A DNA stretch of 64,000 bases from Pedobacter sp. L105. Its GTDB lineage: Bacteria; Bacteroidota; Bacteroidia; Sphingobacteriales; Sphingobacteriaceae. The notes under the pieces were generated by a model. It was given only the letters and a program-made list of their open reading frames with translations, did no database searches and was not told the origin of the DNA. The stretch covers positions 434,001 to 498,000 of the forward strand of contig NZ_LMUP01000014.1 in NCBI RefSeq assembly GCF_009765875.1, in the 5' to 3' direction. This document shows, one piece after another, positions 1-64,000 of the stretch; the stretch's first letter is position 1, and the number at the start of each line of letters is the position of its first letter. Made by a program: the position numbers and the translations under genes.

Positions 1-1
1 T

Positions 2-964
2 GATTTTAGTACCAATGTATGGGAGGGAGGTTCACCCGCCGGATTGAAAGATTATGTATTTAGCCAATGGGATAAAGTACACCGCTATCCTGAAGTACTG
101 GCTGAAAGTCTTACTAAAAAAATAGCTGCAAATTATGATTTTGACGAAGATAATGTGCTGGTGACCAATGGTAGCACCGAAAGCATTTACCTGATTGCCC
201 AGGCTTTTAAAACCAGCCGTTCTGCAATAGTTATTCCTGCTTTTGCAGAATATGAAGATGCCTGCAGGATGCATGATCATGAACTCAGTTTTCTTCACTG
301 GGACGAATTTAAGGAAGGAAATTTACCAAAAGACGGCCTACTGTTTATCTGTAATCCTAACAATCCCACAGGAGCTGTGATAACAGATCTGGAACTGTAT
401 GTAAAAAAATATAAAGAATTATTATTTATTGTAGATGAAGCATTTATAGAGTTCACTTTGTCTATCACTTCTATTATAGGACTTACCCAAAAATACGATA
501 ATGTGGTAGTAATGCGCTCTATGACCAAGGCTTATGCTGTTCCGGGTTTACGGCTGGGTTACATCATTGCACACCCTGCTTTGATCCAGCGTTTCAAGGC
601 GTTGAAACTACCCTGGTCGGTCAATGTACTGGCCCTTGAAGCCGGTCACTTTATTTTTGAACATTCCAAGAATATTCAGCTTCCTATCCGGCAAATGCTT
701 CAGGATAAGGAAGGTTTTATGGCTGCGCTGGCCGGTATGCCGATACTCATTCATCCCGGACATACCCATTTTTTCCTCGCAGAATTAACGGCTGGTACTG
801 CTGCTGAATTGAAATTGTTCCTGTTGGAAAAGTTCAGTCTGCTGATTAGGGATGCCAGTAATTTCAGGGGGCTTAGCCCTCAGTTTGTGCGTATCGCCAC
901 GTTAAGTGCTGTCAAGAACAATTTACTGATCAATGCTTTATCAGAATGGAAACGTATAGTATAA
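2..964 (+). CDS. Threonine-phosphate decarboxylase / histidinol-phosphate aminotransferase-like PLP enzyme (5' partial)
   Basis: The reading frame is open to the left edge, with residues DFSTN just inside it, so the true start lies outside the window. It is a fold-type I aminotransferase-like PLP enzyme. NPNNPTG is a PLP/phosphate-binding motif, VDEAF supplies the ring-binding Asp, and the Schiff-base Lys is in SMTKAY (codon 527-529), followed by GLRLGY. Overlap with cbiB and the cobalamin genes downstream favour the CobD role, decarboxylating L-threonine-O-3-phosphate to (R)-1-aminopropan-2-ol phosphate for the nucleotide loop. Histidinol-phosphate aminotransferase is the sequence-level alternative, and context is what separates the two. 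Confidence 0.8.
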   Translation, partial: DFSTNVWEGGSPAGLKDYVFSQWDKVHRYPEVLAESLTKKIAANYDFDEDNVLVTNGSTESIYLIAQAFKTSRSAIVIPAFAEYEDACRMHDHELSFLHWDEFKEGNLPKDGLLFICNPNNPTGAVITDLELYVKKYKELLFIVDEAFIEFTLSITSIIGLTQKYDNVVVMRSMTKAYAVPGLRLGYIIAHPALIQRFKALKLPWSVNVLALEAGHFIFEHSKNIQLPIRQMLQDKEGFMAALAGMPILIHPGHTHFFLAELTAGTAAELKLFLLEKFSLLIRDASNFRGLSPQFVRIATLSAVKNNLLINALSEWKRIV

Positions 965-1881
965 TTGTTATTCCTTTACTGGCAGGTTACCTGCTCGACC
1001 TTATTTTTGGTGATCTTCAGCAATTACCCCATCCTGTCCGTTTTTTTGGTACGCTGATCGGTTTAGCGGAAAAATACTTAAACCAGGGCAAATGGAAATT
1101 CCTGAAAGGAATGGCTGTTACCCTGGTGCTTTGTTCTGGTACTTACCTTGTTTTCTATGCTGCCATCCATTTTTTACTCACCTACTGTGTACCCCTGTAT
1201 TTTATCTTTGCCACTATCTTTATGTATTACGCACTGGCCAATAAAGGGCTCATCACCGAAGGGAAAAAGGTTTTTGATGCTTTAAATTTGCTGGGCCTTG
1301 AAGCGGGAAGAAAACAGCTGTCATGGATTGTAGGACGAGATACTTCTGCATTGAGTGCGCAGCAGATTCGGATAGCGGTATTTGAAACCATGTCGGAGAA
1401 TCTGAGTGATGGTGTAATTGCACCCTTATTTTTTTATTTTGTGGCCGGGGTACCTGGAATGCTGACTTATAAAATGATCAATACACTGGATTCCATGATT
1501 GGCTACCGAAATGACCGTTATGAATACTTTGGGAAGTTTGCCGCCCTTCTGGATGATGTGGTAAACTATATTCCTGCGCGGATCACCGCAGTGCTGATGG
1601 TATTGGTTTCATTTAGCTGGCGCGGATGTAAGTTTGTTCTGCGTTACGGTCACCACCACAAGAGTCCTAATTCCGGCTATCCTGAAGCGGCACTGGCCGG
1701 TATTCTGGACGTGCGTTTTGGCGGCCCAAATGTGTATCACGGCGTGATGGTAGATAAACCTTATATCGGAACCAACGACCGTGAAATTAAACATGAAGAA
1801 TTTAAGGTGGTCAGCAGCATCAACCAGGGCGTCTGTTTAATCACGGTTTTATCACTCGTGATCTACTTTTTTCACCGCTAA
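946..1881 (+). CDS. cbiB: Adenosylcobinamide-phosphate synthase CbiB
   Basis: A 311-residue multipass inner-membrane protein of the CbiB/CobD family. The enzyme attaches aminopropanol phosphate to adenosylcobyric acid. Family motifs visible are DLIFGD followed by PHPVRFFG near the N-terminus, ENLSDGVIAPLFF around residues 150-162, NTLDSMIGY, and a C-terminal GGPNVYHG segment. Hydrophobic stretches lie near residues 7-20, 60-100, 155-175, 210-225 and at the C-terminus. The ATG lies inside the end of the preceding gene (19-nt overlap), and its stop shares one base with the next start, so the three genes are probably translationally coupled. It works next to the CobD-like enzyme upstream, which would make its substrate. 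Confidence 0.93.
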   Translation: METYSIIVIPLLAGYLLDLIFGDLQQLPHPVRFFGTLIGLAEKYLNQGKWKFLKGMAVTLVLCSGTYLVFYAAIHFLLTYCVPLYFIFATIFMYYALANKGLITEGKKVFDALNLLGLEAGRKQLSWIVGRDTSALSAQQIRIAVFETMSENLSDGVIAPLFFYFVAGVPGMLTYKMINTLDSMIGYRNDRYEYFGKFAALLDDVVNYIPARITAVLMVLVSFSWRGCKFVLRYGHHHKSPNSGYPEAALAGILDVRFGGPNVYHGVMVDKPYIGTNDREIKHEEFKVVSSINQGVCLITVLSLVIYFFHR

Positions 1882-2417
1882 TGGAATTTCAAAAATATAT
1901 TATCACCGGTGGGCCGGGTTCAGGTAAATCTACCTTAGTTGCCGGATTAGAGGAGCAAGGTTATGCCTGTTCTGCAGAAATATCCCGGAAAATGATCCAG
2001 GCAGAGGTAGCCAGGGGATCTGATTGCCTGCCATGGAAAGATATTGCCTGTTTTTCTGATAAGGTAATTCTGGAAATGGCCAAAGCCTGGCAGCAGGCTT
2101 CTGCTAATTCCCTTACTTTTTTTGACAGGGGCATACCCGATGTAATTGCCTACCTGCATATCGCAAAGCTTCCTGTACCTGTAAATTACCTGGATAGTTT
2201 AGCACAGCATCCTTATGCGCAAAAGGTATTTATACTTCCTCCCTGGGAAGGGATTTATATCAATGATAATGAACGCTGGCAAAGTTTTGAAGAAGCCTCA
2301 TTAATATATACGGCTATCAGGGATACCTATTCCGGTTTTGGCTTCGAGCTGATTGAAGTGCCCAAGGTTTCGCTGCAGGAGCGGATAGCGTTCGTTTTAA
2401 AAGCTGTTTTTTTGTAA
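1881..2417 (+). CDS. P-loop AAA-type ATPase/kinase in the cobalamin operon
   Basis: 178 residues with a clear Walker A near the N-terminus (GGPGSGKST, residues 10-18) and a FFDRGIPD segment around residue 80, which resembles the Walker B/substrate region of the AAA_28 (NadR-like kinase) group. It overlaps cbiB by one base (TAATG), so it belongs to the same transcript. The function is not established. In this position it could phosphorylate a small pathway intermediate or act as a chaperone. A nucleoside or aminopropanol kinase role would fit the pathway but is only inference. It is the last gene before the riboswitch. Confidence 0.72.
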   Translation: MEFQKYIITGGPGSGKSTLVAGLEEQGYACSAEISRKMIQAEVARGSDCLPWKDIACFSDKVILEMAKAWQQASANSLTFFDRGIPDVIAYLHIAKLPVPVNYLDSLAQHPYAQKVFILPPWEGIYINDNERWQSFEEASLIYTAIRDTYSGFGFELIEVPKVSLQERIAFVLKAVFL

Positions 2418-2536
2418 CCTGATCAATTGTAGCTTATTATCTTGTATATTAAACTCATTGAGTTCGATGAATTATGAAAATATGGTTCATCGATGAACTT
2501 AATTGCGAAATATAATCAGAGTTGAAATTTTTCTTT

Positions 2537-2544
2537 TAGGTTTG
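2537..2544 (+). promoter_or_regulatory. Promoter -7 box of the riboswitch transcript
   Basis: TAGGTTTG matches the Bacteroidota -7 consensus TAnnTTTG exactly and ends 6-7 nt before the first conserved base of the cobalamin riboswitch, where transcription would start. No TTG lies at the ideal 19-21 nt upstream; the nearest is at 2522-2524. Confidence 0.55.
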
Positions 2545-2550
2545 CAGCAT

Positions 2551-2706
2551 TAGGTAGTGTTTCTAAGGAAACACTTTAATAGGGAATGCCGGTGTAAATC
2601 CGGAACAGTCTCCGCTGCTGTAAACCTCATTTAAAAAACCGCTGTGATGCCACTTTCTGCAAAGAGGGGAAGGTTGTGGTTAGAGGAAGTCAGAAGACCT
2701 GCCTTA
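2551..2706 (+). ncRNA. Cobalamin riboswitch
   Basis: The leader contains the landmarks of the B12 aptamer in order: a hairpin AGTGTTTC/GAAACACT (2556-2575), the GGGAATGCCGGTG block (2582-2594), AAATCCGGAACAGTCTCC and GCTGCTGTAA, a GCCACT...GGGAAGG segment, and the 3' B12 box GTCAGAAGACCTGCC (2689-2703). It sits between the ATPase gene and the BtuF-like gene and should repress the downstream transport and assembly genes when adenosylcobalamin binds. No strong U-tract terminator is visible before the ATG at 2741, so control is probably at translation initiation. Confidence 0.93.
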
Positions 2707-2740
2707 TAATTGTTTAATTACGCTTTCGGAAGAAAGGCCA

Positions 2741-3913
2741 ATGATGATGATGAAAAAAATAAACTCTTCTCCGGCAGGAATACTTTCCTGTTTACTGGTT
2801 ATGCTGTTTTGTACTGTTTCCTGTAAACGTACTCCGGCAGCTAAACAACACCGTGCAGCAAAAACAGGCAGTGCAACTATCAAATACGCCAAAGGTTTTG
2901 GCATCGATTATTACGATCATTACAAGCTTGTCAGCATTTACAGCGGCAGTGGTACTGCTACAGATACTACCCGATATGTGCTGGTTCCCCGGGGGACCAA
3001 AGCTCCCGAAGGTTACAACAAAGCACAGCTGATAGAAATCCCTGTCAAAAGCCTCGTTGCTACTTCTTCAATGCATGTGGCCCTTGCTGAATTTGCAGGT
3101 AGTGCTGATGCCATTACCGGCTTAGGTAGTTTTCAATATATCACCTCGGCTATAGTCAGGAAAAACATCGCCGCAGGCAAAATCAAAGAAGTAGGAACGG
3201 AGGGTACCATGAACAACGAAATGCTGATCACCATGAAACCGGGATTAGTGATGGTAACTGGAAATCCGGCTGCAAAATTCAGTGCTTATGCCACCTTAAC
3301 CGGGGCGGGGGTGCCTGTGATGCTCAACTCAGAATGGCTGGAAACTACCCCGCTAGGGCGTGCCGAATGGGTAAAACTAATGGCTGCGCTGATGGACAAA
3401 GAAGATTCGGTAAATGCGAAATTTAAACGCATAGAAACCGCTTATACCCGTTTGGCAGCAATGGGACAGAAAGCGGTAAGCAAGCCGTCTGTGGTTAGCG
3501 GAATGCCTTACAAAGGAACCTGGTATGTGCCTGATGGCGATAGTTATATGGTGCAATTTTTTAAAGATGCCGGTGCCGCTTATCAGTGGGCAAATACCAA
3601 AGAAAAGGGGAGCTTAGCCCTCAATTTCGAGACCGTGGCCCCTGTAGCATTAAAGGCCGACTTTTGGCTTAACCTGGGCGAGGTGAATACCAAAAAAGAC
3701 GTACAGGCCATTGATGTTCGCTATGCAGATTTTAAGCCCTTTAAAAATGGCAACCTGTTTAACAATAATGGAAAAGTAAACAGCCTGGGGGCAAACGACT
3801 TTTGGGAATCTGGTGCGGTTAACCCGGATGTGGTTCTGGCCGATCTGATCTTTATCCTCCATCCCGATCTGCTGCCCAACCATCACCTGGTTTATTATAA
3901 AAAACTAAACTAA
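2741..3913 (+). CDS. Cobalamin/cobinamide ABC transporter substrate-binding lipoprotein (BtuF-like)
   Basis: 390 residues with a lipoprotein signal: lysines, a hydrophobic run, and the lipobox TVSC at about residue 30. The rest is a TroA/FecB-type periplasmic binding fold: a first lobe with MHVALAEFAG, a bridging helix around the NEMLITMKPGLVMV segment, and a second lobe ending in NPDVVLADL. It lies directly downstream of a cobalamin riboswitch and upstream of a FecCD permease and an ATPase, which points to a B12 or cobinamide ligand rather than a siderophore. The first codons are four ATGs in a row, and any of them may initiate. A purine-rich GGAAGAAAGG lies 4-13 nt upstream. Confidence 0.85.
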   Translation: MMMMKKINSSPAGILSCLLVMLFCTVSCKRTPAAKQHRAAKTGSATIKYAKGFGIDYYDHYKLVSIYSGSGTATDTTRYVLVPRGTKAPEGYNKAQLIEIPVKSLVATSSMHVALAEFAGSADAITGLGSFQYITSAIVRKNIAAGKIKEVGTEGTMNNEMLITMKPGLVMVTGNPAAKFSAYATLTGAGVPVMLNSEWLETTPLGRAEWVKLMAALMDKEDSVNAKFKRIETAYTRLAAMGQKAVSKPSVVSGMPYKGTWYVPDGDSYMVQFFKDAGAAYQWANTKEKGSLALNFETVAPVALKADFWLNLGEVNTKKDVQAIDVRYADFKPFKNGNLFNNNGKVNSLGANDFWESGAVNPDVVLADLIFILHPDLLPNHHLVYYKKLN

Positions 3914-3923
3914 TTCTACGGCA

Positions 3924-4952
3924 TTGAACAAACTCAAAGTTTCCCTGTTACTTTTCCTGTTGCTGGCCGCATTTCTACTGGATGTGGCCCTGGGATCAGT
4001 ACATATTCCTGTAAAGGAAGTGGTAAGGGTATTGTTTACGCCACATTCAGATAACGCCACCTGGACTTATATCATTGAAAAGATCAGGCTACCCAAAGCA
4101 TTAACAGCTATCATTGTGGGCTGCGGACTTTCAGTAAGCGGCCTGCAAATGCAAACGCTGTTCAGAAATCCGCTGGCAGACCCTTCAGTACTGGGTATTA
4201 CCGCCGGAGCAAGCCTTGGCGTAGCACTGGTAATGCTTTCTGCGGGAAGTATCACCACTATCTATACCATCCAGGCACTGGGTATTTCTGGGAGTTGGTT
4301 AATTATCCTGGCTGCTTCTTTGGGTGCAGCCTTAGTAATGGTGCTCATTGTATCCCTCTCTTCTTCCTTAAAAGACAATGTAGTTGTGCTTATTGTAGGT
4401 GTAATGATCGGTAATATTACCCTGTCTGTCATAAGTATCTGGCAATACTTTAGTGCCCCGGAACTAATTAAGGATTACCTGATATGGACTTTCGGTTCGC
4501 TGGGCGGCGTAACAGGCAACCAGCTGCTTATCCTGGCTGTGGTTGTGCTGGCAGGATTGCTACTTTCATTTTTGTCGTCCAAATTGCTGGATGCTTTGTT
4601 ACTAGGCGACAATTACGCCCGCAGTATGGGTTTAACCGTCAAGCGTGCCCGCCTCCTCATTATCGGCAGCACCAGTATTCTTGCCGGGGGCATCACTGCC
4701 TTTTGCGGGCCAATAGGCTTTATCGGTATTGCCGTGCCGCATCTGGCACGTGCTATCTTTCAAACTTCCAGCCACCGGATCTTAATTCCGGCCTGTTGCC
4801 TCATCGGTACATTACTTATGCTCTGCTGTGATATTATTGCACAATTACCCGGAAGCCAGACCGTATTGCCTATTAACGTGATCACTGCGCTGATTGGTTC
4901 GCCAGTGGTGATCTGGATCATTGCGGGGCCTAATAAGTTAAGGGGGTTCTGA
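3924..4952 (+). CDS. FecCD/BtuC-family ABC transporter permease
   Basis: 342 residues, about ten hydrophobic segments, with the BtuC/FecCD signatures GCGLSVSGLQMQTLFRNPLADPSVLG (split here by its conserved glycines and the NPLADP core) and GFIGIAVPHLAR. An in-frame stop at 3906-3908 leaves the TTG at 3924 as the best start; no ATG is available near the N-terminus. It follows the binding lipoprotein after 10 nt and overlaps the ATPase by one base. It forms the membrane pore of the B12/cobinamide importer in the inner membrane. Confidence 0.9.
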   Translation: MNKLKVSLLLFLLLAAFLLDVALGSVHIPVKEVVRVLFTPHSDNATWTYIIEKIRLPKALTAIIVGCGLSVSGLQMQTLFRNPLADPSVLGITAGASLGVALVMLSAGSITTIYTIQALGISGSWLIILAASLGAALVMVLIVSLSSSLKDNVVVLIVGVMIGNITLSVISIWQYFSAPELIKDYLIWTFGSLGGVTGNQLLILAVVVLAGLLLSFLSSKLLDALLLGDNYARSMGLTVKRARLLIIGSTSILAGGITAFCGPIGFIGIAVPHLARAIFQTSSHRILIPACCLIGTLLMLCCDIIAQLPGSQTVLPINVITALIGSPVVIWIIAGPNKLRGF

Positions 4953-5980
4953 TGGCCGGAAAAACGCCCATATTACATACCGATAACCTTGTTGTTGGTT
5001 ACCAGGCAGGAAAAAAAAATGCCAAGGGTGTGGCCGGCACCTTAAACCTCAACCTTTATGCTGGTGAGCTGGTTTGTTTGCTGGGGCCTAATGGATCTGG
5101 TAAATCTACCTTATTACGGACAATTGCAGGCTTACAACCTTCGCTGCAGGGGACTGTTAAATTGGACGGTGAAGAACTTACACAGCTCAAACCTACGCAA
5201 ATAGCCAAAAAAATCAGCCTTGTCCTTACAGATAATGTTCGTTCCGGTAACCTGGATGTATATGCTTTAATTTCCCTGGGGCGTTACCCGCATTCCGGAT
5301 GGTTAGGTACATTAAGTGAGGAGGATAAGCAAGCCATTGATTATGCCATCAAAGTGACCGGGACAAGTGAATTTCTGAACAGGAAGATGGATAGCCTTAG
5401 TGACGGCGAATGTCAGAAAGTAATGCTGGCCCGCGCGATTGCACAGGACACTCCGTTGATCATGCTGGATGAACCTACAGCTCATCTTGACCTGCCTAGC
5501 CGTATCCAGCTAATGCGGTTGCTCCACCAGCTGGCGAAGGAAACAGGGAAGGCTATTTTGATTTCTACCCATGAGCTCGACCTGGCCTTACAGTCGGCCG
5601 ATTTTATCTGGCTCATGAGCAGCGGCAGCCATTTCGCTGCCGGACTACCTGAAGAACTGATCTTAAACGGGGCTTTTCAACAGGCCTTTGATAAAGACGG
5701 AATTGAGTTTGATATCGCTACCGGCACTTTTCCATTACATCAATCCCTGGCAAAAGCTATCACTGTAGAAGGAACCGGTGCAGCTGCTTTCTGGACCAAA
5801 AAAGCACTGAACAGAAAGGGTTATCGTATTTTAGCTGATCAGGAGCAAAGCATCATCATTTCTACCGAAACTGGTGAAACTTTATGGATCGTAATGCAAA
5901 ATAATGAATCTGGCATTTGTCATTCCATCACTGAATTGCTACTGCTGTTGCAGGATTCATCGAATAAAAATTTAGAATAA
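4952..5980 (+). CDS. ABC transporter ATP-binding protein of the B12/cobinamide importer (BtuD-like)
   Basis: 342 residues. Walker A GPNGSGKS at 45-52, signature loop LSDGE at 149-153 (LSGGQ/LSGGE is usual), Walker B LIMLDEP at 169-175 and the switch His at 207 (STHELD). The region after about residue 250 is an extra C-terminal segment of roughly 90 residues that the core ATPase does not need; it is predicted here only from length. The start ATG overlaps the permease stop by one base. It powers uptake by the adjacent BtuC/BtuF-like proteins. FecE-type siderophore ATPases are the nearest alternative, and the operon argues against that. Confidence 0.88.
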   Translation: MAGKTPILHTDNLVVGYQAGKKNAKGVAGTLNLNLYAGELVCLLGPNGSGKSTLLRTIAGLQPSLQGTVKLDGEELTQLKPTQIAKKISLVLTDNVRSGNLDVYALISLGRYPHSGWLGTLSEEDKQAIDYAIKVTGTSEFLNRKMDSLSDGECQKVMLARAIAQDTPLIMLDEPTAHLDLPSRIQLMRLLHQLAKETGKAILISTHELDLALQSADFIWLMSSGSHFAAGLPEELILNGAFQQAFDKDGIEFDIATGTFPLHQSLAKAITVEGTGAAAFWTKKALNRKGYRILADQEQSIIISTETGETLWIVMQNNESGICHSITELLLLLQDSSNKNLE

Positions 5981-5994
5981 AAAATAGCTACAAA

Positions 5995-6588
5995 ATGAAG
6001 ATATATACCAAAAAAGGCGACAAAGGGACAACCGGACTTTTCGGGGGCAAACGTGTAGATAAAGATAATGTACGTGTAGAATGTATTGGCACGCTGGATG
6101 AAGTAAATTCTACTATCGGTATGCTTAGGGTAAAACTGGGCAATACACATGAATGGCAACCCAATCTGCATAAGATCCAGAAAGATATGATGGACATGAT
6201 GTCTCACCTTGCGCGTCCTTCTGATACCACTAAGATCAATACCAATCCTATGCCGGAAGACGGTCCTGTGTTCTGCGAGACCTGGATCGATGAACTGGAA
6301 AGTGCCATGACCCACCCTTCAGATTATTTTATTCTGCCGGGAGGAAATGAAATCTCTGCTTTATGCCATATGGTAAGAACGCAAATGAGAAGAGGTGAAC
6401 GCAGGTTAACCAGCCTGATCAAAACTGATGAAGTAAATGAAACCATTCCGGCTTATATCAACCGACTTTCTGACCTGTTCTTTACCTTATCACGTGCAGA
6501 AATGGACAAGGCGGGCGTAGCAGAAGAGAAATGGCAGCTTTTCCTTTACAAGCGTTACAAAACTACAGACCCGGCAACTAAACCTTAA
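5995..6588 (+). CDS. Cob(I)yrinic acid a,c-diamide adenosyltransferase, PduO type
   Basis: 197 residues. The N-terminus KIYTKKGDKGTTGLFGG is the ATP-binding P-loop-like signature of PduO/MMAB adenosyltransferases, and RRGERRL near residue 140 is the conserved arginine motif. The enzyme transfers the 5'-deoxyadenosyl group of ATP to reduced cobalamin or cobinamide in the cytoplasm. The length fits the family. It follows the importer genes after 14 nt, consistent with adenosylating imported corrinoid before CobU acts. Confidence 0.94.
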   Translation: MKIYTKKGDKGTTGLFGGKRVDKDNVRVECIGTLDEVNSTIGMLRVKLGNTHEWQPNLHKIQKDMMDMMSHLARPSDTTKINTNPMPEDGPVFCETWIDELESAMTHPSDYFILPGGNEISALCHMVRTQMRRGERRLTSLIKTDEVNETIPAYINRLSDLFFTLSRAEMDKAGVAEEKWQLFLYKRYKTTDPATKP

Positions 6589-6593
6589 TCTGT

Positions 6594-7100
6594 ATGCTCA
6601 TTTTTGTAACAGGAGGGGTAAGGAGCGGTAAAAGTGCTTATGCGCAGCAGCGTGCCCTGGAGATTTGTGCCGATCCGGTTTATGTAGCTACGGCGAAGAT
6701 CTGGGATGAAGATTTTAAAGCCAGGGTAAAGCGTCACCAGGATGACCGAGGGCCGGAATGGACAACCTTCGAGGCTTATCGCGACCTGCATCTGCTTCCG
6801 CTGGATAACCGTACCGTAGTGATCGATTGCGTAACGCTTTGGCTCACGAATTTTTTCATGGAGCGGGATAATGACATCGAACTTTCACTGTCAGATTTTA
6901 AAAAAGAGATAGATCAGCTCGCCATTTTGCCCGGTACTTTTATCATTATTTCGAACGAATTGGGAATGGGTATGCACGCGGAAACGGCCTTAGGGCGTCA
7001 GTTTGCCGATCTGCAGGGATGGGCAAATCAGTATGTTGCAGCAAAGTCTAAAGAAGCTGTATTTATTGTCTCCGGAATTCCATTATTTTTGAAACAATGA
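6594..7100 (+). CDS. cobU: Bifunctional adenosylcobinamide kinase / adenosylcobinamide-phosphate guanylyltransferase
   Basis: 168 residues. The P-loop GGVRSGKS is at 7-14. The segment with RVKRHQ...RGPEWTTFEA carries the histidine that is guanylylated in CobU, and ISNELGMGMHAE is the third family motif. It phosphorylates adenosylcobinamide and converts the product to adenosylcobinamide-GDP, the substrate of CobS encoded next. Its TGA overlaps the cobS start (ATGA), which implies coupling. Confidence 0.95.
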   Translation: MLIFVTGGVRSGKSAYAQQRALEICADPVYVATAKIWDEDFKARVKRHQDDRGPEWTTFEAYRDLHLLPLDNRTVVIDCVTLWLTNFFMERDNDIELSLSDFKKEIDQLAILPGTFIIISNELGMGMHAETALGRQFADLQGWANQYVAAKSKEAVFIVSGIPLFLKQ

Positions 7101-7894
7101 AAAAAGAAATACGGCTTTTTTTTACGGCACTTACCTTTTATTCCCGTTTGCCTGCACCAGCATCTGCACATCAGGATCCCGCCGGTCAGCTGCCTGATTC
7201 CATTAGGTACCTACCAGTAATTGGCTGGATAGCAGGTTTGTTGGCTGCTGCCGTTTTTTTCTGTTCAAGTTATTTATTTGGACTTTCCATTGCTGTATTT
7301 TTATCCATGGCCGCTACTATATTAATGACCGGCGCTTTTCACGAAGATGGATTTGCCGATGTATGTGATGGATTTGGAGGCGGATGGACCAAAGAAAAGA
7401 TCCTGGATATTATGAAAGACAGCCGTTTAGGAACCTATGGGGTAACCGGGCTGATCTTATTGCTGGGTATTAAATTTATGGCATTGCAGCAGTTGCTGGG
7501 GGCAGCAACACAACCAATGGATTTCATCTGCATTACCGGGCTGTTCGTAGTGGCACATTCCCTGAGCAGGTTTGCGGCGATTACCGTAGTTTTTAACCAC
7601 AGTTATGCCCGTATTGCCGAAAGCAAAGCCAGCGGTGCCGTAGAAAAGGGAAGGCCGGTCAATTTGATTTTAGCAGGCTGTTTTACCTTATTGCCTTTGT
7701 TCGCATTGATCTGTTATACATCCAGACCTTTAATGGCGCTGGTCATTGTTCCTGTTATTTTATTAAGTTTTTACCTGGGCGGTTATTTTAAAAAATGGAT
7801 TGGCGGTTACACGGGCGATTGCCTGGGTGCTGTACAGCAACTCACCGAAGTAACCATTTATCTTTCTTATATCCTGTTATGGAAATTTACCTGA
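7097..7894 (+). CDS. cobS: Adenosylcobinamide-GDP ribazoletransferase CobS
   Basis: 265 residues, integral membrane. The acidic signature HEDGFADVCDGFGGG (about residues 81-95), followed by ILDIMKDSRLGTYG, is diagnostic for CobS, and the C-terminal GGYTGDCLGA motif is also present. It joins adenosylcobinamide-GDP to alpha-ribazole(-phosphate), the final ligation of the nucleotide loop. It overlaps cobU by 4 nt and cobC by 16 nt. Confidence 0.95.
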   Translation: MKKEIRLFFTALTFYSRLPAPASAHQDPAGQLPDSIRYLPVIGWIAGLLAAAVFFCSSYLFGLSIAVFLSMAATILMTGAFHEDGFADVCDGFGGGWTKEKILDIMKDSRLGTYGVTGLILLLGIKFMALQQLLGAATQPMDFICITGLFVVAHSLSRFAAITVVFNHSYARIAESKASGAVEKGRPVNLILAGCFTLLPLFALICYTSRPLMALVIVPVILLSFYLGGYFKKWIGGYTGDCLGAVQQLTEVTIYLSYILLWKFT

Positions 7895-8400
7895 TCAGGC
7901 ATACTACACCGCTTATTCAAAAAGGATTGATCTATGGACACCTGGATGTTCCACTGGCCGAAACTTTTGAAGAAGAAAAAGAAACTGTGCTCTGGCAGCT
8001 GCCGCCTGTTATAGATGGGGTTTACTCAAGTCCTTCTATCAGATGTGCCCGCCTTGCAGCAGCTATTTCTCCTGCCTATCAGGAAGATGAAGCTTTGAAA
8101 GAACTTAACTTTGGCGACTGGGAAGGAAAAACATGGGATACGATCAACCGTCAGGATTCCGACCGGTGGATGAACGATTTTGTTCATCTTTCCCCGCCAA
8201 ATGGCGAAACGATGCTGCAAATGGAAGAGCGCATTCTGGATTTCTGGAATCATGTATTGCAACAGCCTTACCAGCGGGTGGCAGTAGTTACCCATGGCGG
8301 AGTAATCCGCATCTTGCTGGCCAGGCACCGTTCTATCCAGTTAAAAGATGCTTTTACTATTCCTGTAGCCCTGGCTGAAGTAATCAGGCTATCTGTTTAA
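7879..8400 (+). CDS. cobC: Alpha-ribazole phosphatase (histidine phosphatase) CobC
   Basis: 173 residues from the ATG at 7879. An upstream extension of the frame into cobS has no homologous look, and MEIYLIRHTTP is the natural N-terminus. The phosphohistidine is in LIRHT; NFGDWEGKTWD and VTHGGVIR, with the second catalytic His, complete the phosphoglycerate-mutase-like active site. It would dephosphorylate alpha-ribazole-5'-phosphate or adenosylcobalamin-5'-phosphate. It overlaps cobS by 16 nt and is the last gene of the island. Confidence 0.88.
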   Translation: MEIYLIRHTTPLIQKGLIYGHLDVPLAETFEEEKETVLWQLPPVIDGVYSSPSIRCARLAAAISPAYQEDEALKELNFGDWEGKTWDTINRQDSDRWMNDFVHLSPPNGETMLQMEERILDFWNHVLQQPYQRVAVVTHGGVIRILLARHRSIQLKDAFTIPVALAEVIRLSV

Positions 8401-8518
8401 ACCATGCAACCCTAATCTGGTTTCCTGCATCAATAGTTTCATTATTCTGGCACAGTAATTATACAATAATATACTTATCTTTATTAGTTTCTACACCTTC
8501 AATATCGTATTATACAAA

Positions 8519-9622
8519 ATGGAAAACAAAGTACTTGAAATCTTAAAGCACATGAATGATCATTCTGAAGAAGTGATTTTCATATTTGATCCTTATAATT
8601 TTGTTTTTTTATACTTTAATGATGCGTTGGAATACATTGCCAAAATAAAAAAGGATTCCTGCATTCAGGATCCGCATAAACTGCTGGATATTGTACATCA
8701 GGAAGACCTGGATTATATCAGGGAAAGCCTAAAATATCTGCTCACCAGAACAGGAAGCAGCCTGCTCAATTTCAGAATTATTCGTCCTGATCAAACAGAG
8801 CGATGGATCCGTGCTAAAATTTATCCCATCATAGAAGAAGGTAAGGTGCGTTACCTGAGTGGCTCTGCAGAAGATGATACGATGCGTAAAAACAGCATTT
8901 TTAATATGCAGAGAATAAATGGCTGGAAAAACTCAACACTCGAAATCTTGTCCCATGACTTAAGAGGCCCTTTGGGAACGGTTAAAATGCTGGCCTCCAT
9001 TATTTCTAACCGGTTGCCTGAGCCGGATGATCATGAAATCCGCAAATTGAGTACCATGATCATCGACCTGGCCAACCGCAATATGGAGCTGATCCAATCC
9101 TTGCTGAAAAGAGAAATATTAGAAACTGCCGAAGTGCAGCTCAGTAAAGAAAGATTAAATGTAGTATGGGAAGTGCATGAAGTGCTTGATGTTTATATCA
9201 AAGCCCAGGCAGAAATTAAAAAAACTATCAGGCTCACTTATTCACATGATAAAATCTACGCAGAAATTGATAGTATGCAATTTGTTCAGATATTAAATAA
9301 TTTGGTTTCAAATGCAATCAAATTTACCCCAGAAAATGGCGAGGTCAAGATCCATATAGAAAAATTAGAGGAATCTTTTTTGGTAACTGTAAGCGATAAT
9401 GGAATTGGCATCCCAAAAAGCCTGCAGCCGGTATTATTCAATAAATACACCACAGCTGGCAGGGACGCCATAGACGGGCAGTCTCCGGTTGGCTTGGGGA
9501 TGTGGATTGTTAAGCTGCTCACAGAAGCCCATGATGGCAGGATCTGGTTTGAAAGTGAAGAGGGGAAAGGCAGTACTTTTTATGTTGAATTACCCAAAGG
9601 CAAATATATCCTGGAAGACTAA
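8519..9622 (+). CDS. PAS-domain sensor histidine kinase
   Basis: 367 residues without a clear membrane segment, so probably cytoplasmic. A PAS-like region occupies about 15-125, followed by a HisKA dimerisation helix with the H-box LSHDLRGP (His146) and a HATPase domain (N-box NNLVSNAIKFTPENG around 260, G1 DNGIGIP, G2 GLGMWIV). No receiver domain or adjacent response regulator is visible, so the partner is unknown. Its TAA overlaps the stop of the convergent kinase gene by 3 nt. Confidence 0.9.
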   Translation: MENKVLEILKHMNDHSEEVIFIFDPYNFVFLYFNDALEYIAKIKKDSCIQDPHKLLDIVHQEDLDYIRESLKYLLTRTGSSLLNFRIIRPDQTERWIRAKIYPIIEEGKVRYLSGSAEDDTMRKNSIFNMQRINGWKNSTLEILSHDLRGPLGTVKMLASIISNRLPEPDDHEIRKLSTMIIDLANRNMELIQSLLKREILETAEVQLSKERLNVVWEVHEVLDVYIKAQAEIKKTIRLTYSHDKIYAEIDSMQFVQILNNLVSNAIKFTPENGEVKIHIEKLEESFLVTVSDNGIGIPKSLQPVLFNKYTTAGRDAIDGQSPVGLGMWIVKLLTEAHDGRIWFESEEGKGSTFYVELPKGKYILED

Positions 9623-10794
9623 TAATATTCTGAGCCTGCGGCATCGGGGAGGGTAAACCAGAATTGAGATCCCTTTCCGATTTCACTTTTTACACCCATA
9701 CTTCCCCCATGCCTTTTGATAATCTCAGCAGAGATATACAACCCAAGTCCAAGGCCCGATGTTGTACTTTCTTCACTTTTCACCCTGAAATAGCGCTCGA
9801 AAAGTTTGGAAAGGCTATCCTCCGGAATTCCCGGTCCCTGGTCAATAACCATTACTTTAACACATTTTTCCATTTTTTGAACTTGTACTATGATTTCTTT
9901 TACATCGGGTGCATATTTCATCGCGTTATTGATCAGGTTAATTAGTACCTGGTTTATCTTCTGTTCGTCAGCAAAAACCTCCAGGTGATGGTCGCCTTTA
10001 AAGGTCAGGTAATATTTCCCTTCCAGTTCAACATGGCTGCAGCATCCATCAATGACATCAGAAAGCTTAAATATAGATTTGTTCAATGCCAGTTGTCCTT
10101 GTTCGATTTTTGTGGTATTTAGCAGGTCGTGCACCAGGTTAGTTAATTTTATGGTATGCAATTCTGTCTTTTTACCTATAGAAATAATTCTTTCGTCAAT
10201 CCCTGGTGCTTTACTCAACAGCTTGTTCATTACCTGTAAACTCGCATATAAACTGGTGATTGGTGTTTTGAGCTCATGACTTGCCACACTAATAAATTCT
10301 TCTTTCTGTTGTCTTAGCTTATGTTGTTCAGAAATATCTTCGATAATGGTATATCCTAATGTTTCCCCCTGGTCGGTAAATAAAATGGAAGTTACCCTGC
10401 ACCAGATTACCGTACCATCTTTTTTCATTAAACATGTTTCCAGGCTGAAGGAGGGTGTTTTCTTATTCCATAAGTTTTGCTGTAGTATTCTCCAATCTTT
10501 TTGATATTCTTCGGGTACATAATCAAATATCCTGGTTCCTATAATCTCATCTTTGGTTTTGTAGCCCAATACTTTGAGCATTGCTGCATTAACTTCCATA
10601 ATCTTCAGGTCTGAAGAGATGATTTTATTTCCAAGACTCGAGCATTCAAAAACTGTTTGAAAACGGACCTGGCTTTCTTCATAAGCCTTTGAAGCTGCAT
10701 CATTGATTGTTGCTGTTTTACAAATTTCATTCAACTCCTTATTTTCATCAATGAGCAAATCTATTTTTGCTTTAAGAGTTTCTATGATATTCAT
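9619..10794 (-). CDS. PAS-domain sensor histidine kinase
   Basis: 391 residues. A short N-terminal coiled-coil-like segment (about 1-45) precedes a PAS domain (about 43-155, ending with the PAC-like IIEDISEQ), then HisKA with VASHELKTP (His173), and HATPase with NNAMKYAP, DQGPGIPE and GLGLGLYIS. No membrane segment is seen. It is convergent with the previous kinase, tail overlapping tail. Both are orphan kinases in this window, and sequence differences show they are not a recent duplication. Confidence 0.9.
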   Translation of the reverse strand: MNIIETLKAKIDLLIDENKELNEICKTATINDAASKAYEESQVRFQTVFECSSLGNKIISSDLKIMEVNAAMLKVLGYKTKDEIIGTRIFDYVPEEYQKDWRILQQNLWNKKTPSFSLETCLMKKDGTVIWCRVTSILFTDQGETLGYTIIEDISEQHKLRQQKEEFISVASHELKTPITSLYASLQVMNKLLSKAPGIDERIISIGKKTELHTIKLTNLVHDLLNTTKIEQGQLALNKSIFKLSDVIDGCCSHVELEGKYYLTFKGDHHLEVFADEQKINQVLINLINNAMKYAPDVKEIIVQVQKMEKCVKVMVIDQGPGIPEDSLSKLFERYFRVKSEESTTSGLGLGLYISAEIIKRHGGSMGVKSEIGKGSQFWFTLPDAAGSEYY

Positions 10795-10955
10795 AAGCTT
10801 TGTTCCGGTAAAATAAGTTGCTTAACAAGATTGGTCTCTTATAGTTTTTTTCTGTAGAAATTTATCGTTTATTTTTTTGGAAACAATTCCTGTCCTCACC
10901 TGTTCTACTAATGATTTGAACAATCACATTTTCCAGTCTATCTGTGAAATGACTG

Positions 10956-10990
10956 AGCCCTTATCAATTAACTGGTAAGGGCTTTTTTTT
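10956..10990 (+). terminator. Hairpin with U-tract on the + strand
   Basis: AGCCCTTA (10956-10963) pairs with TAAGGGCT (10976-10983), followed by eight T. The T-tract is on the + strand although both flanking genes are on the - strand, so it would stop antisense rather than gene transcription unless it also acts without a U-tract. Confidence 0.6.
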
Positions 10991-10998
10991 GACGGAAG

Positions 10999-11835
10999 TT
11001 AGTCGCAATTTTTTTTCCTGAAATTAATTGGACTATCACCCCTCATAGACTTATAGAACTGGTGAAAATGGCTGCTATCGTGAAAGCCAAATTCTTTGGC
11101 TATTTTCTTTATGTTGGTATTGGAGTTCATCAAGCGGTTTTCAATCAGGTTTATTTTATAATTCTGGCTATAGTCGCGGTACGACTGACCATATGTTTTC
11201 TTGAAAAAATTGCTAAAATAGCTTTCTGAAATATGAAACCGATTTGCAATGTTCTTAATCAGTAACAATTCAGGCTGATAGATATTCTCATGGATGTAAT
11301 CGATAAGATGATCCATATGAGCAGAGGGCGGCTGTTTTCCTAAAGTTTGATAAATATTGCTGCGCACAATGTCTATCAGGGATAGAAATTGATGATATAT
11401 CCAGGCATCGTTAAGAGAAAGTTGCATGCGCTGTGCATCTATCATATTCATGATTGTGCGTTTAATAATCTGGCTATAGGGACCTTTTAGTTGAATTTTA
11501 TTATATTTTATCCAAACGTTATGCATCATCTCTTTTATCCGGTCGGGTAGTTTTAGGTCGGCATTAAAAGCGGGGTGCATGGTAATATAATTAAACGTAA
11601 ATTTTATGATGGTGAAATGGGTTACTGTCTCTACTTCAAAAACGTGATGGTCTGCCGGCGAGATGAGGTAAACATCTCCTGCACTATAAAGAAATGGCTT
11701 TTCATTAAGGATATGTGTACCTGCGCCACTATGGATATATATCAATTCATAATAAGTGTGGCTGTGTTTAGGAAAGTGCTGCACACCATCTTCATAATCT
11801 TCAATCACCAGCGGTAAAAATTGGACAAGTTTCAT
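10999..11835 (-). CDS. AraC-family transcriptional regulator with cupin sensor domain
   Basis: 278 residues. The N-terminal half is a cupin-like ligand pocket (HFPKHSHTYYELIYI; SAGDVYLISPAD). The C-terminal 100 residues hold two HTH motifs (IANRFHISESYFSNFFKKTYG; IKKIAKEFGFHDSSHFHQFYK), the AraC/XylS signature. It is divergent from the alpha/beta hydrolase at 11946 with a 110-nt shared upstream region and so may control it. The ligand is unknown. Confidence 0.9.
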   Translation of the reverse strand: MKLVQFLPLVIEDYEDGVQHFPKHSHTYYELIYIHSGAGTHILNEKPFLYSAGDVYLISPADHHVFEVETVTHFTIIKFTFNYITMHPAFNADLKLPDRIKEMMHNVWIKYNKIQLKGPYSQIIKRTIMNMIDAQRMQLSLNDAWIYHQFLSLIDIVRSNIYQTLGKQPPSAHMDHLIDYIHENIYQPELLLIKNIANRFHISESYFSNFFKKTYGQSYRDYSQNYKINLIENRLMNSNTNIKKIAKEFGFHDSSHFHQFYKSMRGDSPINFRKKNCD

Positions 11836-11945
11836 AGGTTAGGGAATAGGCAAAGAAATATATCTACATCATAAAGAAGTAAATCTACACTGTTTTTATA
11901 GAATAGTTGTCCCAATTTTACAAAATTACCAAAAGAGTTAAGGAT

Positions 11946-12785
11946 ATGAAAATGCAACATATAGAGCTGGAAGGAAAACAGTTTGCTTATTATAAAGAAG
12001 GCCAAAAAGATAAACCCGCGATTTTGTTTTTGCACGGATGGCCCGAAACGTCTAAAATATGGGAAAAGATCATCCCCGGCTTAGTAGAAGATTATTATAT
12101 TTTGGCTATTGACTTGCCTGGCCTTGGAGAAAGTGATGGTTTAGACCAATGTGACACGGGCTCTGTTGCAGCGTGGATCCGTAAAATAGTCCTAGCCCTG
12201 GGCGTCTCTCATTTCAATTTGGTTTCGCACGATATTGGAAGCTGGGTATCAACTTCCTATGCTTTAAAGTATCCAGAAGATTTAAGGTCTTTAGTATTGA
12301 TTGATGCAGGTATTCCGGGGATTCTGCCAGATGCATTTTTCTCTTTCCAAAATCACAAAAAAGCATGGCATTTTTATTTTCATGCCGTAGCAGACCTTCC
12401 GGAGTTCTTAATTCGAGGACGCGAAAAAGAATACTTTTCGTGGTTTTTCACCAACAAAAGTCATATCAAAACGGCTATTACAGAAAGTGATATCGATTAT
12501 TATGCACAATTATATAAAGACAAACTTTCCAGCGGGTTTGGCTATTACCGGAATTATAACGAAAGTGTGCAAATTAATAAAAACTTGTTACGGAAATTGC
12601 CTCTTCCAGTGTTGGCTATTGGTGGCGAATTTGCGGTGGGTGATCTGATGAAAGACGTTGCAGTTGCCTTATCAGAAAACTGGAGTTTTAAAAACGTAGT
12701 AAATTGTGGGCATTTCATACCTGAGGAACAACCTTTGATGTTATTGCAGATACTTCAATCATTTCTTAAGCCTGCATCAATATAA
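11946..12785 (+). CDS. Alpha/beta hydrolase, epoxide hydrolase / haloalkane dehalogenase type
   Basis: 279 residues from ATG 11946, which has AAGG 6 nt upstream. The oxyanion motif is HGWPET (30-35). The nucleophile elbow reads SHDIGS, placing Asp96 where esterases have Ser, as in epoxide hydrolases and haloalkane dehalogenases. The C-terminal GHFIPEEQP supplies the catalytic His. A frame extension to a TTG at 11907 exists, but the ATG fits the usual N-terminus. It is divergent from an AraC regulator. The substrate cannot be read from sequence. Confidence 0.85.
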   Translation: MKMQHIELEGKQFAYYKEGQKDKPAILFLHGWPETSKIWEKIIPGLVEDYYILAIDLPGLGESDGLDQCDTGSVAAWIRKIVLALGVSHFNLVSHDIGSWVSTSYALKYPEDLRSLVLIDAGIPGILPDAFFSFQNHKKAWHFYFHAVADLPEFLIRGREKEYFSWFFTNKSHIKTAITESDIDYYAQLYKDKLSSGFGYYRNYNESVQINKNLLRKLPLPVLAIGGEFAVGDLMKDVAVALSENWSFKNVVNCGHFIPEEQPLMLLQILQSFLKPASI

Positions 12786-12842
12786 AGGTCTGTCAAATAG
12801 TTTTTATTCAATCCAGGCTCACCTTTTCTAAGAATAATTTTG

Positions 12843-12883
12843 AAAAGACGGCAATTCTCAATTCGGGAATTGCCGTCTTTTTT
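12843..12883. terminator. Bidirectional terminator
   Basis: AGACGGCAATTC (12846-12857) and GAATTGCCGTCT (12867-12878) form a 12-bp stem with T-runs on the 3' side of both strands, between the convergent hydrolase and isochorismatase-like genes. Confidence 0.9.
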
Positions 12884-12890
12884 AGGATAG

Positions 12891-13457
12891 CTATTTTGTA
12901 AGCCACTCGTCAACGTTGATTACCTCTGCCTGATTAGCGAAAATTTTGGTGGTCAGCACGCGGTGAACTTCCTCATCACGGTCTGCACAACAGTCTGCTA
13001 AAACGCTTAACTGATAATCCTTATCGGCTGCTTCGCGTAAAGTAGACAGTACTACGCCACTGGTAGCAATGCCCGTTAATACCAGATGCTGGATACCAAA
13101 AGCCCGCAATATTACTTCTAAATCGCTACCTGTAAAAGCACTCACACGACGTTTAACTACAGTTACTTCACCATCTGCTGGTGTCAGATCAGGATGCACT
13201 TTCATAAATTCATCCATATCGACGTTTGAAAAACGCTCTTTGCCGGCGGCAAAGTTTTTGCTGCTTTTTTCGCTTATTTCCGGGGCACCATTACGGAAGC
13301 CTACTACTACATAAATAACAGGGATATTATTGGTGCGTGCGGTAGCTATCGCTTTAGTTACATTATCAAGAATTGTTGTGCCTGCAGGTAACATTGCTAC
13401 GATACCGGCCTGCATGTCCATTACTAAAAGTGCGGTGTTTGAAGTGTTTTGTTCCAT
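12891..13457 (-). CDS. Isochorismatase-family hydrolase-like protein lacking the usual catalytic Cys
   Basis: 188 residues of the isochorismatase/cysteine hydrolase fold. LLVMDMQ carries the catalytic Asp (residue 14) and VVKRRVSAF the Lys. The cis-peptide/nucleophile motif reads TGIATSGVVLST, where amidohydrolase members have a Cys; none is present at or next to that place, although TGIATSG is common in one subgroup. It is therefore unlikely to be a Cys-dependent amidase; a lyase-like (isochorismatase-type) or degenerate activity is more likely. It lies 40 nt behind an MFS gene but has its own -7 box. Confidence 0.85.
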   Translation of the reverse strand: MEQNTSNTALLVMDMQAGIVAMLPAGTTILDNVTKAIATARTNNIPVIYVVVGFRNGAPEISEKSSKNFAAGKERFSNVDMDEFMKVHPDLTPADGEVTVVKRRVSAFTGSDLEVILRAFGIQHLVLTGIATSGVVLSTLREAADKDYQLSVLADCCADRDEEVHRVLTTKIFANQAEVINVDEWLTK

Positions 13458-13484
13458 TTTTTTATTGTTTTACTGAAGAAATGA

Positions 13485-13492
13485 CAAAGTTA
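13485..13492 (-). promoter_or_regulatory. Promoter -7 box for the isochorismatase-like gene
   Basis: On the - strand this reads TAACTTTG, an exact TAnnTTTG match, 28 nt upstream of the ATG at 13457. No TTG is found at the ideal spacing, since that region is the end of the MFS gene. Confidence 0.4.
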
Positions 13493-13497
13493 TATTA

Positions 13498-14730
13498 TTA
13501 ATGATTTGGGTTAGGTTTTACTTTTGATATGAGTTTATAGAATAGCGCGGCGATACATAATGCCATAATTCCCTGGCAAAGCATGGTTAGCGGGGCGCCT
13601 ATTTTTTGAGAGATGGTACCGATTACTAAACTTCCCAGGGGCAGCATTCCAAAATAGGCCATGGCCATGTAACTCATTACCCGGCCCCTCATTTGTGGAG
13701 CGGCCTCTATCTGTATGATGGTAATACTGGTAGACATAGGGGTGATTGATCCCAATCCTAATATCACTGCAAAGGGGAGGGCCATGGCAAAATGGCTCAT
13801 GCGGGAGAACAAGATCAAACCTGTGCCCAATACCGCAATGCTCAGCAGGAGAACCATTCTTAAATTGATGTCCTTTTTTGCCGAAGCCAGTAAGAAGCTG
13901 CCTATTAATGCGCCAAAACCAATGCAACCACTAATGTAGCCGTAGGTAGCTGCATTTCCTTTGAAAACGACTTTAGCAAAAACTGCTTCCATTGTATCAT
14001 AGGGTAAAATCAATAGGCTTAAACAGGTCAGCAGGAGGATGAGCATACTGATGGCCGGGGTTTGTTTCAGGTAATTAAAACCTTCTGCTAGTTCTGACAA
14101 AACCTTTTTCTTAACCAGAGGCGGTTGAAATGCCGGGAACTTCATCAGCAATAGAGAAATAATTACGGCTATGAAACTCACCGCATTAATGATAAAACAA
14201 ATGCCTGCACCAAATTGCTGCAAAACAATACCTGATAAAGCCGGGCCTACCAGTCTGGCCATGTTCACCATAGCCGAATTTAATGAAATCGCATTTGTCA
14301 GATCAGCTTTATCATCAACCATATCATGCACCATAGGTTGTCTTGCAGGTATATCAAAGGCATTGATAATTCCCAATACTGAGCCTAGCGCCAATATTTC
14401 CCAGATCACATAGTGATTGGTTAAAATCAATGCCGCCAATAATATGGCCTGTATCATCGATGCCGTTTGGGTAATGATCAATATCTTATACCTGCTGTGC
14501 CTGTCGGCAACCACGCCGCCAAACAGGGATAATAAAAACGAGGGAAACTGCTGGGCAAAAACAGCCACCCCAATCATTGTGGCAGAGTGGGTAAGTGAAT
14601 AAATTACCCAAACTACAGCCGTTCGCTGCATCCAGGTGCCGATCTGTGATATGGATTGACCGGTAAAAAACAAAGCGTAATTATAATTTCTGAAAGCGCG
14701 AAAGGTACCAGCTGTTTGGTTTGACTTCAT
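13498..14730 (-). CDS. MFS transporter, EntS/MFS_3-type exporter
   Basis: 410 residues with about 12 hydrophobic segments. The N-terminus (FRAFRNYNYALFFTGQ, then IGTWMQRTAVVWV) and the loop GGVVADRHSRYK are typical of the MFS_3 group, which includes enterobactin exporter-like and drug exporters. It follows a TetR gene by about 60 nt, the standard arrangement of a repressor with its efflux pump. A broken relative of this protein is encoded at 47537-48165 behind a MarR gene. The substrate is unknown. Confidence 0.87.
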   Translation of the reverse strand: MKSNQTAGTFRAFRNYNYALFFTGQSISQIGTWMQRTAVVWVIYSLTHSATMIGVAVFAQQFPSFLLSLFGGVVADRHSRYKILIITQTASMIQAILLAALILTNHYVIWEILALGSVLGIINAFDIPARQPMVHDMVDDKADLTNAISLNSAMVNMARLVGPALSGIVLQQFGAGICFIINAVSFIAVIISLLLMKFPAFQPPLVKKKVLSELAEGFNYLKQTPAISMLILLLTCLSLLILPYDTMEAVFAKVVFKGNAATYGYISGCIGFGALIGSFLLASAKKDINLRMVLLLSIAVLGTGLILFSRMSHFAMALPFAVILGLGSITPMSTSITIIQIEAAPQMRGRVMSYMAMAYFGMLPLGSLVIGTISQKIGAPLTMLCQGIMALCIAALFYKLISKVKPNPNH

Positions 14731-14791
14731 TTTAAATGGGGGTAAGCAATTTGACGTTTTTTGTTATTTTGTCGAAAACAGAACAAATTTT

Positions 14792-15409
14792 TTATTTATA
14801 TAATCCGTGCATGACCATCTGGGTTAATTGATCAATGACAGGTTCAATATCACGAACGTTTTTCTCCATCCGCATTTCACGTTTTAAACCGTGTAAAGTA
14901 CTAAGCATAACAAATATCCGGATATCCAGATCGTTTTTTTCAATGGCCTTTAATTCACCATTCGCTATACCATCAGTTAAAATTTTGTTCAGCAATGTAC
15001 CTTCCCATTTGATTGTTCCCTGGTGAATAACAAGTTTAGCCTCATTGAAACTTGATATGGCGTCAGCATCCATACCCGATTCCAGGGCATCAAAAAAAGG
15101 GCCTTTTTCACGCACCAGTTTAAGTTTACTGACAAAGAAAATATTGATTTTTTCTTCGGTGGTTGTTGCCTGATCTACTGCTTTCGCCATTGTTGCACGT
15201 ATGGCTTTGAGTTCAAGATTAACTACTGCATCAAGGATTTCATCTTTACTTTTATAATAATAGTAAAGTGAGCTCCTTCCTTTACCAATGGCTTTAGCCA
15301 CATCGTCCATTGTTACTTTGGCCAGACCGTACATCAGGAACAGCTGTTTAGCAGCTTGCAGAATTTGCTCCTGGATCAGATCTTCTTTGGTGGCGGTGTT
15401 TTCAGTCAT
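14792..15409 (-). CDS. TetR-family transcriptional regulator
   Basis: 205 residues. The N-terminal HTH (about 25-60) contains KVTMDDVAKAIGKGRSSLYYYYKSKDE, the TetR signature; the C-terminal ligand domain is divergent, as usual. It is upstream of, and probably co-transcribed with, the MFS exporter, and likely represses its own promoter at 15429-15458. Confidence 0.92.
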   Translation of the reverse strand: MTENTATKEDLIQEQILQAAKQLFLMYGLAKVTMDDVAKAIGKGRSSLYYYYKSKDEILDAVVNLELKAIRATMAKAVDQATTTEEKINIFFVSKLKLVREKGPFFDALESGMDADAISSFNEAKLVIHQGTIKWEGTLLNKILTDGIANGELKAIEKNDLDIRIFVMLSTLHGLKREMRMEKNVRDIEPVIDQLTQMVMHGLYK

Positions 15410-15428
15410 GGGTAATTGTATAGTGGTA

Positions 15429-15458
15429 CAAATATAGTAATTTTAAACACTTAAACAA
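15429..15458 (-). promoter_or_regulatory. Promoter of the TetR-MFS transcript
   Basis: On the - strand a TTG (15456-15458) is followed after 19 nt by TATATTTG (15429-15436), an exact fit to the Bacteroidota TTG-N19-21-TAnnTTTG promoter. It lies 20 nt upstream of the TetR start codon. Confidence 0.75.
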
Positions 15459-15582
15459 ATTGTGTCGAAAAGATAATCTGATAATGTTTTGAATATGATT
15501 TATTCCCATTTTTAGATAAATCAAAATAAAAACCGCTTCATGAGATTGTTATATTTAATTATTATTTATTGATCTACACTTT

Positions 15583-16860
15583 ATGGCTTTTATGATTATT
15601 ATCATACTCATTATCCTAAATGGTTATTTTTCATTAGCAGAAATGTCACTGATCTCTGTTAAAAACGCAGAGCTTGCCGATGAGCAAAGTAAAAATAATC
15701 CTAAGGCATTCCAGGTATTACAGCTGATCAAAGTTCCTGAAGAGTTTCTAAGCGCTATACAGGTTGGTGCCACATTACTGGGCTTACTGGAGGGGATTTT
15801 TGGCGGTGGCATGGTCGCAGCACAATTGGATCACTGGTTTCTGTTACTCGGCATGAGCAGCTTTGTGGCGCATATTGCAGGTCTTGTGATTGGCATCGGT
15901 GCCGTTACTTATCTCAGCCTTGTATTCGGTGAACTTGTGCCTCAATCTATCGCGCTTCAGATGCCGCTTAGGGTGTCATTGGCCATTGCACCGTCTTTGG
16001 TGATCTTCTCCAAAGTATTATATCCATTTATAAAATTGCTTACGGCAAGCACACGTTTTATTCTCTCTGCCTTATCCATAAAGAAAGCTGGGCATAAAAA
16101 AATATCTGAAAAAGATTTAAAAGGTATGTTGGGTACAGCCTACAAGCAAGGTCTGCTGGGTAAACAACAGCTCTGGATGCATGAGAATTTATTTGCTTTT
16201 GATGACCTGAAAGCAAGAAACATCATGAAACCGGCACGAATCGTCATCTGTCTTTCGAATGACTGGACAAGGGAACAGGTCATAGAAGCGATCAGGAAGC
16301 GCCCTTATTCTTATTTTCCCGTTTATCAGGATGATCCTTCTCATATTATCGGTGTGCTTCATGTCAAAGAATTTTTTCTAAATGAAACTGCCGAATGGCA
16401 TCAGAGTATTAATTATAATTGCGCTGTTCCTGAAAACGCTGCGGTAAGGGATGTATTTAATATTTTCAAAGAAAAGAAGGTTGATTTTGGGATGGTTGTT
16501 GACGAAGGAAAGAAGTTTTTGGGTGTTATTGCTATGCAGGATATTATGGAAGGTGTTTTCGGGGATATTCCGGAATTGGAAGACTACAAGGCCTATCTAT
16601 ATGAGAAATCTGATAACGTGTGGATCGCCGAGAATTTCATTCATTTGCAACGTATCCGCAATACACTAAACCTGAACTGGTTGAGGGATTATGAAGCGAA
16701 ATACCTAAGCTTAGCCGATCTTTTTGCCGGTGAAACTGCTTTACTAACCGACGATGGGACAATTACCCTGAATGGAGTAACTTTCGAGATCATTGCTGGA
16801 TCAAAAGATAATCCTCAAACGATACAAATCAAACTGCCTGCAATTAAGTCAGGAAGTTAA
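15583..16860 (+). CDS. CNNM/CorC-type hemolysin-family membrane protein with CBS domains
   Basis: 425 residues. Residues 1-190 form a DUF21/CNNM transmembrane domain (about four membrane segments; NGYFSLAEMSL and VFGELVPQS are hallmark motifs). Residues about 205-335 are a CBS pair (RNIMKPAR; KVDFGMVVDEG), and about 345-425 a CorC_HlyC domain (GVTFEIIAG near the end). Relatives are linked to Mg2+/Co2+ or Na+ homeostasis; the older name hemolysin is not supported by function. It is monocistronic, closed by a hairpin at 16880. Confidence 0.92.
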   Translation: MAFMIIIILIILNGYFSLAEMSLISVKNAELADEQSKNNPKAFQVLQLIKVPEEFLSAIQVGATLLGLLEGIFGGGMVAAQLDHWFLLLGMSSFVAHIAGLVIGIGAVTYLSLVFGELVPQSIALQMPLRVSLAIAPSLVIFSKVLYPFIKLLTASTRFILSALSIKKAGHKKISEKDLKGMLGTAYKQGLLGKQQLWMHENLFAFDDLKARNIMKPARIVICLSNDWTREQVIEAIRKRPYSYFPVYQDDPSHIIGVLHVKEFFLNETAEWHQSINYNCAVPENAAVRDVFNIFKEKKVDFGMVVDEGKKFLGVIAMQDIMEGVFGDIPELEDYKAYLYEKSDNVWIAENFIHLQRIRNTLNLNWLRDYEAKYLSLADLFAGETALLTDDGTITLNGVTFEIIAGSKDNPQTIQIKLPAIKSGS

Positions 16861-16879
16861 ACCTGTATATCCTACTACT

Positions 16880-16916
16880 AAAAGCCAGGGGTTAATCATC
16901 TCTGGCTTTTATTTTC
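16880..16916 (+). terminator. Rho-independent terminator after the CNNM gene
   Basis: AAAAGCCAG (16880-16888) pairs with CTGGCTTTT (16902-16910), followed by ATTTTCC. It lies 20 nt after the stop. Confidence 0.7.
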
Positions 16917-17108
16917 CAGCAACCTGTCGAAATTTCTCTGTCCGGGTAATTGAAAATATAAAAGCTGTGACAAATGTCAATTTCAAATTGTGTCATATGC
17001 CTTCGTTGCAGCAACCATGAAATCCCCAAATTTGTTTCAGCAAATCGGTCATACGATTGCAGTAAAATAAAAATAATAGTATTAAAAAACAATTAGGAGG
17101 ATAACATT

Positions 17109-17483
17109 ATGCCATTCGCACGTATCGATTTACTTAAAGGAAAAACCACTGAATATCGCGCTACTGTAGCCGACATCGTTTACAAAGGGATTGTAGATGT
17201 TCTGAAAGCGCCAGATGGCGACCGTTTCATAGTCATTAACGAGCATACACCCGACAATTTAATCTACGACCAAAACTTTCTTGGCTGGGATCGATCGCCT
17301 GATTTCATTCTGATCCAAGTGACCAGTACTGTAGGAAATAATGTAGATTCGAAGCTTGCCTTCTTCCGCTATATAGCTGATGAATTGAAGAGTAAGCTAT
17401 CTGTACGGCCTGATGACGTCATGATCAACATGGTTTTTGTTGACCGCTCGGATTGGTCGTTCGGTAACGGGGAACCTTGGTAA
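17109..17483 (+). CDS. Tautomerase-family protein
   Basis: 124 residues beginning MPFARIDL, so Pro is exposed as the N-terminal catalytic base after Met removal, as in 4-oxalocrotonate tautomerase and MIF relatives. The length and the VMINMVFVDRSDWSFGNG ending match the single-domain, about 125-residue members rather than the 62-residue 4-OT type. An unusually strong Shine-Dalgarno AGGAGG (17095-17100) lies 8 nt before the ATG, rare in this phylum and in this window. It is monocistronic. The substrate is unknown. Confidence 0.85.
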   Translation: MPFARIDLLKGKTTEYRATVADIVYKGIVDVLKAPDGDRFIVINEHTPDNLIYDQNFLGWDRSPDFILIQVTSTVGNNVDSKLAFFRYIADELKSKLSVRPDDVMINMVFVDRSDWSFGNGEPW

Positions 17484-17506
17484 TAAACACCTGAAAACAA
17501 TCATGC

Positions 17507-17541
17507 GGAAGAGTTACTTAACAGGTAATTCTTCCTTTTAT
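17507..17541 (+). terminator. Terminator after the tautomerase gene
   Basis: GGAAGA-G-TTAC pairs with GTAA-T-TCTTCC (17507-17535), with one mismatch, followed by TTTTAT; 24 nt after the stop. Confidence 0.65.
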
Positions 17542-17743
17542 CAATAGTAAATGTTAAGGGGATCATCATTCTGTTCAGGTAATTATCAGGAGTAACTGTA
17601 ACGCAAATCCGGATCAGGTACTACTATCACAGCGCAATAATAGCACACGAATAGTCAGGTTAAAAAAATTGCAATGAGTATCTATGTTTAAGAGATCATC
17701 AAAATTGAATAGGGGCACCTGTATTAAATGCGATGGCTTTTAT

Positions 17744-17751
17744 TACATTTG
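17744..17751 (+). promoter_or_regulatory. Possible -7 box immediately upstream of the Crp-like gene
   Basis: TACATTTG matches TAnnTTTG but ends only 5 nt before the ATG at 17757, so the transcript would be essentially leaderless. No TTG sits at the ideal distance, so this may be chance. Confidence 0.3.
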
Positions 17752-17756
17752 CTTAG

Positions 17757-18338
17757 ATGTTTGAAGTTTTTGCAAAATACCTGCGTAACCACATAGAAAT
17801 TTCAGATGAAGATCTGGAGCTGATCCATGCGGGTAGTGTTGAAAGGCACTTGCGTAAATGGCAGCCATTAGCGCAGGACGGAGATATTTGGCTGACCAAT
17901 TGTTTTATCGCCAGCGGATGTTTACGGATTTACGCAATCGGGGAAGACGGTAAAGAACATACGTTCAGGTTTGGTATAGATAATTGGTGGGTAACTGACG
18001 TGGAAAGTTATAATCACGAGAAGCCTTCTATGTTCACTATCGAAGCACTGTCTGCAAGCACTGTGATCATTTGGACGAAACAGAAATGGACGGAATTAAT
18101 GACGGCCATTCCGGCTTTAAAAGAGTTCCAGGAAACCCTGATGGCCAATAGTTATGAAGCCAGCCAACGCCGCATATATTCGCTCATCAGCTCATCCGCT
18201 GAAGAAAAATATAATGAATTTCAGAAAACATATCCCGGTGTTTTTAACAGGGTGCCATTACATATGGTAGCCTCTTATCTAGGGGTATCAAGGGAAACTG
18301 TCAGCAGATTACGAAAAGAATTTAGCAGGCAAAATTAA
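17757..18338 (+). CDS. Crp/Fnr-family transcriptional regulator
   Basis: 193 residues: an N-terminal cyclic-nucleotide-binding-like beta barrel (about 15-125) without the full cAMP-binding arginine motif, a dimerisation helix, and a C-terminal winged HTH with MVASYLGVSRETVSRLRKEF as recognition helix. This short Crp-like type is abundant in Bacteroidota, with the ligand usually unknown. No partner gene is adjacent on the same strand; the tautomerase upstream is separated by a terminator. Confidence 0.9.
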   Translation: MFEVFAKYLRNHIEISDEDLELIHAGSVERHLRKWQPLAQDGDIWLTNCFIASGCLRIYAIGEDGKEHTFRFGIDNWWVTDVESYNHEKPSMFTIEALSASTVIIWTKQKWTELMTAIPALKEFQETLMANSYEASQRRIYSLISSSAEEKYNEFQKTYPGVFNRVPLHMVASYLGVSRETVSRLRKEFSRQN

Positions 18339-18662
18339 GCAATACCTGCTGATCATGAGTAGCGCTGCTTTTTTTTATATCTGCTAATAGATAAGTATAC
18401 ATACTACTGTATTATAATTCGAAGGCTCTTTTCAACCGCCCGGTAGCATAACCCACATAAGCTGCGTAAGCATCATTAACCTCTGCTAATTAACATGAAA
18501 AGGTATTAATATGCTATCGTTTGGCTTATAGTACTTATCGTCAAGATAATAGATATTGTTATTAAATCTAATTTTTGAGAAATAATAATTTCTATCTTTA
18601 CTCAAAATATAAGAAAACTGATACCTAATTTAAAATCAACACAAAATTAAATCAATTACATT
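18339..18662. other. Intergenic region between the Crp-like and dps genes
   Basis: 324 bases without a convincing gene. A weak hairpin (CTGCT/AGTAG) plus an eight-T run near 18350-18378 may end the Crp-like transcript. A TATCTTTA near 18593 is a one-mismatch -7 box that could serve dps. I see nothing else. Confidence 0.4.
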
Positions 18663-19136
18663 ATGGAACCAGGCATTGGAATCACACCAGAAAATCGTTT
18701 AGAAGTTTCACACATTTTGAATGCTATTTTAGCAGATGAGTTTTTATTGTATACTAAAACCAAAAACGCCCATTGGAACGTTGAAGGGATAGATTTTCAT
18801 AGCAAACACTTGTTTTTTGAAGTACAATTTAAACAACTGGATGAGATCGTTGATAGCGTAGCCGAACGTATCCGGTCTTTAGGACATTATGCGCCTGCCA
18901 CCCTTAAAAGCTTTCTGGAGTTAACTCATTTTTCAGAACGTTTGCACGAACTAAACAATTCAGATGGTTTTATAAAAGAACTTTTATCAGACCATGAGGG
19001 TCTTATCATTCACCTCAGAGAAAACATTGATCATTTTGCAAATGGATTAAAGGATTATGGCACCAGCGATTTTATCACAGGATTGCTTGAAACACACGAA
19101 AAAATGGCCTGGATGCTAAGATCACATTTAAAGTGA
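18663..19136 (+). CDS. dps: Dps-family DNA-protecting ferritin
   Basis: 157 residues of the Dps four-helix fold. The intersubunit ferroxidase ligands align as His37 (AHWNV), His49, Glu53, Asp64 and Glu68 (DSVAERI). Dps forms dodecamers that oxidise Fe(II) with hydrogen peroxide and protect DNA. There is no long basic N-terminal tail, so direct DNA binding is uncertain. It is followed by a terminator and convergent with an outer-membrane protein gene. Confidence 0.93.
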   Translation: MEPGIGITPENRLEVSHILNAILADEFLLYTKTKNAHWNVEGIDFHSKHLFFEVQFKQLDEIVDSVAERIRSLGHYAPATLKSFLELTHFSERLHELNNSDGFIKELLSDHEGLIIHLRENIDHFANGLKDYGTSDFITGLLETHEKMAWMLRSHLK

Positions 19137-19158
19137 TGTAAATGACTACAGGTTAAAA

Positions 19159-19188
19159 TTAAAAAAGGCCAATTCAGGCCTTTTTTAA
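19159..19188. terminator. Bidirectional terminator
   Basis: AAAAAAGGCC-AATTCA-GGCCTTTTTT (19161-19186) is a near-perfect hairpin with A and T tracts on both sides, between the convergent dps and outer-membrane protein genes. Confidence 0.9.
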
Positions 19189-19204
19189 TTTGTTGGAAGT
19201 AGAC

Positions 19205-20002
19205 TTAGAGCGTGAGACTTACTTTTATTTGTAGATTACTTACGGGAATATTTGCTTTTCCGTGGCTCGAACCAGAAATGTCTTCAGACTGATAAGTGCT
19301 TTTGACATTCCCTGAGATATAATCTAAAGCTAGTCCGATCGCTTTTCTGCGTATAGTTAGGCCGAATGACTTTTGGAAGCCAAATGCGATCCGGTTTTTT
19401 ATGGATTCAGCATTAAAACCTTCATCCTCGTTTTGAGCCTGATCATCCACAAATGAAAAATACCTGGTGATTGTATTGCCGTTATCTTCAGTATAGTTCA
19501 AATCAAAATACCTGATAGTAGGTGCAATCTGTGCCCGTATATCGATCACCAGATTTTCAATTGGATTAAAGGACACTACTGGACCGAGTTTAGAGGATAT
19601 GGCGGCTGCTATTTTAGTGTCCTCTACAGCGTACTCCGGAGACCCTGAAGCCTTTCCATAGGCATCCCATTTGTCCATTTTATTATAATTTAAGGAGGAA
19701 TACGTCCAATCGAGTCCCAAATTGACCAATCTTCTTTTATCTTTTTTCATAAAATAAAACACTCTTCCAGTTTCAAAAACAAAGCCGGAGCTTGCACCAT
19801 AATTTCCTTTTAAAATGTTTTGCAGGGGTGATAAATTATTATCGAGGGAATTACCCAGACTAGTGAATCCCAGCCGGATATAACCAGCCCGGTAAGCAGA
19901 TCTTTCCTGTGCCTGGAGTTGCATATTGTCAAATAGAAAGACGGTAAACAGAATAACGCAGGTTAATGAATAAAATTTTTTAGTGGTAATTTTTGAGTGC
20001 AT
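19205..20002 (-). CDS. Secreted/outer-membrane beta-barrel-like protein of unknown function
   Basis: 265 residues with a Sec signal peptide (hydrophobic CVILFTVFLF, cleavage likely after LQAQ or nearby). The mature part is rich in alternating hydrophobic/aromatic strands (YRAGYIRLGF; LVNLGLDWTYSSL; NLQIKVSLTL at the very end), typical of a small outer-membrane beta-barrel. The C-terminus ends in a hydrophobic strand. I do not recognise a named family, and the gene is monocistronic. Confidence 0.7.
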   Translation of the reverse strand: MHSKITTKKFYSLTCVILFTVFLFDNMQLQAQERSAYRAGYIRLGFTSLGNSLDNNLSPLQNILKGNYGASSGFVFETGRVFYFMKKDKRRLVNLGLDWTYSSLNYNKMDKWDAYGKASGSPEYAVEDTKIAAAISSKLGPVVSFNPIENLVIDIRAQIAPTIRYFDLNYTEDNGNTITRYFSFVDDQAQNEDEGFNAESIKNRIAFGFQKSFGLTIRRKAIGLALDYISGNVKSTYQSEDISGSSHGKANIPVSNLQIKVSLTL

Positions 20003-20299
20003 GTTTAATTGATTTTGTGAATTGAGATTGTTTATTTATTAATTTTTTTTTCGAATGCTATTGATTGGCTGAAAGAAGAGATATACCTGAAGTAGTGCTA
20101 AAACGTTAAAAAAAACCTTAATCGCTATATGTTTTTTGCATTGTTAATTCTTGTGTTTATAGATATGTATGAGCGTGTTAAATGTTTAATTGATAGTGTT
20201 TTATGCTTTCAAAAATATTTCAGCCGATTATTTCTTACAATAGGACTTTAGCCCTATTATTGCAAAATATTATACATCAATAAACCACCCCAATAAAAA

Positions 20300-21082
20300 A
20301 TGCGGGACGATAAAAACAGAACCTGGTTAAACTATTTGAACAACTTAAATGTTGAATCGACTCAGCTTGAAAAACGCAAAATGTTGGGCTTCGATGGTTT
20401 TTTTGGTTCTGATGTAATGATGAATCCTTTTTTTCGCAGCCATATGCCCTATACATATATTTTAGATTACACTCAAAGTAGATATATCACGATGGCCGAG
20501 AACTTTGCCGGATATAAATCTGAATGTTTTCTAAAGCTTGGCTTGGACCATACGCTTGAAATCATTCATCCTCAGCATCTAAATCTATTCAACAAAGAAA
20601 TTTTCCCTGAGCGGTTAACTATTTTAAAGGGTATGGCTCCTGATCAGCATAACAATTACGTATTTTCATATACTTTACAAGTAAAAAACAGTGAGGGAGG
20701 TTTTAGTAAATTCTTACAAAGAAATTGCTTCATATCAGATGATTTTGGCAATCCACTGTATAGTATGGGAATGCTAATAGATATTACTGATCATCACTTT
20801 GACAACCGGATCATCCAAACTGTACAACGATTAGACCAACCAGCAAATCAGTATTTCGAAAGGAAGGTTTTTTATTTGAATAAAGAAGATAAGCTGCTTT
20901 CAAAAAGGGAGATTGAAATCTTATTATTAACCAGTGCAGGGCTCAGCAATAAACAAATTGGTGAAAAACTTTATATTTCGGAAAAAACGGTAAAAGCGCA
21001 TAAGAGTAATATGCAAGATAAAACAGGTTGTCCAAATGGATTCGCCCTTGTTAGATATGCCTGTAAAACTGGTCTTATTTAA
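20300..21082 (+). CDS. PAS-like LuxR-type transcriptional regulator
   Basis: 260 residues. The N-terminal about 180 residues include a PAS-like stretch (FAGYKSECFLKLGLDHTLEIIHPQH; GNPLYSMGMLIDITDHH), the C-terminal 65 a GerE/LuxR HTH (LSKREIEILLLTSAGLSNKQIGEKLYISEKTVKAHK). There is no receiver domain, so it is not a classical response regulator; it probably senses an intracellular signal through the PAS-like part. It stands alone on its strand. Confidence 0.85.
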   Translation: MRDDKNRTWLNYLNNLNVESTQLEKRKMLGFDGFFGSDVMMNPFFRSHMPYTYILDYTQSRYITMAENFAGYKSECFLKLGLDHTLEIIHPQHLNLFNKEIFPERLTILKGMAPDQHNNYVFSYTLQVKNSEGGFSKFLQRNCFISDDFGNPLYSMGMLIDITDHHFDNRIIQTVQRLDQPANQYFERKVFYLNKEDKLLSKREIEILLLTSAGLSNKQIGEKLYISEKTVKAHKSNMQDKTGCPNGFALVRYACKTGLI

Positions 21083-21141
21083 ATATCTCTTCTACGTAGG
21101 AAAAGACTGAATACTCAAACATATCTGATACATCTAAATTT

Positions 21142-21176
21142 AAAAAAAATGACCACTGTTTTGTGGTCACTTTCTT
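21142..21176. terminator. Bidirectional terminator
   Basis: TGACCAC (21150-21156) and GTGGTCA (21163-21169) form a stem flanked by an A8 tract and a T-rich 3' side. On the - strand the T8 run follows the stem, 30 nt after the MFS stop; on the + strand it can also end the LuxR-type gene. Confidence 0.85.
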
Positions 21177-21205
21177 AACTTGGAATTAGTTATTTCATTC
21201 CAAAA

Positions 21206-22384
21206 TCATCGGTTTTTATTATATAATAATATAAAAGCAGCCAGCGAACAACTGATGGCACCAAATATATAAACCGCTTGATAACTATACCAGCCTGCTA
21301 TTAGTCCTGCCGCTGGTCCTGCAAGTCCTAATGAAAGATCGAAAAAAGCTGCAAAGGCACCTAATGCTGTTCCACGCATTTGTGGCTGTACTTTTTTTAT
21401 CGCCAATACGCCCAAAGCAGGAAATATCAATGAAAATCCCACTCCTGTGAGCGCACACCCAACAATCGCCATTGTTGCTGTTGTAGAAAAGCCGATTAAC
21501 AATTGACCGGCAACCTCAATAACCAGTGACACCAGTGCAATCTTATATCCGCCAAATCGATCCGTAAATGAGGAGAAAAATACCCTTGTGAGTATATAAA
21601 ATCCTCCGAAAGCCATAAAGGCCATAGAGGGATTGCCCCAGTTTCTTCCGGCAAAAAACAACGAGATAAAGGAAGATATGCAGGCAAATCCGATAGAAGA
21701 AAATGCCAATCCTAAACCTTGCCCGGCAATCATACGTATCACCTTGTAAAATGGAGTCAGGACGTGTGAGGTATCAACTGGCAGGGCAGGTAATTTAGCT
21801 GTTGAAATCCAGCTGATGACGGACAGCAGGATAATCAAGGCAAATACATAGGTTATTCCAAACATGCTTTCCATCCATATGGCTAAAGGTGCACCTACAG
21901 CAATCCCTGCATACATGGCAATGCCATTCCAGGTCATTACTTTGCCCGATTTTTGCGCCCCAACCAAGCCTATACCCCAAGTTAATGCCCCGGTAATGGA
22001 CAAGCTTTCTGATATACCGTGAATCATCCTCGCCAGTATGGTCAGTCCCAGGGCCAGCAAAACACTGTGGCTGGAAAATGCAGCTGCGATATATATAATA
22101 CCAGATAATATGATAAGCAAGATTCCGCTATGGTTACTTTTTTTTGCACCTTTTGTGTCGGTCAACTTGCCGGAATAAGCTCTTGTAAATAAAGTGGCTA
22201 TGGATTGCAAACCGATAATGATCCCGACGGTAAGGGTGCCAAATTTTAAATCGTTTTTCACAAAGCCCGGTAGTACACCCAATGTCATCCCAATCGTCAG
22301 GTAAACGCCGAAAACTGAGATGATAATTGGCGTTATGATTTTGGCAAAACTATTGGTAGGGCTGTTAATATTGATCGTATTCAT
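21206..22384 (-). CDS. MFS transporter (arabinose/YfcJ-like group)
   Basis: 392 residues, about 12 membrane segments. The loop AYSGKLTDTKGAKKS is the MFS signature between helices 2 and 3, and ILARMIHGISESLSITGALTWGIG resembles the YhhS/YfcJ uncharacterised exporters. It is the last gene of a probable - strand unit AraC (23247), SDR (22406), MFS, separated from the SDR by 21 nt. The substrate is unknown. Confidence 0.85.
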   Translation of the reverse strand: MNTININSPTNSFAKIITPIIISVFGVYLTIGMTLGVLPGFVKNDLKFGTLTVGIIIGLQSIATLFTRAYSGKLTDTKGAKKSNHSGILLIILSGIIYIAAAFSSHSVLLALGLTILARMIHGISESLSITGALTWGIGLVGAQKSGKVMTWNGIAMYAGIAVGAPLAIWMESMFGITYVFALIILLSVISWISTAKLPALPVDTSHVLTPFYKVIRMIAGQGLGLAFSSIGFACISSFISLFFAGRNWGNPSMAFMAFGGFYILTRVFFSSFTDRFGGYKIALVSLVIEVAGQLLIGFSTTATMAIVGCALTGVGFSLIFPALGVLAIKKVQPQMRGTALGAFAAFFDLSLGLAGPAAGLIAGWYSYQAVYIFGAISCSLAAFILLYNKNR

Positions 22385-22405
22385 TTAATTTTTCTTGTTT
22401 GATAA

Positions 22406-23170
22406 TTATAAATTCATGCCGCCTGAAACCTCAATGCGCTGTGCTGTGATCCAGCGGGCATCGTCAGAACATAAAAATGCAACCACACCACCTATATCTT
22501 CGGGAACGCCTACACGTCCTAATGAAGTCATAGCAGTTACATTAGCGTTATACTGTGGATTATCCCTGATAACACCTCCTGCAAAGTCGGTTGCAATGGG
22601 ACCCGGTGCAATCGCATTTACCCTGATGCCTCTTACTGCCAGTTCTTTTGCCTCGTAACGCGTCAGCGTTTCAACAGCGCCCTTCACGGCTGCGTAAGCT
22701 GAATATCCCGGCATATAAGCCTGCGATAAGCGGCTGGATAGGTTGACGATGCCACCATGATCATTGAGGTATGGTAAGGCGTATTGAGTGAAAGAATAAA
22801 CACCTTTGAATTGAATGTTCATCAACTGGTCAAACTGATCTTCAGTAGTGATCGCGAAGGGGGCATTGAAACCAAACCCTGCGTTATTGACCAGATAATC
22901 GAAATGGCTTGAATTAAAATTTTCTTTCAAAGTTTCTTTGAGACTTTCGAAAAAATCAGGGAATGTTGCAACTTTATCTGCACTTAACTGAATTACTACT
23001 GCCATGACGCCCGCTTTTATTACGTCTTCAGCAACTTGCAGAGCCTCCTGTTTTTTAGTGTGGTAGGTGATGATTACATCAAAACCTTTGTCAGCTAACT
23101 TTAGTGCGATGTTTTTACCTAAGCCACGGCTCCCACCAGTAACCAGGGCTATTTTGTTTTTTTGTGTCAT
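22406..23170 (-). CDS. SDR-family NAD(P)-dependent oxidoreductase
   Basis: 254 residues, classical SDR. The cofactor motif is TGGSRGLG near the N-terminus, the NNAGFG motif follows about residue 90, and the catalytic Tyr-x-x-x-Lys is YAAVK, preceded by Ser in NLSSRLS. The C-terminal VSGGMNL is typical of the 3-oxoacyl-ACP reductase-like group. Gly-rich with Ser-Arg in the P-loop suggests NADPH preference (inference). It shares a unit with an MFS gene downstream. Confidence 0.92.
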   Translation of the reverse strand: MTQKNKIALVTGGSRGLGKNIALKLADKGFDVIITYHTKKQEALQVAEDVIKAGVMAVVIQLSADKVATFPDFFESLKETLKENFNSSHFDYLVNNAGFGFNAPFAITTEDQFDQLMNIQFKGVYSFTQYALPYLNDHGGIVNLSSRLSQAYMPGYSAYAAVKGAVETLTRYEAKELAVRGIRVNAIAPGPIATDFAGGVIRDNPQYNANVTAMTSLGRVGVPEDIGGVVAFLCSDDARWITAQRIEVSGGMNL

Positions 23171-23202
23171 TTTGTTTCGTATGATTAACTATTTTACGAA
23201 TA

Positions 23203-23210
23203 CAAAATTA
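23203..23210 (-). promoter_or_regulatory. Possible -7 box for the SDR-MFS unit
   Basis: On the - strand it reads TAATTTTG, an exact TAnnTTTG match 33 nt before the SDR start codon. No TTG is at the ideal distance. Confidence 0.4.
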
Positions 23211-23246
23211 GAAGGAAGGAAATCTGAAAAGATGGCTGTTCAATGG

Positions 23247-24095
23247 TTATGATTGGACAAACAATGGTTTTGAGTTTCGAAAGTCCAGGGCTGTCATCCC
23301 TGTATTCTTTTTGAAAAAGCGTGAAAAGTAAGCATGGTCGTCATAACCCAACTCATAAGCGACCTGCTTAACGTCAAGAGTACTATAATACAAAATTCGC
23401 TTAGCTTCCAGTAAAATCTCCTGGGTGATCCAATAACTGGCAGAAAATCCGGTAATCTCTTTCACGATCTGATTAAGATAAAGGGGAGTGATGTGTAGCA
23501 ATGATGCGTAAGCTTTAACCTGCTTTATTTGTTTGCGTTTTGCACTTACCGTTCGCTTAAAGCGGATAACAGTATTGTATTTTTGTCCGCCTATTAGATT
23601 TAAGGATTGTTTCGACTGGACAATTTGTAAAGCAATCAGTCCTGTTAAACTTTCTATCAGGGAATTGATGATTGTTTTTTGCAACGGGATGGAGGACTTT
23701 TTAAGCAGATTTTCCAATATAGGTAGCATGCTAAAAGAGGCATGATCATTTTGAACGCTTACCGATTGTTGCGTATTCAAATAAGTATCAAATATATCAC
23801 GGTATTGGCCGGATATCACTTCGTTATCAACAAACACCAGCCAGCCCTCGCATTGGTCGTAATTTAGATAATGATGCACCTGGCCAGGTGCTAAAAAACA
23901 TAAAGAAGGACCAGATAAGCTTACTGTTTTAAAATCCAATTCCCATAAAAAAAAGCCTTTTTGCTGGATAATGAACATGTAGTGGTCATCCCGGTGAGGA
24001 GTTTGCGGTATTTGTTTTAACTCGCTGAAAGATTTGATTTCTACGCCCCTGGATTTCAGTTCGTCCTTATGTACTATAATAGCAGAGCTTTTCAT
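23247..24095 (-). CDS. AraC-family transcriptional regulator
   Basis: 282 residues from the ATG at 24095. A 25-residue upstream extension is possible but lacks the look of a protein N-terminus. The N-terminal cupin-like part has DDHYMFIIQQKGFFLWELDF and FLAPGQVHHY; the C-terminal HTH pair ends VKQVAYELGYDDHAYFSRFFKKNTGMTALDFR, the AraC signature. It lies 76 nt upstream of the SDR-MFS pair on the same strand and is likely its regulator. Confidence 0.9.
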   Translation of the reverse strand: MKSSAIIVHKDELKSRGVEIKSFSELKQIPQTPHRDDHYMFIIQQKGFFLWELDFKTVSLSGPSLCFLAPGQVHHYLNYDQCEGWLVFVDNEVISGQYRDIFDTYLNTQQSVSVQNDHASFSMLPILENLLKKSSIPLQKTIINSLIESLTGLIALQIVQSKQSLNLIGGQKYNTVIRFKRTVSAKRKQIKQVKAYASLLHITPLYLNQIVKEITGFSASYWITQEILLEAKRILYYSTLDVKQVAYELGYDDHAYFSRFFKKNTGMTALDFRNSKPLFVQS

Positions 24096-24262
24096 TGAAC
24101 TTCTTGATAATTTAGTTGCTGTAAATGCAAATATGGTGAAAAACATTGTTTTCTCTAACCCATTTCCCAAAAGTGATCCATTTCCGGTAAATTAGCTAGC
24201 CGCAGGTTGAAACGTTGAAGTAAGGCCTCTAAAACTAATTTTTGCCAATACAGGGGGAACTG

Positions 24263-24460
24263 TTACAGTAAACTCAACGTCATTTCGGTAACAGAAGGCA
24301 TTTCTTTGCGGAGTTCGTTATATCTTTTTGCCTCGTCCTTTAGATGGTAAAGAATGACTGCTTTCCATTTTCCGCCCACCAAATCCATAGTCATGCTCAC
24401 CGTACAAGGATAAGTTTCCCCTTTCAGTTTTACATAATCGCCAATACATTCCGTTTTCAT
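24263..24460 (-). pseudogene. Truncated HxlR-family regulator
   Basis: 65 codons from ATG 24460. It starts like an HxlR winged helix (YPCTVSMTMDLVGGKWKAVILYHL, then RYNELRKEMPSVTEMTLSLL) and stops where intact members continue with the LKxLEEDGLI wing helix and about 45 more residues. The downstream sequence in other frames does not restore the missing part, so this is a breakpoint, not a simple frameshift. It lies directly downstream of an intact HxlR gene. Confidence 0.75.
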
Positions 24461-24528
24461 CCTGCAATTTTTTAACCTATCCATTTGGATAGTTATTGCA
24501 AAACTATTCCAGTAACAAGTTCGTTTAT

Positions 24529-24894
24529 TTATTTGTCTTCCGTTAAAACAGGATTCCACGACGAGCGTTTCAAAGGATCTTCCATTTGAACTCCCCAGTC
24601 AAACATTGCTTTTAAAACTGGTATAAGGGTTTTTCCTAAGGTGCTCAATTCATACTCAACCCGTGGGGGCTTTTCGCTATAGCTGTGGCGGATGATCAAC
24701 CCATCCTCTTCCAGTTCTCTTAATTGCATGGTCAAAATTTTTCTGGATATATCAGGCATCTGCACCGTTAATTTACCAAAACGGACGCTGCCACCAATTA
24801 ACCTGATTAAAATGATAGGTTTCCATTTTCCACCTATATATCCCACAGTACGGACTACCGCGCAGTTGTGGGGGTTATTTCTCTCTTTTCTCAT
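24529..24894 (-). CDS. HxlR-family transcriptional regulator
   Basis: 121 residues: CAVVRTVGYIGGKWKPIIL at the N-terminus and RKILTMQLRELEEDGLIIRHSYSEKPPRVEYELSTLGKTLIPVL are the HxlR winged-helix signatures; the single N-terminal Cys (residue 11) is the usual redox or electrophile sensor position. It is divergent from the SDR at 25203, with duplicated operator-like sites between them (24894-24950), suggesting that it regulates that SDR and itself. Confidence 0.93.
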   Translation of the reverse strand: MRKERNNPHNCAVVRTVGYIGGKWKPIILIRLIGGSVRFGKLTVQMPDISRKILTMQLRELEEDGLIIRHSYSEKPPRVEYELSTLGKTLIPVLKAMFDWGVQMEDPLKRSSWNPVLTEDK

Positions 24895-24950
24895 TAGTTA
24901 CATTTATGATACCACTAATCGCCTTTAGTTACCTTATTGAAACCACTAAT
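24894..24950. promoter_or_regulatory. Duplicated 26-bp operator-like sites
   Basis: Two direct copies (24894-24919 and 24925-24950, 22 of 26 bases identical, repeat distance 31 nt) each begin TTAGTTAC and end ACCACTAAT, so each is an inverted repeat TTAGT-N16-ACTAA. Three-turn spacing and the position at the start of the HxlR gene fit two dimers of an autoregulator binding side by side. Confidence 0.6.
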
Positions 24951-25056
24951 TCACTAAACTTACCAGTGAGGGTTTATTTCTTTTAGTTCCTTTGTGAAAC
25001 AAAAGTAAATTAAATAAATATGGATATACGGATCCAATTTACCAGGATGAATTAAA

Positions 25057-25188
25057 ATGATAAATAAACTGTCAAACGTAATATCGATAAGTCATCATAA
25101 ACCGGTTTTAGGAACTCTTGAATATGATAAAACCGATGAAAATAGGCTGATGACAACTTGCTTTATAACCGATAAATATCAATTCTAA
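25057..25188 (+). CDS. Possible 43-residue peptide, function unknown
   Basis: A short frame (MINKLSNVISISHHKPVLGT... ending DKYQF) lies between the operator sites and the SDR, ending 14 nt before its ATG. It has no signal peptide or recognisable domain and may be the remnant of a larger gene or chance. No clear ribosome-binding site is seen. Confidence 0.2.
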   Translation: MINKLSNVISISHHKPVLGTLEYDKTDENRLMTTCFITDKYQF

Positions 25189-25202
25189 AACAATATATTA
25201 AA

Positions 25203-25997
25203 ATGGAAAATCAACAAGAATTAAATAGAGATCTCGCAGGCAAAATTGCACTTGTAACAGGTGGAACTAAAGGTATTGGGAAAGCTATTGCAGATAGATT
25301 AGCGCTGGCCGGAGCCAGGGTTATTGTAACGGCTAGAAACCATCCCGGAGAAATAGAAATGCAACATCATTTTATTGCGGCAGACACATCAGATGCTAAA
25401 AGTGTTGCCGGGGTAGTAAAAGAGATCAATGAACAATTTGGAGGGGTAGATATACTGGTCAATAACATGGGTGCAAATACCTTTCCCGGTGGAGGATTTA
25501 GTACGCTCACAGATGAACATTGGGACCAGGCACTGCAGGTAAACCTGTTGTCTTCAGTACGTATGGACAGGGCTTTATTGCCTAAGATGCTGCAACAAAA
25601 AAGCGGTGTGATTATTCATATCTCCTCAACCAGCGGAATGCTGCCAATATGGGAATCTACCATGGCCTATAGCTCGGCTAAGGCTGCGCTGAATGCCTAT
25701 AGTAAAGCATTGTCTACCGAAGTTGCTCCACAGGGCGTAAGGGTAGTAACGGTTTCCCCGGGATTAAACAAAACCCAGGCAATGGCTATCTTCCTGGAAG
25801 ATTTAGCTAAAAATGCGGGCATTACCGTTGAGGAGATGACCCAAAACCTAATGGCAAGACTTGGCGGAGTACCGATGGGAAGAATGGCAGAACCTGAAGA
25901 GACGGCAGAATTAGTTTATTTCCTGGTTTCTCCAAAGGCTTCTTTTATAACCGGAGCAAATTATGTTATTGATGGAGGAAATTTCCCGATTGTTTAA
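25203..25997 (+). CDS. SDR-family oxidoreductase
   Basis: 264 residues. Cofactor motif TGGTKGIGKAI (about 19-29), NNMGANT in place of NNAG, catalytic Ser in HISSTSG and Tyr-x-x-x-Lys as YSSAK. A C-terminal GANYVIDGG is typical of classical SDRs. It is divergent from an HxlR regulator, the usual context for enzymes handling reactive carbonyls or quinones (inference). A strong hairpin follows at 26026. Confidence 0.92.
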   Translation: MENQQELNRDLAGKIALVTGGTKGIGKAIADRLALAGARVIVTARNHPGEIEMQHHFIAADTSDAKSVAGVVKEINEQFGGVDILVNNMGANTFPGGGFSTLTDEHWDQALQVNLLSSVRMDRALLPKMLQQKSGVIIHISSTSGMLPIWESTMAYSSAKAALNAYSKALSTEVAPQGVRVVTVSPGLNKTQAMAIFLEDLAKNAGITVEEMTQNLMARLGGVPMGRMAEPEETAELVYFLVSPKASFITGANYVIDGGNFPIV

Positions 25998-26025
25998 TGT
26001 TCGCTAAGCAGCCCAGCGATGAAAA

Positions 26026-26081
26026 TCAGGTATACAAAACCTCTTTAATCTTCTATGAGGATTTGTATACCTGAATTTTTA
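26026..26081 (+). terminator. Terminator after the SDR gene
   Basis: TCAGGTATACAAA (26026-26038) pairs with TTTGTATACCTGA (26062-26074), with an inner CCTC/GAGG pair, followed by ATTTTTAAT. It is symmetric enough to serve the convergent gene as well. Confidence 0.8.
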
Positions 26082-26158
26082 ATAAACTAGCCCGACGCCG
26101 CTGCATTTGCTATAAAACCTTTTGCAACAAGTTCCTTTGCTCATATTTAAACCATAAA

Positions 26159-26983
26159 TTATTGAGCAAGCCTGATTTTGGAATAGTTGTCTTCGCTTAG
26201 CCCTGCTTTCCAGTAAACAGTAGCGTGTAATTCTTCGCGGTTTAACTCAAGCTCCTCCGCCGCATATCTACGCATCACTTTTACCATTTGATCTTCACCG
26301 GCAATCCAGATATATCTTGATCTTAGCATGGGGTTTGGCAGTACAATTTTTTTGACCGCATTTAATATCAGTTGTGATTGTTCTGGTGGTATGCCATTGC
26401 GGATCAACCAGCGTATTTCAATAGCGCTGTCAGTTCTAATGTGAAATTTATCTGCCTCAGTTTCCACTTCTAAAAAGGCGAAACCGATTGTTTCAGCAGG
26501 CAGAACTTCCAGCATTGCCGAAATAGCGGGTATCGCTGTCTCGTCTCCTGCAAATAAATAACAATCTGATTTCTCCTGTGTTTTCCCCGATTTTTTTAAT
26601 CCAATCCCCAAATAATCGCCAACAGAAGCATTTCCTGCCCATGCGGATGCAGGACCGGTATCACCGTGAAGTACAAATTCGACATCTAAAATTCCGTTTA
26701 CTCGGTCTATATTTCGCACCGTATACGTACGGATATAAGGCTTATCTTCTTCATCCGCCCAGATGGCTCTTCCTGATGATACATCTGGCAGAACAGCTCG
26801 CGAATTTTTATTTAATGGAATAAAAACTTTAAAATGAGTGCCAGGAGCTATAGGTCCAATTTCTTTGAGCAGCTCATGTTTAACGCTAATTCTTCTTAAA
26901 TGGGTTGCTGTATCTCTTATGGCACAGACAATAGCATTCATACAGATTGATTGTGGTTTTTGTATTTTATCTGATGGTGTCAT
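26159..26983 (-). CDS. Siderophore-interacting protein (ViuB/YqjH-type FAD reductase)
   Basis: 274 residues from ATG 26983. An N-terminal FAD-binding barrel contains RTYTVR, the flavin motif, and HGDTGPASAWA; the NAD(P)H-like C-terminal part contains FAGDETAIPAISAML and YIWIAGE. Such enzymes reduce ferric siderophore complexes in the cytoplasm to release iron. No siderophore transporter or synthesis gene lies nearby; it precedes, on the same strand, nothing obviously related, so regulation is unclear. Confidence 0.88.
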   Translation of the reverse strand: MTPSDKIQKPQSICMNAIVCAIRDTATHLRRISVKHELLKEIGPIAPGTHFKVFIPLNKNSRAVLPDVSSGRAIWADEEDKPYIRTYTVRNIDRVNGILDVEFVLHGDTGPASAWAGNASVGDYLGIGLKKSGKTQEKSDCYLFAGDETAIPAISAMLEVLPAETIGFAFLEVETEADKFHIRTDSAIEIRWLIRNGIPPEQSQLILNAVKKIVLPNPMLRSRYIWIAGEDQMVKVMRRYAAEELELNREELHATVYWKAGLSEDNYSKIRLAQ

Positions 26984-27089
26984 AATGTATATTTGAATAC
27001 AGCAAAGAAACGTGCTTTTCAACGCCTATAAAATGGCGGTATCGGCGGAATGATAGGACTATTTGCGGTATTGTTCGCGCGGTTGTTGT

Positions 27090-27824
27090 TTACCAGGGAC
27101 AGTTTGATTCAGGGAAATATTCCTCACTGAAAAATTTTCCGGTTGGTCCATCCTGATCAATTAACGCATACTTTGCAATACGTTGTCCTGCCTCTTCCAC
27201 AGTACTTGTACCTTGTTGGTTGGTGAAATCGGTTTTAGTATAACCAGGACAAACTGCATTCACTTTGAAGGAGGTATCACGAAGATCGTAAGCAAGATTG
27301 ACCGTGTACATATTCAATGCCGCTTTACTCGATTGGTATACAGCCATTTTATTATCATAACCTGAAACAGAAGGATCTGCTGCGAGGGTAAGTGACGCCA
27401 TAGCGGTGCTCACGTTTACAATTCGAGGCTCGTCTGACTTTTTCAATAGGTCAATAAAAGCCTGTGTTACACCAATTACGCCGAATACATTGGTAGCAAA
27501 TACTGTTTTAAACTGATCGACCGTTCCATTGAGTGCTGATTGCGGAAAGCCTCCCGAGATACCTGCATTATTGACCAGGACATCCAGGACATCAGATTTT
27601 TTACCAATTGTTTTACGGGCACTATTGATCGATCCCTGATCGGTCACATCAAGCTGTATGGCTTCAATATTTTCAATTCCCTTAGTCCTGAGTTTTTCCA
27701 CTGCCGCTAAACCGCTTTCGAGGTTACGGCAACCTATATAAACTAAAAATCCTTTTTGAGCAAGTATTTTTGCTACTTCTAAGCCAATACCTTTGTTGGC
27801 ACCTGTTATTAATGCTGTTTTCAT
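27090..27824 (-). CDS. SDR-family oxidoreductase
   Basis: 244 residues. ITGANKGIGLEVA is the cofactor motif, NNAGISG follows, and YQSSK carries the catalytic Tyr/Lys after Ser in NVSTAM. The GxNKGIG and YQSSKAALN pattern resembles carbonyl reductase-like SDRs of the plant/animal CBR1 type. It is downstream (118 nt) of an AraC regulator on the same strand, which probably controls it. Related by pattern to the SDR at 31242. Confidence 0.92.
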   Translation of the reverse strand: MKTALITGANKGIGLEVAKILAQKGFLVYIGCRNLESGLAAVEKLRTKGIENIEAIQLDVTDQGSINSARKTIGKKSDVLDVLVNNAGISGGFPQSALNGTVDQFKTVFATNVFGVIGVTQAFIDLLKKSDEPRIVNVSTAMASLTLAADPSVSGYDNKMAVYQSSKAALNMYTVNLAYDLRDTSFKVNAVCPGYTKTDFTNQQGTSTVEEAGQRIAKYALIDQDGPTGKFFSEEYFPESNCPW

Positions 27825-27934
27825 TTGATTTGTTTTTAGCGGTCATGAAATTGAAGGTTTCATTTAACCACATTTGTTAAATTAATGAAAGTAAAAGTAG
27901 GCGGTGGAAAAATAGCGGAAAGGGACTAATCTTA

Positions 27935-28816
27935 TTAATTATGGGACAAATCATTGAGCGATGAAAGGTAACTGCTCACACTTTTACCGGTGCTTTTTTT
28001 AAAGGCACGTGAAAAATAGCCGGGATCATTAAAACCCAGTTCATAAGCGAGTTCCTTTACCGAAAGTTTGGAGTACTGCAGTTTTCGCTGGGCCTCCAGC
28101 ATCAGGCGGTTTGTCATCCATTCTTTTGGCGATACACCAGAAAATTCTTTTACCACACTATAAAGGCTTGTAGTGGTCATTGCCAATTTTTCTGCAATAG
28201 ACTGTACATCATGCTGATCAGTCAGATGTGTTTCAACAGCGAGTTTAAACGCAATATATTTCGATATTTTATTATTGGAAAATGTGTCATCGATCCCTTG
28301 CTGCTGAAAGTAAGCGCTGTTAATCTCCGTCAATAAGGTATTCAAATGCGCAAGGATAATTTCACTGTGCTGCTGTTTTGATGAAGAATGCAACAGATCA
28401 AACAGGATAGAAAAAACTGTTTTAACCCGCTCTTTAGATACCGGATCAAAGGCTATCGTGTTTATGTTATATGGATTAACTAAAAAATGATAGGTGTTTG
28501 GCAGAAGTGCTAAAGTATTCTCATCAAATACAACTTTAAAAGACTTTTCATCCTCATTTTTAGGATAATTACTGAAAATCTGGTTCGGCAAAGCAAAAAG
28601 CATTTGTCCATCGGCAACGATACTGTCTTGTAAGTCTACCCTGTAAGTGCTTGTGCCTTGATACACAAATACAAAACAGTAGAAAGACAGTTTATATGGA
28701 TTTAGGAATATCTGCAATACCTCGTTTGGTAAGGCGATCTTACAATCGTCGTTTACTGTGATCGCCAGTTTATCGTGATGTTTTATTTTGTCCAGTATTC
28801 CTCTTGTTTCCTGCAT
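27935..28816 (-). CDS. AraC-family transcriptional regulator
   Basis: 293 residues with a divergent N-terminal sensor half and the C-terminal HTH pair (VQSIAEKLAMTTTSLYSVVKEFSGVSPKEW; VKELAYELGFNDPGYFSRAFKKSTGKSVSSY). It lies between an HxlR gene upstream and an SDR downstream, all on the - strand with short gaps; the trio (HxlR, AraC, SDR) is repeated in a different order near 30.2-32.5 kb. Confidence 0.9.
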   Translation of the reverse strand: MQETRGILDKIKHHDKLAITVNDDCKIALPNEVLQIFLNPYKLSFYCFVFVYQGTSTYRVDLQDSIVADGQMLFALPNQIFSNYPKNEDEKSFKVVFDENTLALLPNTYHFLVNPYNINTIAFDPVSKERVKTVFSILFDLLHSSSKQQHSEIILAHLNTLLTEINSAYFQQQGIDDTFSNNKISKYIAFKLAVETHLTDQHDVQSIAEKLAMTTTSLYSVVKEFSGVSPKEWMTNRLMLEAQRKLQYSKLSVKELAYELGFNDPGYFSRAFKKSTGKSVSSYLSSLNDLSHN

Positions 28817-28845
28817 TGCGGTTTTTTATGAAATGATACAGCGGC

Positions 28846-29229
28846 TTACTTATTCACCTGGGAAATTCTATTGGAATTAATAATCCGCTCTCTATGTTCT
28901 AATCCCCAATCTGCAATGTTATCGGTTAGGATTTTTAAAGACAGGCCGTGTGCTGTTACATCGTAACTTACAGCTAAAGGTTTGGTTGAGGCAACGGTTC
29001 TGCTAATGAGTCCATTTGTTTCTAAATCCTGCAATTCCCGGCTGAGCATTTTTCCGGATATTCCATTGATATCTTTTAATAACTCTGAATACCGCATAGG
29101 TTTATACAACAGGCGGGACAAGATGGAGATTTTCCATTTACCGTTCAGGATGTCCATTGTGTCATCAATGGCCCTGATTCTTTTTGAACAATCTTCTAAT
29201 GATGGATATTCAGGATTCACGTTTTCCAT
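28846..29229 (-). CDS. HxlR-family transcriptional regulator
   Basis: 127 residues from ATG 29229. A longer frame begins at 29268, but the shorter start puts the conserved Cys at residue 14 as in relatives and leaves the repeat-rich operator region (29240-29302) outside the gene. Motifs: CSKRIRAIDDTMDILNGKWKISIL, RYSELLKDINGISGKMLSRELQDLETNGLI. It is divergent from the nitroreductase at 29341, its likely target. Confidence 0.9.
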   Translation of the reverse strand: MENVNPEYPSLEDCSKRIRAIDDTMDILNGKWKISILSRLLYKPMRYSELLKDINGISGKMLSRELQDLETNGLISRTVASTKPLAVSYDVTAHGLSLKILTDNIADWGLEHRERIINSNRISQVNK

Positions 29230-29239
29230 ATACAATCTG

Positions 29240-29326
29240 GTTACTTTAATGTCACTTAGGTTATTCAAATGTCACAGTTACTTTTTGTCACAAAGTTACT
29301 TTTTTAATGTGATGATCCTAACTTTG
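29240..29326. promoter_or_regulatory. Divergent HxlR/nitroreductase promoter with repeated operator motifs
   Basis: GTTACTTT occurs three times (29240-29247, 29277-29284, 29295-29302) and GTCAC three times (29251, 29271, 29287), interleaved. TAACTTTG boxes matching TAnnTTTG exist on both strands: - strand at 29291-29298 and + strand at 29319-29326. This is the layout of a repressor binding across two facing promoters. Confidence 0.6.
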
Positions 29327-29340
29327 AAAAAAAATAATAT

Positions 29341-30039
29341 ATGAGCTTACTCGAAAATTTACACTGGCGTTATGCTACCAAAAAAATGAATGGTACAGCG
29401 GTGCCTAAAGAAAAATTAGACTATATTTTGGAAGCTGCCCGTATGGCACCATCTTCCTCCGGCTTACAGCAATATAAAGTTATTGTGATCTCTGATCAGG
29501 CCCTGTTAGAAAAAATTAAAGACGTTGCTTATAACCAAAGCCAGATTGCAGATTGTTCGCATCTCCTGGTTTTTGCTGCCTGGGATGAATATACAGAGGA
29601 AAGAATTTCAAATGTATTCAACTATATCATGGATGAGCGTAACTTGCCTCACAGCACAATGGACGGGTATAAAAATACGATATTAGATCTGTACGCAACG
29701 AAAGGTAAGGAGTGGCAGGCACACCACGCAGCGAAACAAAGTTACATTTCTTTTGCGATGGCGATTGCCGCAGCAGCAGAACAAAAGGTAGATGCTACAC
29801 CGATAGAAGGATTTCTTCCTGAAAAGTTAGATGAACTTCTAAAATTAAAAGGTACCGGTTACAAGAGCACCGTAATTTTGCCATTGGGTTATAGGGAAGA
29901 GGATAACGACTGGTTATTAAATATGAAAAAAGTGCGCATGCCTACAGAAAGTTTCATCACAGAAATGACTTTAGCAGATGCAGCAGATACGGCTGAGCTG
30001 CCAATGGACATTAACCTTGATGTTTTCATTCAAAAATAA
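29341..30039 (+). CDS. Nitroreductase-family NAD(P)H-dependent oxidoreductase (NfsB-like)
   Basis: 232 residues. HWRYATKKMNG at the N-terminus, ARMAPSSSGLQQYKVIVI (the FMN phosphate-binding segment) and the C-terminal LPLGYREEDNDW segment, with an arginine for FMN, are the NfsB/nitroreductase signatures. It is an FMN enzyme reducing nitro compounds, quinones or related electrophiles. The start ATG is 15 nt after the -7 box region. Divergent HxlR control fits, since HxlR proteins often sense such compounds. Confidence 0.92.
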   Translation: MSLLENLHWRYATKKMNGTAVPKEKLDYILEAARMAPSSSGLQQYKVIVISDQALLEKIKDVAYNQSQIADCSHLLVFAAWDEYTEERISNVFNYIMDERNLPHSTMDGYKNTILDLYATKGKEWQAHHAAKQSYISFAMAIAAAAEQKVDATPIEGFLPEKLDELLKLKGTGYKSTVILPLGYREEDNDWLLNMKKVRMPTESFITEMTLADAADTAELPMDINLDVFIQK

Positions 30040-30060
30040 TCTGGTGTAAAACTAAAAGCA

Positions 30061-30098
30061 GGAGGCTAATTAACGAATTTATTGGCCTCTTCCTTTTA
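30061..30098 (+). terminator. Weak terminator after the nitroreductase gene
   Basis: GAGGCTAAT (from 30062) pairs imperfectly with ATTGGCCTC, ending at 30089, followed by TTCCTTTT. The stem is short and broken. Confidence 0.45.
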
Positions 30099-30204
30099 GT
30101 TTTTCTACTTGATAGGTAAGAAATCAAAAGGAGATATTCGTGAAAGCAGTTTAACCTGGGCATTCTATTGATACAATGCCTATCAAGGCATAATAGGTAA
30201 ATAT

Positions 30205-31128
30205 TTAAGAATTAAAAGACCGTCTGAATGCCAGTGGTGAAAGTTTTGTTTTTGTCTTGAACAGTGTGCTGAACGACTGCGGGTGTTCAAAACCCAACTC
30301 GTAGGCAACTTCACTTACAGACAAATTAGTGGTTGATAATTTCTCTTTTGCCTTTTCTATTAGTTTATAATGTATATGTTGTTGTGCATTTTGTCCAGTC
30401 ATGGAACGGAGCATATCACTTAAGTAACCTGGTGATATATTCATTTTTTCAGAAATGTATTGAACGGTTGGTACGCCGTGTTTTAACGACTTTTCACCTG
30501 CAAAGTACTCATCTAAAATTTCTTCCAGTTTTTGTAACAGATCATTGCTTACAGCTTTGCGGGTGATGAACTGACGTTTATAAAAACGGTTTGCATAATT
30601 TAATAATAATTCGATCTGGGAAATAATTACGTCCTGGCTAAAATCGTCTATTCTGCTGTCCAGCTCTTCTTCGATTATGGTAGAAATAGAAAGGATAGTT
30701 GTCTTTTCTTTATCGGAAAGATGCAATACCTCATGCGCAGCATAAGTAAAGAAGGTATATTCTTTGATTTTCTTTGCTAATGGATAAGTCAGGAAGAAAT
30801 CGGGATGGATAAACAAAGTAAAACCGCTGTAGTCTAAGTTTTTTTCCTGGGTTCCTGTTAATTGATTTGGCGAAACAAAAAATAATCCTCCTTCATCAAA
30901 ATCATAGAAATGCTGACCATATTTAAATTTCCCCTGAAGATTGGGTTTATACGAGATCTTATAAAAAGACAAAATGAATTGGTCGGGGAATGTATTACCA
31001 GGCCTAAGTTTGCCATCCGTATTGCGGATTAAACTAATCAAGGGGTGCAAAGGCTTTGGTAAGCCCAGCACCCGATGAAAGTCGGATAACGATTCAAATT
31101 TATGCGGAACTTCTGCTTCTTTTTTCAT
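30205..31128 (-). CDS. AraC-family transcriptional regulator
   Basis: 307 residues, N-terminal cupin-like sensing part and C-terminal HTH pair (VQYISEKMNISPGYLSDMLRSMTGQNAQQHI; VSEVAYELGFEHPQSFSTLFKTKTKLSPLAFR). It is downstream of an SDR (31242) and an HxlR gene (32138) on the same strand with a 113-nt gap, and may regulate them. The N-terminus is close to the window's other AraC proteins in general plan but not near-identical. Confidence 0.9.
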   Translation of the reverse strand: MKKEAEVPHKFESLSDFHRVLGLPKPLHPLISLIRNTDGKLRPGNTFPDQFILSFYKISYKPNLQGKFKYGQHFYDFDEGGLFFVSPNQLTGTQEKNLDYSGFTLFIHPDFFLTYPLAKKIKEYTFFTYAAHEVLHLSDKEKTTILSISTIIEEELDSRIDDFSQDVIISQIELLLNYANRFYKRQFITRKAVSNDLLQKLEEILDEYFAGEKSLKHGVPTVQYISEKMNISPGYLSDMLRSMTGQNAQQHIHYKLIEKAKEKLSTTNLSVSEVAYELGFEHPQSFSTLFKTKTKLSPLAFRRSFNS

Positions 31129-31241
31129 GCGCAGGCGATTGTGTTAGAAGTAGTATTCTTTTTTTATTTTCTTCCAGCTGTCTTTGGCGGAATTATCTAT
31201 GATGATGGTTTCCTCTTACAAGATATAGCCTGGCGGTGGTA

Positions 31242-32018
31242 TTACCAAGGGATATGTGTATTTTCCCAGCGCGTGAATGTACCGGTTGGACCATCTGGAC
31301 CAAGCAACGCTACGCGTACCACTTCACGTGAACCGTCTTCTACAGATTCTATACCTGCAAATCCATTAAGGTTAGTACTCGTAAAGGCAGGGGAGACTAA
31401 ATTGATCTTGATAGAGGTAGATTCCAGCTCTACCATCATGGCAAGCGTCATCGCATTGAGTGCAGCTTTTGACGCAGGATAAATGGGGCCGTATATTGCG
31501 TGGTAGGGGTAAGCAGGGTCGGCATTTGTGGTCAGCGAGCCAACGCCACTCGACACGTTGACGATACGGGCGTCTGAAGACCCACGCAGCAATGGCAGCA
31601 TGGCCTGATAAACAGCCAGAACGCCAAATACGTTGGTTTCCCAAACCGCGCGTACCTCATCTAGTGAAGCATTGCTCGCACGGGAGATCTTAAAATATTC
31701 CTCCATAGATAAATTACCCTTTTGAGTATTCGAAATGGCGGCATTATTAACGAGCAGGTCGAGACGGCCAAACTTTTTGCCAATGTATGCTGCTGCAGCG
31801 GCAATTGAAACCCGATCCGTTACGTCAAGTTGTAACGCGATGGCGCCTGGGCCGATTTCCTTAGCTGCGGCTTCGCCTTTCCCGAAATCGCGTGATCCAA
31901 CCAATACTGTGTGGCCATTCGCCATCAGTTCCTTTGCTACCTGCAAACCAACACCCTGATTGGCTCCGGTTACTAAGGCAATTCGTTTGTCAAGGTTAGT
32001 TTTATTCTGATGTGCCAT
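31242..32018 (-). CDS. SDR-family oxidoreductase
   Basis: 258 residues from ATG 32018. VTGANQGVGLQVA cofactor motif, NNAAISN in the NNAG position, Ser in NVSSGVG and catalytic YPASK. As with the SDR at 27090, the GANxGxGLQVA and xxSKAALN pattern points to a carbonyl reductase-like SDR. It lies between an HxlR gene (120 nt upstream) and an AraC gene, both on its strand. Confidence 0.9.
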   Translation of the reverse strand: MAHQNKTNLDKRIALVTGANQGVGLQVAKELMANGHTVLVGSRDFGKGEAAAKEIGPGAIALQLDVTDRVSIAAAAAYIGKKFGRLDLLVNNAAISNTQKGNLSMEEYFKISRASNASLDEVRAVWETNVFGVLAVYQAMLPLLRGSSDARIVNVSSGVGSLTTNADPAYPYHAIYGPIYPASKAALNAMTLAMMVELESTSIKINLVSPAFTSTNLNGFAGIESVEDGSREVVRVALLGPDGPTGTFTRWENTHIPW

Positions 32019-32137
32019 AAGATTATTTTTAATTTGATTGTAACCAAATGTCAACAAAGGCTGCCTTGCACTTGTAAGCTAATTGAGGATTTTTGTAGGC
32101 AAAATGAGAAATCCACTACATGACCTTTAGCAGGTCA

Positions 32138-32506
32138 CTACGAAACATTCTTTAATGCAGTAACCTTGGGCATGTTTTGTGGCTGATCAAGATATTGTGA
32201 ACCCCAGTCGTCCATGGTACGGATTACAGGTAACAATGAATTTCCCAGGTCTGTTAGAAAATATTCAACCTTTGGCGGAAGCTCCGCATAGACCGTCCGC
32301 GTAATCACCCCGTGTTCTTCCAATTCTTTAAGTTGTTGGTTGAGCACTCTTCGGCTGGCTTTTTTATTGAGCCTTTGTATTTCACTGGGTCTTCTAAAAC
32401 CACGGCTGATGTTATGTATCAGGCATGGTTTCCATTTACCGCCAATTACTTCCATGATCATTGCCATTCCGCAATCCAGGTCTTTAGGGATTTTCCTTTC
32501 GTACAT
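32138..32506 (-). CDS. HxlR-family transcriptional regulator
   Basis: 122 residues: DCGMAMIMEVIGGKWKPCLI and RRVLNQQLKELEEHGVITRTVYAELPPKVEYFLTDLGNSLLPVI are the family signatures, with Cys12 at the sensor position. It is divergent from the metallo-beta-lactamase-fold gene at 32670. TATAGGG (32554-32560) and CCCTATA (32571-32577) form an inverted repeat between the two genes that could be its operator. Confidence 0.93.
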   Translation of the reverse strand: MYERKIPKDLDCGMAMIMEVIGGKWKPCLIHNISRGFRRPSEIQRLNKKASRRVLNQQLKELEEHGVITRTVYAELPPKVEYFLTDLGNSLLPVIRTMDDWGSQYLDQPQNMPKVTALKNVS

Positions 32507-32553
32507 ATGCTGCTGTTGAAGATGTAAAAGTAATTATTAGTTTTTATAGAAGG

Positions 32554-32577
32554 TATAGGGATAATTTTCGCCCTATA
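32554..32577. promoter_or_regulatory. Inverted repeat between HxlR and MBL-fold genes
   Basis: TATAGGG-N10-CCCTATA is a perfect 7-bp inverted repeat in the divergent promoter region, about 48 nt from the HxlR start. It has no T-tract and so is read as an operator candidate rather than a terminator. Confidence 0.45.
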
Positions 32578-32669
32578 TGATAATGAAGTACGTACTTGAT
32601 ACAGCGTACCTATCATCACACCTTTGCATACGACCTGTTAGCAATGGAGATAGCAGATCGCTTAACAAT

Positions 32670-33659
32670 ATGAACAATTCAATATATTTTACAAAGATTT
32701 TAAAACCCCTTTTTACGGTTGCAGTTATTGCGGGGATGGCAACAACAGCCAACGCACAGCAGTCAGTTTCTAATCCACTTGCTCAGTCAGGATACTATCA
32801 TATGGGCCTGGGTGATTTTGAAATCATTGCACTCTCGGATGGAACCATACCACAGGAGCTGGACAAACTTTTAACGAATACTACACCGCAGGAAATTAAT
32901 AAGTTAGTTGCAAATAATTACCAGCAAAGTACTGTTGAAGTTTCTGTCAATGCTTATCTGATCAAAACGAAGGATAGGTTAATTTTAGTCGATGCCGGAA
33001 CCGCTGAATTATACGGTCCGACACTTGGACATTTAAGCGAAAGCATAAAAAGGGCTGGTTATTCGCCGGAGCAGGTAGATGTGGTTCTAATTACCCATAT
33101 ACATACCGATCATACCGGTGGGCTGATGGATGGAAACAGGCTGGTTTTTCCAAATGCAACGGTATACATCAGTAAGGTAGAAGCTGATTTCTGGCTAAGC
33201 CCTGAAAATTATAAAAAGGCAGCAGAAGGAATGAAAAAGTACTTTGTTGAAGCAACTACCAAGGTAGGCCCTTATATGAACGCAGGTAAAGTAAAAACCT
33301 ATACCTATGGCCACGAGCTTTTTCCGGGAATAACGCCGATTGCAAGTCCTGGCCACACACCCGGACACAGCTTTTATGCGGTAGAAAGTAAAGGTCAGAA
33401 AATAGTTTTCTGGGGCGATATTATACACTCCTCAGCTGTTCAGTTTCCAGACCCGGCTGTAACAATCGTTTATGATATAGATCCGAAGGCTGCTGCCGCT
33501 TCCCGTAAAAAAGCATTTGCAGAAGCAGCAAAAGAAGGATACTGGGTTGCAGGAGATCACCTTTCCTTTCCGGGAATTGGACATGTCCGTACAGAAAAAG
33601 ATGGGAATGGCTATAGATGGGTTCCTATAAATTACAGTACTTATTCATTGGGTCAGTAG
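32670..33659 (+). CDS. Secreted metallo-beta-lactamase-fold hydrolase
   Basis: 329 residues from ATG 32670, giving a signal peptide (FTVAVIAGMATTANAQ). The zinc motif THIHTDHTGG, then GHTPGHSFYAV and the WGDIIHS aspartate, followed by a final AGDHLSFPGIGH, define an MBL fold of the quorum-lactonase/alkylsulfatase-like group. An upstream extension of the frame has no signal and is not chosen. The protein acts in the periplasm or outside. It is divergent from an HxlR regulator. Confidence 0.88.
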   Translation: MNNSIYFTKILKPLFTVAVIAGMATTANAQQSVSNPLAQSGYYHMGLGDFEIIALSDGTIPQELDKLLTNTTPQEINKLVANNYQQSTVEVSVNAYLIKTKDRLILVDAGTAELYGPTLGHLSESIKRAGYSPEQVDVVLITHIHTDHTGGLMDGNRLVFPNATVYISKVEADFWLSPENYKKAAEGMKKYFVEATTKVGPYMNAGKVKTYTYGHELFPGITPIASPGHTPGHSFYAVESKGQKIVFWGDIIHSSAVQFPDPAVTIVYDIDPKAAAASRKKAFAEAAKEGYWVAGDHLSFPGIGHVRTEKDGNGYRWVPINYSTYSLGQ

Positions 33660-33684
33660 TATCTGAATTTTTTTATTCTATCCT

Positions 33685-35109
33685 ATGAAAGATAGCAATT
33701 ACAACATTGTGCATCAATTCCTGTTGACCCTTACAGTAAACAAGAAGTTGATGTTAACTGTACTGACATTGTTAATTACAGTGGTCACTGTTTCGGCACA
33801 GGTGGTATTTCCAGATGATTCTGCACAGATACGGCATCTTTATAACGAAGCTCTTGATCACGGGCAGAGCTACGAAAACCTGCGCTACCTAACCAGTCAT
33901 ATTGGTGCCCGTTTAAGTGGTTCGCCCCAGGCGGAAAAGGCGGTACTGTGGGCTAAACTGAAAATGGATGCACTTGGGCTCGACCATGTTTACCTGCAAG
34001 AGGTGATGGTGCCGCATTGGATAAGAGGAGCAAAGGAAAAAGCTGCTATAGTTATAACTGGCGAACCAAAAATCAGTATGGATGTATGTGCATTAGGCGG
34101 TTCAATTGCCACCGCAGGTAAATTGCGTGCGCAAGTGGTTGAGGTGAGATCATGGAAAGAACTTGATGAAAAGGATGTTAAGGGCAAGATTGTATTCTTT
34201 AACCGCGCGATGAACCCCGAAGAACTGGAAACTTTTAAGGCCTATCTTGATGCAAATGATCAACGTTCTACAGGCGCAGTGGAAGCAGCTAAACGAGGTG
34301 CCATTGGAACATTGGTCAGGTCATTGACCTTGTCAAAAGATAATCTGCCTCACACCGGTGCGATGAGTTACGATGATAAGATCGCTAAAATACCATCTGC
34401 TGCAATTAGTACCAATAGTGCGGATAAATTAAGCAGTGAATTAAAGTTAAGCCCAAACCTGACGGTTGAACTCGAAATGGGCTGTGAGCAGTTACCCGAT
34501 GTGAAATCTTATAACGTCATTGGTGAAATCAGAGGTTCGAAATATCCCGAAGAAATCATTACCGTAGGCGCTCACATTGATTCATGGGACCTTGCAGAAG
34601 CCGCCAGTGATGATGGATCCGGCTTTGTACAAACCATTGAAGTGATGCGTATCATCAAAGCAATGGGTATACATCCTGAACGGACTATTCGGGCGATATT
34701 ATACATTAATGAAGAAAATGGCAACAGAGGTGGTTTAAAGTATGCAGAAACTGCAAAACTTGCCGGCGAAAATCATCTTGCTGTTATTGAACAGGATGCT
34801 GGTGGTTTTATGCCCAAAGGATTTCGTATAGAGGCAAGCCCGCAGGTGGTTGCACATATGCAGTTATGGCAACGGCTGCTTCAACCTTATCAGCTGCATA
34901 TTTTAGCCTTTAAGCAAAGAGGAATAGATATAGTGCCTATGAAAAACATCGCAAAAGCATTGATTAGTGTAGAATGCGAAGATCAGCGTTTTTTTGATAT
35001 CCACCATAGTGCAGCCGACACATTTGATAAGATCAGCAGAAGAGAGCTGGAGCTTGGCGGGGCGAGTATGGTAACCCTGGTTTATCTGATCGATAAGTAT
35101 GGGCTGTAA
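33685..35109 (+). CDS. Secreted M28-family zinc peptidase
   Basis: 474 residues with a hydrophobic signal segment (LTVLTLLITVVTVSAQ); the start at 33685 leaves a 20-residue extension before it, and the ATG at 33751 is a good alternative. Zinc ligands are visible: GAHIDSWD, EAASDDGSG, EENGNRGG, EQDAGG and DIHHSAADT, in the M28 order. A PA-like insertion (ALGGSIATAGKLRAQVVEV; GKIVFFNR) lies between the prodomain and catalytic parts. It is likely an aminopeptidase or carboxypeptidase of the periplasm. It follows the MBL gene after 25 nt and may share its transcript. Confidence 0.9.
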   Translation: MKDSNYNIVHQFLLTLTVNKKLMLTVLTLLITVVTVSAQVVFPDDSAQIRHLYNEALDHGQSYENLRYLTSHIGARLSGSPQAEKAVLWAKLKMDALGLDHVYLQEVMVPHWIRGAKEKAAIVITGEPKISMDVCALGGSIATAGKLRAQVVEVRSWKELDEKDVKGKIVFFNRAMNPEELETFKAYLDANDQRSTGAVEAAKRGAIGTLVRSLTLSKDNLPHTGAMSYDDKIAKIPSAAISTNSADKLSSELKLSPNLTVELEMGCEQLPDVKSYNVIGEIRGSKYPEEIITVGAHIDSWDLAEAASDDGSGFVQTIEVMRIIKAMGIHPERTIRAILYINEENGNRGGLKYAETAKLAGENHLAVIEQDAGGFMPKGFRIEASPQVVAHMQLWQRLLQPYQLHILAFKQRGIDIVPMKNIAKALISVECEDQRFFDIHHSAADTFDKISRRELELGGASMVTLVYLIDKYGL

Positions 35110-35137
35110 TCTATAAATAAATTCTATTTATTTATAG

Positions 35138-35168
35138 TTGAATATTTGTTGTATCCTTTGTAGGTTTG
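35138..35168 (+). promoter_or_regulatory. Promoter of the GNAT gene
   Basis: TTG (35138-35140), 20 nt, then TAGGTTTG (35161-35168), a complete Bacteroidota promoter. It lies 29 nt before the ATG at 35198. Confidence 0.8.
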
Positions 35169-35197
35169 CGCTTTAAATTATAACACCACCTTTAATA

Positions 35198-35710
35198 ATG
35201 ACGATTATAAAAGCAATACCATCAGATGTAACGGAAATTACGAATTTGGTTAACAGTGCCTATAGGGGAGAAACTTCGAGGCTGGGTTGGACTTCTGAGG
35301 ATGAACTCCTCGATGGTCCAAGGATTGATGAACAAACGATTAAATCCTTTTTTGATAATGAAGAGGTTACAATTCTTAAACAACTAGATGATACAGGTAA
35401 AATAGTTGGTACCGTTTATCTTGAAATTAAAGGTTCAAAATTGTATTTAGGCATGTTGTGCGTATCGCCAGAGCTACAAAATAACAGAACCGGAAGAGCA
35501 ATATTGGAGGAAGCTGAAAAGTATGCGAAACAACACCAGTGTTCGGTAATTATGATCACAGTACTCAGTGCAAGAATCGAGTTGGTGAACTGGTATGAAC
35601 GCAGGGGATTTGTGAAGTCTGGTGAAAAGCATCCTTTTCCCGCTGATGCAAATGTGGGAACACCTAAACAATTTCTGGAATTAATAGAAATGTTAAAAAC
35701 TATTCAATAA
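35198..35710 (+). CDS. GNAT-family N-acetyltransferase
   Basis: 170 residues of the GNAT fold: the acetyl-CoA-binding segment LYLGMLCVSPELQNNRTGRAILEEAEKYA contains the Q/RxxGxG/A-like motif (QNNRTGRA, first Gly replaced by Arg-Thr-Gly), and NWYERRGF is the C-terminal motif. The acyl acceptor is unknown. It has its own promoter and terminator, so it is monocistronic. Confidence 0.88.
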   Translation: MTIIKAIPSDVTEITNLVNSAYRGETSRLGWTSEDELLDGPRIDEQTIKSFFDNEEVTILKQLDDTGKIVGTVYLEIKGSKLYLGMLCVSPELQNNRTGRAILEEAEKYAKQHQCSVIMITVLSARIELVNWYERRGFVKSGEKHPFPADANVGTPKQFLELIEMLKTIQ

Positions 35711-35739
35711 AGGGTTTTCAATTATTTGTTGCCTTTATG

Positions 35740-35778
35740 CCCGGACTACTGAAATTGGTCCGGGTTTTGTTTTTTTTA
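35740..35778 (+). terminator. Terminator after the GNAT gene
   Basis: CCCGGAC (35740-35746) pairs with GTCCGGG (35758-35764), followed by TTTTG and nine more T; 29 nt after the stop. Confidence 0.88.
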
Positions 35779-35882
35779 ATAGCTAAAGCTTGAAAAAAAA
35801 TATCTTCAAACATATGTTAGATAGCTATTCTTTTTTTTAAACCACGACTGGGGTTGTTCAATATTTGAGTTAAATTGGTAAG

Positions 35883-36062
35883 ATGCCGGAAATAATAGTT
35901 GTAGCTATAGTTAATACCGATCGGGTAAGGGATCTTACACCTACACATTCAATATCGTGGTCTGATGGGGAGCAAGACCCTAAATATAGAGAAGTTTTAA
36001 AGCTGGAGCAACCTTATATTCCAGATCTTTCCAAATCATTAGAAACTTGGATTAAGAAATAG
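35883..36062 (+). pseudogene. Remnant of an alpha/beta hydrolase (esterase D-like)
   Basis: 59 codons reading MPEIIVVAIVNTDRVRDLTPTHS and ending ETWIKK. This is the middle of the secreted esterase/YbbA-like hydrolase family, in which PExIVVxIxNTDRxRDLTPTHS is conserved just before the nucleophile region. The N-terminal half with signal peptide and the C-terminal half with Ser and His residues are absent. An in-frame stop lies at 35871. It is followed by nothing recognisable before the GH127 gene. Confidence 0.65.
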
Positions 36063-36129
36063 AGTATATTTAGTTTTCATTCCCATACTTCATGTATGCT
36101 TTGAAATATTATTTTTTTATAAAAAACTT

Positions 36130-38646
36130 ATGAGATCATACCACCTTTTAGTGCTGCCAGCCATTTTATTTGTGAATGTTGCCATTGCTCAAAAGATCAG
36201 TACGGCTAACTACACTTTTGACCGTGCCCCGCTGAAACAGGATGTGTATGTTCAGCTGCCTTTAGGCAGTATTAAAGCGAAGGGATGGCTTCTAAAGCAA
36301 CTGGAATTGCAAAAAGATGGTTTTACTGGCCACGCTGAGGAACTTTATCCCGGAGATAATGAGCTGGGGAAAAATTCAGACTGGATAGGTGGTAAAGGCA
36401 ACAGCTGGGAAAAATTGCCCTATTACGTAAAAGGCCTGGTGGCACTGGCTTACACGATGGATGATGCTGACCTGAAAGCAAAAGCAGAAAAATGGATAGA
36501 TTATACATTGGATCACCAACAGGCGAACGGTTTGTTCGGGCCTGCTAATATGAAAGATTGGTGGCCGCGCATGCCTTTTATGTATGCTGCGCAAAGTTAT
36601 TATGAGGCTACTAACGATAAGCGTGTGATACCCTTTCTGACCAAATATTTAAAATACGAGCTGGATAATTTAGATGAAGACCCACTAAAAGAGTGGAGCA
36701 AGGCCCGTGCTGGCGATAATATGGAGATAGCCCTATGGGTGTATAACAAGACCGGTGATAAATACCTGCTGGAGCTGGTCAACAAATTAAAAGAACAGGC
36801 TTATCCCTGGGCAGATATTTTCAATAATGGCCAGTTCGCTTATTACGGTGCTGATTTTCATCCAAAACATATGGTAAATGTGGCCCAGGCACTGAAATTT
36901 CCAGCGGTGTATGCACAAGTAGATCCGTCACCAAAGTATATGGATGCGATGGAGAATGGTATAGATCATATCATGGAATATGCCGGTCAGCCGGAGGGCA
37001 TTGGTGCAGGAACTGAGTTTATGTCAGGCCGTAGTTCTGTTGAAGGGGTGGAAACCTGTGCAGTGGTAGAATGGATGCAAAGTTTGGAGACTGGTGCGCG
37101 TATTATACATCAGTCAACCCTGGGCGATCAATTGGAGAAACTAGCCTTTAATGCGCTGCCCGCCCAATTTAGCCGAGACCTTAAAAATCATACTTATTAT
37201 ACCTATCCTAACCAGGTGCAAAGCGTATACGGGCCACATGGTTTTAATCAGGATTATAGTAATGGTATTGTGCCAAGCCCATATTCAGGTTTCCCATGCT
37301 GTCGTTACAATATGCACATGGGCTGGCCTTATTTTGTAAAGAACAGCTGGATGGCTACGCCGGATGGCGGCCTGGCCGTTAACGCTTATGCTCCAATGGA
37401 AGTATCCGCCAGGGTAGCACAAAACATCCCTGTGAAGATCACCGAGGATACCAATTACCCTTTTGATGAACAGATCAATCTGAGTATATCCCTGCAAAGA
37501 ACAGCGGTATTTGTTTTGCGGTTACGTATCCCTGCCTGGTGTCTAAAGCCTGTGATAAAAGTGAACGGCAAATCAATAGAAGGTGTAAAAGCCGGCGAAA
37601 TATTTGCCCTTAACCGTGCCTGGAAGAATGGTGATCGCGTAACGTTAAGTTTCCCGATGCATATTACTATCCAACCGCAACTCAGCAATGCTGTAAGTAT
37701 TGAACGCGGTCCACTGGTTTATGCTTTAAAGATAACGCCTAACCAGAAGAACGTTAAGGAATACCCGGTTAAAGGTTTCTTTGAAACTGAAATAACCCCG
37801 GCATCGCCATGGAATTATGGCTTGTTGCTAGGCAGCGGCACACTGGATCAAAATATTACTGTAGTTAAAAACCCGATATCAGCCAATCCTTTTATGCAGG
37901 CTGAAACTCCCGTGCAGCTAAAAGTTAAAGCAAAACAAATTCCATCATGGACTATGGATTACCGCGGTACGGCAGCTTTTGACGTTCCGTTTGGTCCGGT
38001 ATCGTCCAATGAGAAAACCGAGGAAGTGACCCTGGTGCCTTACGGATCAGAAAGTTTACGCCTGAGTATTCTTCCCGTCATCGGCACACCAGATTATAAG
38101 ACAAAAACTTACACACAAACTTTTGATCACAATACAGCCGATGGGCTGATTAATTACGGTGGCATTTGGTTTTGCAAAGATAACGCCATCCATGCCGGGG
38201 TTAATGAAGATGGTGGTTCTGGCGGTAACGGTACCAAAGTAATTGCTACCGGAACTCATTTTGCAGACCTGCTTTATAGTGCCGATGTTATGATCAGCAC
38301 GGCCGGCGATGCTGGCCTGGTATTCAGGGTATCTGATCCCGCCATTGGTGCCGATGCGTATAAAGGTTATTATGTGGGTTTAAATGCTACTTCCGGATTT
38401 ATAGAACTGGGCAAGGCGAGCAATAATAAATGGGTGCCTATAGCCAGGGCTAACTATCCCCTTAAATTAGCACAAACATACACGCTAAAGGTGAAAGCTG
38501 TAGGCAGCAAGTTCGAAGTGTTTATAAATGGGAGTGATAAACCCGCCATTAGTGCTACTGATGATGAATACAAGACAGGTAGCATTGGCTTGCGTGCATA
38601 CAAGGCTTTAGCTACTATAGATAATATGCAGATAAGCGGGCTCTAA
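36130..38646 (+). CDS. Secreted GH127-like glycosidase (DUF1680, beta-L-arabinofuranosidase family) with C-terminal laminin-G-like domain
   Basis: 838 residues with a signal peptide (LVLPAILFVNVAIAQ). Residues about 30-650 are the DUF1680 (alpha/alpha)6-barrel with the zinc/cysteine site typical of GH127: VETCAVVEWM and GFPCCRYNMHMGWP (Cys390-Cys391, one of them the nucleophile in characterised relatives). The last about 190 residues form a concanavalin-like DUF1080-type fold (GGIWFCKDN...; VFRVSD; FINGSDKP). It is probably periplasmic and removes arabinofuranose-like sugars. It stands alone on its strand. Confidence 0.9.
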   Translation: MRSYHLLVLPAILFVNVAIAQKISTANYTFDRAPLKQDVYVQLPLGSIKAKGWLLKQLELQKDGFTGHAEELYPGDNELGKNSDWIGGKGNSWEKLPYYVKGLVALAYTMDDADLKAKAEKWIDYTLDHQQANGLFGPANMKDWWPRMPFMYAAQSYYEATNDKRVIPFLTKYLKYELDNLDEDPLKEWSKARAGDNMEIALWVYNKTGDKYLLELVNKLKEQAYPWADIFNNGQFAYYGADFHPKHMVNVAQALKFPAVYAQVDPSPKYMDAMENGIDHIMEYAGQPEGIGAGTEFMSGRSSVEGVETCAVVEWMQSLETGARIIHQSTLGDQLEKLAFNALPAQFSRDLKNHTYYTYPNQVQSVYGPHGFNQDYSNGIVPSPYSGFPCCRYNMHMGWPYFVKNSWMATPDGGLAVNAYAPMEVSARVAQNIPVKITEDTNYPFDEQINLSISLQRTAVFVLRLRIPAWCLKPVIKVNGKSIEGVKAGEIFALNRAWKNGDRVTLSFPMHITIQPQLSNAVSIERGPLVYALKITPNQKNVKEYPVKGFFETEITPASPWNYGLLLGSGTLDQNITVVKNPISANPFMQAETPVQLKVKAKQIPSWTMDYRGTAAFDVPFGPVSSNEKTEEVTLVPYGSESLRLSILPVIGTPDYKTKTYTQTFDHNTADGLINYGGIWFCKDNAIHAGVNEDGGSGGNGTKVIATGTHFADLLYSADVMISTAGDAGLVFRVSDPAIGADAYKGYYVGLNATSGFIELGKASNNKWVPIARANYPLKLAQTYTLKVKAVGSKFEVFINGSDKPAISATDDEYKTGSIGLRAYKALATIDNMQISGL

Positions 38647-38754
38647 ACTTAGGTGATATCTAATTTAGTGTACCCGCTATATATTGTTATCTGATTGTTT
38701 AATTTAATTATTGTGAATCTTTCGATCTGATACGCTGCAAGGGTGACAAACATT

Positions 38755-39753
38755 TTAGTGATTATGTCTTACAACATACCTGCCTTTAGCTTTTCCATTG
38801 ATAATGTTTTTTAGTGTTTCAGGAAGCTGCTCTAAAGAAATTTCCTCAATCAGCTCACTTAAATTTGCAGGTTTCCATTCTTCACTTAGCAGGTTCCAAA
38901 TTTGCTGTTTAATGTTTACAGGCTGTTCTACAGAATCAATTCCGATTAACTTTACACCCCTGAGAATAAATGGGAATATGCTGGTGGAAAGTTCTGTTGA
39001 GGCGACAAGGCCGCAACAGGTGACCACACCATTATATTTGGAAGATTTTAGTATAGCCGATAATATATTCCCGCCTACGGTATCTATTCCCCCTGCAAAC
39101 TCTGTGGCTGACAAAGGTTTTGTATTATATTTTTCTACAAATTCCTGCCTCGATATGGATGATGACGCGCCCAATGTGCGCGTAAGAAAAATTGGTTCAT
39201 CTTTGCCGGATATAGCTACAACTTCATAACCTAATTTGGATAAAACAGCAACTGATATACTTCCTACACCACCTGTGGCCCCGCTTACAGCTATTTTACC
39301 ACTATCAGGCTTCACATTTGAATTGATAAGATGATATACCGACAATCCAGCTGTTAGACCTGCTGTACCAAAACTCATGGCCTCAAGTGGAGAAAGGTTT
39401 TCAGGAAGTTTTGCTATCCAGGAAGCAGGTACACTGATGTATCCACCAAAGCCACCCCAGGTATTCATACCTAAATCGTAGCCAGTTACCAATACGTCGT
39501 CGCCTGGTTGGAATTGGACTACCATAGAAGAAACAACCGTGCCCACAGCATCAATTCCCGGGATATGCGGGAACTTTCGCGTAACACCCTTATTGCCTGA
39601 AGCTGATAATGCATCTTTATAGTTTACAGATGAATAACTTACCTTAATTAATACTTCGTTTTTTGGCAATTCGGGAGTTGATATTGTTTCTACTGCCAGA
39701 TCAAATTTTCCGTCATTTTCTCTTACTATAAGCGCTTTGAAAAGTGTTTCCAT
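38755..39753 (-). CDS. YhdH/YhfP-type quinone/acryloyl-CoA reductase
   Basis: 332 residues from ATG 39753; a 20-residue upstream extension is not protein-like. It is an MDR-superfamily enzyme without the zinc-binding Cys cluster. NYKDALSASGNKGVTRKFPHIPGIDAVGTV is the YhdH/AcuI signature, and SGATGGVGSISVAVLSKLGYEVVAISGK the NADPH-binding Rossmann segment. Characterised relatives reduce acryloyl-CoA or quinones. It is divergent from an HxlR gene, its probable regulator. Confidence 0.9.
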   Translation of the reverse strand: METLFKALIVRENDGKFDLAVETISTPELPKNEVLIKVSYSSVNYKDALSASGNKGVTRKFPHIPGIDAVGTVVSSMVVQFQPGDDVLVTGYDLGMNTWGGFGGYISVPASWIAKLPENLSPLEAMSFGTAGLTAGLSVYHLINSNVKPDSGKIAVSGATGGVGSISVAVLSKLGYEVVAISGKDEPIFLTRTLGASSSISRQEFVEKYNTKPLSATEFAGGIDTVGGNILSAILKSSKYNGVVTCCGLVASTELSTSIFPFILRGVKLIGIDSVEQPVNIKQQIWNLLSEEWKPANLSELIEEISLEQLPETLKNIINGKAKGRYVVRHNH

Positions 39754-39864
39754 CTTTGTTTTTTTGATAAATTTGAAGAATAAAATTTTAAGAAACAATA
39801 ACTTACATTCCATTCACTTGCTGAAATAAAGTACAGTTTTGTTGATTATCAATGAGAAACAAAT

Positions 39865-40209
39865 ATGGTAGCTATAGAAAAAATTGAATTGACTTGTCCT
39901 TCTGATGCTTTTTTGAAAGTAATTAAAGGAAAGTGTAAAACAACTTTGATTGTACTAATTAAAAAAGAAAGGAACCGCTTCAGTGAGATGAAAAAAACGC
40001 TTCCTACCATTAGCGAAAGGATGATTGCCCGGCAGTTGGATGAACTCGAAAAAGATGGTTTGATCAGCCGTAAAGTCTTTGCTGAAGTACCGCCACGGGT
40101 TGAGTATTTTTTAACGGCTTATGGAGAAAGTCTTTATCCTATAGTAAGGGAAATGAGAAAGTGGGGCTACAAACATATTGAATTTCAGAACGCCAAAGAA
40201 AAACCCTGA
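39865..40209 (+). CDS. HxlR-family transcriptional regulator
   Basis: 114 residues. LTCPSDAFLKVIKGKCKTTLIVLI and RFSEMKKTLPTISERMIARQLDELEKDGLISRKVFAEVPPRVEYFLTAYGESLYPIV match HxlR; the IGGKWK of the family is IKGKCK here, with an extra Cys. It is divergent from the YhdH-type reductase, with 111 nt between the starts. A terminator begins at its stop. Confidence 0.92.
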   Translation: MVAIEKIELTCPSDAFLKVIKGKCKTTLIVLIKKERNRFSEMKKTLPTISERMIARQLDELEKDGLISRKVFAEVPPRVEYFLTAYGESLYPIVREMRKWGYKHIEFQNAKEKP

Positions 40210-40236
40210 TATCGGCCAGCTACAAGCCGATATTTT
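40209..40236 (+). terminator. Terminator after the HxlR gene
   Basis: ATATCGGC (40209-40216) pairs with GCCGATAT (40226-40233), followed by TTTATT. Confidence 0.75.
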
Positions 40237-40252
40237 ATTGCGGGATGAGTAA

Positions 40253-40304
40253 TTCCAGAACATCTTTGCGCCGATTTCTGAACCGGCTTAAGAATGTTCT
40301 GGAA
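40253..40304. repeat. Inverted repeat of 11 bp
   Basis: TTCCAGAACAT (40253-40263) and ATGTTCTGGAA (40294-40304) flank a 30-nt loop in the intergenic space between the HxlR and serine hydrolase genes. It could be a second hairpin or a small mobile remnant; there is no T-tract. Confidence 0.45.
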
Positions 40305-40463
40305 ATTGATAATTAAGATTCGGTAACAATTGTTTTTACTGATTTAATCAGCATCTGATTAAATCAGGAGCCACTGTAACATTCAAAATCATAAATACAC
40401 TGAGAACCAATGGGAAGATTACTAACCTATGTTTTTTGGCTTCAAAAGATTTGTTATCAACGT

Positions 40464-41645
40464 CTATTTAATTGCTTCTTTAATGGTATCCCTCAAATCA
40501 GAAACATTATCCTCACTCATCTTTTCATTGACAAGTATCATGAAACCCAGATTCTCTGATGGATAAACGGCACATAAAGTGGTAAATCCAAGGCCTGTTT
40601 GCCCGCTATGGTAATAAAAACGTTTCCCATTGCTTTCGCCGCACATCCAGCTCAGGGCTATACCTGTCCCATTAGGATGAAGATAAGTCTGCTGATGGGC
40701 TAATTTGATAGCAGGATCTTTTCCCATGACATTGGCTACCATGTATTTTTGCATATCAGACATCGTTGAATTCATGCTTGGCCCTCCCGGATAAAACAAG
40801 TTGGTATTAATTTCAGTAGCTGTATTATTGCTAAGATCATACCACTGTACCGGACGTGATGCGTCCTTGTAACCCTGCATAAAACGGCTCAGCTGGTTCA
40901 CAGGTATTTTTGTACGGGTGTCATAGAGACCGAGATGGGTTTTAAGGTAACTGGTAACCAGTTGTTCGTAAGGCTGATGATAGATACGTTCCAGTAACAG
41001 AATTAGGATAGTCATCGCATTGCCGTTATAATCATACCTGGTGCCTGGAATGGTATCTAGTTGGAAATGGTGCATATCCTTCATTAAGGTATCCTGATTG
41101 TACAGTGCAAAGAAATGTAGCTGTCCTGGAAGAGGGAGGGTCTTTATACTATCCATTACTTTTGACGGGAAATTCCTTGACGATTTAGGAAGGGCAGAGG
41201 TATGGCTGGCAATATCAATCAACCTTACAGGATGGCCCTGGTAGGCTAAATTGGGGTATTTGCCGGGAAGATATTTCCGAATGTCATCATTTAAATTTGC
41301 CTTTTTTTCAATTACTGCTTCTGCCAGCATTATTCCTATAAATGTTTTGGCTATAGATCCCAGGTTAAAGAGCTGGTCTGCCTTAATGAGCTGGCCGGTT
41401 CCCTTTTTTGATTCTCCATAATTGTATAAATAATTATGACCGTCTTTATAAATTGCGATGGAGAGGCCAATGGTTTTCGGATTGCTCATGTATTCCGCCG
41501 AAGCTTTCTGAACTGCAGAATCCAGATGGTTTTTTAGAGGGTTATCGGTTAAAAGGGGTTTGTTTTCCTGGCACCAACTGCTTCCAGAAGTACAAATAAT
41601 TAGTAGTAAGGAAAAGAATACAGGGAGATTGCCTTTTTTCGTCAT
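40464..41645 (-). CDS. Secreted serine hydrolase, beta-lactamase/D-Ala-D-Ala carboxypeptidase fold
   Basis: 393 residues with a signal peptide (VFFSLLLIICTSGSSWC). The serine beta-lactamase fold motifs are GSIAKTF (Ser-x-x-Lys), YDYNGN (Tyr-x-Asn) and HSGQTGLG (the KTG equivalent, here His-Ser-Gly). These place it with the class C-like esterase/peptidase group rather than with true beta-lactamases. It acts in the periplasm. Substrate and partner are unknown. Confidence 0.88.
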   Translation of the reverse strand: MTKKGNLPVFFSLLLIICTSGSSWCQENKPLLTDNPLKNHLDSAVQKASAEYMSNPKTIGLSIAIYKDGHNYLYNYGESKKGTGQLIKADQLFNLGSIAKTFIGIMLAEAVIEKKANLNDDIRKYLPGKYPNLAYQGHPVRLIDIASHTSALPKSSRNFPSKVMDSIKTLPLPGQLHFFALYNQDTLMKDMHHFQLDTIPGTRYDYNGNAMTILILLLERIYHQPYEQLVTSYLKTHLGLYDTRTKIPVNQLSRFMQGYKDASRPVQWYDLSNNTATEINTNLFYPGGPSMNSTMSDMQKYMVANVMGKDPAIKLAHQQTYLHPNGTGIALSWMCGESNGKRFYYHSGQTGLGFTTLCAVYPSENLGFMILVNEKMSEDNVSDLRDTIKEAIK

Positions 41646-41716
41646 CTTTATCGGTTTTCATTAAGACGCTTAACCATGCCGATAGTTACAGTTGAAATTG
41701 TTTAATCTAATCTGAT

Positions 41717-41757
41717 AGTATTCTCCTGAACGCTAATTCAGGAGAATACTTTTTTTT
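41717..41757 (+). terminator. Strong hairpin with + strand U-tract between two - strand genes
   Basis: AGTATTCTCCTGAA (41717-41730) and TTCAGGAGAATACT (41737-41750) form a perfect 14-bp stem followed by T8. The T-tract starts just before the stop codon of the - strand SDR, so for that gene the order is A-tract, then stem. Confidence 0.75.
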
Positions 41758-42601
41758 AATCTGCAAAATCAGTAGAAAGTGTAATCGCCTTATTAGATTC
41801 CATACCTTCCTGAAGCATTTGAATTTTATAATTTGCAAACTGGTACGCATCTGATCCCAATAATAAACGCAACGGTGCTTCTGCTAATTGAGCAATGCTG
41901 ATCATCACATCGGCAGCTTTTTCCGGATCACCGGGTTGGTTACCTGGAATGTCTTCCGAATGTTTACGCTTGTTTTCTTCGATTGCCGTGTATTCAAGTA
42001 TGGGATGTTCAGGCACAACAATTGAGCTTCCGCTTAAAAAATTAGTGCGGAAATATCCCGGTTCAATGATCGTTAAATTAATGCCAAATGGTTTAATTTC
42101 CTGTGCCAGGGCCTCAGATAAACCTTCTACGGCAAATTTGGTAGCACAGTAAATTCCCCAGCCGGCACCGGCAATTAAACCAAATACCGACGACAGGTTA
42201 AAGATATGTCCTGATTTATGTTTGCGCATAACCGGCAATATTTTCCTGGTTACATTTAATAAGCCAAATACATTGACATCAAAATTAGCCTTTACCTCTT
42301 GGTCTGAAGATTCTTCGATACCGCCCATCAAACCATAACCTGCATTATTTACCAGCACATCTATCGTTCCGAACTTTTCAACCGCTGCTTTTACAGCACC
42401 TGCAATGTTTTCTTCATCTGTCAAGTCTAATTGAAGCGGTAAGAAACTATCGGAATTTACATTAACGGCAGTTTTTAGTACTTCCAGGTTACGGGCAGTT
42501 GCTACCACATTATAACCTTGCGACAAAAGTTTTTGTACCAGCACCAGGCCAATTCCCTGTGAAGTACCGGTGATAAACCATGTTTTTCTTTGAGTTTCCA
42601 T
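41756..42601 (-). CDS. SDR-family oxidoreductase
   Basis: 281 residues. TGTSQGIGLVLVQKL is the cofactor motif, NNAGYGLMGG the second, and YCATK the catalytic Tyr/Lys after NLSSVFG. The sequence pattern (RVVATARN; GYFRTNFLSGSS) matches the retinol dehydrogenase-like group common in bacteria. An AraC gene lies 77 nt upstream on the same strand and is its likely activator. Confidence 0.92.
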   Translation of the reverse strand: METQRKTWFITGTSQGIGLVLVQKLLSQGYNVVATARNLEVLKTAVNVNSDSFLPLQLDLTDEENIAGAVKAAVEKFGTIDVLVNNAGYGLMGGIEESSDQEVKANFDVNVFGLLNVTRKILPVMRKHKSGHIFNLSSVFGLIAGAGWGIYCATKFAVEGLSEALAQEIKPFGINLTIIEPGYFRTNFLSGSSIVVPEHPILEYTAIEENKRKHSEDIPGNQPGDPEKAADVMISIAQLAEAPLRLLLGSDAYQFANYKIQMLQEGMESNKAITLSTDFAD

Positions 42602-42678
42602 AATTAAAATTTATGGTACAAAGGAAAAGATAAACGCCCGCAAAGGGTTTATTCAGATCATAGCGATAGTTGTGATTT

Positions 42679-43629
42679 TCAAAGATGTACCATTGAAACA
42701 GAAGAATTTCTAAACAGGGAGGGAGATGATTTTTCATTCCTATGAAAGAAAGCAGCGAAATTTGCCTGCTCAGAGAATCCTAATGAAGAACTGATGGCTT
42801 GTATATCCCAGTCTGTATGTTTTAGCAATACCTTGGCTTCATACATCAGCCTTTCCTGAATATGCTCCCTTAATGTTTTGCCTGTATGATTTTTGACAAG
42901 AGCATTCAGATAGTTTGGATGTACGTTTAACTGTCCGGCAAATTCTGCAGCTGTTTTTATCTTTACAATTTCTGAAGGGCTCTGTATCTGAAAGGCAGAT
43001 TCCAGCAAAGCTAAAAAACCGTGAATATAGCGGTAGCTTTCCGGAACGGCTATATCAGTCAGGTTTTTTCCGGCCCGCTGTGCTTCCAGCAATACCAGTT
43101 GCAGCTGTAAAAAGATCGCGTCTTTTTTATCTTTATGCAGGCTTTGATCTTCTTCCAGGATCAACCGGAAATGATGATCTATTCTTGATGACTGATCCGG
43201 ATCGAGCTGAATAACTGCCTTTGAAGGTTGAAAATATGGGTAATTTCTAAACAGGTTCAGGATATGGGCTGTATCCTCAAAGTAGTTGGGATGCATCAGG
43301 CAAAAATGCCCTCCCTGGCCTTGCGTTTCTGTGGATTGCCAGGAGATGATTTCATCGGGATGAATAAAAGCTATCATACCCGGTTCCAATAGGTACTGAT
43401 GTAATCCAATGGTTAAGGTTCCTGTACCTTTGGTTACATGCATGATCTTATAAAACTTTCTCCGGTTGGGTGAGATATAATCATTTGCGGGATAAGTTTC
43501 CCGGTTTTTTATACTAAAATAGGTGGCATCTGGAAGATAAGGTTCTACTTTCAGCAAAGGAACCTGAAAGTTATTTTGCTCAAATGTTTCTATTTCCAAA
43601 CGTGGAATCTTTGACTGCTGCATAGACAA
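42679..43629 (-). CDS. AraC-family transcriptional regulator
   Basis: 316 residues. The N-terminal cupin part (KFYKIMHVTKGTGTLTIGLHQYLLEPGMIAFIHPDEI) is followed by the HTH pair (AAEFAGQLNVHPNYLNALVKNHTGKTLREHI; IQAISSSLGFSEQANFAAFFHRNEKSSPSLFR). It probably controls the adjacent downstream SDR. Confidence 0.9.
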   Translation of the reverse strand: MSMQQSKIPRLEIETFEQNNFQVPLLKVEPYLPDATYFSIKNRETYPANDYISPNRRKFYKIMHVTKGTGTLTIGLHQYLLEPGMIAFIHPDEIISWQSTETQGQGGHFCLMHPNYFEDTAHILNLFRNYPYFQPSKAVIQLDPDQSSRIDHHFRLILEEDQSLHKDKKDAIFLQLQLVLLEAQRAGKNLTDIAVPESYRYIHGFLALLESAFQIQSPSEIVKIKTAAEFAGQLNVHPNYLNALVKNHTGKTLREHIQERLMYEAKVLLKHTDWDIQAISSSLGFSEQANFAAFFHRNEKSSPSLFRNSSVSMVHL

Positions 43630-43672
43630 AAATACGATATGTAACTAAATTCTCCATATGATGAATACCAAA

Positions 43673-44929
43673 CTATTCAAGCCTGGAGAAGAAATCCCGG
43701 ATGTCTTTAGCCAGCAAATGAGGTTGTTCGGCAGCTGCAAAGTGTCCACCTGCAGGCATTACCGTCCAGTGCCGGATATTAAAACCTTTTTCAATATATG
43801 AGCGTGGCGGGGTAGGCAGCTCCTTCGGGAATTTAGCAAAGCCCACCGGTACTTTTACAAAGTCATTTTTTCCAAAAACCAGAGGCTTTTTACTGTTTTC
43901 GTTATACATCCGCATAGATGAATGGATGCTTTGCGTTACCCAGTATAACGTGACATTGGCCAGTAACTCATCTTTGGTAAAGGTATTTTCAATATATCCG
44001 CTGTTATCGCTCCAGCCTTTGAATTTTTCTATGATCCAGGCACATAGTCCTGCCGGTGAATCGTTTAACCCATAAGCTGCGGTGAGTGGCTTTGTGGCAT
44101 GAAGGTAAGCATAGGCCCCTTCTTTGGCCGACCAGGCGGCGCCTGTTTGCTGAAACGCCAGAACTTCATCAGTAAGTTTTTCGTTTTCTGCCAAATAAGG
44201 TTGGTAAGAACCGGAAATATAATTCAGGTGCAGACCGATGATATTAGCAGGGTATTTTAAAGACAGCCATGAGCTGATTCCCGAACCAATATCGCCTCCC
44301 TGTGTTCCATAACGGTTGTAGCCCAATTCCAACATCAGCTGATGCCAGATCTCTGCAACAAATGAACTGTTACAACCCGGGTGATGTACTTTACCTGAAA
44401 ATCCAAATCCTGGGATGGAAGGGATTACCAGGTCAAAAGAAAGCTCAGGATCTTCGGTGAGCAGGGGGATTATTTTCATCATTTCAAGAAAGGAACCCGG
44501 CCATCCGTGGGTGATGATCAGCGGAATTGATCGTTTTCCTTTTCCCCTGATATGGAGAAAATGTATCTGATGTCCATTGATATCTGCTATGAAATTTGGA
44601 TAAGAGTTGATCTGATTTTCAGTTTTTCGCCAGTCAAACTTGTGCAGCCAGTATTTGGTCAGTTCTTTCATATAACCCAGATCTGTACCATAATTCCACT
44701 CAGAGCCATTGAGCTCATCTGGCCAGCGTGTCTGCGCTAACCTTAATTTTAAATCATCAAGAACAGGTTGCGGTATGTTTGCTGAAAAGGGCTTTATCAT
44801 AAGTGTGGTTGAGGAATCTGGTTTTGCTGGTAGAAATGAACTGAAGGCTTTTAACTGGAAAGGTAAGTAAAGTGCGGCTAAAGCCACGCTGCTTTTTTTA
44901 ATTAAATCGCGTCTGCTGAATGTGTTCAT
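43673..44929 (-). CDS. Tat-exported epoxide hydrolase with EHN domain
   Basis: 418 residues. An N-terminal twin-arginine signal (SRRDLIKK, then a hydrophobic run) suggests Tat export of a folded enzyme. The EHN domain (PFSANIPQPVLDDLKLRLAQTRWPDE, about 45-150) precedes an alpha/beta hydrolase core with HGWPGS and the nucleophile elbow GGDIGSG, an Asp nucleophile, and a late GHFAAAEQP His. This is the epoxide hydrolase architecture (EHN-abhydrolase). It is divergent from a LysR gene, likely its regulator. Confidence 0.9.
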   Translation of the reverse strand: MNTFSRRDLIKKSSVALAALYLPFQLKAFSSFLPAKPDSSTTLMIKPFSANIPQPVLDDLKLRLAQTRWPDELNGSEWNYGTDLGYMKELTKYWLHKFDWRKTENQINSYPNFIADINGHQIHFLHIRGKGKRSIPLIITHGWPGSFLEMMKIIPLLTEDPELSFDLVIPSIPGFGFSGKVHHPGCNSSFVAEIWHQLMLELGYNRYGTQGGDIGSGISSWLSLKYPANIIGLHLNYISGSYQPYLAENEKLTDEVLAFQQTGAAWSAKEGAYAYLHATKPLTAAYGLNDSPAGLCAWIIEKFKGWSDNSGYIENTFTKDELLANVTLYWVTQSIHSSMRMYNENSKKPLVFGKNDFVKVPVGFAKFPKELPTPPRSYIEKGFNIRHWTVMPAGGHFAAAEQPHLLAKDIRDFFSRLE

Positions 44930-44980
44930 AATGACATTGTCTGAGTCAAAGGTATGGAGTCAATAAATCCGAAAAAATGC

Positions 44981-44988
44981 TATTTTTG
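44981..44988 (+). promoter_or_regulatory. Possible -7 box for the LysR gene
   Basis: TATTTTTG is an exact TAnnTTTG match 30 nt before the ATG at 45018, in the region between the divergent LysR and epoxide hydrolase genes. No TTG at the ideal spacing. Confidence 0.4.
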
Positions 44989-45017
44989 TGTTGATTAATG
45001 ATTTTTTAGCATCAAAC

Positions 45018-45899
45018 ATGGATATTCAGCAAATCACGAATTTTCTTAAATTAGCAGATGAACTGCATTTCTGGAATACCGCCAGCATAATGAATATTAC
45101 TCAGTCGGCTTTGAGCCGCCAGATACAGGCACTGGAAGAAGAACTGGGGCTACAACTTTTTGAGCGGAATAAGCGAAATGTAAGACTTACTGCTTCCGGT
45201 GCTTTTTTAAGGGATAAATGGGCTGTACTGCTGGATGATTTAAATTATGTTCATCTTTTTGCCAGGAAAATAAATGAGGGGGAAACCGGCAGTATTACGA
45301 TAGCCCATCCCGATTCTATTTCCTATTCGCTCTTGCCCGATCTGGTTTTCGCAATAGCGAACCAACATGCTGAATTAACCATAGAACTTATACAATTACT
45401 TTATGAGAATGTTCAGGAGTCACTGCGGGATTATAAAATTGATATGGCCTTTACCCGGCAGGTCAATATCTTGCCTGGTATAAGTTCACGAAAGATAAAA
45501 ACTGAGCCGGTAGCTTTTTTTGTTCCTGATAATCATCCTTTCAGGGGTTGCGATGATATAACTGCAGAGAGTTTAGCTGCTCAACGATTTATTCTTCCTG
45601 TTGCCGAACGGAAGAGCAGTTATCACTTTATCGTACAGGAAATTTTTAAATCCTATGGTGTTGTTCCCCAGGCACACTATCAGTCAGACTTTGGTTCAAG
45701 TATACTGGGGCTGGTATCCAAGGGTTTAGGCATAGCGATTTTGCCGCTCGATTTTTTGCACCATTGCACGCCAGGTGTCCGTGTTATCGAAATCCCTTTT
45801 AATACTGACCTGTATATCCACTGGCGGACAGACGATAAGAACCCTTCTTTACGAAATATATTAAAGATTGCTGATGAACTATATAAGACTATCAATTAG
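45018..45899 (+). CDS. LysR-family transcriptional regulator
   Basis: 293 residues from ATG 45018; a TTG at 44988 is possible but begins 10 residues earlier than usual. The N-terminal HTH includes NITQSALSRQIQALEEELGLQLFERN, the LysR signature, followed by a co-inducer-binding domain. Divergent from the epoxide hydrolase, the standard LysR arrangement. Confidence 0.93.
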   Translation: MDIQQITNFLKLADELHFWNTASIMNITQSALSRQIQALEEELGLQLFERNKRNVRLTASGAFLRDKWAVLLDDLNYVHLFARKINEGETGSITIAHPDSISYSLLPDLVFAIANQHAELTIELIQLLYENVQESLRDYKIDMAFTRQVNILPGISSRKIKTEPVAFFVPDNHPFRGCDDITAESLAAQRFILPVAERKSSYHFIVQEIFKSYGVVPQAHYQSDFGSSILGLVSKGLGIAILPLDFLHHCTPGVRVIEIPFNTDLYIHWRTDDKNPSLRNILKIADELYKTIN

Positions 45900-46020
45900 G
45901 GTAATTTTGGCATGCTTTTGGTTAAAATATAACTGCGAATGAATTTTAATTTAATTTATCTCTATTACAGGTAAATGGATCGTAATTAAAGCATGCGGAT
46001 TGTATTTTTAAAATATATTT

Positions 46021-46236
46021 ATGGAGGATATTGAATTATTCGTCATTAATGCAATTTCTAAATTTAGAAGGGAAAAACAGCTGAGTCAAAAAGAACTTGG
46101 TATAATTTTGCATGTTTCAGCCTCTTTTATTGGTAACGTTGAGAATGGCAACAATGCAGCTAAATACAACCTGAAGCATATCGCTCTATTAGCAGCTCAT
46201 TTTAAGTTATCCCCTAGGTTTTTCATGCCATTGTAG
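46021..46236 (+). CDS. Small XRE-family helix-turn-helix protein
   Basis: 71 residues consisting almost entirely of a Cro/CI-type HTH: LSQKELGIILHVSASFIGNVENG covers helices 2-3. No toxin-like gene is adjacent, so an antitoxin or phage-repressor role is only a possibility. It is monocistronic. Confidence 0.8.
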   Translation: MEDIELFVINAISKFRREKQLSQKELGIILHVSASFIGNVENGNNAAKYNLKHIALLAAHFKLSPRFFMPL

Positions 46237-46416
46237 GGTTTGCCCGATAAAAACAAACACCAATTCAGTATTGCCGCCAGAGCTGATTTCTATATGTGGC
46301 GCACTATTTTTTAATTTAATCCGTTTTTAATATATATCTGCTCTGATCGTTAAAAACAGGCTTTGATCTGTGAGAGAAATGAGAGATATTTTTTATGTTT
46401 ACAAAAAAAACCCATA

Positions 46417-46944
46417 ATGAGAATTTTAAAATCTAATTTATTACTTGTTCTTATCGCACTATCTGTCTTTTCACTGCAGGCATGTAAGGCAAAAAAGATG
46501 GTGGTTAAGCCTAAGACTAATCCACAGGTAGAAACCCCAAAAGCCGCGCCAGTTGAAAAACCGCAGGAAGCACCTGTAGCACAAGCAGCGCCTGCACCTG
46601 AAAAACCAAACTTCAACTTTAATCCTGTATTGTTTGAATTTAATTCAGGCGTTTTAAAAACTGCTTCTTTTGCAGTTTTAGACCAGGTAGCAGCAGAGAT
46701 GAAGAAAGATCCTTCGGTTAAATTTACGCTGAATGGTAACTCTTCTGCGGAAGGAACAGTAGAACATAATATGTCACTATCCGTTGACAGGGCAAATGCA
46801 GTAAAGTCTTACCTGGTTAATGCCGGTATCAATGCAGCCAATTTATCGGTTAAAGGATTTGGTGCAACAGTACCGATTGCTTCCAATGATACTGAAGAAG
46901 GCAGAGAGCAAAACCGTAGGGTAGAGTTCAAAGTTAACCCATAA
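46417..46944 (+). CDS. OmpA-family peptidoglycan-associated lipoprotein
   Basis: 175 residues from ATG 46417. A lipobox LQAC (Cys24) gives a lipoprotein; a Pro/Ala/Glu-rich linker (about 35-65) follows, then an OmpA C-terminal domain (LFEFNSGVLKTASFAVLDQVA; LSVDRANAVKSYLVNAGI; REQNRRVEFKV). It probably anchors the outer membrane to peptidoglycan. The frame continues upstream to 46363 without a signal-like sequence. Confidence 0.9.
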   Translation: MRILKSNLLLVLIALSVFSLQACKAKKMVVKPKTNPQVETPKAAPVEKPQEAPVAQAAPAPEKPNFNFNPVLFEFNSGVLKTASFAVLDQVAAEMKKDPSVKFTLNGNSSAEGTVEHNMSLSVDRANAVKSYLVNAGINAANLSVKGFGATVPIASNDTEEGREQNRRVEFKVNP

Positions 46945-46977
46945 TAATTTCGATCCTGAGCGATCAGGTTGTTGTTA

Positions 46978-47017
46978 AAAAGAGGATGTAACCTTTATAG
47001 GAGACATCCTCTTTTCT
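46978..47017 (+). terminator. Terminator after the OmpA-family gene
   Basis: AAAAGAGGATGT (46978-46989) pairs with ACATCCTCTTTT (47004-47015), with A and T tracts on both sides. Confidence 0.85.
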
Positions 47018-47090
47018 GCTTTCAGGGAAGGCTTAATCTAATATTATTCATTTATATTTGGAAGCTAAACTTATTATATTGTCAGATCAT

Positions 47091-47528
47091 ATGTCTACCG
47101 AAATTCACGATATACTCGCCGCTCAGCTTAGGCCTTTACTTACCAGGATGCTAAGAAAGCTACGTAAATTGAGCCCCGCTGATTCTCAGCTTTCACAAAA
47201 TGAGCGCTCCGTCATGGTATTGCTGGATCAGCATGAACAACTTTTGTCCGCCGAGCTGGCCGTTATGGAAAAGATAACCCCGCAATCTATGGGGCAGTTG
47301 CTTAACCGCCTGTCTGCATTGGGGCTGATTACCAAAACGGATTCGGTAAGTGATAAAAGAAAAGTTCTTATTTCCCTTTCTGAAAAAGGCAAAGCAGGAA
47401 TACAGGTAGTGAGAAATGAACGTGATGAATGGTTAAGTGCAGCCATTTCCAAAGTTTGTACAAAAAAAGAACAGCTCATCCTGATGGAAGCGATTGGCCC
47501 GCTTACCAAAATTGTTGATCTTGAATAA
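47091..47528 (+). CDS. MarR-family transcriptional regulator
   Basis: 145 residues from ATG 47091; a TTG at 47058 in the same frame is less likely. The winged HTH contains LSAELAVMEKITPQSMGQLLNRLSALGLITKTDSVSDKRKVLISLSEKG, the MarR signature. Its former target is probably the broken MFS gene starting 8 nt after its stop, so the regulator may now be without its efflux partner. Confidence 0.92.
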   Translation: MSTEIHDILAAQLRPLLTRMLRKLRKLSPADSQLSQNERSVMVLLDQHEQLLSAELAVMEKITPQSMGQLLNRLSALGLITKTDSVSDKRKVLISLSEKGKAGIQVVRNERDEWLSAAISKVCTKKEQLILMEAIGPLTKIVDLE

Positions 47529-47536
47529 AGCGTTAA

Positions 47537-48165
47537 ATGAATATCAATACCTTTAACGCCTTTAAAAGTCGTGATTACAGGCTTTACTTTGGCGGCCAGG
47601 CAGTTTCACTGATCGGTACCTGGATGCAGAAAACTGCCGTAAGCTAGGTAGTGTATTCAGAAACACATTCTAAATTTATGCTTGGCCTCACGGTTTTTGC
47701 AAGTTTGTTCCCCTCCTTTATTTTTTCGTTTCTGGGTGGGGTAGTTTCCGACCGTTAAAATAAGTTTATGGTACTGCTGTTAACCCAGTTTGCTTCCATG
47801 GCACAGGCCGTTATCTTAACTGTCCTGCCGGGCAAAAATTGTACTGTTTTCCCATACCACTTTATTATCCCCTGGCATTGGTATTTGCTACCCTATCCGG
47901 TTTTGGAATGATGGAGCAGGTTACCGCCAGCAGTACACTGATCCAGACTACAGTAGATCCCGCAATGCGCGGCAGAGTGATCAGTTTTTATGCGATGGCG
48001 ATTTTTGGGATGATCCCTATCGGAAGTCTATTGGTAGGTTTTGTTGCCACCTGGGTTGGAACGCCAGATACGGTTTTAACAGAGGGGATCATTACGCTGG
48101 TAATTGGTGCTTTTTTATTGTTCCGGGTTAATGCCAATGCTTTAGCCGCTGTAAAAAACAGTTAA
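47537..48165 (+). pseudogene. Decayed MFS_3-type transporter gene
   Basis: Reads MNINTFNAFKSRDYRLYFGG..GTWMQKTAVS, then TAG at 47645-47647 (Trp expected), and DR then TAA at 47756-47758 in the loop GGVVSDR. After about 47840 a different frame encodes a C-terminal half (QTTVDPAMRGRVISFYAMAIFGMIPIGSLLVG). A relative in this window (13498-14730) is 410 codons, whereas this locus is 629 nt, so about 600 nt are missing and there are two stops and a frame change. Confidence 0.9.
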
Positions 48166-48245
48166 AATCTTCCTGATCTACATCTGATTGTCTTATTCAG
48201 TTTATTATTGAATAAAGCAAAACTAATCCCGCTACCAGTCGTTTT

Positions 48246-48283
48246 AATGATTGAACAACAGCCGCAAATAATGGCTGTTCAAT
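48246..48283 (+). other. Hairpin upstream of the HAD gene
   Basis: ATTGAAC (48250-48256), with AGCC following after a bulge, pairs with GGCTGTTCAAT (48273-48283). It ends 13 nt before the HAD start codon and has no T-tract, so it may affect translation initiation or bind a regulator. Confidence 0.35.
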
Positions 48284-48296
48284 TTGACCGACGACC

Positions 48297-49046
48297 ATGA
48301 AAAAATTAATAATTTTTGACCTTGACGGTACGCTGGCCGAGAGCAAGGCAAGTCTGGATGACGAAATGGCCGGCATTTTAAGCCGCCTGCTTGAAGTAGC
48401 TAAAGTGGCTATTATATCAGGGGGCGACTGGCCGCAATTCGAAAAACAGGTATTAGCACACCTGCCTCAAAACCAGGTACTCGACAATTTGTCTATCCTC
48501 CCCACCTGCGGCACCAAGTATTACCAATATCACCAGGGATGGAAACAACTCTATGCCGAGAATTTTACGGCCGATGAAAGGGATAAGATCATCAAAAATC
48601 TAAATAGCGCCATTGAGACATCGGGCTTTAAACCAGAGAAAACCTGGGGAAAGCAGATCGACGACCGCGGCAGCCAGATCACTTTTTCAGGACTAGGACA
48701 AGAAGCGCCACTTAGCGCTAAGAAGGACTGGGACCCCGATTTCACCAAACGTAAAAAGATACAGGAGCTGCTCGCAGAACCCTTAAAGGGTTTTTCTGTG
48801 AACATTGGCGGCGCCACTTCCATTGATATTACTAAAACAGGGATTGATAAGGCCTATGGCATCCATAAGCTTCAGCAAACGCTGGATATCGCTATCGCTG
48901 AAATGATCTTTATCGGCGATGCCTTGTTTGAAGGTGGAAATGATCACCCTGCAAGAACAACCGGCGTAGTTTGTATCCAGGTCCGTGATCCAGAAGAAAC
49001 CAAAAGGGTAGTGGAAGGGATCATTGCCTGCCTAACTAAAACGTAG
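48297..49046 (+). CDS. HAD-IIB family phosphatase (phosphomannomutase/sucrose-phosphatase-like)
   Basis: 249 residues. The FDLDGTLAES motif at 6-15 contains the nucleophile and acid/base aspartates; GGDWPQFEKQ, then the late IFIGDALFEGGNDHPA with the metal-binding Asp. The cap is of the C2B type, as in sugar-phosphate phosphatases and eukaryotic-type phosphomannomutases. It is the first gene of an operon with GH130, acetate kinase and phosphoketolase, suggesting sugar-phosphate handling. Confidence 0.88.
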   Translation: MKKLIIFDLDGTLAESKASLDDEMAGILSRLLEVAKVAIISGGDWPQFEKQVLAHLPQNQVLDNLSILPTCGTKYYQYHQGWKQLYAENFTADERDKIIKNLNSAIETSGFKPEKTWGKQIDDRGSQITFSGLGQEAPLSAKKDWDPDFTKRKKIQELLAEPLKGFSVNIGGATSIDITKTGIDKAYGIHKLQQTLDIAIAEMIFIGDALFEGGNDHPARTTGVVCIQVRDPEETKRVVEGIIACLTKT

Positions 49047-49056
49047 ACCAAAATAT

Positions 49057-50139
49057 ATGAACGAATTTAAATTACACCGCCTGGGAATCGTTATGGAACC
49101 TGAACCTGGTAATGCCAACGAAACTGAAGGGGTTTTAAATCCGGCAGCGGTAAGAGGGCCCGACGGAGGGCTTTATCTTTTTCCGCGTTTGGTGGCCAAA
49201 GGCAATTATTCCCGTATCGGCATTGCCAAAGTACGTTTTAATGAAAATGGCGACCCCATTGGGGTAGACCGTCTGGGTATTGCACTGGAACCCGAAGCCG
49301 ATTACGAAAAACGTCTGGATGGCGGTGGCGGATGCGAAGACCCCCGGGTTACGTATTCGGAACCGTTAAAGCAGTATATGATGACCTATACTGCGTTTTC
49401 CCCAGAGGGGCCACGTATTGCCCTGGCGCAATCAAAAGATTTGATCCACTGGGAGCGTTTGGGCCTGGCCGAATATTCCAATTATGAAGATATTCAGTTT
49501 AATCATATTGATAATAAGGATGCCTGTTTGTTTCCATTTGAGATCATGAGCCCAAGCGGACACCCTTCAATAGCGATGCTGCACCGGCCTTTGTTTCCTG
49601 GTACCAGGCCGGAGGAAACCGTGCGGTATCCCATTGACAGGGAAATCAGGGAGCATCATGAATGTATCTGGATTTCCTACAGCCATTACAAAGCAGAGCA
49701 ACCTATCGATTGTCACCTACCCAAATTTGTTTCCAACCATCCACTGGCAATACCCAAACAGCCCTGGGAAAAATTGAAGATAGGCGCAGGCACGCCACCC
49801 ATATTGACCAAACATGGATGGCTTTTTTTGTATCACGGGGTCAGCGAAACGACATCGCCGGGGATGGACAAACGTCAGCTGAGTTATTCGGCAGGAGTAA
49901 TGGTTTTGGATAAGGATGATCCCCATAAAATTTTGTACCGTTCGCCAGAACCTATTTTGTCGCCAGATCTTCCCGAAGAAAGAGTAGGCGTGATTGCTGA
50001 TGTAGTATTTCCAACAGGAATAGATTGCCGGCATGACCTGGGCAAACCGGGTGTTTTTGATGTGTATTATGGAATGGCAGATAACCGTATTGGTGTGGCG
50101 CGACTTGAGATTCCAGATGTTTTACCCACTGTTTTTTAA
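49057..50139 (+). CDS. GH130-like glycoside phosphorylase/hydrolase
   Basis: 360 residues of the five-bladed beta-propeller type: NPAAVRGPDGGLYLFPR, GGGGCEDPRV (the catalytic Asp lies in the GCEDPR motif of GH130) and GAGTPPILTKHGWLFLYHG. Family members phosphorolyse beta-mannosides; specificity cannot be read here. It starts 10 nt after the HAD gene. The reading of a shared role in mannose or mannosyl-sugar turnover feeding the phosphoketolase genes is inference. Confidence 0.85.
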   Translation: MNEFKLHRLGIVMEPEPGNANETEGVLNPAAVRGPDGGLYLFPRLVAKGNYSRIGIAKVRFNENGDPIGVDRLGIALEPEADYEKRLDGGGGCEDPRVTYSEPLKQYMMTYTAFSPEGPRIALAQSKDLIHWERLGLAEYSNYEDIQFNHIDNKDACLFPFEIMSPSGHPSIAMLHRPLFPGTRPEETVRYPIDREIREHHECIWISYSHYKAEQPIDCHLPKFVSNHPLAIPKQPWEKLKIGAGTPPILTKHGWLFLYHGVSETTSPGMDKRQLSYSAGVMVLDKDDPHKILYRSPEPILSPDLPEERVGVIADVVFPTGIDCRHDLGKPGVFDVYYGMADNRIGVARLEIPDVLPTVF

Positions 50140-50230
50140 TGATTGTGGTCATTTTTTTATGCTCCCTTAACGTATAGCTTAGCCATCAGCTGTTTCTCTC
50201 AATCTATGATCAATTTTAAAAATTTATATA

Positions 50231-51412
50231 ATGAAGAAGGAACAAAATACCTATATCCTCAGTTTGAATGGCGGTTCTTCCAGCTTAAAGTTTACCTTAT
50301 ACCGCACTGATCCCTTTAAATTAAAGTTATCAGGAACCGTAAGCCGCATAGGTGGTAAACAAGGGGAACTCGAAATTAAAGACAGGGATGGGCATGTCCT
50401 GGAAAAAAGGGACAAGGAATATCCGTCGATGGAAACGGCAGCAACAGAAGTAGCCGAATGGCTAAAGGCAGGAGATTACCTGTTGAAAGGTATTGGCCAC
50501 CGTTTAGTACAGGGAGGTCCTGAACATCGGCAGCCAGAGCTGATCACAGCTCAATTGTTAGCTGAACTAAATGGATTTATTTACCTGGCACCAAATCACT
50601 TGCCTGATGAAATCAGGACAATAGAAATCTTTCAGCAGGCTTTTACAAACATCCCGCAAGTAGCCTGTTTTGATACTTCCTTTCACAAGGATATGCCTTC
50701 TCACAGCAAGGATTATCCACTTCCTCCACAGTATAAAGCTAAAGGTTTAATCCGTTATGGATTCCACGGCCTGTCTTATGAATACATCATGCATGCACTT
50801 GGAGAAAGAATCCCAAGGATTGCCCGCGAAAAGATCATTATCGCCCACCTTGGCAATGGTGCCAGTATGGCTGCCGTTAAGAATGGTACTTGTGTGGATA
50901 CCACTATGGGAGTAAGCCCTACGGGTGGTTTGGTGATGGGCACCCGCAGTGGCGACCTGGACCCGGAGGTAGTGTTGTTTTTGATGAAACAAGGCACGTT
51001 AAGCGTTGAAGAACTGGACGATATACTGAGTAAGCAGTCCGGTTTAAAGGCTATCGCGGGAATCAGCGATATACAGGAGCTATTGAAGGCCGAAAAGAAC
51101 AATGCACAGGCGAAAGAAGCGATTACTGTATTTTGTTATTCTGCAAGGAAGTTTATCGCTGCCATGGCTGCAGCTATGGGCGGGGTAGACCGGCTGGTAT
51201 TTACTGGCGGTATCGGTGAAAATTCTGCTGTCATCCGTCAGCGGATCTGTAAAGATTTGGGTTTCCTGGGTATGGACCTCCACGAAAAAAAGAAAGAAGA
51301 GTCAAGGGACGAAATTTCCCATAAAAAAAGCAGGGTGATCATTAATGTGCAGCAGACCAATGAAGAATGGATGATTGCTAAACATACGCTCCAACTCATG
51401 AATAAGAAATAA
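50231..51412 (+). CDS. ackA: Acetate kinase
   Basis: 393 residues, the usual length. The ASKHA motifs are NGGSSSLKFTLY (about 12-23), IIAHLGNGASMAAV, STGGLVMGTRSGDLDPEV and FTGGIGENS. It converts acetyl phosphate and ADP to acetate and ATP in the cytoplasm. It lies 15 nt upstream of the phosphoketolase gene, which would supply acetyl phosphate. Confidence 0.96.
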   Translation: MKKEQNTYILSLNGGSSSLKFTLYRTDPFKLKLSGTVSRIGGKQGELEIKDRDGHVLEKRDKEYPSMETAATEVAEWLKAGDYLLKGIGHRLVQGGPEHRQPELITAQLLAELNGFIYLAPNHLPDEIRTIEIFQQAFTNIPQVACFDTSFHKDMPSHSKDYPLPPQYKAKGLIRYGFHGLSYEYIMHALGERIPRIAREKIIIAHLGNGASMAAVKNGTCVDTTMGVSPTGGLVMGTRSGDLDPEVVLFLMKQGTLSVEELDDILSKQSGLKAIAGISDIQELLKAEKNNAQAKEAITVFCYSARKFIAAMAAAMGGVDRLVFTGGIGENSAVIRQRICKDLGFLGMDLHEKKKEESRDEISHKKSRVIINVQQTNEEWMIAKHTLQLMNKK

Positions 51413-51427
51413 TTAAGACCGATACTT

Positions 51428-53782
51428 ATGAATTTACTTTCAGAAAAAACCATTAAAAACATGCATGCCTACTGGCAGGCTGCCAATTATCTTGCCGCAG
51501 GACAGATCTATCTTCAGGACAACCCTCTGTTAAAGGAACCATTGAAACCGGAGCATATTAAGCCCAGATTATTAGGTCATTGGGGAACTTCTCCCGGATT
51601 AAACTTAATCTACCTGCACCTGAACCGGCTGATTAAAGATACAGGAGCAGATATTCTGTATATCTGCGGTCCCGGACATGGTGCCCCGGCAATTCTTGCA
51701 CATACTTACCTCGAAGGAACTTATTCTGAGATCTATCCCGCAGTTGATGAGTCTGAAGCAGGAATGAAAACCCTGTTCCGCCAGTTTTCGACGCCCAGAG
51801 GTATTCCAAGTCATGTTAGTGCTAACACTCCCGGGTCTATTCATGAAGGTGGTGAACTGGGTTATTCTATGTCGCATGCCTTTGGTGCCGTATTCGATAA
51901 CCCTGATCTGATCGCTGCCTGTGTAATTGGCGACGGAGAAGCCGAGACAGGCCCGCTTGCAGGTAGCTGGACTTCAGTAGCTTTTCTTAACCCGATAAGA
52001 GATGGTGCTGTGCTGCCTATCCTTCACTTAAACGGATATAAAATCTCAGGGCCTACTGTATTGGCCAGGATGACCGATGAATCGTTAACACAACTCTTTA
52101 CCGGCCATGGTTATGAAGTGTTTTTTGTAGAAGGTGATGTGCCGATGGATGTGCACCAGCTAATGGCAGAGAAGCTCGATCTGGTATACAGCAAAATAAA
52201 AAAAATACAACAGGATGCACGGGAGTCTGGTGTGATCCACGGCATTTTCTGGCCGATGATCATTCTAAGGACCCCTAAGGGATGGACTGGCCCTAAAGAA
52301 TGGGATGGCGTACCTATCGAAGGTACTTTCCGTGCCCACCAGGTTCCTCTGATGGGCGCAAAGGAAGATCCTGCAAAGCTAAAGGTAGTGGAAGACTGGA
52401 TGCGCAGTTATCATCCGGAGTTATTATTTGATGAAAAAGGTAAATTGATACCAGAACTTGCCGCTTTGGCACCACAGGGTGATAAACGAATGAGTGCTTA
52501 ACCTTATGCCAATGGTGGCCTCTTGTTAAAAGACCTGGTAATGCCGGATTTTAAACAATATGCACTGGAAGTTAAATCGCCAGGTGTTGCCGAGGCAGAG
52601 AGTACCCGTAATCTGGGAGGCTTTCTTCGTGATATTTTTAAGTTGAATGAAGAAACGAAGAATTTCAGGCTGTTCTGCCCGGATGAAACAAATTCTAACC
52701 GCCTGGAAGCAGTATTTGAAACTACCAACCGTGTTTTTATGGAAAGAATACTGGCTAAGGACGAGAAGCTTGCCTCTGATGGGCGGGTAATGGAAGTGCT
52801 GAGTGAACACCTTTGCGAGGGATGGCTGGAAGGTTATCTGCTGACCGGAAGACATGGGATTTTCCCTTGTTATGAGGCTTTTGTAACGATTGTGGATTCC
52901 ATGTTCAGCCAGTACGCCAAATGGATTAAAACCTCTCGAGAACTGCCATGGCGCAAACCGGTGGCTTCGCTGAATTATTTGCTCACCTCTCACGTTTGGA
53001 GACAGGATAATAATGGATACAGCCATCAGGGGCCAGGTTTTATTGATACAGTAGCCAATAAAAAAAGTACGGTGATCCGTATCTATTTACCACCTGATGC
53101 CAATACTTTATTGTCGGTGATGGACCATTGCCTGCGCAGTAAGGATTATGTGAATGTAGTGATTGCAGGTAAACAACCCGAACTGCAATGGCTAACCATG
53201 GATGAAGCAATTGAGCATTGTGCAAAAGGAGCGTCCGACTGGAAGTGGGCAGGGAATGAAGATGGTGAGGCACCGGATGTGATCCTGGGCTGCGCCGGAG
53301 ACGTGCCTACCCTGGAAACAGTAGCGGCTGCCTGGCTGCTGAAAGAACACCTGCCAGAGCTGAAAGTCCGTCTGGTAAATGTCGTAGACCTGATGTCTTT
53401 ATCGCCTGTGGCCTATCACCCGCATGGAATGAGCGAAGAGCTGTTTGATTCGCTGTTCACCACAACAGCCCCTGTGATTTTTGCTTTTCATGGTTATGTG
53501 CGCATTGTTCACGACCTGATCCACGGCCGTCCTGATCCCGCACGATTCCATGTGAGGGGATTTATGGAAGAAGGAACTACCACTACACCTTTTGATATGG
53601 TAGTGGTAAACCAGATGAGCCGTTTTCACCTGGCTATGGAAGCCGTAAAAAGAGTTCCGCTTTTACATCAGAATGCTGACGCATTTATCAGCTATTGTGA
53701 GTCTAAACTGGAAGAACATGTAACCTATATCCGCGCTAATCTTGATGATATGCCAGAAGTGAAGAATTGGAAATGGAGTTAA
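51428..53782 (+). pseudogene. xfp: Xylulose-5-phosphate/fructose-6-phosphate phosphoketolase gene with one in-frame TAA
   Basis: The total frame is 784 codons, a normal phosphoketolase length, and frame and similarity are continuous. The thiamine diphosphate motif [14 protein letters not shown] is at about 169-182, and the C-terminal half has the Xfp pattern (LTSHVWRQDNNGYSHQGPGF; HGRPDPARFHVRGF). The only fault is TAA at 52499-52501, in ...DKRMSA-stop-PYANGGLLLKD, where relatives usually have Asn before Pro-His/Tyr-Ala-Asn-Gly-Gly. As written, products are a 357-residue N-terminal part and, if reinitiated (TTG 52523 or ATG 52541), a C-terminal part. Readthrough, a recent mutation or a base error cannot be told apart here. 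Confidence 0.88.
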
Positions 53783-53806
53783 TTAGTAAAATAAATTAAG
53801 ATGAAG

Positions 53807-53836
53807 GGCAGTAGCTGTAAGGCTATTGCCTTTTTT
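53807..53836. terminator. Terminator between phosphoketolase and MFS genes
   Basis: GGCAGTAGC (53807-53815) pairs with GCTATTGCC (53822-53830), one G-U pair, followed by T6. Located between two convergent genes, the T-tract serves the + strand. Confidence 0.8.
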
Positions 53837-55061
53837 AATGTTCTAAAGTGCTGGTTTTTCTGTTTGCCCTGAAAACCAAATACATGATCAATACCGACAG
53901 CATGATCAGAATAAAGTAACTGTAACTCAGGTTCCGCTCATCTTTTGCCGGAATAAAATTGATAATGCCATAACTTAAAAACGAGACAATCACATAATTG
54001 ATCCCGCCGGTAAGGCCACCTGCTATACCCGCATTTTTAGGGAACTTACCCAGGCAATAAGTAAAGTAATTGTTAAAGGTAAATCCTGCACCCACATGAA
54101 TGATAAAGGCAAAGAAGATCAGTGAGTATAAATTGGATATCAGGCCCAGGCTAATGAACATGGCTATTACAAAAAGCAGCTGCAGCCCAAGGTTTACCAC
54201 CACCCGCTTGAAAAAAGGTTTGTTGATAGTGGCTTTGCCAATAAACCCGCCAACCATCCAGGCAAATCCCAATACCAGAGAACTGTAACCAGCAATCACA
54301 GGGGACAATTTAAAATGATGTTCGATGATAAAAGGCCCGGTCATATTGTAAATCATCACCATACAATAAGCCAGTCCAAGCATGATGATACCCAAGGTAA
54401 AACTGGTGGTTTTAATCATGTCAACATATATCCTGGTGATTTTTTTAACATCAAAATCCATCGAATGCTCTAAAGTTTCACCGCTGAAAATAAGTTCCAG
54501 AACCACCACAACCACGGCGAACAGCGCTAAAAAGTAAAAGTTGGATTCCCAGCCAAATGAAGTTTGCAGATAACCCCCGATAAAAGGGGCAACAATTGGT
54601 CCGGTTGACCAGATAATGGAGAAAAGACTGAGGTAATGTTTCAGCTGCGATCCGCTGTACATATCTACGAAATAGGCCCTTTTGGCCACAATGATTGCAC
54701 CTACAGTGAGCCCGTGAATAATCCGCATCAGATAAATGATGTAAATGTTTTGGGTATTAGCAATCACTACACTGGCGATGGCAAAGATAACCAGGGAAAC
54801 CAGTGTAATCTGGTACCTGCCAAAGCTGTCCAGCACACTGCCAATAAATAGTTGGGAAACGCCATAACTGATCAGGAATAAACTCAGGGTAAGCTGCACC
54901 TGGATATCGCTCACATGGATGGTTGCCGCCATGGTAGGAAGAGAGGGGATATAGATATCGGTAGCAAAGCCGGATAAAGGGAGTAATGAAAATGCCAGCA
55001 GCGTAGCAATACCCTGGTGTTTTTCTTTTATAGATTTGTTTTTCAATGTACTTGTTGTCAT
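53835..55061 (-). CDS. MFS multidrug transporter, Bcr/CflA type
   Basis: 408 residues with about 12 membrane segments; LLPLSGFATDIYIPSLPTMA near the N-terminus is the Bcr/CflA hallmark, and GSVLDSFGRYQITLVSL the MFS loop. Family members export bicyclomycin, sulfonamides, chloramphenicol and other small compounds. It is monocistronic with no adjacent regulator. Confidence 0.9.
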   Translation of the reverse strand: MTTSTLKNKSIKEKHQGIATLLAFSLLPLSGFATDIYIPSLPTMAATIHVSDIQVQLTLSLFLISYGVSQLFIGSVLDSFGRYQITLVSLVIFAIASVVIANTQNIYIIYLMRIIHGLTVGAIIVAKRAYFVDMYSGSQLKHYLSLFSIIWSTGPIVAPFIGGYLQTSFGWESNFYFLALFAVVVVVLELIFSGETLEHSMDFDVKKITRIYVDMIKTTSFTLGIIMLGLAYCMVMIYNMTGPFIIEHHFKLSPVIAGYSSLVLGFAWMVGGFIGKATINKPFFKRVVVNLGLQLLFVIAMFISLGLISNLYSLIFFAFIIHVGAGFTFNNYFTYCLGKFPKNAGIAGGLTGGINYVIVSFLSYGIINFIPAKDERNLSYSYFILIMLSVLIMYLVFRANRKTSTLEH

Positions 55062-55315
55062 ATTGCCCTCACCGTGAATTGCTTATCGTTTGAATTGTTT
55101 TTGATTATCCTAAAGGGATAGCTATTTATTTTTTCCGGTCCGCAAAATTAGTTTTTTTTAATGCGAAAACTGTAATAAGAACAGCTCTTTAATGTCAGGC
55201 TATTGTTTTAATAAAAGCCATTCAAGATCTTCTTTTTTACTGATACCCGTCATATTTAGTGATTGGCAGGGAGGTTATATTCGTATAGATTTCCGAACCA
55301 TTAAATACTTAAAAA

Positions 55316-55630
55316 ATGTCAGTATATAGTTTAAAAAAAGTAGAAACCATTCATGCGTTAACTATTGATATTGTTGATGAAGAAAATGTCATCCAGCAAA
55401 ACGATCAGACCAGACAGTTTTTAAACCTGACCTGGGTTTGGGACGGTACCAGGGATAAGGCAGATGAAAAAAGAAAAGTTATTGATGAAATCCAGATAGA
55501 TCTGGCCTATGTACAAGAAACCTTTGGTGCAGAACTGGCCAATCAGGTGTTAACGCTCATCTATAGAAAAATAGATATGGTGTATTCTTTATTATTCAAT
55601 TTAAAAAGAAGTAATATGGCAACAGCGTGA
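55316..55630 (+). CDS. Conserved-looking hypothetical protein
   Basis: 104 residues, acidic and soluble, no signal peptide: VYSLKKVETIHALTIDIVDEENVI, then WVWDGTRDKADEKRKVIDEIQIDLAYVQETFG, looks like a helical regulator or adaptor. I recognise no family. The coding pattern and the length support a real gene. The dihydroxyacetone kinase gene starts 118 nt downstream. Confidence 0.6.
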   Translation: MSVYSLKKVETIHALTIDIVDEENVIQQNDQTRQFLNLTWVWDGTRDKADEKRKVIDEIQIDLAYVQETFGAELANQVLTLIYRKIDMVYSLLFNLKRSNMATA

Positions 55631-55748
55631 TTTGTTTGAAGATTTTGTGCCGGCTGAAAAGAAATAAAACAAAACAAATCGAAAGAAATCTCAATACAAA
55701 TGAAACATCATCCCTCATTCTTTTGTTATCATCATAAAAAGATAAGGT

Positions 55749-57374
55749 ATGAAATTTTTCATCAATGAGACCGACCAAATTGTAAATGAAGCGATAAATG
55801 GACTGTTAACCAACCCAAAATTAGCCAAGTTAGATAGCTTTCCGGAAGTGCGCGTAGTGATACGCAAGGACTGGGATAAATCAAAAGTCGCTATCATTTC
55901 TGGCGGGGGATCCGGGCATGAACCTGCCCATGCTGGTTTTGTAGGTAAGGGGATGCTTACTGCTGCGATTTGCGGTGATATATTTGCGTCGCCTACTGTA
56001 GATGCCGTATTATCTGCTATTTTAGCTGCTACAGGACCTAAAGGCTGTTTATTAATTATAAAGAATTATACAGGAGACCGTTTAAATTTCGGTCTGGCTG
56101 CCGAACAGGCGCGTGCCTTAGGCCTTGATGTAAAGACTGTAACGGTAGATGACGATATTGCTCTTGGAAACGATGTCAAAAAAAGAGGATTAGCCGGGAC
56201 GTTATTTGTCCATAAGATCGCCGGACAACTGGCCGAAGAAGGAAAATCACTAGATGAAATTGCAGTAGCTGCACAAAAGGTAATCGACAGCACGGCTTCC
56301 ATAGGGCTTTCCCTGACCGAAGTTTTTCACCTCGGACAGGAAACCGTTTCCCGTTTAACAGATCAACAGGTAGAACTGGGGCTGGGAATCCACGGTGAGC
56401 CTGGAATAGAAGTTGTAGCCTATGCGCCGGCAGATCAGCTGATGGCATTGGCTATCGATAAGCTGGAAGCAAATTTGCCGGGTAAAAACGGAAGGTATGC
56501 CATGATCTTTAATAATATGGGGAGCGTTAGCCCTATAGAAATGAGCCTGCTGGTTAACTCTTTTAGTAAAACCAAACTGGCTGAACAAATAGATTATATG
56601 ATCGGCCCCGGAGCCCTGATGTCTTCCATCAATATGAGCGGCTTTTCCGTTTCCGTTTTGCTGCTGAACGAAGAATTTGAAAAAGCGTTACTGGCACCTG
56701 CAGAACCTTCTTCATGGCAGGTACAGTCATTTAAAAAACCAGCTACAATCAGCAGTCCTAAACTTCCTGAAACGATGCCTTACGAAGCTTCAGCCAATAG
56801 TGGGGTACAAAAGCTTATTGAGGAAGTGGCTGGCCTATTGGTAGCCATCGAAAAAGAGATCAATGGCCTTGACGCCAAAGTAGGTGATGGCGATGCCGGA
56901 TCTACCTTTGCTTTAGCTGGCAAACGCCTTCAGGCAGTAGTGGCTAAACTTCCGTTAAATGATACCGGTAAATTACTGCTCACACTAGGCCGTATCCTGG
57001 CCAGGGAAGCAGGGGGCTCAAGTGGTGTCTTGTTGTCTATCCTGTTTACGGCTGCCGGAAATGCTTATTCAAAAAATCCTGACCTGGGTAAAGCCTTAGT
57101 GGAAGGATTGCAAAAGGTAAAAGATTATGGCGGGGCTGAAAAAGGCGACAGAACAATGATTGATGCACTGCAACCTGCTTTTGAATCGCTGGCAAAAAAA
57201 GAATCGCTGGCAATTGCTGCACAACAGGCAAGGGATGGGGCCGATAATACCAAAAATATTATCAATACTAAGTTCGGACGTTCGTCTTATTTATCTGAGG
57301 CGGTATTAAGGAATATTCCAGACCCCGGTGCTGAAGTTATTGCCAGGGTTTTTGAGAAAATTGCTTCCCTGTAA
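55749..57374 (+). CDS. Fused dihydroxyacetone kinase (DhaK-DhaL)
   Basis: 541 residues. The DhaK half (1-330) has GGGSGHEPAH (52-61) and His215 in GIHGEPGIE, which binds dihydroxyacetone as a hemiaminal. The DhaL half (about 345-541) has AKVGDGDAGSTF with the Mg-ATP-binding aspartates. Such fused kinases use ATP directly, not the PTS. It phosphorylates dihydroxyacetone (or glyceraldehyde) to feed glycolysis. It is followed by a terminator at 57405. Confidence 0.93.
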   Translation: MKFFINETDQIVNEAINGLLTNPKLAKLDSFPEVRVVIRKDWDKSKVAIISGGGSGHEPAHAGFVGKGMLTAAICGDIFASPTVDAVLSAILAATGPKGCLLIIKNYTGDRLNFGLAAEQARALGLDVKTVTVDDDIALGNDVKKRGLAGTLFVHKIAGQLAEEGKSLDEIAVAAQKVIDSTASIGLSLTEVFHLGQETVSRLTDQQVELGLGIHGEPGIEVVAYAPADQLMALAIDKLEANLPGKNGRYAMIFNNMGSVSPIEMSLLVNSFSKTKLAEQIDYMIGPGALMSSINMSGFSVSVLLLNEEFEKALLAPAEPSSWQVQSFKKPATISSPKLPETMPYEASANSGVQKLIEEVAGLLVAIEKEINGLDAKVGDGDAGSTFALAGKRLQAVVAKLPLNDTGKLLLTLGRILAREAGGSSGVLLSILFTAAGNAYSKNPDLGKALVEGLQKVKDYGGAEKGDRTMIDALQPAFESLAKKESLAIAAQQARDGADNTKNIINTKFGRSSYLSEAVLRNIPDPGAEVIARVFEKIASL

Positions 57375-57404
57375 TAGCCATTATTAAATTGTAAACAATT
57401 CAGG

Positions 57405-57437
57405 AACCATCGTCATACATTGACGATGGTTTTTTTA
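57405..57437 (+). terminator. Terminator after the dihydroxyacetone kinase gene
   Basis: AACCATCGTCA (57405-57415) pairs with TGACGATGGTT (57421-57431), followed by T-run to 57436. Confidence 0.92.
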
Positions 57438-57458
57438 CGGCATTTATTGAAATTTAAT

Positions 57459-57501
57459 GCAAACCCGGGTTTACTCCATGCAGGAATAAACCCGGGTTTG
57501 C
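57459..57501. repeat. Paired palindromes forming a 15-bp inverted repeat
   Basis: GCAAACCCGGGTTTA (57459-57473) and TAAACCCGGGTTTGC (57487-57501) are inverted copies around a 13-nt spacer, and each also contains the self-palindrome AAACCCGGGTTT. The T-rich AGTCTTTTCG follows, so a second terminator is one reading. Confidence 0.65.
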
Positions 57502-57670
57502 AGTCTTTTCGCTAAATAGGATCTATAAATACGTTTTAGCTATAAATTGCTAAATATAAGTGTTTTAACTATTGTAAAAATAGCAATTAATGACCATTTT
57601 TTTCGGTTATCCCATTTTCTAGCTTCGTGAAATGGAATCAAAATCATAATTGATGATGGACTGTTAAACA

Positions 57671-57712
57671 AAGGGGGTAGCTGAAAACCCTAATTAGAGT
57701 AGGCCCCAAATT
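57671..57712 (+). promoter_or_regulatory. Conserved leader motif, copy A
   Basis: The 5' leader of the first repeat-protein gene contains GGGGGTAGCTGAAAA (57673-57687), then CCCTAA and AGAGTAGGC (57696-57704), 22 nt before the ATG. The same blocks in the same order and almost the same spacing precede the paralogous gene at 59718. GGGG could pair with CCCC at 57704-57707. Read as a shared regulatory leader or structured RNA; no known class recognised. Confidence 0.55.
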
Positions 57713-57726
57713 ATAAACCTAATACT

Positions 57727-58179
57727 ATGAACAAATTAAGATTTACAATGCTACTTATGGTAGTTTTATTGTTTTCATTCAGTGCCTTTAGCCAGGTTGC
57801 ATTAACAGTTAATAAACCTCTGTCAGAGAGTGACAAACAAGAGGTAAGTACCATTTTGAAGTCGTTTGACGCGAATTCATATAAACTGAATATGAAATCT
57901 GAAAAAGGCAGTTTAATGATGGGTAAAGCAACCGCAAAAGGACTGGCAAGTGTAGGACAAAAAAACACTACCAGAACAGTAGGATCAGGCGCTGTAGCTT
58001 CTACCAATACCAACAACAATGTATTCAAAAATGCTGTAATGAGCACTAACACGAACAACAACGTGTTCAAAGTAATGAGTACCAATACCAACAATAACGT
58101 CTTTGTACAAGGAAAATACACAAATAGCCAGCTGAGCAAGATGGATAAGCTGTATACTATTCTAAGCAAATACCAATAA
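57727..58179 (+). CDS. Secreted small protein with STNTNNNVF repeats (paralogue A)
   Basis: 150 residues. Signal peptide at 1-22 (hydrophobic LLMVVLLFSFSAFS, mature start likely QVAL). Conserved block 24-82 (KPLSESDKQEV; SFDANSYK; GLASVGQKN), an Asn-rich middle with three copies of STNTNNNVF at 92-100, 106-114 and 118-126, and a conserved tail GKYTNSQLSKMDKLYTILSKYQ. There are no cysteines. It is a paralogue of 59718-60134 and the first gene before an SdpA/SdpB-like pair. Role unknown; a secreted peptide precursor or a cell-surface protein is the best reading. Confidence 0.78.
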   Translation: MNKLRFTMLLMVVLLFSFSAFSQVALTVNKPLSESDKQEVSTILKSFDANSYKLNMKSEKGSLMMGKATAKGLASVGQKNTTRTVGSGAVASTNTNNNVFKNAVMSTNTNNNVFKVMSTNTNNNVFVQGKYTNSQLSKMDKLYTILSKYQ

Positions 58180-58219
58180 ACCGATAAACAATTTAGTTTA
58201 ACAGTCCATTTCCAATCCT

Positions 58220-58714
58220 TTGAATAACGTTAAAAAAATACTTATCCTGATCCATTTTGGGCTTGTCTTTATCACGGTGACCCACTTATTCGAGTTGATC
58301 AACTGGAATCCATTATCATCCGTTGTAGGCTTATATTCATCCTATACCTATGCCAACAGGAATTTCGGCTTTTTTGCACCAACGGTAAATGAAGATTATG
58401 TGTTAAACCTGAAGGTCTATCAAAAGAACGATTCCCTTGGCCATCCATTTTTATTAAACCAGCCTAATCTGGAAAGTAAAATCCGGTACCTGACTATGCT
58501 CTGGCATTTTAGTGAAGGAAACAGTAAATCCCAGATGGATCTGTTCGCCAGGTCCTGGGGCTTGTACTGCATGAATACAGACAGCGCGGTGAACCAGGTA
58601 CTGATTACCGTTCACAAAAATATTATTCCTACCATGAAACAATTCAGGGAGGGCAAACGGGTCACTAAAAACCTGTATTATCAAACTACCATCTATGCTA
58701 AAGAAGCTGAATAA
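58220..58714 (+). CDS. SdpA-like single-pass membrane protein
   Basis: 164 residues from TTG 58220, the only usable start after an in-frame stop at 58199-58201. One N-terminal membrane helix (6-26, ILILIHFGLVFITVTHLF) is followed by a soluble domain with RNFGFFAP around residues 47-54. This plan (one helix, FGFF-type motif after about 20 residues, about 160 residues) is that of SdpA, which with SdpB matures the SDP toxin of Bacillus. Similarity is by plan and motif, so the family call is tentative. It overlaps the next gene by 20 nt. Confidence 0.55.
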   Translation: MNNVKKILILIHFGLVFITVTHLFELINWNPLSSVVGLYSSYTYANRNFGFFAPTVNEDYVLNLKVYQKNDSLGHPFLLNQPNLESKIRYLTMLWHFSEGNSKSQMDLFARSWGLYCMNTDSAVNQVLITVHKNIIPTMKQFREGKRVTKNLYYQTTIYAKEAE

Positions 58715-59651
58715 ATTATACTCTTCCATATTTAAGTTTATTGAGGTTGAAAAACCAACTTACCCCTTATTGTTTTTCCGTATGGGGCTGGCGCTTATTT
58801 GTATAGGAAAACTAGCTGTCCTAAGTGCCAATTACCTCACCTTTTACGGGCAATATGGATTATTACAATGGACAATTTCTAAAGTAAGTAATTATAACTT
58901 TTCTCCCCATATCGGTGATTATTCCCTTTTCCTGGCTAAACTGTTCAGTATCTCTCCTGATGACGCTGCTGTAATGGTGATGAAAATATTCTTTTTCTCC
59001 TGTATATGTCTGTTTTTTGGACTGTTTACCAAAATCAGCACTTTTCTCTGTTTTATCCTGCATCTGGCTTATATCAATACCGGAAGCGGAATTGTTTATG
59101 GCGTGGAGGTATTTACGCAGTTATCCTTATTTTATGCTTTGTTTTTTCCATTGAACAGCACCTATGCTTTGGATTCCCTGATCGGTATCAGTCAATATAA
59201 AAAAGCATCTGTTTCAGCGGGTATTGCCATGCGTATGATCCAGATACAAATGTGTTTTGTATATCTTTCTTCAGGGATAGAAAAATGCCTGGGTAAACAG
59301 TGGCTGAATGGAGAAGCAATCTGGAGAACCTTCATGATGCCCATCTTTAACAATTACAATTTTTCCTGGATTGCCTTTTATCCCTTTCTTCCATTGCTGA
59401 TGGGGATAGGGGTTCTGATTATAGAAATAGGCTATACCTATTTTATGTGGAAGAAGAACATCAGGGTGATATGGCTGGTGATGATCGTTGGGCTGCACCT
59501 GGGGATAGGAATATTAATGGGCATGTGGTTTTTCGCATCCATTATGATCTTTCTTTCACTGTTTGCCTTTGGGGCGGATGTGATCAGTGATATCGCAGCC
59601 TATCGCGCTAAAGAAGCCAGACCTGTTCAGCACTACGCAGGGTTGAACTGA
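58695..59651 (+). CDS. HTTM-domain multipass membrane protein, SdpB-like
   Basis: 318 residues with about eight hydrophobic segments. The segment MRMIQIQMCFVYLSSGIEKCLGKQWLNGEAIW (179-210) contains the hallmark of the HTTM fold: Q(I/L)Q..YLSSG.EK.....W..G..IW; His123 (LHLAYINTG) and His268 (GLHLGIGI) are also typical positions. HTTM proteins include vitamin K-dependent gamma-carboxylase and SdpB. With the SdpA-like gene overlapping it by 20 nt, SdpB is the closer comparison. It acts in the inner membrane on a secreted or exported peptide; chemistry is unknown. Confidence 0.7.
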   Translation: MLKKLNKLYSSIFKFIEVEKPTYPLLFFRMGLALICIGKLAVLSANYLTFYGQYGLLQWTISKVSNYNFSPHIGDYSLFLAKLFSISPDDAAVMVMKIFFFSCICLFFGLFTKISTFLCFILHLAYINTGSGIVYGVEVFTQLSLFYALFFPLNSTYALDSLIGISQYKKASVSAGIAMRMIQIQMCFVYLSSGIEKCLGKQWLNGEAIWRTFMMPIFNNYNFSWIAFYPFLPLLMGIGVLIIEIGYTYFMWKKNIRVIWLVMIVGLHLGIGILMGMWFFASIMIFLSLFAFGADVISDIAAYRAKEARPVQHYAGLN

Positions 59652-59663
59652 GATAATTAAATA

Positions 59664-59702
59664 CAGGGGGAAGCTGAAAAACCTTTAAAGAGTAGGCGCA
59701 AA
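59664..59702 (+). promoter_or_regulatory. Conserved leader motif, copy B
   Basis: GGGGGAAGCTGAAAA (59666-59680), ACCTTTAA, AGAGTAGGC (59690-59698), 19 nt before the ATG of the second repeat-protein gene. It matches copy A at 57673-57704 with a small indel. It lies 15 nt after the stop of the HTTM gene, so the second small gene can have its own leader rather than only readthrough transcription. Confidence 0.55.
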
Positions 59703-59717
59703 TATAAATTCTATACC

Positions 59718-60134
59718 ATGAATAGTTTAAAAGCTATAGTAGTACCCCTGGTAATTTCTTTTTTTTCTATTGCCAGTTATGGTCAGGTTGCACTAAGCGT
59801 GAGCAAGCCCCTGTCACAAAGGGATAAACAGGAGGTAACTACCATTTTAAGCTCGTTTGATGCAAATTCATATAAAATTGATATCAAAGCACAAAGAGGA
59901 AATTTAAACATGGGCCGTGCAAAAGGCCTGGCCAGTGTAGGACAGAAGAATACCGCCAGACCCGCATTAAACGGAAAAATTAGTACTACCAAATCTACAT
60001 TGATTACCAATGCTAATATTTTCCAATTGATGAGTACCAATACTAATAATAATATTTTCAAGGAAGGTAAGTATACTAATAATCAGCTAACAAAAATGGA
60101 TAAGCTGTATAGTATCTTAACCAAATACCAGTAA
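59718..60134 (+). CDS. Secreted small protein with STNTNNNIF repeat (paralogue B)
   Basis: 138 residues, paralogous to the 57727 product over its full length: signal peptide 1-22, KPLSQRDKQEV, SFDANSYK, KGLASVGQKNT, a middle with one clear STNTNNNIF (106-114) and a degenerate ITNANIF (97-102), and the tail GKYTNNQLTKMDKLYSILTKYQ. No cysteines. The middle is shorter and divergent while both ends are preserved, as expected of precursor proteins with a variable core. Confidence 0.78.
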   Translation: MNSLKAIVVPLVISFFSIASYGQVALSVSKPLSQRDKQEVTTILSSFDANSYKIDIKAQRGNLNMGRAKGLASVGQKNTARPALNGKISTTKSTLITNANIFQLMSTNTNNNIFKEGKYTNNQLTKMDKLYSILTKYQ

Positions 60135-60194
60135 TACGAAATCCAGTGCTCATCTATTGTAATAATGGATAACACTGGATTTCCTTCTGTTGCC

Positions 60195-61760
60195 TTAAAG
60201 ACTATCAGATGCGGGCACCAGCTTTGCTTTAAGATCTGGTTCCTTCATATCTTTATCAAATGGAAACATTGGCCGTTCAATTCTTTTGTAAGGAAGACGC
60301 TCCAGGTTCTGGTCTACACCGCCCGGGGTTAAAGCCAATATCCAGTCGGCCCTCATGGCATACAATTCAGGCTCCAGGTAACCAATTTTTACGACAACTA
60401 TATCCGACTGGCGGGGGTGAAGCCCCAAATTTGTAAAATCAATTTCTTTGTGGTAAGGCTTACGTTTTTGGGTAACGATCACATTTACGCTTCCTACTTT
60501 TACTACTACTTCAATGCCTGCATCTTTGTCTCCTTTTACAATGGACTCTACCGTGCCTGATAATTTAATGGGAGGTGCAAAACGAGCATCAATGGCAGCG
60601 CCTGCATAACCATCAACTGGTTTACCTACGCCGGCAGCTATTGCTTTTTTTACCAGTTCGGGCCCCGGAATAGAAGCATATATCAATGATGGTCCGTTCG
60701 CTGATTTAAACTCCGGCCTTTTTAGTATTTCCGTTAAAGTCCAGGTTACATCTCCGGCACCACCTGCAGTAGGGTTGTCTCCAGAATCACTAATGAAAAA
60801 CGGGTGTTTTTTACTGGCTACCGCTTTATCCAGGCTTTCTTTAAGGGTACCTGTAGGTGCTACAAATTCAAAGCGCGACCGGGCATCCCAGAAGTCTTTC
60901 GCCAGGCGCTCCGCCGTAGCCGTTACTTTTTCTTTATCATCTCCGGTTACCATCACCACCGCATGGTTACGGGGTTCGTCAGCCCAGGCATAACCTATCC
61001 AGATGGCGGCGTCTATAATACCTTCCTGTGCAGCAGCGGGAGCTACCTCATGGTACAGGCTTTTCCCTGGTTCTATTCTTGTACTCGTTTTTTCACCTGG
61101 CAATAGGATGGGAACAGATACATAGGCTTTGTAAGCAGGTTTTCCCTTTCCGCTGGTTATTCTTTCCAGCAGGTTCTGTACGGCACGTTTTTTAGTGTCC
61201 ATTGCATCTTCATGAGGTGCCATCCGGTAACAGGTGATCAGGTCAGAATTTTTGGCCAGTCGCCAGGAAACATTTCCATGCAGGTCCATTGAAGTGGAAA
61301 TAATCGTTTTACCACCTACTACTTTGCGGATCCTTTCAATGAAATCACCTTCGGGATCTGGCAGGCCCACCACACTCATGGCGCCATGGATGTCAAAATA
61401 CAGTCCATCATAAGGAAGATGTTTTTTTAATGAATCCAGTGTTTTATTGACCAGCGACTCATAAGCTGCTCTGGTAACAGCACCCCCAGGTAGTGCATGC
61501 CCGGTAAGTGTAGGGAACCAGATCGCTTTCTGGCGTAGCGGGGAATCAATAGCCATAAAAGGATAAGTAGTAAATACATCAGCCCCATACTTCGCTTTAA
61601 AAGCCTCTTCAAGAGATAGGGCAGGAGAAAATGTACTGGATTCTATGCCTAATCCGGCAATAGCAATACGGGGCCGGTGCTGATCTGCCTGTGCGTAAGA
61701 ATGTAAGGCTAAAATTACCAGCGTAAGACAAAAAATGATCGATAAGAGTGGTTTCTTCAT
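60195..61760 (-). CDS. Secreted M81-family metallopeptidase (MlrC-like)
   Basis: 521 residues with a signal peptide (IIFCLTLVILALHSYAQA). The M81/MlrC pattern is clear: RIAIAGLGIESSTFSP (zinc His/Glu positions modified in the opening), DGLYFDIHGAMSVVGLPDPEGDFI, SMDLHGNVS, and SDSGDNPTAGGAGD with the zinc-binding Asp and the GGAGD motif. MlrC linearises microcystin peptides in sphingomonads, but most family members have unknown substrates. It is convergent with the repeat-protein gene. Confidence 0.9.
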   Translation of the reverse strand: MKKPLLSIIFCLTLVILALHSYAQADQHRPRIAIAGLGIESSTFSPALSLEEAFKAKYGADVFTTYPFMAIDSPLRQKAIWFPTLTGHALPGGAVTRAAYESLVNKTLDSLKKHLPYDGLYFDIHGAMSVVGLPDPEGDFIERIRKVVGGKTIISTSMDLHGNVSWRLAKNSDLITCYRMAPHEDAMDTKKRAVQNLLERITSGKGKPAYKAYVSVPILLPGEKTSTRIEPGKSLYHEVAPAAAQEGIIDAAIWIGYAWADEPRNHAVVMVTGDDKEKVTATAERLAKDFWDARSRFEFVAPTGTLKESLDKAVASKKHPFFISDSGDNPTAGGAGDVTWTLTEILKRPEFKSANGPSLIYASIPGPELVKKAIAAGVGKPVDGYAGAAIDARFAPPIKLSGTVESIVKGDKDAGIEVVVKVGSVNVIVTQKRKPYHKEIDFTNLGLHPRQSDIVVVKIGYLEPELYAMRADWILALTPGGVDQNLERLPYKRIERPMFPFDKDMKEPDLKAKLVPASDSL

Positions 61761-61817
61761 GTGAATATTAAAAAATTGCCAGTAATTAATTTGCTGGCCT
61801 TAAAATACTGAAAAAAC

Positions 61818-61893
61818 GCCCTTTTAAATAGTAATTTCTGTTAAAAAAGAAATTCTCATTATAGTTCGTATAATGAGAATTATAAATAAGGGC
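61818..61893. repeat. Nested palindrome upstream of the M81 gene
   Basis: An inner perfect 13-bp inverted repeat, AATTCTCATTATA (61851-61863) and TATAATGAGAATT (61869-61881), sits inside an outer GCCCTT (61818-61823)/AAGGGC (61888-61893). The inner loop is GTTCG. It lies between the divergent-tailed 58-residue protein and the M81 start. Confidence 0.6.
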
Positions 61894-61934
61894 CCTATAC
61901 TGAACTTATCTATATTAAACTTAGTGAAAAAAAC

Positions 61935-62111
61935 TTAGCTAAGTTGATTTACTAGTTGTTTGCTGGGTAATCCAACTCTTTTGAGCAACTCTAGCGCTTC
62001 ATTAGCCTTACGGATCATTACAGGGTCATTGTCAAAACTTTTCATAGTTTTATCAACTATACCTTTGCCAAACCCGTTGATTATTGAAACTTTTTTAATT
62101 ATTGTTTTCAT
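61935..62111 (-). CDS. Small protein coupled to the DUF6934-like gene
   Basis: 58 residues from ATG 62111, preceded by AAAGGAGAT, a strong ribosome-binding site by the standards of this window. A longer frame from 62141 exists but skips this site. The sequence is basic and helical (MKTIIKKVSIINGFGKGIVDKTMKSFDNDPVMIRK.. LLKRVGLPSKQ). It begins 20 nt after the stop of the 155-residue gene upstream, an arrangement of toxin-antitoxin or immunity pairs. The function is not known. Confidence 0.65.
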   Translation of the reverse strand: MKTIIKKVSIINGFGKGIVDKTMKSFDNDPVMIRKANEALELLKRVGLPSKQLVNQLS

Positions 62112-62130
62112 TTTATCTCCTTTCATTTTG

Positions 62131-62598
62131 TTATATATCAAATTTAAATAATTCTTTCTTCTTTACCAAAAAACCAGTGTAATTTTTTTTGCGTTCAAAA
62201 TGTGTCCATTGATCGTCTTTTAATCCTAAGATATTATAGTCTAACTTCATATGTTCCAACAAACGGGAAGCCGCCATTTGGTATAATCTTGTTCTGGACG
62301 GGGTACTGCCTACGATCAATATAAAGTACTTCATATAATGCGCACAAAATTCATTGATAATACTTGCAACCGTAGCTAACACTAAATCTTTGTCTTCATT
62401 ATTGCTGATAGCCCGGTCATCTATTTTACCCGTAACAGCATCTTCATCACCAAACCCTAAATTATAGACAGTCTCATTGAGATAGGAAACCTGATGGAAC
62501 CTGACTGTTTTTTTTAGGTGCCCTTTAGGCCCTGAACTATAAAAGGCGTAATTCTTAAAATCATCACTAACAAAGTAGGCGTAACGTTCTAAATTCAT
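62131..62598 (-). CDS. DUF6934-like protein
   Basis: 155 residues, soluble, no signal. Recognised pattern: FYSSGPKGHLKKTVRF, NLGFGDEDAVTGKIDDRAISNNEDKDLVLATVASII and GSTPSRTRLYQMAASRL, which I associate with the Bacteroidota family DUF6934. Function unknown. It is the first gene of a two-gene unit with the 58-residue protein and has a -7 box at 62638. Confidence 0.75.
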   Translation of the reverse strand: MNLERYAYFVSDDFKNYAFYSSGPKGHLKKTVRFHQVSYLNETVYNLGFGDEDAVTGKIDDRAISNNEDKDLVLATVASIINEFCAHYMKYFILIVGSTPSRTRLYQMAASRLLEHMKLDYNILGLKDDQWTHFERKKNYTGFLVKKKELFKFDI

Positions 62599-62987
62599 AT
62601 TGATCTCTGGTGTTTGGTTACTGATAGTTGTCTAAAACAAAAGTACACATATTTATTTATTTACGAAATAAAATATCAAATTAAATAATTAATATACAAT
62701 TGAAGATTATTTATGTCTAATTTAGAATATTTGTCAATTTTTAGATTTGACTTTATTATATTAATTAATTTGTAATTAAGATAAGTGAAATTCGTTTTTC
62801 ATCAAAAATCAATTAGCGTTTAGTAAACATTTGTTCATCCAAGCAAGACCCATAGAATAGTAAAAAAGCAGTATTTTATTTATACAAAAGACAATAATCA
62901 TGTTTAAAATTTCTACTAAATAAATTTATTTAAAACAATTTGCTCAATTGTTTTGTATTATTCTCATTACTATATTCTGCCAAATAT
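62599..62987. other. AT-rich intergenic region between divergent DUF6934-like and SusC genes
   Basis: 389 bases, very AT-rich and without a convincing gene. It holds TACTTTTG on the - strand (62638-62645), an exact -7 box for the DUF6934-like gene, and TAGATTTG on the + strand (62742-62749), about 240 nt from the SusC start; neither has a TTG at the ideal spacing. Confidence 0.5.
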
Positions 62988-64000
62988 ATGATGAGATCCT
63001 TACTCGTAAAAAATTACCTTGTTCTTGCTCTGCCCTTCATGGTTTTTGCGGCCCATGCACAGCAAACACCAGACTCTTTAAAACGTCAGCCCGCTCAAAC
63101 AGATACGCTGAAGAAACCCATAATTCCTCCAAAACCTATATCACAAGATACCACTAAAGCAAAAGCTGGCCAAAAGCCAGACTCTCTAAAACGCCAGCCT
63201 GCCCAACCCGATACGCTGAAGAAACCTGTAATTACCCCAAAACCTGTACCGCAGGATACCGGCAAAATAAAACAAGATACCAGTAAAACAAAACCTGCAG
63301 TAGCAGATACAACCATGAATGGTATCGTTCAGGGAGTAGTGAAAGATGCCCAGGGAAATCCGGTGTCAGGGGCTAGTGTTCGGGTGCGCGGAACAGAAAT
63401 TCGTGTTAAAACAGATGCTACCGGTCACTTTAGTATTCCAATGCGCAAGCCGGCTACAACGCTGCAAATTAGTTTTGTAGGTTTCGTTACGCAAACCATA
63501 CAGCCGGGCAACCAAAAGAATTTAACTATTTCGCTCACCGCAGGAAGCCAGTCGCTCAATGAGGTGGTGATCACTGGGTATGGTTCGCAGCAAAAGAAAG
63601 ACCTTACAGGAGCTGTTTCCCAGATCAAAACCTCAGACATTGATAATATGCCTGTGGGAGGTGTAGACCAGGTGATGCAGGGTAAAGCCGCGGGCGTGTC
63701 AGTTACCCAGGGAACAGGTGCTCCGGGAGAAGCCATTGCCGTTCGTATCCGTGGGGTAGGAACAATTAACAACAACAACCCGCTTTATGTAATTGATGGT
63801 GTACCTACTACTTCTGGTATCAATCAGATCTCACCTTCAGATATTGAAAGCATCAGCATCTTAAAAGATGCATCTTCTGCTTCTATATACGGTGCCAGGG
63901 CATCAAACGGGGTAGTAGTAGTGACCACTAAAAAAGGGCAATCGGGCAAACCACGTTTTAGCATTAACCAGTATACAGGAGTGCAAACCCATGGCGACCT
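62988..64000 (+). CDS. SusC/RagA-family TonB-linked outer-membrane receptor (3' partial)
   Basis: 337 codons to the window edge; the remaining barrel lies outside. A signal peptide (LVLALPFMVFAAHAQ) is followed by a Pro/Lys-rich region with two 36-residue repeats (residues 26-61 and 62-97), a carboxypeptidase-regulatory-like domain (about 110-200, VKDAQGNPVSGASVRVRG) and the TonB plug (EVVITGYGSQQKKDLTGAV; RIRGVGTINNNNPLYVIDGVP; YGARASNGVVVVTTKKG). The normal SusC order. A SusD partner is expected downstream. Its substrate, probably a glycan or peptide, is unknown. Confidence 0.95.
   Translation, partial: MMRSLLVKNYLVLALPFMVFAAHAQQTPDSLKRQPAQTDTLKKPIIPPKPISQDTTKAKAGQKPDSLKRQPAQPDTLKKPVITPKPVPQDTGKIKQDTSKTKPAVADTTMNGIVQGVVKDAQGNPVSGASVRVRGTEIRVKTDATGHFSIPMRKPATTLQISFVGFVTQTIQPGNQKNLTISLTAGSQSLNEVVITGYGSQQKKDLTGAVSQIKTSDIDNMPVGGVDQVMQGKAAGVSVTQGTGAPGEAIAVRIRGVGTINNNNPLYVIDGVPTTSGINQISPSDIESISILKDASSASIYGARASNGVVVVTTKKGQSGKPRFSINQYTGVQTHGD

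Follow-up and report, generated by a model that had tools for sequence, protein, structure and literature searches.

In this study, we analyzed a 64,000-nucleotide stretch of Pedobacter sp. L105 DNA (hereafter, the window), in which an acetate kinase gene is directly followed by a phosphoketolase (XFP) gene whose frame of 784 codons contains only one internal stop. The features of this locus are as follows:

50231-51412, + strand: acetate kinase gene ackA, intact, directly upstream of the phosphoketolase gene
51428-52501, + strand: phosphoketolase part 1 (XFP_N domain), ATG start, 357 aa, terminating at the premature TAA
52499-52501, + strand: in-frame TAA at codon 358, where the close clade has sense codons, mostly Leu or Ser
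52502-53782, + strand: phosphoketolase part 2 in the same frame (XFP and XFP_C domains), with the normal stop at 53780-53782
52523 (TTG) and 52541 (ATG), + strand: first candidate in-frame starts after the TAA, read from the sequence

Several other features were observed in the window. A HAD/phosphomannomutase-like gene and a GH130 mannoside phosphorylase-like gene (48297-50139) are located directly before ackA-xfp, and these four genes perhaps form a single gene group. No HAD-like or GH130-like match was present in the fetched flanks of the nearest two genus relatives (loci L154 and L155); a relative of the HAD gene was observed near the xfp remnant of another genus member (locus L158, genome G101). 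An MFS transporter remnant lies at 47537-48165 (+ strand), with two in-frame stops early and then a frame jump; much of the gene is missing, and its last 107 amino acids match MFS_1/MFS_3 just under the curated cut-offs. This remnant is an older pseudogene, approximately 3 kb upstream of the phosphoketolase gene. Rfam models matched a cobalamin riboswitch at 2535-2720 and DUF805b RNA motifs at 57671-57705 and 59664-59698.

The two halves of the phosphoketolase frame, scanned separately on either side of the TAA, gave strong Pfam matches: part 1 to XFP_N (E = 4.7e-164), and part 2 to XFP (E = 2.4e-87) and XFP_C (E = 5.4e-87). All three domains were thus present, in order, collinear and in one frame. 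The XFP_N match covered residues 5-356 (profile positions 3-354 of 364) and the XFP match began at residue 395, which placed the TAA within the last ten positions of the XFP_N model, before XFP. An earlier note on this DNA had put the stop in the interdomain part of the protein, which is about right, and ahead of the PYANGG segment, which is correct. With the NCBIfam model NF003619, part 1 matched model positions 14-367 and part 2 positions 369-795; the halves flank exactly one model position, which indicates that one codon was replaced by a stop and that nothing was inserted or deleted. A read-through search of the genome, with X at the stop, returned a single match spanning residues 1-784 and containing '1 TAA'. 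The claims of the earlier note that frame and family similarity run unbroken on both sides of the TAA, and that the rest of the 784 codons is intact, are therefore borne out, the TAA being the one lesion. An uninterrupted phosphoketolase frame of about 790 codons is absent here, as the frame is broken at codon 358, and the premature stop removes both of the domains that lie downstream of it. A chance effect of open reading frames was ruled out, because both halves were high-scoring, collinear and in frame.

The source genome is 6.39 Mb in 26 contigs, with 99.98% completeness and 0.62% contamination. A genome-wide search yielded only this one XFP match, so that a second functional phosphoketolase copy, which we considered, was not found. 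All 101 TonB-plug matches lay in frames of at least 625 codons with no stop within the match (100,887 codons in total), which bounded the assembly error rate, but loosely.

To place codon 358 in the context of related phosphoketolases, we used a list of 111 loci, in which some loci recur between collections and the focal one is present twice, and an alignment of 104 distinct rows, 27 of which formed a close clade (more than 70% identity to the focal protein). The nearest phosphoketolases were approximately 80-81% identical in protein. Within the 27 clade rows, position 358 was occupied by Leu (16), Ser (8), Ile (2) or Asn (1), and Asn was found in 71 rows of the whole aligned set. Certain clade codons at this position are one substitution away from TAA, and no stop was present at position 358 in the 109 loci other than the two focal copies. 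In a leave-one-out analysis of 97 near-full-length rows (up to 96 relatives), the focal protein departed from the consensus at one of the 223 columns with conservation of 97% or more and at none of the 170 with 99% or more; the departures across all rows ranged from 0 to 5 and from 0 to 2, respectively. Arg at codon 124, where Gly is present in 97 of 100 rows, was considered as a second lesion and dropped: three other rows also depart there, and the leave-one-out conservation of this column is below 97%, so Arg124 was not counted as damage.

We then examined the selection on the gene and the age of the stop. The tree comprised 26 sequences, ten rows (eight duplicates and two partial) having been left out beforehand. 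No acceleration of the focal lineage appeared in root-to-tip distances or in pN and pS compared pairwise for each half, and the mean pN/pS of the focal gene was 0.177, versus 0.170-0.195 in 22 others. Among 16 relative-rate comparisons the focal lineage was significantly faster in none; two tests were significant (chi-square 6.08 and 5.19), and in both the sister was faster. These rate tests are weak for a recent loss: protein identity to the nearest relatives is no higher than about 80-81%, and saturation has been reached at synonymous sites (pS approximately 0.8). With regard to relaxed selection, the lack of acceleration is expected under a very recent loss and equally under no loss. A count of potential stops was also made. 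Of the 6,993 single-base changes possible in the aligned gene, 290 (4.1%) create a stop, giving a neutral expectation of about 97 further stops per substitution per site; the presence of zero further stops limits any neutral phase to no more than about 0.03 substitutions per site (95%). The TAA is either very young or an artefact, and the rest of the gene, judging from its sequence, looks like a gene that was selected until very recently.

Phosphoketolase occurrence was patchy among relatives. In three overlapping samples, XFP matches were detected in 34 of 145 genus genomes (the focal genome included), 83 of 399 family genomes and 64 of 395 phylum genomes, with at most two candidate places scored per genome in the family and phylum samples. 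The genus had 28 near-full-length, stop-free copies in 27 genomes; three genomes carried XFP pieces on separate contigs (G056, G100 and G118), and five carried remnants or short XFP matches (G016, G101, G054, G062 and G074). The family sample added G294, G429 and G310, each with a fragment, that of G310 containing three stops. Copies with apparently one frameshift, called where the match fell into two collinear pieces whose frames differ, were seen in G077 (a second copy, near residue 140), G362 (near 375) and G438 (near 245), and a two-frame copy with a break near residue 695 was seen in G452, outside the family. Alignments were made for eight broken or partial XFP loci. No other full-length XFP with an internal stop occurred among the matching genus, family and phylum genomes; in the phylum sample the focal gene was the sole such copy.

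Two of the broken loci deserve description. G077, a single 6.15 Mb contig, has an intact xfp elsewhere and a second ackA-xfp pair (L152, approximately 2652-6177), in which each gene is in two pieces in different frames. In G362 (L150, near 5116-5212), the XFP frameshift lies near residue 375, close to a domain boundary, and the second ORF starts at GTG with a 13-base overlap with the first. G362 is a Mucilaginibacter MAG, and thus its frameshift may be an error; decay or MAG error is probably the cause. Assembly errors may account for some of the broken relatives in general. A search for a close sister species with DNA 55316-57374, which would miss any sister lacking that stretch, matched 15 of 144 genus genomes, and the best of the others reached 75% over the gene.

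The metabolic surroundings of the gene were analyzed at the genome level. The genome has one acetate kinase gene. Of the 25 relatives used, 18 had an ackA beside xfp, within the same fetched stretch. Relatives of AckA were approximately 45-57% identical to the focal protein, versus approximately 71-81% for the adjacent XFP, and AckA was also less conserved than XFP in comparisons between relatives. The sole PTA_PTB match was the C-terminal part of an 801-residue protein with malic and Malic_M domains. The top NCBIfam match of this protein was an NADP-dependent malic enzyme model, with a score below the cut-off (809.9 versus 1178), and its scores against pta models were also under their cut-offs (255.5 versus 311.2 and 263 versus 418). 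The PTA domain of this malic-enzyme-type protein is presumably inactive, as in other such enzymes. PduL (PF06130) had no match in the genome. If the stop is real, ackA would, on the basis of gene content, lose its only recognisable source of acetyl phosphate, and the cut in acetyl phosphate supply to the acetate kinase proposed in the earlier note holds in this sense.

Taken together, it is quite probable that a single, very recent nonsense mutation inactivated the only phosphoketolase gene of this genome. The mutation would be real in the organism, and translation would stop after the first domain to give a 357-residue fragment without XFP and XFP_C, which is presumably inactive. The organism might tolerate such a loss because it can do without the phosphoketolase shunt, in agreement with the scattered distribution of the gene across the genus. 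The earlier note had left four options (very recent loss, split into two subunits, stop readthrough and base error). Very recent loss was best supported among these, given that there is no further lesion and no acceleration and that breakage recurs in the genus and family, whereas the split and the readthrough found little support: no other surveyed full-length XFP has an internal stop, neither chain would contain the near-invariant NGG (residues 362-364), and no stop anticodon occurs in the 52 tRNAs found.

An assembly base error, with the gene intact in the organism, is the foremost alternative and appears unlikely, although several observations fit it. The TAA is known from one assembly, one substituted base would suffice, and the lack of other damage in the gene together with the open ackA would fit an assembly error equally well. 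On the other hand, the longest run of equal bases at the site is two, which sets aside the usual type of error, an indel in a homopolymer, and the assembly appears clean by its completeness, its contamination and its open TonB-plug frames. A readthrough of the stop, or a suppressor tRNA, that yields full-length enzyme seems highly improbable. The downstream frame is indeed well preserved; however, of the three stops TAA generally allows the least readthrough, and the anticodons TTA, CTA and TCA were absent from the 52 tRNA places found with RF00005 among the 150 of 446 first-look candidates that were scored. ARAGORN assigned ordinary anticodons to all 52 places and none for UAA, UAG or UGA, and none of the 109 examined loci of relatives carries a stop at position 358.

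It also seems very doubtful, if slightly less so than readthrough, that the locus encodes a two-chain phosphoketolase, with chain 1 ending at residue 357 and chain 2 restarted shortly after. The position of the TAA near the end of XFP_N and ahead of XFP would suit such an arrangement, as would the candidate starts TTG (residue 366) and ATG (residue 372), and the G362 frameshift near residue 375 with its overlapping second ORF is reminiscent of it. A start at either codon, however, would leave N362, G363 and G364 out of both chains; these residues are kept in 101, 101 and 102 of 102 rows, respectively, and codons 359-365 contain no ATG, GTG or TTG. Moreover, Met372 is present in the rows of 41 relatives (one of 27 in the clade, the others having Leu), and a residue so common in relatives is not a dedicated start. 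The surveys of the genus, family and phylum samples also stand against it, in that the focal gene has no full-length counterpart with an internal stop and the remaining copies with one frameshift are interrupted at other places (near residues 140, 245 and 695), and in G362 itself the first start of the second ORF is a GTG about 28 residues past the break. A Bacteroidota-type promoter (consensus TTTG-n18..22-TAnnTTTG) before the second half was considered and rejected, as the window contained two matches versus 3.31 expected, both elsewhere. There is a precedent in the split-gene transketolase of Carboxydothermus hydrogenoformans, in which the cut lies between PP and Pyr domains and combining the chains gives an active enzyme (PMC7661550). 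A two-chain phosphoketolase is therefore not far-fetched in principle, but in the present data it is favoured by little more than where the TAA lies and by the frameshift of G362. If a two-chain restart were true for the focal gene, it would represent a thiamine-diphosphate enzyme caught at an early stage of natural fission close to a domain boundary.

If the nonsense mutation is real, the locus shows gene loss at its very first step, with the shunt switched off and the partner acetate kinase still intact. The likeliest interpretation is ordinary gene loss in a group where phosphoketolase broke several times; the gene would be one more case of breakage where phosphoketolase is patchy and repeatedly broken, and otherwise ordinary.

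Finally, we compared the locus with known systems. The focal protein has the same three domains as known phosphoketolase (XFP/XPK; PF09364, PF03894 and PF09363; NF003619), in the same order and frame, and is approximately 80% identical over its length to the phosphoketolase of Pedobacter cryoconitis. Its full-length relatives each form an open single chain, whereas the focal gene differs from them by the TAA at codon 358. The C. hydrogenoformans transketolase (PMC7661550) is likewise a thiamine-diphosphate enzyme broken between domains 1 and 2; it is encoded by two genes whose chains combine actively, whereas no conserved split was found for the focal XFP. With regard to bacterial nonsense pseudogenes, nothing was found to distinguish the focal gene from them, and it shares with them both a single premature stop and the repeated loss of the gene in relatives.
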